A DNA stretch of 9,153 nucleotides from DRGV01 sp018903055 [NCBI: bacterium] (GTDB taxonomy: Bacteria; UBP18; UBA7526): NCBI GenBank assembly GCA_018903055.1, contig JAHIPW010000169.1, forward strand, positions 1 through 9,153, given 5' to 3'. The notes beneath the pieces were generated by a model, which saw only the letters and a list, made by a program, of their open reading frames with translations, was not told where the DNA came from and searched no databases. A program made the position numbers and the translations under genes. Shown here piece after piece: positions 1 through 9,153 of the stretch; position 1 is the first letter of the stretch, and every line of letters begins with the position of its first letter.

Positions 1-410
1 AGGGACAGTTCTTAGCCCCCTGGGATGTGAAGAATATCATTGAGAAGATTGAATCCGTAGGGAATAAAAATATTCTATTAACAGAGAGGGGAACGACCTT
101 CGGTTATAATAATTTAGTGGTTGATATGAAATCTCTGCCCATCATGCGCTCCCTCGGTTATCCGGTAATTTTCGATGCCACCCATAGCGTTCAATTGCCG
201 GGAGGGAGAGGGATAGCAACCGGTGGCAATGGGGAGTACATTCCTCACCTTGCCCGAGCAGCGGTAGCCTGTGGAGTAGACGCCCTATTTCTTGAGACCC
301 ATCCCAATCCAGATAAGGCATTATCCGATGGTCCCAATATGATGGAGATAGAAGAGCTGCCAAAACTTTTAAGAGAAGTAAAAGAGATAGACAGAATAGT
401 GAGAAAGTGA
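1..410 (+). CDS. kdsA: 3-deoxy-8-phosphooctulonate synthase (KdsA), C-terminal half, 5'-truncated by the window edge
   Basis: KdsA condenses phosphoenolpyruvate with arabinose-5-phosphate to give Kdo-8-phosphate, the committed cytoplasmic step towards the Kdo of LPS. The reading frame is open from base 3, giving 135 visible residues, about half of a normal protein of roughly 270. Visible family motifs are [11 protein letters not shown] at the very start, then [26 protein letters not shown], and [15 protein letters not shown] near the end. The His of DATHS and the Glu and Asp of ETHP...SDGPN correspond to metal ligands in metal-dependent KdsA such as the Aquifex enzyme. The fourth ligand, an N-terminal Cys, lies outside the window, so the metal class cannot be settled; the TTFGYNN and ALSD wording looks more like the metal-dependent class. 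Downstream lie kdsD and kdsC. Oddity: the last codons and stop form a 12-mer, GTGAGAAAGTGA (399-410), that recurs in the repeat array after kdsD (1500-1511). Confidence 0.96.
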
Positions 411-415
411 AGAAA

Positions 416-478
416 CAGGCTTCAAGCCACAGGCTACAGGTCGCAGGCTTGCAGCCTGAAGCATGAAGCTTGTAGCCT
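416..478. repeat. Nine exact-length 7-bp degenerate units with inverted halves
   Basis: The kdsA-kdsD gap divides without remainder into nine heptads. The first five are CAGGCTT-like (CAGGCTT, CAGGCTA, CAGGTCG). From 451 on they switch to the opposite orientation (GCAGCCT, GAAGCTT, GTAGCCT). AGGCTACA at 431-438 is the perfect reverse complement of TGTAGCCT at 471-478, and AGGCT 445-449 pairs with AGCCT 453-457, so a nested hairpin is possible. No U-tract follows (TAATTTTC is only weakly T-rich), so a classical terminator is not well supported. Periodicity and pairing are read directly; any role is unknown. Confidence 0.85.
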
Positions 479-482
479 AATT

Positions 483-524
483 TTCGTTGTTCATTGTAAA
501 ATGTTCAATATAAAATGAAGGAGA
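483..524. repeat. Heptad array of TTCATTG / TAAAATG type running into the kdsD start region
   Basis: Six consecutive 7-mers in one phase: TTCGTTG, TTCATTG, TAAAATG, TTCAATA, TAAAATG, AAGGAGA. The last unit contains the Shine-Dalgarno sequence AAGGAG (518-523) used by kdsD. The same word family (TTCAATG three times, then TAAAATG) sits immediately before kdsC at 1671-1698. The ATG inside TAAAATG at 515 is in frame with kdsD but is probably part of the repeat and not the true start. Confidence 0.75.
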
Positions 525-529
525 ATAGA

Positions 530-1489
530 ATGAGTATAGAGGATGCTAAGAGGGTATTGGAGATAGAATCAGAGGCCATTAAGGATTTGATAGAACAACT
601 GGATAGTAACTTCTCTCAAGCGATAGAGTTAATTAATAAGTGTAAGGGAAGAGTAATTGTCACGGGCCTGGGGAAGAGTGGGTTAATTGGTCGCAAGATC
701 GCTAGCACCCTCTCGAGCACTGGAACGAGCGCCTTCTTTGTTCATCCGGTAGAGGGAATGCATGGGGATATGGGGATGGTCATGAAAGAGGATATCGTTC
801 TTATTCTATCCTATAGCGGGGAGACGGAGGAGATGAAGAGAATCTTACCCCTGGTCAAGAGATTGGGACTGAAACTGGTCACCTTGACTGGAAATCCGGA
901 TTCCTCTTTAGCTAAGGAGTCGGATGTAATCTTGAATGTTAAAGTAAAGAGAGAGGCCTGTCCTTTTAACTTAGCCCCCACCGCCTCCACTACCGCTATG
1001 CTTGCTCTGGGCGATGCCCTGGCCATTGCTCTTTTGAATAAGAAGGGATTTAAGGAAAGCGACTTTGCCCTGATTCATCCTGCAGGAGTAATTGGAAAGA
1101 AACTCTTATTGAGAGTGGAAAATGTTATGAAAAAAGGAGAGGAGAATCCCTTAATAGATGAGGATAAAAGAGTGAAAGAGGCCCTGCTTGTTATGACCTC
1201 CACCAGACTGGGCGCGGTGAGCGTTGTGAATAAGGAGGGAAAACTTATTGGCTTCTTTACTGATGGAGACCTTCGCCGCTGCCTCCAGAAAGATAAGAAT
1301 CTTTTAGAGAAGAAGATCTCTTCAGTGATGACCAAAAAGCCGACAACCATCACCAAGAGGAAGCTGGCCACAGAGGCGGTGAGAATTTTGCAAGAGAAGG
1401 GGTTTGATAATATACCGGTGGTGGATGAGAATAATCGTCCCATTGGCATCGTCGATGAGAGAGACCTGTTGAAAGAGGGAATTGCCTGA
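530..1489 (+). CDS. kdsD: D-arabinose-5-phosphate isomerase (KdsD/KpsF family)
   Basis: Interconverts ribulose-5-phosphate and arabinose-5-phosphate in the cytoplasm, supplying the substrate of KdsA encoded just upstream. The start at 530 is chosen because AAGGAG at 518-523 lies 6 bases ahead; the in-frame ATG at 515 has no such site and lies in a repeat. The protein has 319 residues, close to the roughly 328 of E. coli KdsD. An N-terminal SIS domain (about 1-190) carries TGLGKSGLIGRK, with the conserved Lys near residue 49, then STGTSAFFVHP, HGDMGM, SYSGETEEM, EACPFNLAPTAST and ALIHPAG, matching the known active-site Lys, Glu, Glu and His positions of the family. Two CBS domains follow (about 200-319), ending in IPVVDENNRPIGIVDERDLL; CBS pairs are thought to regulate the enzyme. 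GutQ-type paralogues share this architecture, but the kdsA/kdsC context favours KdsD. Confidence 0.96.
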   Translation: MSIEDAKRVLEIESEAIKDLIEQLDSNFSQAIELINKCKGRVIVTGLGKSGLIGRKIASTLSSTGTSAFFVHPVEGMHGDMGMVMKEDIVLILSYSGETEEMKRILPLVKRLGLKLVTLTGNPDSSLAKESDVILNVKVKREACPFNLAPTASTTAMLALGDALAIALLNKKGFKESDFALIHPAGVIGKKLLLRVENVMKKGEENPLIDEDKRVKEALLVMTSTRLGAVSVVNKEGKLIGFFTDGDLRRCLQKDKNLLEKKISSVMTKKPTTITKRKLATEAVRILQEKGFDNIPVVDENNRPIGIVDERDLLKEGIA

Positions 1490-1491
1490 AA

Positions 1492-1698
1492 GTGAGCAGG
1501 TGAGAAAGTGAGAAAGTGGGAAAGTGGGAAAGTGAGACGGAGAAGCGGAGAATCGGGGAAACGGAGATCAGGTAATCGGTGACAGGTCATCGGTGATCAG
1601 TTGTTAGAAAACAGTTTTCCGATCTCTGATTTCACTACAGTTTTCCAATTTCTGTTAACTGATTTCGGATTTCAATGTTCAATGTTCAATGTAAAATG
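1492..1698. repeat. Octamer array that becomes a heptamer array and runs into the kdsC start
   Basis: Ten 8-bp units fill 1492-1571 (GTGAGAAA twice, GTGGGAAA twice, then GTGAGACG, GAGAAGCG, GAGAATCG, GGGAAACG and so on). From 1572 the period becomes exactly 7 and stays in phase to 1697: GTAATCG, GTGACAG, GTCATCG, GTGATCA, GTTGTTA, GAAAACA, then opposite-strand style units GTTTTCC, GATTTCA, TTTCTGT, TTTCGGA, and finally GTTCAAT twice and GTAAAAT. Units with GAAAAC/GAAATC character in the left part face GTTTTC/GATTTC units in the right part, so a long imperfect hairpin is possible. No promoter or terminator stands out in the 224 bp between kdsD and the chosen kdsC start. Confidence 0.85.
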
Positions 1699-1713
1699 AA
1701 AGTGAGAAAGAGA

Positions 1714-2238
1714 ATGCTCCAAGAGATACGGGAGAGAGCAAAAGGAATAAAGATGATTATTATGGATGTTGATGGGGTATTGACAGATGGCTGCATCATC
1801 TTAGGAAGTAAAGGAGAGGAGTTAAAGAATTTTTATGTCCAGGACGGCCAGGGAATCGCTCTTGCCTTACAGAAAGGGCTGATCATAGCGTTGGTTAGTG
1901 GACGGAGATCTAAAGTAGTGGAGAGAAGGGCAGAGGAATTAAAGATAAAAGAAGTCTATCAGAATATCTCAAAGAAGATAGAGGTCTATTCAAGACTCCT
2001 AAAGAAATACAACCTAAAGGATGAAGAGGTTGCTTATATCGGCGACGATCTGGGAGATATTCTTCCCTTAAAGAAGGTCGGCCTATCCTTGGCTCCAGCA
2101 AATGGAGTAGAAGAGGTCAGAGGCATCGTTCACTATGTTACCCGGGCTTCTGGAGGAAGAGGGGCAGTGAGGGAAGCGATAGACATTATCTTGAAGGCTA
2201 AGAAAACGGTAAAGGTCACGTTCAAAGGTTACGGTTAG
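1714..2238 (+). CDS. kdsC: 3-deoxy-8-phosphooctulonate phosphatase (KdsC), HAD superfamily
   Basis: Removes the phosphate from Kdo-8-phosphate to give free Kdo, the step after KdsA. All HAD signatures of the KdsC subgroup are present. DVDGVLTDG (residues 18-26) holds the catalytic Asp pair, VSGRRSKVVERR is motif II, the Lys of ISKKIEVY is motif III, YIGDDLGD is motif IV, and the C-terminal GGRGAVREAID is a KdsC hallmark. It lacks a cap domain, as the family does. With the start at 1714 the protein has 174 residues. In-frame ATGs at 1675 and 1696 would add MFNVQCK and MKVRKR, but both lie in repeated DNA (1671-1710) and no good ribosome binding site precedes any of the three; only a weak purine stretch GAGAAAGAG precedes 1714. 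The start is therefore uncertain, the function is not. The base after the stop begins the next inverted repeat. Confidence 0.94.
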   Translation: MLQEIRERAKGIKMIIMDVDGVLTDGCIILGSKGEELKNFYVQDGQGIALALQKGLIIALVSGRRSKVVERRAEELKIKEVYQNISKKIEVYSRLLKKYNLKDEEVAYIGDDLGDILPLKKVGLSLAPANGVEEVRGIVHYVTRASGGRGAVREAIDIILKAKKTVKVTFKGYG

Positions 2239-2418
2239 GATGCCCGTATCAGTAACGTTGAAGGGTTGTTGGATAACAGAAATCGGTTGTTAAAAAACGG
2301 AAATCGGTAGAGAAAACAGAGAACGGAGAACGGGAAAAACACTGATTTCAGATTTCTGATTTCGCTACTATTTTCTGATTTCCATCAACTGTTTTCCGAC
2401 TTCAAGAAAACGGGCATC
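2239..2418. repeat. Gap-filling inverted heptad array (20 units) with outer stem
   Basis: The segment begins on the base after the kdsC stop. The outer arms GATGCCCGT (2239-2247) and ACGGGCATC (2410-2418) are perfect complements; inside them TTGAAG (2258-2263) faces CTTCAA (2400-2405). Between them 2264-2403 divides exactly into twenty 7-mers. Eleven have left-hand character (GGTTGTT, AGAAATC, GGAAATC, AGAACGG twice, GAAAAAC). From 2341 nine have the opposite character (TCAGATT, TCTGATT, TATTTTC, TGATTTC, TGTTTTC). The whole could fold as one long imperfect hairpin in DNA or mRNA. It has no U-tract and is not a standard terminator. Its right half resembles the right half of the kdsD-kdsC gap. 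Confidence 0.85.
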
Positions 2419-2439
2419 GTTATCCCAACCGAATAACGA
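2417..2439 (+). promoter_or_regulatory. Small hairpin just upstream of the lptC start
   Basis: TCGTTAT at 2417-2423 is perfectly complementary to ATAACGA at 2433-2439, with a 9-base loop. It ends 11 bases before the lptC ATG, next to the purine-rich stretch AAGATGAAGAG that must serve as its weak ribosome binding site. It overlaps the outer arm of the larger inverted array by two bases. A role in lptC translation is possible but unproven. Confidence 0.4.
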
Positions 2440-2450
2440 AAGATGAAGAG

Positions 2451-2999
2451 ATGAAGAAACTGATTTTATTAGAAACTCTTATCTTAATCCTTATTTCAGG
2501 GGGCTGCACTTCAAAATCACCTCTTTCCCGAACGACAAATGATATCCCCGTTCCTCAGCAGAAGTTAGAGGATTTTAGACTAATCGCTACGGAGGGAGGA
2601 ATAAAGACCTGGGTGTTGGAGGCCCGCGCCGCCCAGATCTATGAGAAGATCAAGAAAACTTATATTCAGGACTTCAAGACCTCCCTCTATGAAGAGGGCG
2701 AACTGGCCTCCATCCTCTCTGGCCAAAGAGGAATTCTTGACATAGCCACCAATAATATGAAGGCCACGGGAAATGTAGTTGTGACCTCGGCAAAGGGCTC
2801 GTGCCTGGAGACAGAGGAACTTCGCTACCTATCCCCTACAGGAAAACAGAAGGGAAAGTTCGTTACTGAGGAGTTCGTCAAGATTACCGAGCCAGATAGG
2901 ATAACTACGGGTTATGGTCTGGAGGTAGAATCCGACTTAGAGAATGCAAAGATAAAAAGGGATGTCAAGGTAAAGGTAGAGGCTCTAAGTGTACCGTAA
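2451..2999 (+). CDS. lptC: LptC-like LPS export protein with lipoprotein-like leader
   Basis: LptC belongs to the periplasmic bridge that receives LPS from the LptB2FG ABC transporter and hands it to LptA. The protein has 182 residues (E. coli LptC has 191). It starts with a basic, strongly hydrophobic leader ending in LISGGC, with Cys at residue 19; this reads as a loose lipobox, although position -3 is Ser instead of the usual Leu. The rest has the beta-rich LptC/OstA pattern: FRLIATEGGIKTWVLEARAAQIYE, YIQDFKTSLYEEGELASILSGQRG, NNMKATGNVVVTSAKG, LETEELRYLSPTGK and ITTGYGLEVESDLENAKIKRDV. Assignment rests on this pattern and on position directly before lptA and lptB. Its 3' end overlaps lptA by 11 bases, implying translational coupling. 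The ribosome binding site is weak (GAAGAG). Anchoring by lipid or by a transmembrane helix cannot be decided from sequence alone. Confidence 0.85.
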   Translation: MKKLILLETLILILISGGCTSKSPLSRTTNDIPVPQQKLEDFRLIATEGGIKTWVLEARAAQIYEKIKKTYIQDFKTSLYEEGELASILSGQRGILDIATNNMKATGNVVVTSAKGSCLETEELRYLSPTGKQKGKFVTEEFVKITEPDRITTGYGLEVESDLENAKIKRDVKVKVEALSVP

Positions 3000-3627
3000 A
3001 TTAATCTTTCTATCCCTGATTTTTGTACTCTTTGCCCCTCCCTCCTGGGGAGGGGAGAAGAAAGGCCCCCCCCTGGATATTACCTCAGATGAGGTAGAGT
3101 ATACTAAGGTAAAGGGGAAAGAGGTAGTAATCTTCACCGGCCATGTGGTTGCTATTCAGGAGACTACTACTCTAAAGGGCGACCGACTGAAGTTCTTTCC
3201 GGATGAGAATAAGGCTGTTGCCGAAGGTCGGGCTTGGATGAAGGATGAGAAACAGAAGATGGTCCTAACAGGCGAGAGAATAGAATATTATCACGATAAA
3301 AGGTACGGGATGGCTACCGGGAGCCCAAGATTGGTGAGCGAGAAGGAGAACTTTATTCTGACTAGCAAGGAGATGGAGGCCTTTTTCCCTGAGGACAGAT
3401 TTCGGGCCACAGGAAGGGTGAAACTAGTAAGGGATGATATGGTAGCCACCGGCAAAGTACTAGATTATTTCAATAAAGAGAGGAAGGTTATTCTCACTGG
3501 TGATCCCCAGATAAGGGAAAAGGAGAACTTTATCACTGGAGATAAGATAACATTCTTCGTTGATGAATATCGGGTGATAGTTGAAGATAGAGCAAGAATA
3601 AAGTTTATTCCGGAGGGGAAGGAATGA
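2989..3627 (+). CDS. lptA: LptA/OstA-family periplasmic LPS-binding protein
   Basis: LptA polymerises into the beta-jellyroll bridge along which LPS crosses the periplasm. The start is the GTG at 2989 inside the last codons of lptC (11-base overlap), because it gives a proper signal peptide at once: basic YRK, a hydrophobic stretch LIFLSLIFVLFAPP, and a cleavage region near SWGG, with mature protein from about residue 22. The mature part is a run of OstA-type beta repeats, recognisable by recurring wording such as LDITSDEVEYTKVKGKEVVIFTG, LKGDRLKFF, MVLTGERIEYY, FRATGRVKLVRDD and ENFITGDKITFFVDE. Length 212 compares with 185 for E. coli LptA, so there is room for an extra repeat. The stop is followed directly by one arm of a 12-bp inverted repeat whose other arm covers the lptB ribosome binding site. 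Confidence 0.9.
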   Translation: MYRKLIFLSLIFVLFAPPSWGGEKKGPPLDITSDEVEYTKVKGKEVVIFTGHVVAIQETTTLKGDRLKFFPDENKAVAEGRAWMKDEKQKMVLTGERIEYYHDKRYGMATGSPRLVSEKENFILTSKEMEAFFPEDRFRATGRVKLVRDDMVATGKVLDYFNKERKVILTGDPQIREKENFITGDKITFFVDEYRVIVEDRARIKFIPEGKE

Positions 3628-3732
3628 ACCCCGCCCCTCATAGAATCGATAATCTTGAAATTGAAAAGCTTGAAATGATAGATTTTTTCTTTATAGAAGT
3701 TATTTGCTTGAGCATAAAAGGAGGGGCGGGGT
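3628..3732 (+). promoter_or_regulatory. Perfect 12-bp GC-rich inverted repeat linking the lptA stop to the lptB ribosome binding site and start
   Basis: ACCCCGCCCCTC at 3628-3639, beginning on the base after the lptA TGA, is the exact reverse complement of GAGGGGCGGGGT at 3721-3732. The right arm contains part of the lptB Shine-Dalgarno sequence (AAGGAGGGG 3718-3726) and the first two bases of its GTG start (3731-3733). In a message reading through from lptA the stem would hide the lptB start, with an 81-base AT-rich interior. The pairing is seen directly; control of lptB translation is inference. Confidence 0.7.
3670..3697 (+). promoter_or_regulatory. Possible sigma-70-type promoter inside the lptA-lptB gap
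   Basis: TTGAAA (3670-3675, 5 of 6 to TTGACA), then 16 bases, then TATAGA (3692-3697, 4 of 6 to TATAAT). The region is AT-rich and contrasts with the GC-rich arms around it. A transcript from here would start near 3704, leaving out the left arm of the inverted repeat and so leaving the lptB start open. The match is modest and could be chance. Confidence 0.3.
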
Positions 3733-4456
3733 GAAGACCCTTAAAATCCAGGGATTAGTCAAGAGCTATAAAAGAAGGAGGGTGGTAGATGATGTCAACC
3801 TGGAGGTGGGGCAGGGAGAGGTCGTTGGCCTTCTGGGCCCCAATGGAGCAGGGAAGACTACTACCTTCTATATGGTTGTGGGATTGGTCAAGCCAGATCG
3901 GGGTCGGATACTCATCGACGACTTCAATCTCAGCAAACTGCCCATGTATAAGAGGGCGAGAAAGGGGGTTGGCTATCTCGCTCAGGAGCCTTCTATCTTC
4001 AGAAAACTCACCGTGGAGGAGAATATCCTAGCTATTCTGGAGACCCTAAACCTAGACGAGGATGAAAAAGCGAATCGTTTGAAAAAACTTTTAGCAGAAC
4101 TTAATATCTCTCATCTGGCTAAAAACAGGGCCTATACCCTCTCTGGGGGAGAGAGAAGAAGGGTTGAAATTACCCGAGCCCTAGTTACCGCTCCTTCATT
4201 TATTCTTTTGGATGAGCCGTTTACTGGTATCGATCCTATCGCCATCGCTGATATCCAGGAGATTATCTTCCAACTCAAGAAGAAAGGGATTGGGATCCTG
4301 ATTACCGATCATAGCGTCCGAGAAACCTTGGCCATCACCGATCGAGCATATATCATGTATGAAGGGGAGATTCTAATCTCTGGCACCTCTCAGGAATTAG
4401 CGGATAGTAAAGAAGCCAGGGAAATCTATCTAGGAGAGAAATTCACCTTAGAATAA
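3731..4456 (+). CDS. lptB: LPS export ABC transporter ATP-binding protein LptB
   Basis: LptB is the cytoplasmic ATPase that, as a dimer with LptF and LptG, extracts LPS from the inner membrane. The GTG at 3731 is chosen as start: AAGGAGGGG lies just upstream, and the resulting 241 residues match the usual LptB length and beginning; an upstream in-frame TTG at 3704 lacks support. Motifs in order: Walker A GPNGAGKT (36-43), Q-loop Gln 85 in [15 protein letters not shown], signature [15 protein letters not shown] (from 137), Walker [14 protein letters not shown] with catalytic Glu 162, and switch His 194 in [11 protein letters not shown]. The wording FYMVVG, SIFRKL and ITDHxVRETL is specific to LptB among ABC ATPases. 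LptF and LptG are not in the window. Translation may be controlled by the inverted repeat covering its start. Confidence 0.97.
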
Positions 4457-4541
4457 ACGCAAAAGCGCCAAAAGGAACGCTAAAACGCCAAAAAGTCCGC
4501 TAAGATTTTTGCGTCTTTCAGTTAAATTTTGTGTTTTGGCG
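4457..4541. repeat. Twelve-unit inverted heptad array between lptB and hpf
   Basis: From 4458 to 4541 the sequence divides exactly into twelve 7-mers. The left half is CGCAAAA, GCGCCAA, GCTAAAA, CGCCAAA and similar; the right half is TTTTGCG, TCTTTCA, TTTGTGT, TTTGGCG and similar. CGCAAAA (4458-4464) is the exact complement of TTTTGCG (4507-4513), and CGCCAAAA (4486-4493) of TTTTGGCG (4534-4541). The array begins two bases after the lptB stop and ends shortly before the hpf ribosome binding site. An ATP-synthase-like or sigma-54 gene could fit here in other genomes, but nothing coding is present. Confidence 0.8.
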
Positions 4542-4560
4542 GTTACAAGGGAGGTTTAAG

Positions 4561-5103
4561 ATGGATTTAACTATTACTGGACGGGGAATTAAAATAACCG
4601 CACCTCTAAGAAATTATATTCAGAAGAAGATGGCAGATGTTTTGAAGTATTTCGAGAAACTGGTGAGTGCCCACGTTAAGATTATTGTTTCCAAGGAGCG
4701 TCAAAGGGCGGAGGTAGTCATCTATGGAGATGGCCTTACTTTCAAGGCCCTTCAGGTCTCACCTGATATGTATGCCTCTTTCGATGAGGCGCTGGCTAAG
4801 GTTACCGGGCAGATAAAAAAACACAAAGATATAGTTTCTCACAAGGGAAGACATAAGCCAAAACACTTCGGGGCCAAGATAAAGGTTATTACCCCAAGCG
4901 AGATCAAGAAAGAGAAGCACGGGATTATTTCAAGTAGAAGGTTTGCCATAAAACCCATGAGTCCATCAGAGGCAGCAGAACAGATGGAACTATTGGATTA
5001 TAGCTTCTTTGTTTTCTTCAATCCTCAAACAGAGCAAGTGAACGTTGTCTATCGCAGGAAGGATAAAAACTACGGCCTCATCGAGCCTGAGTTCTGGTTT
5101 TAA
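4561..5103 (+). CDS. hpf: Ribosome hibernation-promoting factor, long form (HPF/RaiA)
   Basis: Long-form HPF binds the 30S decoding region with its N-terminal domain and dimerises through its C-terminal domain, joining two 70S ribosomes into inactive 100S particles in starved cells. The ATG at 4561 is preceded by a strong AAGGGAGG (4547-4554). The product has 180 residues, typical of the long form. The N-terminal domain (about 1-105) begins MDLTITGRGIKITAPLRNYI and is rich in Lys/Arg. A linker of about 25 residues follows. The C-terminal dimerisation domain (about 125-180) has the classic KPMSPSEAAEQMELLDYSFFVFFN and VNVVYRRKDKNYGLIEPEF. In many proteobacteria hpf lies downstream of lptB with rpoN between; here rpoN is missing. 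The last codons and stop form one arm of a hairpin. Confidence 0.96.
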   Translation: MDLTITGRGIKITAPLRNYIQKKMADVLKYFEKLVSAHVKIIVSKERQRAEVVIYGDGLTFKALQVSPDMYASFDEALAKVTGQIKKHKDIVSHKGRHKPKHFGAKIKVITPSEIKKEKHGIISSRRFAIKPMSPSEAAEQMELLDYSFFVFFNPQTEQVNVVYRRKDKNYGLIEPEFWF

Positions 5104-5120
5104 TAAATTAAAACCAGAAC
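5091..5120 (+). terminator. Perfect 13-bp hairpin overlapping the hpf stop codon
   Basis: GTTCTGGTTTTAA (5091-5103, the final hpf codons including TAA) is the exact reverse complement of TTAAAACCAGAAC (5108-5120), with the 4-base loop TAAA. A stem this long at a 3' gene end suggests transcript termination or mRNA end protection, but no run of U follows (AACCTTTGG), so intrinsic termination is doubtful. The right arm is also the beginning of the first copy of a 54-bp tandem repeat. Confidence 0.5.
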
Positions 5121-5219
5121 AACCTTTGGCGAGTGCAACGAGACAAAGTCCTTTGGTTTTAAAAGAACCAAAACAACCTTTGGCGAGTGAAACGAGACAA
5201 AGTCCTTTGGTTCTGAAAG
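5112..5219. repeat. Two-copy 54-bp tandem direct repeat
   Basis: Copy 1 is 5112-5165 and copy 2 is 5166-5219. They differ at four positions in 54. Each carries AACC(A/G)...CAACCTTTGGCGAGTG, then ACGAGACAAAGTCCTTTGG. At the junction TTTGGTT (5152-5158) faces AACCAAA (5166-5172), giving a hairpin centred between copies. Because 54 is a multiple of three, both strands stay open through the repeat and give spurious 18-residue peptide repeats; the absence of a start site and the amino-acid-changing differences argue against coding. Confidence 0.85.
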
Positions 5220-5303
5220 ACACGAATCATCGCGAATGACACGAAGCAAGAAATAAAGGGATGCGAATATACGCGAATACTAAAACACGCCTGCCCCGTG
5301 GGA

Positions 5304-5328
5304 GTCCGTCCGACAAAGACGGACGGAC
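5304..5328. repeat. GC-rich 9-bp hairpin
   Basis: GTCCGTCCG (5304-5312) and CGGACGGAC (5320-5328) are perfect complements around a 7-base loop ACAAAGA. Flanking CCCC (5293-5296) and GGGG (5337-5340) could extend the structure. No U-tract follows on either strand, so termination is not indicated. It may be a small dispersed palindromic element. Confidence 0.6.
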
Positions 5329-5443
5329 GACTTTATGGGGAATCGACACGAATCTGTGATTTGCCTGCCCTGTAGCTTCCGATTTATCAGAATGGTATGG
5401 GGTGCGAATTCCTACCTGCCGCCAAGCAGACGTAATCAAGCCG

Positions 5444-5463
5444 ACTCCGACACTTGTCGGGGT
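5444..5463. repeat. Short palindromic hairpin
   Basis: CCGACA (5447-5452) pairs with TGTCGG (5455-5460), and the stem can be extended outward to 5444-5463 with one G-T pair. It lies about 20 bases ahead of the ribosome binding site of the following gene and has no T-run. Role unknown. Confidence 0.45.
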
Positions 5464-5495
5464 GTCCGAATCTGTGTCTAGGGAGGTGATTAAAA

Positions 5496-5840
5496 ATGGT
5501 CAAAAAGACGGGAATTAGTGGCAGGTCCATCGCTTCTATGGTGATAGGAATATGCAGCTTGCCCCTTTTCATTCCCATCCCTCTTCCGGGAATGATTCCC
5601 GGCCTGGGTCTTGTTCTGGGAATTGTGGCCATCATCTTAGCAGCCATAGAGTTGAAGGCCATTGCCAAGGGGAAAGTGGACTCCAGGAGCAGGGGATTTG
5701 CTATTGCCGGAATGGCAACGGGAATCGTAGGAGCAATATCTGGAGTGCTCTTCATTATATTCTTCGGAGCAGTTGCCTCTACTGTATTAGCAGCAATTGC
5801 TGCTGCCTTAAAGAGTGGCCAGATTCCTATCCCCAAATAA
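5496..5840 (+). CDS. Small DUF4190-like integral membrane protein
   Basis: A protein of 114 residues with a basic N-terminus (VKKTGISGRS) and two hydrophobic blocks. The first (about 12-50, ASMVIGICSLPLFIPIPLPG then LGLVLGIVAIILAAIELKAI) may form two helices; the second (about 68-105, GFAIAGMATGIVGAISGVLF onward) follows a short KGKVDSRSR loop. The pattern of SIASMVIGI, a Pro-rich turn, LGIVAIILAAIELKAI and RGFAIAGMATGIVG fits DUF4190-type proteins, whose function is unknown. The start is well fixed: GGGAGGTGAT (5481-5490), a near-perfect complement of the 16S rRNA 3' end, lies 5 bases before the ATG. It stands between repeat-filled gaps and pairs with another small membrane gene downstream. 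Family placement is by pattern and could be a related glycine-rich membrane family. Confidence 0.75.
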   Translation: MVKKTGISGRSIASMVIGICSLPLFIPIPLPGMIPGLGLVLGIVAIILAAIELKAIAKGKVDSRSRGFAIAGMATGIVGAISGVLFIIFFGAVASTVLAAIAAALKSGQIPIPK

Positions 5841-5845
5841 ATAAA

Positions 5846-5926
5846 CACGGATTAGCACGGATAACAACACGGATTAGCACGGATTTAATCCGTGACCATC
5901 CGTAAAAAATCTGTGATTATCCGTGT
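5846..5926. repeat. CACGGATTA-type tandem units in inverted halves
   Basis: The left half has four units beginning CACGGAT at 5846, 5856, 5868 and 5878 (spacings 10, 12, 10). The right half carries the complement: AATCCGTG (5887-5894), ATCCGT, ATCTGTGA and TTATCCGTG (5917-5925). CACGGATT (5878-5885) and AATCCGTG (5887-5894) make a tight palindrome at the centre, and CACGGATAA (5856-5864) matches TTATCCGTG at the edge. Similar CACGGATTA strings are common intergenic repeats in many environmental bacteria (from general knowledge). The array fills the gap up to the next ribosome binding site. Confidence 0.8.
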
Positions 5927-5941
5927 ATTAAGGAGGTATTT

Positions 5942-6298
5942 ATGGCAAAAAAGAAAGGGAAATCCGCCCCAAGCGGAAAAAAGAAGGAGAAAGGAAAAGA
6001 GATTGAAGAGGGAAAGGTCTTCGCTGCCCTTTCCTATCTCTGGCTTCTGAGCGTCATTATTCTCTTTGGGAAGAAAGAGGATAAGTTCGTTGCCTTCCAC
6101 GCCAAGCAAGGAGTGGTACTATTTGGCTGTATTATTGCTGGCTGGATCATCTGTTTAATTCCTTATGTGCGATTCTTAGGTTGGATAGTAAGGATCGCCT
6201 GCTGGGCGGGGATGCTCATCGGGATTATTAAATCCCTGGGAGAAGAGAAATTCAAGATTCCCTTAGTCGGCGATTTGGCAGAAAAGATCAAAGTTTAA
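5942..6298 (+). CDS. Small DUF4870/Tic20-like membrane protein
   Basis: A protein of 118 residues. The first 24 residues are extremely basic (MAKKKGKSAPSGKKKEKGKE). Then come EEGKVFAALSYLWLLSVIIL, a short loop FGKKEDKFVAFHAKQGVVLF, and hydrophobic stretches GCIIAGWIICLIPY and LGWIVRIACWAGMLIGIIKSL, so about three membrane helices, ending in a tail KIPLVGDLAEKIKV. The combination of an S-Y-L-W helix, a KFVxFHAKQG motif, and a tail with IPLVGDLAEKI is typical of DUF4870/Tic20-like small membrane proteins of unknown function. The Lys-rich leader is longer than usual and likely cytoplasmic. AAGGAGGTAT (5930-5939) lies directly before the ATG. The gene sits between another small membrane gene and mgtE. 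Confidence 0.8.
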   Translation: MAKKKGKSAPSGKKKEKGKEIEEGKVFAALSYLWLLSVIILFGKKEDKFVAFHAKQGVVLFGCIIAGWIICLIPYVRFLGWIVRIACWAGMLIGIIKSLGEEKFKIPLVGDLAEKIKV

Positions 6299-6299
6299 T

Positions 6300-6374
6300 C
6301 AGTCTGACCAGTCGAACCAGCCTAACCAGTCTGACCGGTCGACAGGCTGACAGGCTGACAGGTAGACAGGTAGA
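6300..6374. repeat. Tandem array changing from 9-bp to 8-bp units
   Basis: Four 9-bp units (CAGTCTGAC, CAGTCGAAC, CAGCCTAAC, CAGTCTGAC; 6300-6335) are followed by a 7-bp CGGTCGA and then four 8-bp units (CAGGCTGA twice, CAGGTAGA twice; 6343-6374). All share the core CAG..(T/G)GA. Unlike most other gaps, no clear mirror half is visible, although CAGTCTGAC and CAGGCTGA contain partly complementary words. No riboswitch-like conserved structure for mgtE (M-box) was found in the remaining 27 bases. Confidence 0.85.
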
Positions 6375-6401
6375 CCGTTTAACTAATGACAAGGAAATCC
6401 T

Positions 6402-7757
6402 ATGACCAAGAAGATACTCAAAACCATCCAGAGTTATTTAAAGAAGAATGAGATGGGGCCCCTGCATGACTTTCTAAAAAGTTTGAGGCCCGGGGACATC
6501 TCTGAGGCCATGAAGAGCCTGGATGAGGATGAGAGGAAGACGGTCTTCGGTCTCCTGGGCGTAGAAAGCGCCTCTGGCCTATTTCACGAAGTAGATATCC
6601 ATGTAATCAGCAGAATACTACAAGATTGGGACAATGCTCGATTGGCGAAGATTTTAGATATCACTGCTTCAGATGATGGGGCGGATGTCTTAGGAGTCCT
6701 ACCCCATAAGAAGAGAGATAAGATCCTTAAACTTATGGATAAGAAGAAAGCAAAGGAGGTTCAGAAGCTTTTAATCTATGATGAGAAGACCGCTGGTGGG
6801 ATAATGACCACGGACTTTGTTACTCTGAGTCAAGACCTTAAGGTAAGAGAAGCCTTAGAATATATCCGCAAGAATGTTAATATTGAAACTATTCATCATG
6901 TCTATGTTATAGATAGAGAAGAGCGCCTGGTCGGAGTATTACCCTTAAGGAGACTTATTTCCATAAGTCCGGAAAGAGAGGAGATTATTCTCAACGATAT
7001 CATGACCTCCAATGTCATCACCACCAAGATAAACACCGATCAGGAGGAGATTACAAAGTTAGTAGCCCAACATAACCTCTTAGCTCTTCCCGTAGTAGAT
7101 GGAGAAGGCAGGATGGTGGGAAGGATTACGGTAGACGATGTCATTGACGTTGTCCAGCAGGAAGCGAATGAGGACTTCTACAAGATGGCTGGTGCCTTAT
7201 GGGAAGCAGGCTATCTTGATAAGACAATTTTTACTAAAGTCAGAATGAGACTTCCCTGGCTCTTAGCCTGTCTTTTGGGAGGAGTAATTACCGGTGGTGT
7301 CATCACGTTCTTCAGAGAAGCCATAAGCCAGGTGGTTGTCTTGGCCTGTTTCATCCCTGTCATTATGGGCATGGGAGGGAATGTGGGCATCCAGTCATCG
7401 ACCATCGTAATCCGAGGGATAGCCACCGGCCATATAGACATTCACGTCATTCGGAAATTTCTCTTCAAAGAGATCAGCGTGGGACTGATTCTGGGTCTCA
7501 TCTGTGGTCTGGGGATTGGAATCGCTGCTCGATTCTGGCCAAACGCAAAGCCGCTATTGGGCATTGTAGTGGGAATAGCCATGTTCATTGCCCTGGCTGT
7601 CGCCGCCACCTTTGGAGCCCTACTCCCGGCACTTTTCAAGAGACTGAATATTGATCCCGCAGTGGCCGCCGGCCCCTTCATTACCACGATCATCGATGTC
7701 GCTGCCATCGCCGTCTATCTCGGCCTGGCCACCATGCTTTTAACCCTTCTGGTTTAG
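6402..7757 (+). CDS. mgtE: Magnesium transporter MgtE
   Basis: MgtE is a homodimeric, Mg2+-gated inner-membrane channel for Mg2+ uptake. The ATG at 6402 follows AAGGAA (6391-6396) at a good distance. The 451 residues match the family (about 450 in Thermus). An acidic-helical MgtE_N domain (about 1-130) is followed by two CBS domains (about 130-255; GGIMTTDFVTL, VLPLRRLI, DIMTSNVITT and LPVVDGEGRMVGRITVDDVIDVV), which sense cytoplasmic Mg2+. A connecting helix GALWEAGYLDKTIFTKVRMR leads to a five-helix membrane domain (about 285-451). The pore signatures MGMGGNVGIQSSTIVIRG and DPAVAAGPFITTIIDV are intact, and the Asp of the latter is residue 432, matching the ion-binding Asp 432 described for Thermus MgtE. 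The stop is followed after one base by the recO ATG, so the two are almost certainly co-translated. Confidence 0.97.
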   Translation: MTKKILKTIQSYLKKNEMGPLHDFLKSLRPGDISEAMKSLDEDERKTVFGLLGVESASGLFHEVDIHVISRILQDWDNARLAKILDITASDDGADVLGVLPHKKRDKILKLMDKKKAKEVQKLLIYDEKTAGGIMTTDFVTLSQDLKVREALEYIRKNVNIETIHHVYVIDREERLVGVLPLRRLISISPEREEIILNDIMTSNVITTKINTDQEEITKLVAQHNLLALPVVDGEGRMVGRITVDDVIDVVQQEANEDFYKMAGALWEAGYLDKTIFTKVRMRLPWLLACLLGGVITGGVITFFREAISQVVVLACFIPVIMGMGGNVGIQSSTIVIRGIATGHIDIHVIRKFLFKEISVGLILGLICGLGIGIAARFWPNAKPLLGIVVGIAMFIALAVAATFGALLPALFKRLNIDPAVAAGPFITTIIDVAAIAVYLGLATMLLTLLV

Positions 7758-7758
7758 G

Positions 7759-8469
7759 ATGCCTCCCCAGAAGACTCAGGGTATCGTTCTCGGTTTCACA
7801 GACTGGCATGAGACCTCAAAGATAGTAACTTTTTATACTAAGGATTTTGGCAAGGTAAGAGGGGTAGCCAAAGGGGCAAGAAGAAAGAAGTCAAAATTCA
7901 GCCCCTTAGAAATATTGAGTCATCATACTATCGTCTTCTATGAAAGGGAAGATAAGGATTTATATACTCTAAGTGAGTGCCAGGCAAAAGAGACCTTTCC
8001 CAATATCAGAAAGAGTATAAAGAAGGTTGCTTATGGGGCCTACTTAGCAGAATTGATAAATGCCGTCTCTACCAGTGAGAAGAATGAGGTTCTCTTTGAT
8101 TTATTTTTGAAAGCACTCCATTTTTTAGAAAGAAGAGAAGACTCTGAAATCATCATTCGTGCCTTTGAGACCCGCCTCTTGGATATCTTAGGATTCGGGT
8201 TTCATCTCGATAATTGTCTTATCTGCAAGAAGGAACTAAAGGACAACTTTAAATTCAATCCTGGCTTAGGGGGCCTAATCTGTATCCATCATCCCCAGGA
8301 TGGGATAAGAATTTCAGAAGAAACGAAGAATTTTTTAAGAAATCCCGGAATTAAAAAAGCCTCTTCTGAAACAAGAAAAGAACTAAAGACCGTCCTCCAG
8401 AACTCCATCCTTTACCATATTGAAAAGAAGTTAAAGTCCTTGAACTTCTTGGAAGCGATACAGGAATAA
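7759..8469 (+). CDS. recO: DNA repair protein RecO
   Basis: RecO works with RecR (and RecF) to load RecA on SSB-coated single-stranded DNA during recombinational repair. The protein has 236 residues, normal for the family. The N-terminal OB fold (about 1-80) has the typical opening TQGIVLGFTDWHETSKIVTFYTKDFGKVRGVAKGARRKKSKF. A helical core follows (about 85-150, with IRAFETRLLDILGFGF). Then comes the zinc-finger region CLICKKEL...FNPGLGGLICIHH (153-178). Here the finger reads C-x2-C ... C-x-H, so the fourth ligand is His (177 or 178) where many RecO proteins have Cys. No separate ribosome binding site is needed: the ATG comes one base after the mgtE stop. The coupling with mgtE is probably a local arrangement, while recO next to the glycyl-tRNA synthetase gene is seen in other bacteria. 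Confidence 0.94.
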   Translation: MPPQKTQGIVLGFTDWHETSKIVTFYTKDFGKVRGVAKGARRKKSKFSPLEILSHHTIVFYEREDKDLYTLSECQAKETFPNIRKSIKKVAYGAYLAELINAVSTSEKNEVLFDLFLKALHFLERREDSEIIIRAFETRLLDILGFGFHLDNCLICKKELKDNFKFNPGLGGLICIHHPQDGIRISEETKNFLRNPGIKKASSETRKELKTVLQNSILYHIEKKLKSLNFLEAIQE

Positions 8470-8515
8470 GTTAACAAGAAAAACTTATCAACTAAATAGT
8501 GGGAGGATTTTATAA

Positions 8516-9153
8516 ATGACCGTTGATATGCAGACGATAATCTCTTTATGTAAACGCCGGGGGTTCGTATATCAGGATAGCGAGATCTATGGTGGCTTGA
8601 GCAGTGTCTGGGACTATGGACCGTTAGGGGTAGAACTTAAGAATAATGTGAAGAGAGTCTGGTGGCGGAGCGTGGTCTACGAAAGGGACGATATGGAGGG
8701 CCTGGATTCTGCCATCCTGATGCATCCCGATATTTGGAAGGCCTCTGGTCATGTGACATCCTTCAAGGATTTGCTTGTAGATTGTAAAGAGTGCCAGAAA
8801 AGATTTAAGCAGGAAGAGATTAAAGAGGGCAAGTGCCCGGAGTGCGGTGGGGAAGTAAGTGAACCAAAATATTTTAATCTGATGTTTAAGACCTATATTG
8901 GCTCGGTAGAGGATAAGAAATCCGAGCTCTATCTCCGACCAGAAACCGCCCAAGGGATCTTCGTCGATTTTTCCCATATCGTAGATAGTACGCGTCGCAA
9001 ACTCCCCTTTGGTATTGCCCAGATCGGCAAGGCTTTCAGAAACGAGATTACCACGGGAAACTTTACTTTTCGTTGCCGGGAATTTGAAATGATGGAGATA
9101 GAATATTTTGTAAGGCCCGAGGAAGCCGAGAAGTGGCATAAATCTTGGATTGA
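8516..9153 (+). CDS. glyS: Glycyl-tRNA synthetase, dimeric class II type, N-terminal part, cut by the window end
   Basis: Charges tRNA-Gly with glycine in the cytoplasm. The frame runs open from the ATG at 8516 to the window end, giving 212 residues of an expected 450-500. GGGAGG (8501-8506) lies 9 bases ahead. The wording is that of the alpha2 (eukaryote/Thermus-like) enzyme, not the alpha/beta tetramer: [25 protein letters not shown] at residues 15-39, [11 protein letters not shown], a zinc-binding insertion with C90-x2-C93 and C107-x2-C110, [10 protein letters not shown] at 140-149, class II motif 2 FRNEI at 174-178, and [14 protein letters not shown] at 185-198. The rest, with motif 3 and the anticodon-binding domain, lies beyond the window. 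The symbol glyS (also glyQS) follows common usage for this single-chain form. Confidence 0.95.

What the first reader, a model, noticed from the sequence alone, without database searches (positions are those of the whole stretch)
411..6374. Short-period degenerate arrays fill nearly every intergenic gap, each with its own unit but a fixed period
Six separate gaps (416-524, 1492-1698, 2264-2403, 4458-4541, 5846-5926, 6300-6374) consist almost wholly of tandem units, mostly 7 bp, with stretches of 8, 9 or 10-12 bp. The unit sequence differs between gaps, so this is not one copied transposable element, yet the period stays exact over up to 20 units although units are as little as half identical. 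In at least four gaps the second half is roughly the reverse complement of the first. Nothing I can name (CRISPR, REP, BIMEs, ordinary microsatellites) combines strict period, free unit sequence, arm inversion and confinement to gaps. A process that makes or maintains such arrays (slippage at hairpins, template-guided copying, or a bound protein with a 7-base step) is a possible undescribed system. Heptamer arrays are known in cyanobacteria (STRR), but there they repeat one fixed unit.
Basis: partly seen in the sequence, partly recalled or inferred. Interest (0 to 1): 0.75.

Follow-up and report, generated by a model that had tools for sequence, protein, structure and literature searches.

The report
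Dispersed hairpin arrays filling gene gaps
In a little-known bacterial lineage, short repeat-built hairpins that seem to come and go as whole blocks fill many of the spaces between genes; they look like tiny mobile sequences whose arms are made of 7-to-10-letter steps, a known kind of thing in an unusually dense and variable form.

Summary
It holds in the sampled parts of the own genome (11%) and its family: 286 of 680 gaps carry an array, shuffles give few. Window 2239-2450 has 20 further relatives in its own genome and 5841-5930 has dozens of matches in four genomes. Orthologous gaps mostly lack or replace an array whole, with about eight clean empty sites; most retained arrays are nearly unchanged. 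Inside an arm, similarity falls with unit distance, as stepwise duplication predicts; no conserved core stands out. Best reading: non-autonomous, hairpin-forming interspersed elements (MITE/REP-like in behaviour) with degenerate minisatellite arms. Three mover families (Y1, DDE_Tnp_1, reverse transcriptase) gave no match in six incomplete family genomes, so the mover is unknown. Closest published: paired heptamer/octamer sites of Geobacter metallireducens, paired GGGAATC heptamers of Xanthomonas, the BrickBuilt MITE. New variant of a known kind.

The parts
411..531 (+). kdsA-like/kdsD gap: heptad hairpin (CAGGCTTCAAGCC.../...GAAGCTTGTAGCC), then a TTCAATATAAAATG end before the kdsD start
   Evidence: lag 7 z +7.1; fold z -4.8 for 416-524; related arrays, 70-80% over 50-75 bp, in L044 and L056; no gap at this junction in L003 and L004
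1490..1698 (+). kdsD/kdsC gap: 8-bp units (AGTGRGAA, then CGGAGAA-type) passing into heptads that end in TTCAATG units
   Evidence: TRF 8-bp 1488-1537 and 7-bp 1671-1692; lag 8 0.68-0.88 in windows starting 1490-1532, lag 7 0.37-0.74 from 1560; 31 bp of degenerate units identical in G001
2239..2450 (+). kdsC/lptC gap: member of a dispersed quasi-palindromic family, with inner heptad arms; outer ends GATGCCCGT/ACGGGCATC
   Evidence: 31 matches in G000 with itself, 20 distinct further places at E<=1.1e-10, identity 69-88%, most covering the inner part (about 34-180) only; fold z -3.8
3628..3730 (+). lptA/lptB gap: MITE-like element with terminal inverted repeat ACCCCGCCCCTC/GAGGGGCGGGGT, possibly flanked by TGA; not a heptad array
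   Evidence: fold z -3.5; relatives 80-84% over about 76 bp in L120, L124, L177; junction with 0 and 5 bp in L003 and L004
4457..4560 (+). lptB/hpf gap: degenerate about 10/20-bp array; weak case
   Evidence: lag 20 z +4.7; fold z -1.2 for 4458-4541; no relative among sampled gaps (where the gap was cut at 4530)
5104..5220 (+). two tandem 54-bp palindromic repeats; not a heptad array
   Evidence: TRF period 54, 92% matches; relatives in gaps of G003, G004, G005
5841..5930 (+). DUF4190/DUF4870 gap: CACGGAT hairpin, units 10-12 bp apart, strongest hairpin among those tested
   Evidence: fold z -8.7 for 5846-5926; matches in 7 of 9 genomes searched: G000 42, G001 34, G003 47, G004 38, G005 12, G002 1, G023 1; palindromic copies can count twice and candidates were capped at 40 scored in three genomes
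6299..6383 (+). DUF4870/mgtE gap: 9-bp then 8-bp array
   Evidence: lag 8 z +5.5, lag 9 +3.2; fold z -1.4 for 6300-6374; no relative among sampled gaps
3..2238 (+). flanking genes: KdsA-like (DAHP_synth_1), KdsD (SIS+CBS), KdsC (HAD); gene names inferred from Pfam matches and order
   Evidence: Pfam
2451..7757 (+). flanking genes: LptC, LptA, LptB (ABC), ribosome hibernation factor (S30AE), DUF4190-like, DUF4870-like, MgtE
   Evidence: Pfam; the DUF4190 and DUF4870 matches are below the curated cut-offs

Best explanation
The gaps carry many short, non-autonomous, hairpin-forming interspersed elements. SHOWN: periodic degenerate arms; several families dispersed at many sites of the same genome; whole-block presence or absence between orthologous gene pairs; near-identity of most retained arrays; similarity of units falling with distance along an arm; occasional one-unit length changes; strand bias relative to transcription for some unit families. 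INFERRED: an element arrives or is lost as a block, moved in trans by a recombinase not identified here (or by one now lost). Its arms lengthen and shorten by replication slippage in steps of one unit, perhaps favoured by hairpin formation. Point mutations carried along by later duplications make the unit drift, so arms are already degenerate when an element is copied elsewhere. The 7/8-bp step may reflect the polymerase footprint, an idea reported in PMC4692102. Selection then keeps elements out of coding sequence and mostly between co-directional genes. No function beyond a tolerated intercistronic hairpin is needed.
For: Lag 7/8 peak in gaps: G000 z 19.4/13.7, G003 z 21.7/11.3, not in CDS. 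Dispersal: in sampled G003, 5227 of 10454 array bases lie in non-orthologous within-genome matches at E<1e-10; whole-genome counts. Whole-block turnover: of 54 array-bearing comparisons among G003/G004/G005 (three overlapping pairwise sets), 12 keep or align the array and 42 differ or lack it by my thresholds; about 8 junctions with clean empty sites by eye. Retained arrays: three of four in G003/G004 nearly unchanged, one 78 of 78 bases. Drift: unit identity at 1-5 steps 0.66, 0.59, 0.52, 0.44, 0.40 against column-shuffled 0.53-0.50 (k=7, 110 arms), 0.71 to 0.48 against 0.61-0.57 (k=8, 79 arms). One-unit indels stand slightly above neighbours: k=7: 17 of 7 bp against 13 of 6 and 3 of 8; k=8: 9 of 8 bp against 3 of 7 and 2 of 9. 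Arms complementary in phase outside the segment used to find the centre (0.31-0.34 against about 0.27).
Against: No mover found: no match to Y1_Tnp, RVT_1 or DDE_Tnp_1 in six family genomes (53-93% complete); rve once each in G000 and G002, the latter with an internal stop; other families not searched. No consistent target-site duplication by eye. About half of array bases in sampled G003 have no such copy; 4457 and 6299 match no sampled gap. Gaps without an array also have copies (59 of 197 in G003 at E<=1e-10), so dispersal is not special to arrays. In dispersed alignments most indels are 1-3 bp (k=7: 148, 44 and 46), not one unit. Arms share phase and unit but not mirrored unit order, which a simple hairpin-copy model would predict. 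Hairpin excess is moderate: z<-3 in 40% of 203 array gaps against 29% of 244 other gaps. One 'conserved' pair (L132:6169 against L159) shares only one arm.
Confidence: 0.56

Rival explanations
1. Ordinary in-place slippage: each gap grows its own degenerate heptamer or octamer minisatellite from local sequence, without any mobile element.
For: Drift along arms and some one-unit indels; a unit-number difference between orthologous gaps (L128 against L170); heptamer over-representation in bacteria and a polymerase-footprint idea are reported in PMC4692102 (passages); at the kdsA end the last codons resemble the first units.
Against: Same unit order at many sites for several families; clean empty sites; most retained arrays almost unchanged.
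Confidence: 0.25
2. Binding-site arrays for a protein or regulator with a 7/8-bp step, as proposed for Geobacter metallireducens classes 1-3.
For: Paired, opposite-strand tandem 7/8-mers are the anatomy described there (PMC2700814, passages and supplement legends); the reverse complement of its class 2 unit resembles the ACGGAGA units here.
Against: Sorted column conservation 0.89-0.45 (k=7) is close to the scatter null 0.86-0.48, so no core stands out; 62 k=7 and 78 k=8 unit clusters; wholesale loss between species at 87-89% median aa identity.
Confidence: 0.07
3. RNA-level role between cistrons: hairpins or stops that separate, stabilise or couple neighbouring genes.
For: 278 of 639 co-directional gaps carry an array against 8 of 41 others, p=0.003; sense-strand bias for some of 15 hand-picked unit patterns, AGTGRGAA 14:0 and GGTTTACGG-type 28:4 (p uncorrected); GC skew +0.24 at the 5' end falling to -0.06 in array gaps; stops in all three frames in the first 60 nt 47% against 38% shuffled.
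Against: Orthologous junctions work with no gap at all; other patterns show no bias (CTGATAT 10:9, AACCAGT 5:4); orientation bias may come from insertion or replication bias.
Confidence: 0.09
4. Assembly artefact of short-read metagenome assemblies.
For: The window's genome is a 191-contig MAG.
Against: The same arrays, degenerate units included, occur in other MAGs: window against HyVt-354 (L007, and G001 contigs), G003 against G004.
Confidence: 0.02

Closest known systems
Geobacter metallireducens putative global regulator sites, classes 1-3 (PMC2700814; passages and supplement legends seen)
   Same: tandem octamers/heptamers, most in pairs on opposite strands at variable distance, many copies, several unit families in one genome
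   Different: 3-5 units with a fixed consensus per class, tens of sites; here many more families, drifting units, 42% of sampled gaps; read there as possible IHF/HU sites
GGGAATC and GGGGA(T/C)T heptamer repeats of Xanthomonas and Nostoc (PMC4692102; passages seen)
   Same: intergenic heptamers, in Xanthomonas 70-75 convergent inverted pairs per genome, variable between close species
   Different: one G-rich unit type per genome; studied as G-quadruplexes
BrickBuilt MITE of Porphyromonas gingivalis (PMC4596501; abstract seen)
   Same: a minisatellite inside a MITE, always intergenic, multiple copies
   Different: one 23-nt unit with leader and tail, 19 copies; the repeat is not the inverted arms
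REP/BIME/REPIN elements (search listings only, and recalled)
   Same: intergenic palindromes, dispersed, non-autonomous
   Different: no Y1 transposase match in six incomplete family genomes; arms are tandem degenerate units
TAACTGA repeats of Beggiatoaceae and others (PMC4679880; abstract and one section seen)
   Same: intergenic heptamers, there mostly just upstream of start codons
   Different: one fixed heptamer; near variants rarely repeated

Membership tests
MITE | terminal inverted repeats | tested here: inconclusive
   hairpin arms significant in four of six reader gaps and in 3628-3730; not in 4458-4541 and 6300-6374
MITE | multiple dispersed copies | tested here: met
   met for 2239-2450, 5841-5930 and 3628-3730; not for 4457 and 6299
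MITE | target-site duplication | tested here: inconclusive
   none consistent by eye; possible TGA at 3628-3730
MITE | related autonomous element or transposase | tested here: inconclusive
   no Y1_Tnp or DDE_Tnp_1 match; rve in 2 of 6; other families not searched
REP/REPIN with RAYT | Y1 (RAYT-type) transposase in the genome | tested here: not met
   PF01797 in 0 of 6 family genomes, which are 53-93% complete
REP/REPIN with RAYT | GTAG or CGTC tag beside the palindrome | not tested
   feature known here only from the search listing of PMC3733652
Heptamer SSR (fixed unit) | one fixed near-perfect unit | tested here: not met
   62 k=7 unit clusters; units drift along arms
Regulator-binding array | conserved core positions with free spacers | tested here: not met
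   column profile close to a scatter null for k=7 (116 arrays) and k=8 (76 arrays); the CACGGAT family was not tested for this
Known structured RNA | Rfam match at gathering score | tested here: not met
   0 matches in the window

The most novel reading that the evidence does not exclude
An undescribed class of intergenic elements, dense in UBP18 and patchy in distant lineages, whose arms are built by hairpin-guided copying in fixed 7/8-base steps with any unit sequence, and which spread without the transposase and reverse-transcriptase families tested.
Probability: 0.16. Interest if true: 0.8.

Novelty: new variant of a known kind. Interest (0 to 1): 0.5.

Why it matters
These genomes are small (about 0.8-1.4 Mb as assembled) and gave almost no match to the common mover families tested, yet over two fifths of their sampled gene gaps hold fast-turning-over repeat arrays, many of them hairpins. 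That makes them a natural test of how short repeats with a preferred 7/8-base step arise, spread and are tolerated between genes. It may also link scattered reports (Geobacter, Xanthomonas, cyanobacteria, Beggiatoaceae) into one process.

Tried and rejected
Core/spacer model (protein footprint): per-column conservation is close to a scatter null. Unit-directed mutation: in orthologous arrays the alternative base equals the base one unit away in 39 of 92 chances (0.42), within the range at other lags (0.25-0.43); the dispersed set peaks (0.53 against 0.26-0.40) but mixes copies with same-unit arrays, so I do not use it as evidence. Mirror-copied arms: reverse-complement similarity is as high one unit out of register as in register. 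Known RNA: none. Periods that are multiples of 3 look rare (6: 3, 9: 19, 12: 8 against 7: 158, 8: 120, 10: 35, summed), but arrays without stops may be swallowed by my ORF caller, so I draw nothing from it. The first gene-caller version failed and was debugged; the caller is home-made, so gap edges are approximate. Of the 35 'array vs no gap' rows many are poor alignments or caller errors; I count about 8 junctions by eye. The 54 comparisons overlap, and its thresholds misfile at least one alignable pair as lacking the array. Literature: (and on polymerase mechanisms); two searches listed nothing; PMC4853749 was looked at in passages and not used. My recollection that similar strings are common in other candidate phyla, and of in-vitro hairpin elongation by thermophile polymerases, is memory only and supports nothing here.
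Full report
WHERE. The window is a whole 9153-base contig of a 1.085 Mb, 191-contig genome (G000:C164). Named relatives found with the window's hibernation factor include 'bacterium UBP18_UBA7526', three CSMAG genomes and HyVt-354. The genes look like KdsA, KdsD, KdsC, LptC, LptA, LptB, hibernation factor, DUF4190, DUF4870 and MgtE proteins.

CHECK. Self-match tests confirm periodicity in the named gaps, weakest at 4457-4560. The step is 7, 8, 9 or about 10 and can change inside one gap, for example 8 then 7 in 1490-1698. Hairpin folding is strong for 5846-5926, 416-524 and 2264-2403, moderate for 1492-1698 and not significant for 6300-6374 and 4458-4541.

BEYOND THE WINDOW. With a home-made ORF caller (its calls on the window are printed), gaps in the sampled 122 kb of G000 show lag 7 at 0.339 and lag 8 at 0.325 against shuffles of 0.263 and 0.262 and CDS of 0.263 and 0.256; gaps in 296 kb of G003 show 0.317 and 0.298 against 0.264 and 0.264, CDS 0.266 and 0.255. 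With more sequence, arrays are found in 42 of 69 gaps of G000, 11 of 16 of G001 (with L007), 4 of 20 of G002, 148 of 353 of G003, 44 of 104 of G004 and 37 of 118 of G005, 286 of 680 in all. Base-shuffled gaps give 0.00-0.31 arrays per kb in the five family genomes against 1.54-6.82 observed. Density in predicted CDS is 0.13 per kb against 2.455 in gaps.

OTHER LINEAGES. Of 35 other genomes sampled at one contig stretch each (up to 20 kb), 5 had too little gap sequence. Of the other 30, 10 had at least one called array, and lag 7 or 8 exceeded z 3 clearly in G006, G021 and G023. The pattern AGTGNGAAAGTGNGAAAGTG occurs in 6 of 193 whole genomes: five of the six UBP18-family genomes (not G002) and G023; the reversed control is 0 in the family, but occurs in G023 and once in G145. 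GGAAATT heptads occur in 5 of 386 whole genomes, the reversed control in one. One of these, G070, distant ('same domain'), has a 39-unit array whose unit changes step by step while the 7-base phase holds (L206:1417-1690). So the phenomenon is patchy in these samples.

COPIES. BLAST of gaps against gaps shows dispersed, often quasi-palindromic families of about 80-250 bp. In sampled G003, 82 of 152 array gaps, and 59 of 197 other gaps, have a non-orthologous within-genome match at E<=1e-10 over at least 60 bp; half of all array bases lie in such matches. At the orthologous DUF4190 junction, G003 carries the same CACGGAT element with an insert of about 98 bases in the middle; a copy in G000 L055 carries a shorter related insert (sequence printed).

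TURNOVER. The KdsA/KdsD junction has an array in the window, in G001, and in G003 and G004 (these two share one), three different contents, and overlapping genes with no gap in L003 and L004 (UBA7526, CSMAG_2684). Among G003/G004/G005 (median aa identity 87-89%), 54 comparisons involve an array: 12 keep or align it, 42 differ or lack it by threshold. About 8 junctions give clean filled and empty pairs by eye, one of them filled by different blocks in G002 (which has N there) and G003. Three of the four arrays retained between G003 and G004 are nearly unchanged, degenerate units included, so their degeneracy is older than that split.

ARM STRUCTURE. Within arms, units resemble near neighbours more than far ones, against a flat shuffled null. 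The one-step value is favoured by how arrays were found; the fall from 2 to 5 steps is not selected directly. Column conservation shows no special core. The two arms share unit and phase but not unit order. Of 15 hand-picked unit patterns some lie almost only on the sense strand, nearer the upstream gene (AGTGRGAA 14:0, GGTTTACGG-type 28:4); others show no bias (CTGATAT 10:9).

MECHANISM. Stepwise duplication plus point mutation explains drift; hairpin pairing could keep both arms in one phase; block gain and loss plus copies explain dispersal. Against a strict step, most indels between dispersed copies are 1-3 bp and one-unit indels are only a small excess. The polymerase-footprint idea for a 7-base preference is reported, not shown, in PMC4692102 (passages). 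The mover is unknown: PF01797, PF00078 and PF01609 have no match in the six family genomes and PF00665 matches in two; these genomes are 53-93% complete and other recombinase families were not searched.

NOVELTY. Paired heptamer/octamer arrays, intergenic heptamers and a minisatellite in a MITE are all in print (PMC2700814, PMC4692102, PMC4596501, PMC4679880). The density, the number of unit families, the drift and the whole-block turnover were not found described in the searches made. I therefore call it a new variant of a known kind. On re-checking, secure copies are two of the six reader gaps rather than four, and small indels dominate; for this I lowered the main reading from 0.60 to 0.56 and raised in-place slippage from 0.22 to 0.25.

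Noticed in passing
window 5104-5220: Two tandem 54-bp palindromic repeats with relatives in gaps of G003, G004 and G005; a similar pair stands at the same junction of HyVt-354 (L007).
   Followed up: partly
window 3628-3730: MITE-like element with 12-bp terminal inverted repeats and possible TGA duplication; in L006 (G003) the same junction holds a longer version with a CACGGAT-type hairpin inside.
   Followed up: partly
L213, about 1843-2040: CACGGAT element split by an insert of about 98 bases relative to the window's orthologous copy; a shorter related insert occurs in a G000 copy (L055).
   Followed up: partly
L206:1417-1724: 39-unit heptad array with drifting unit, then an 8-bp array, in a distant genome (G070).
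   Followed up: partly
L007:3766-5093: HyVt-354 has about 1.3 kb between recO and glyS where the window has 46 bp; the extra stretch was not analysed.
   Followed up: no
window 5942-6298: The DUF4870-like protein is only 58% identical to HyVt-354 over the aligned part, while DUF4190-like and MgtE neighbours are 86-89%.
   Followed up: no
L208, L209, L210: Three viral contigs (IMG/VR) hold an exact match to the AGTGRGAA array pattern.
   Followed up: no
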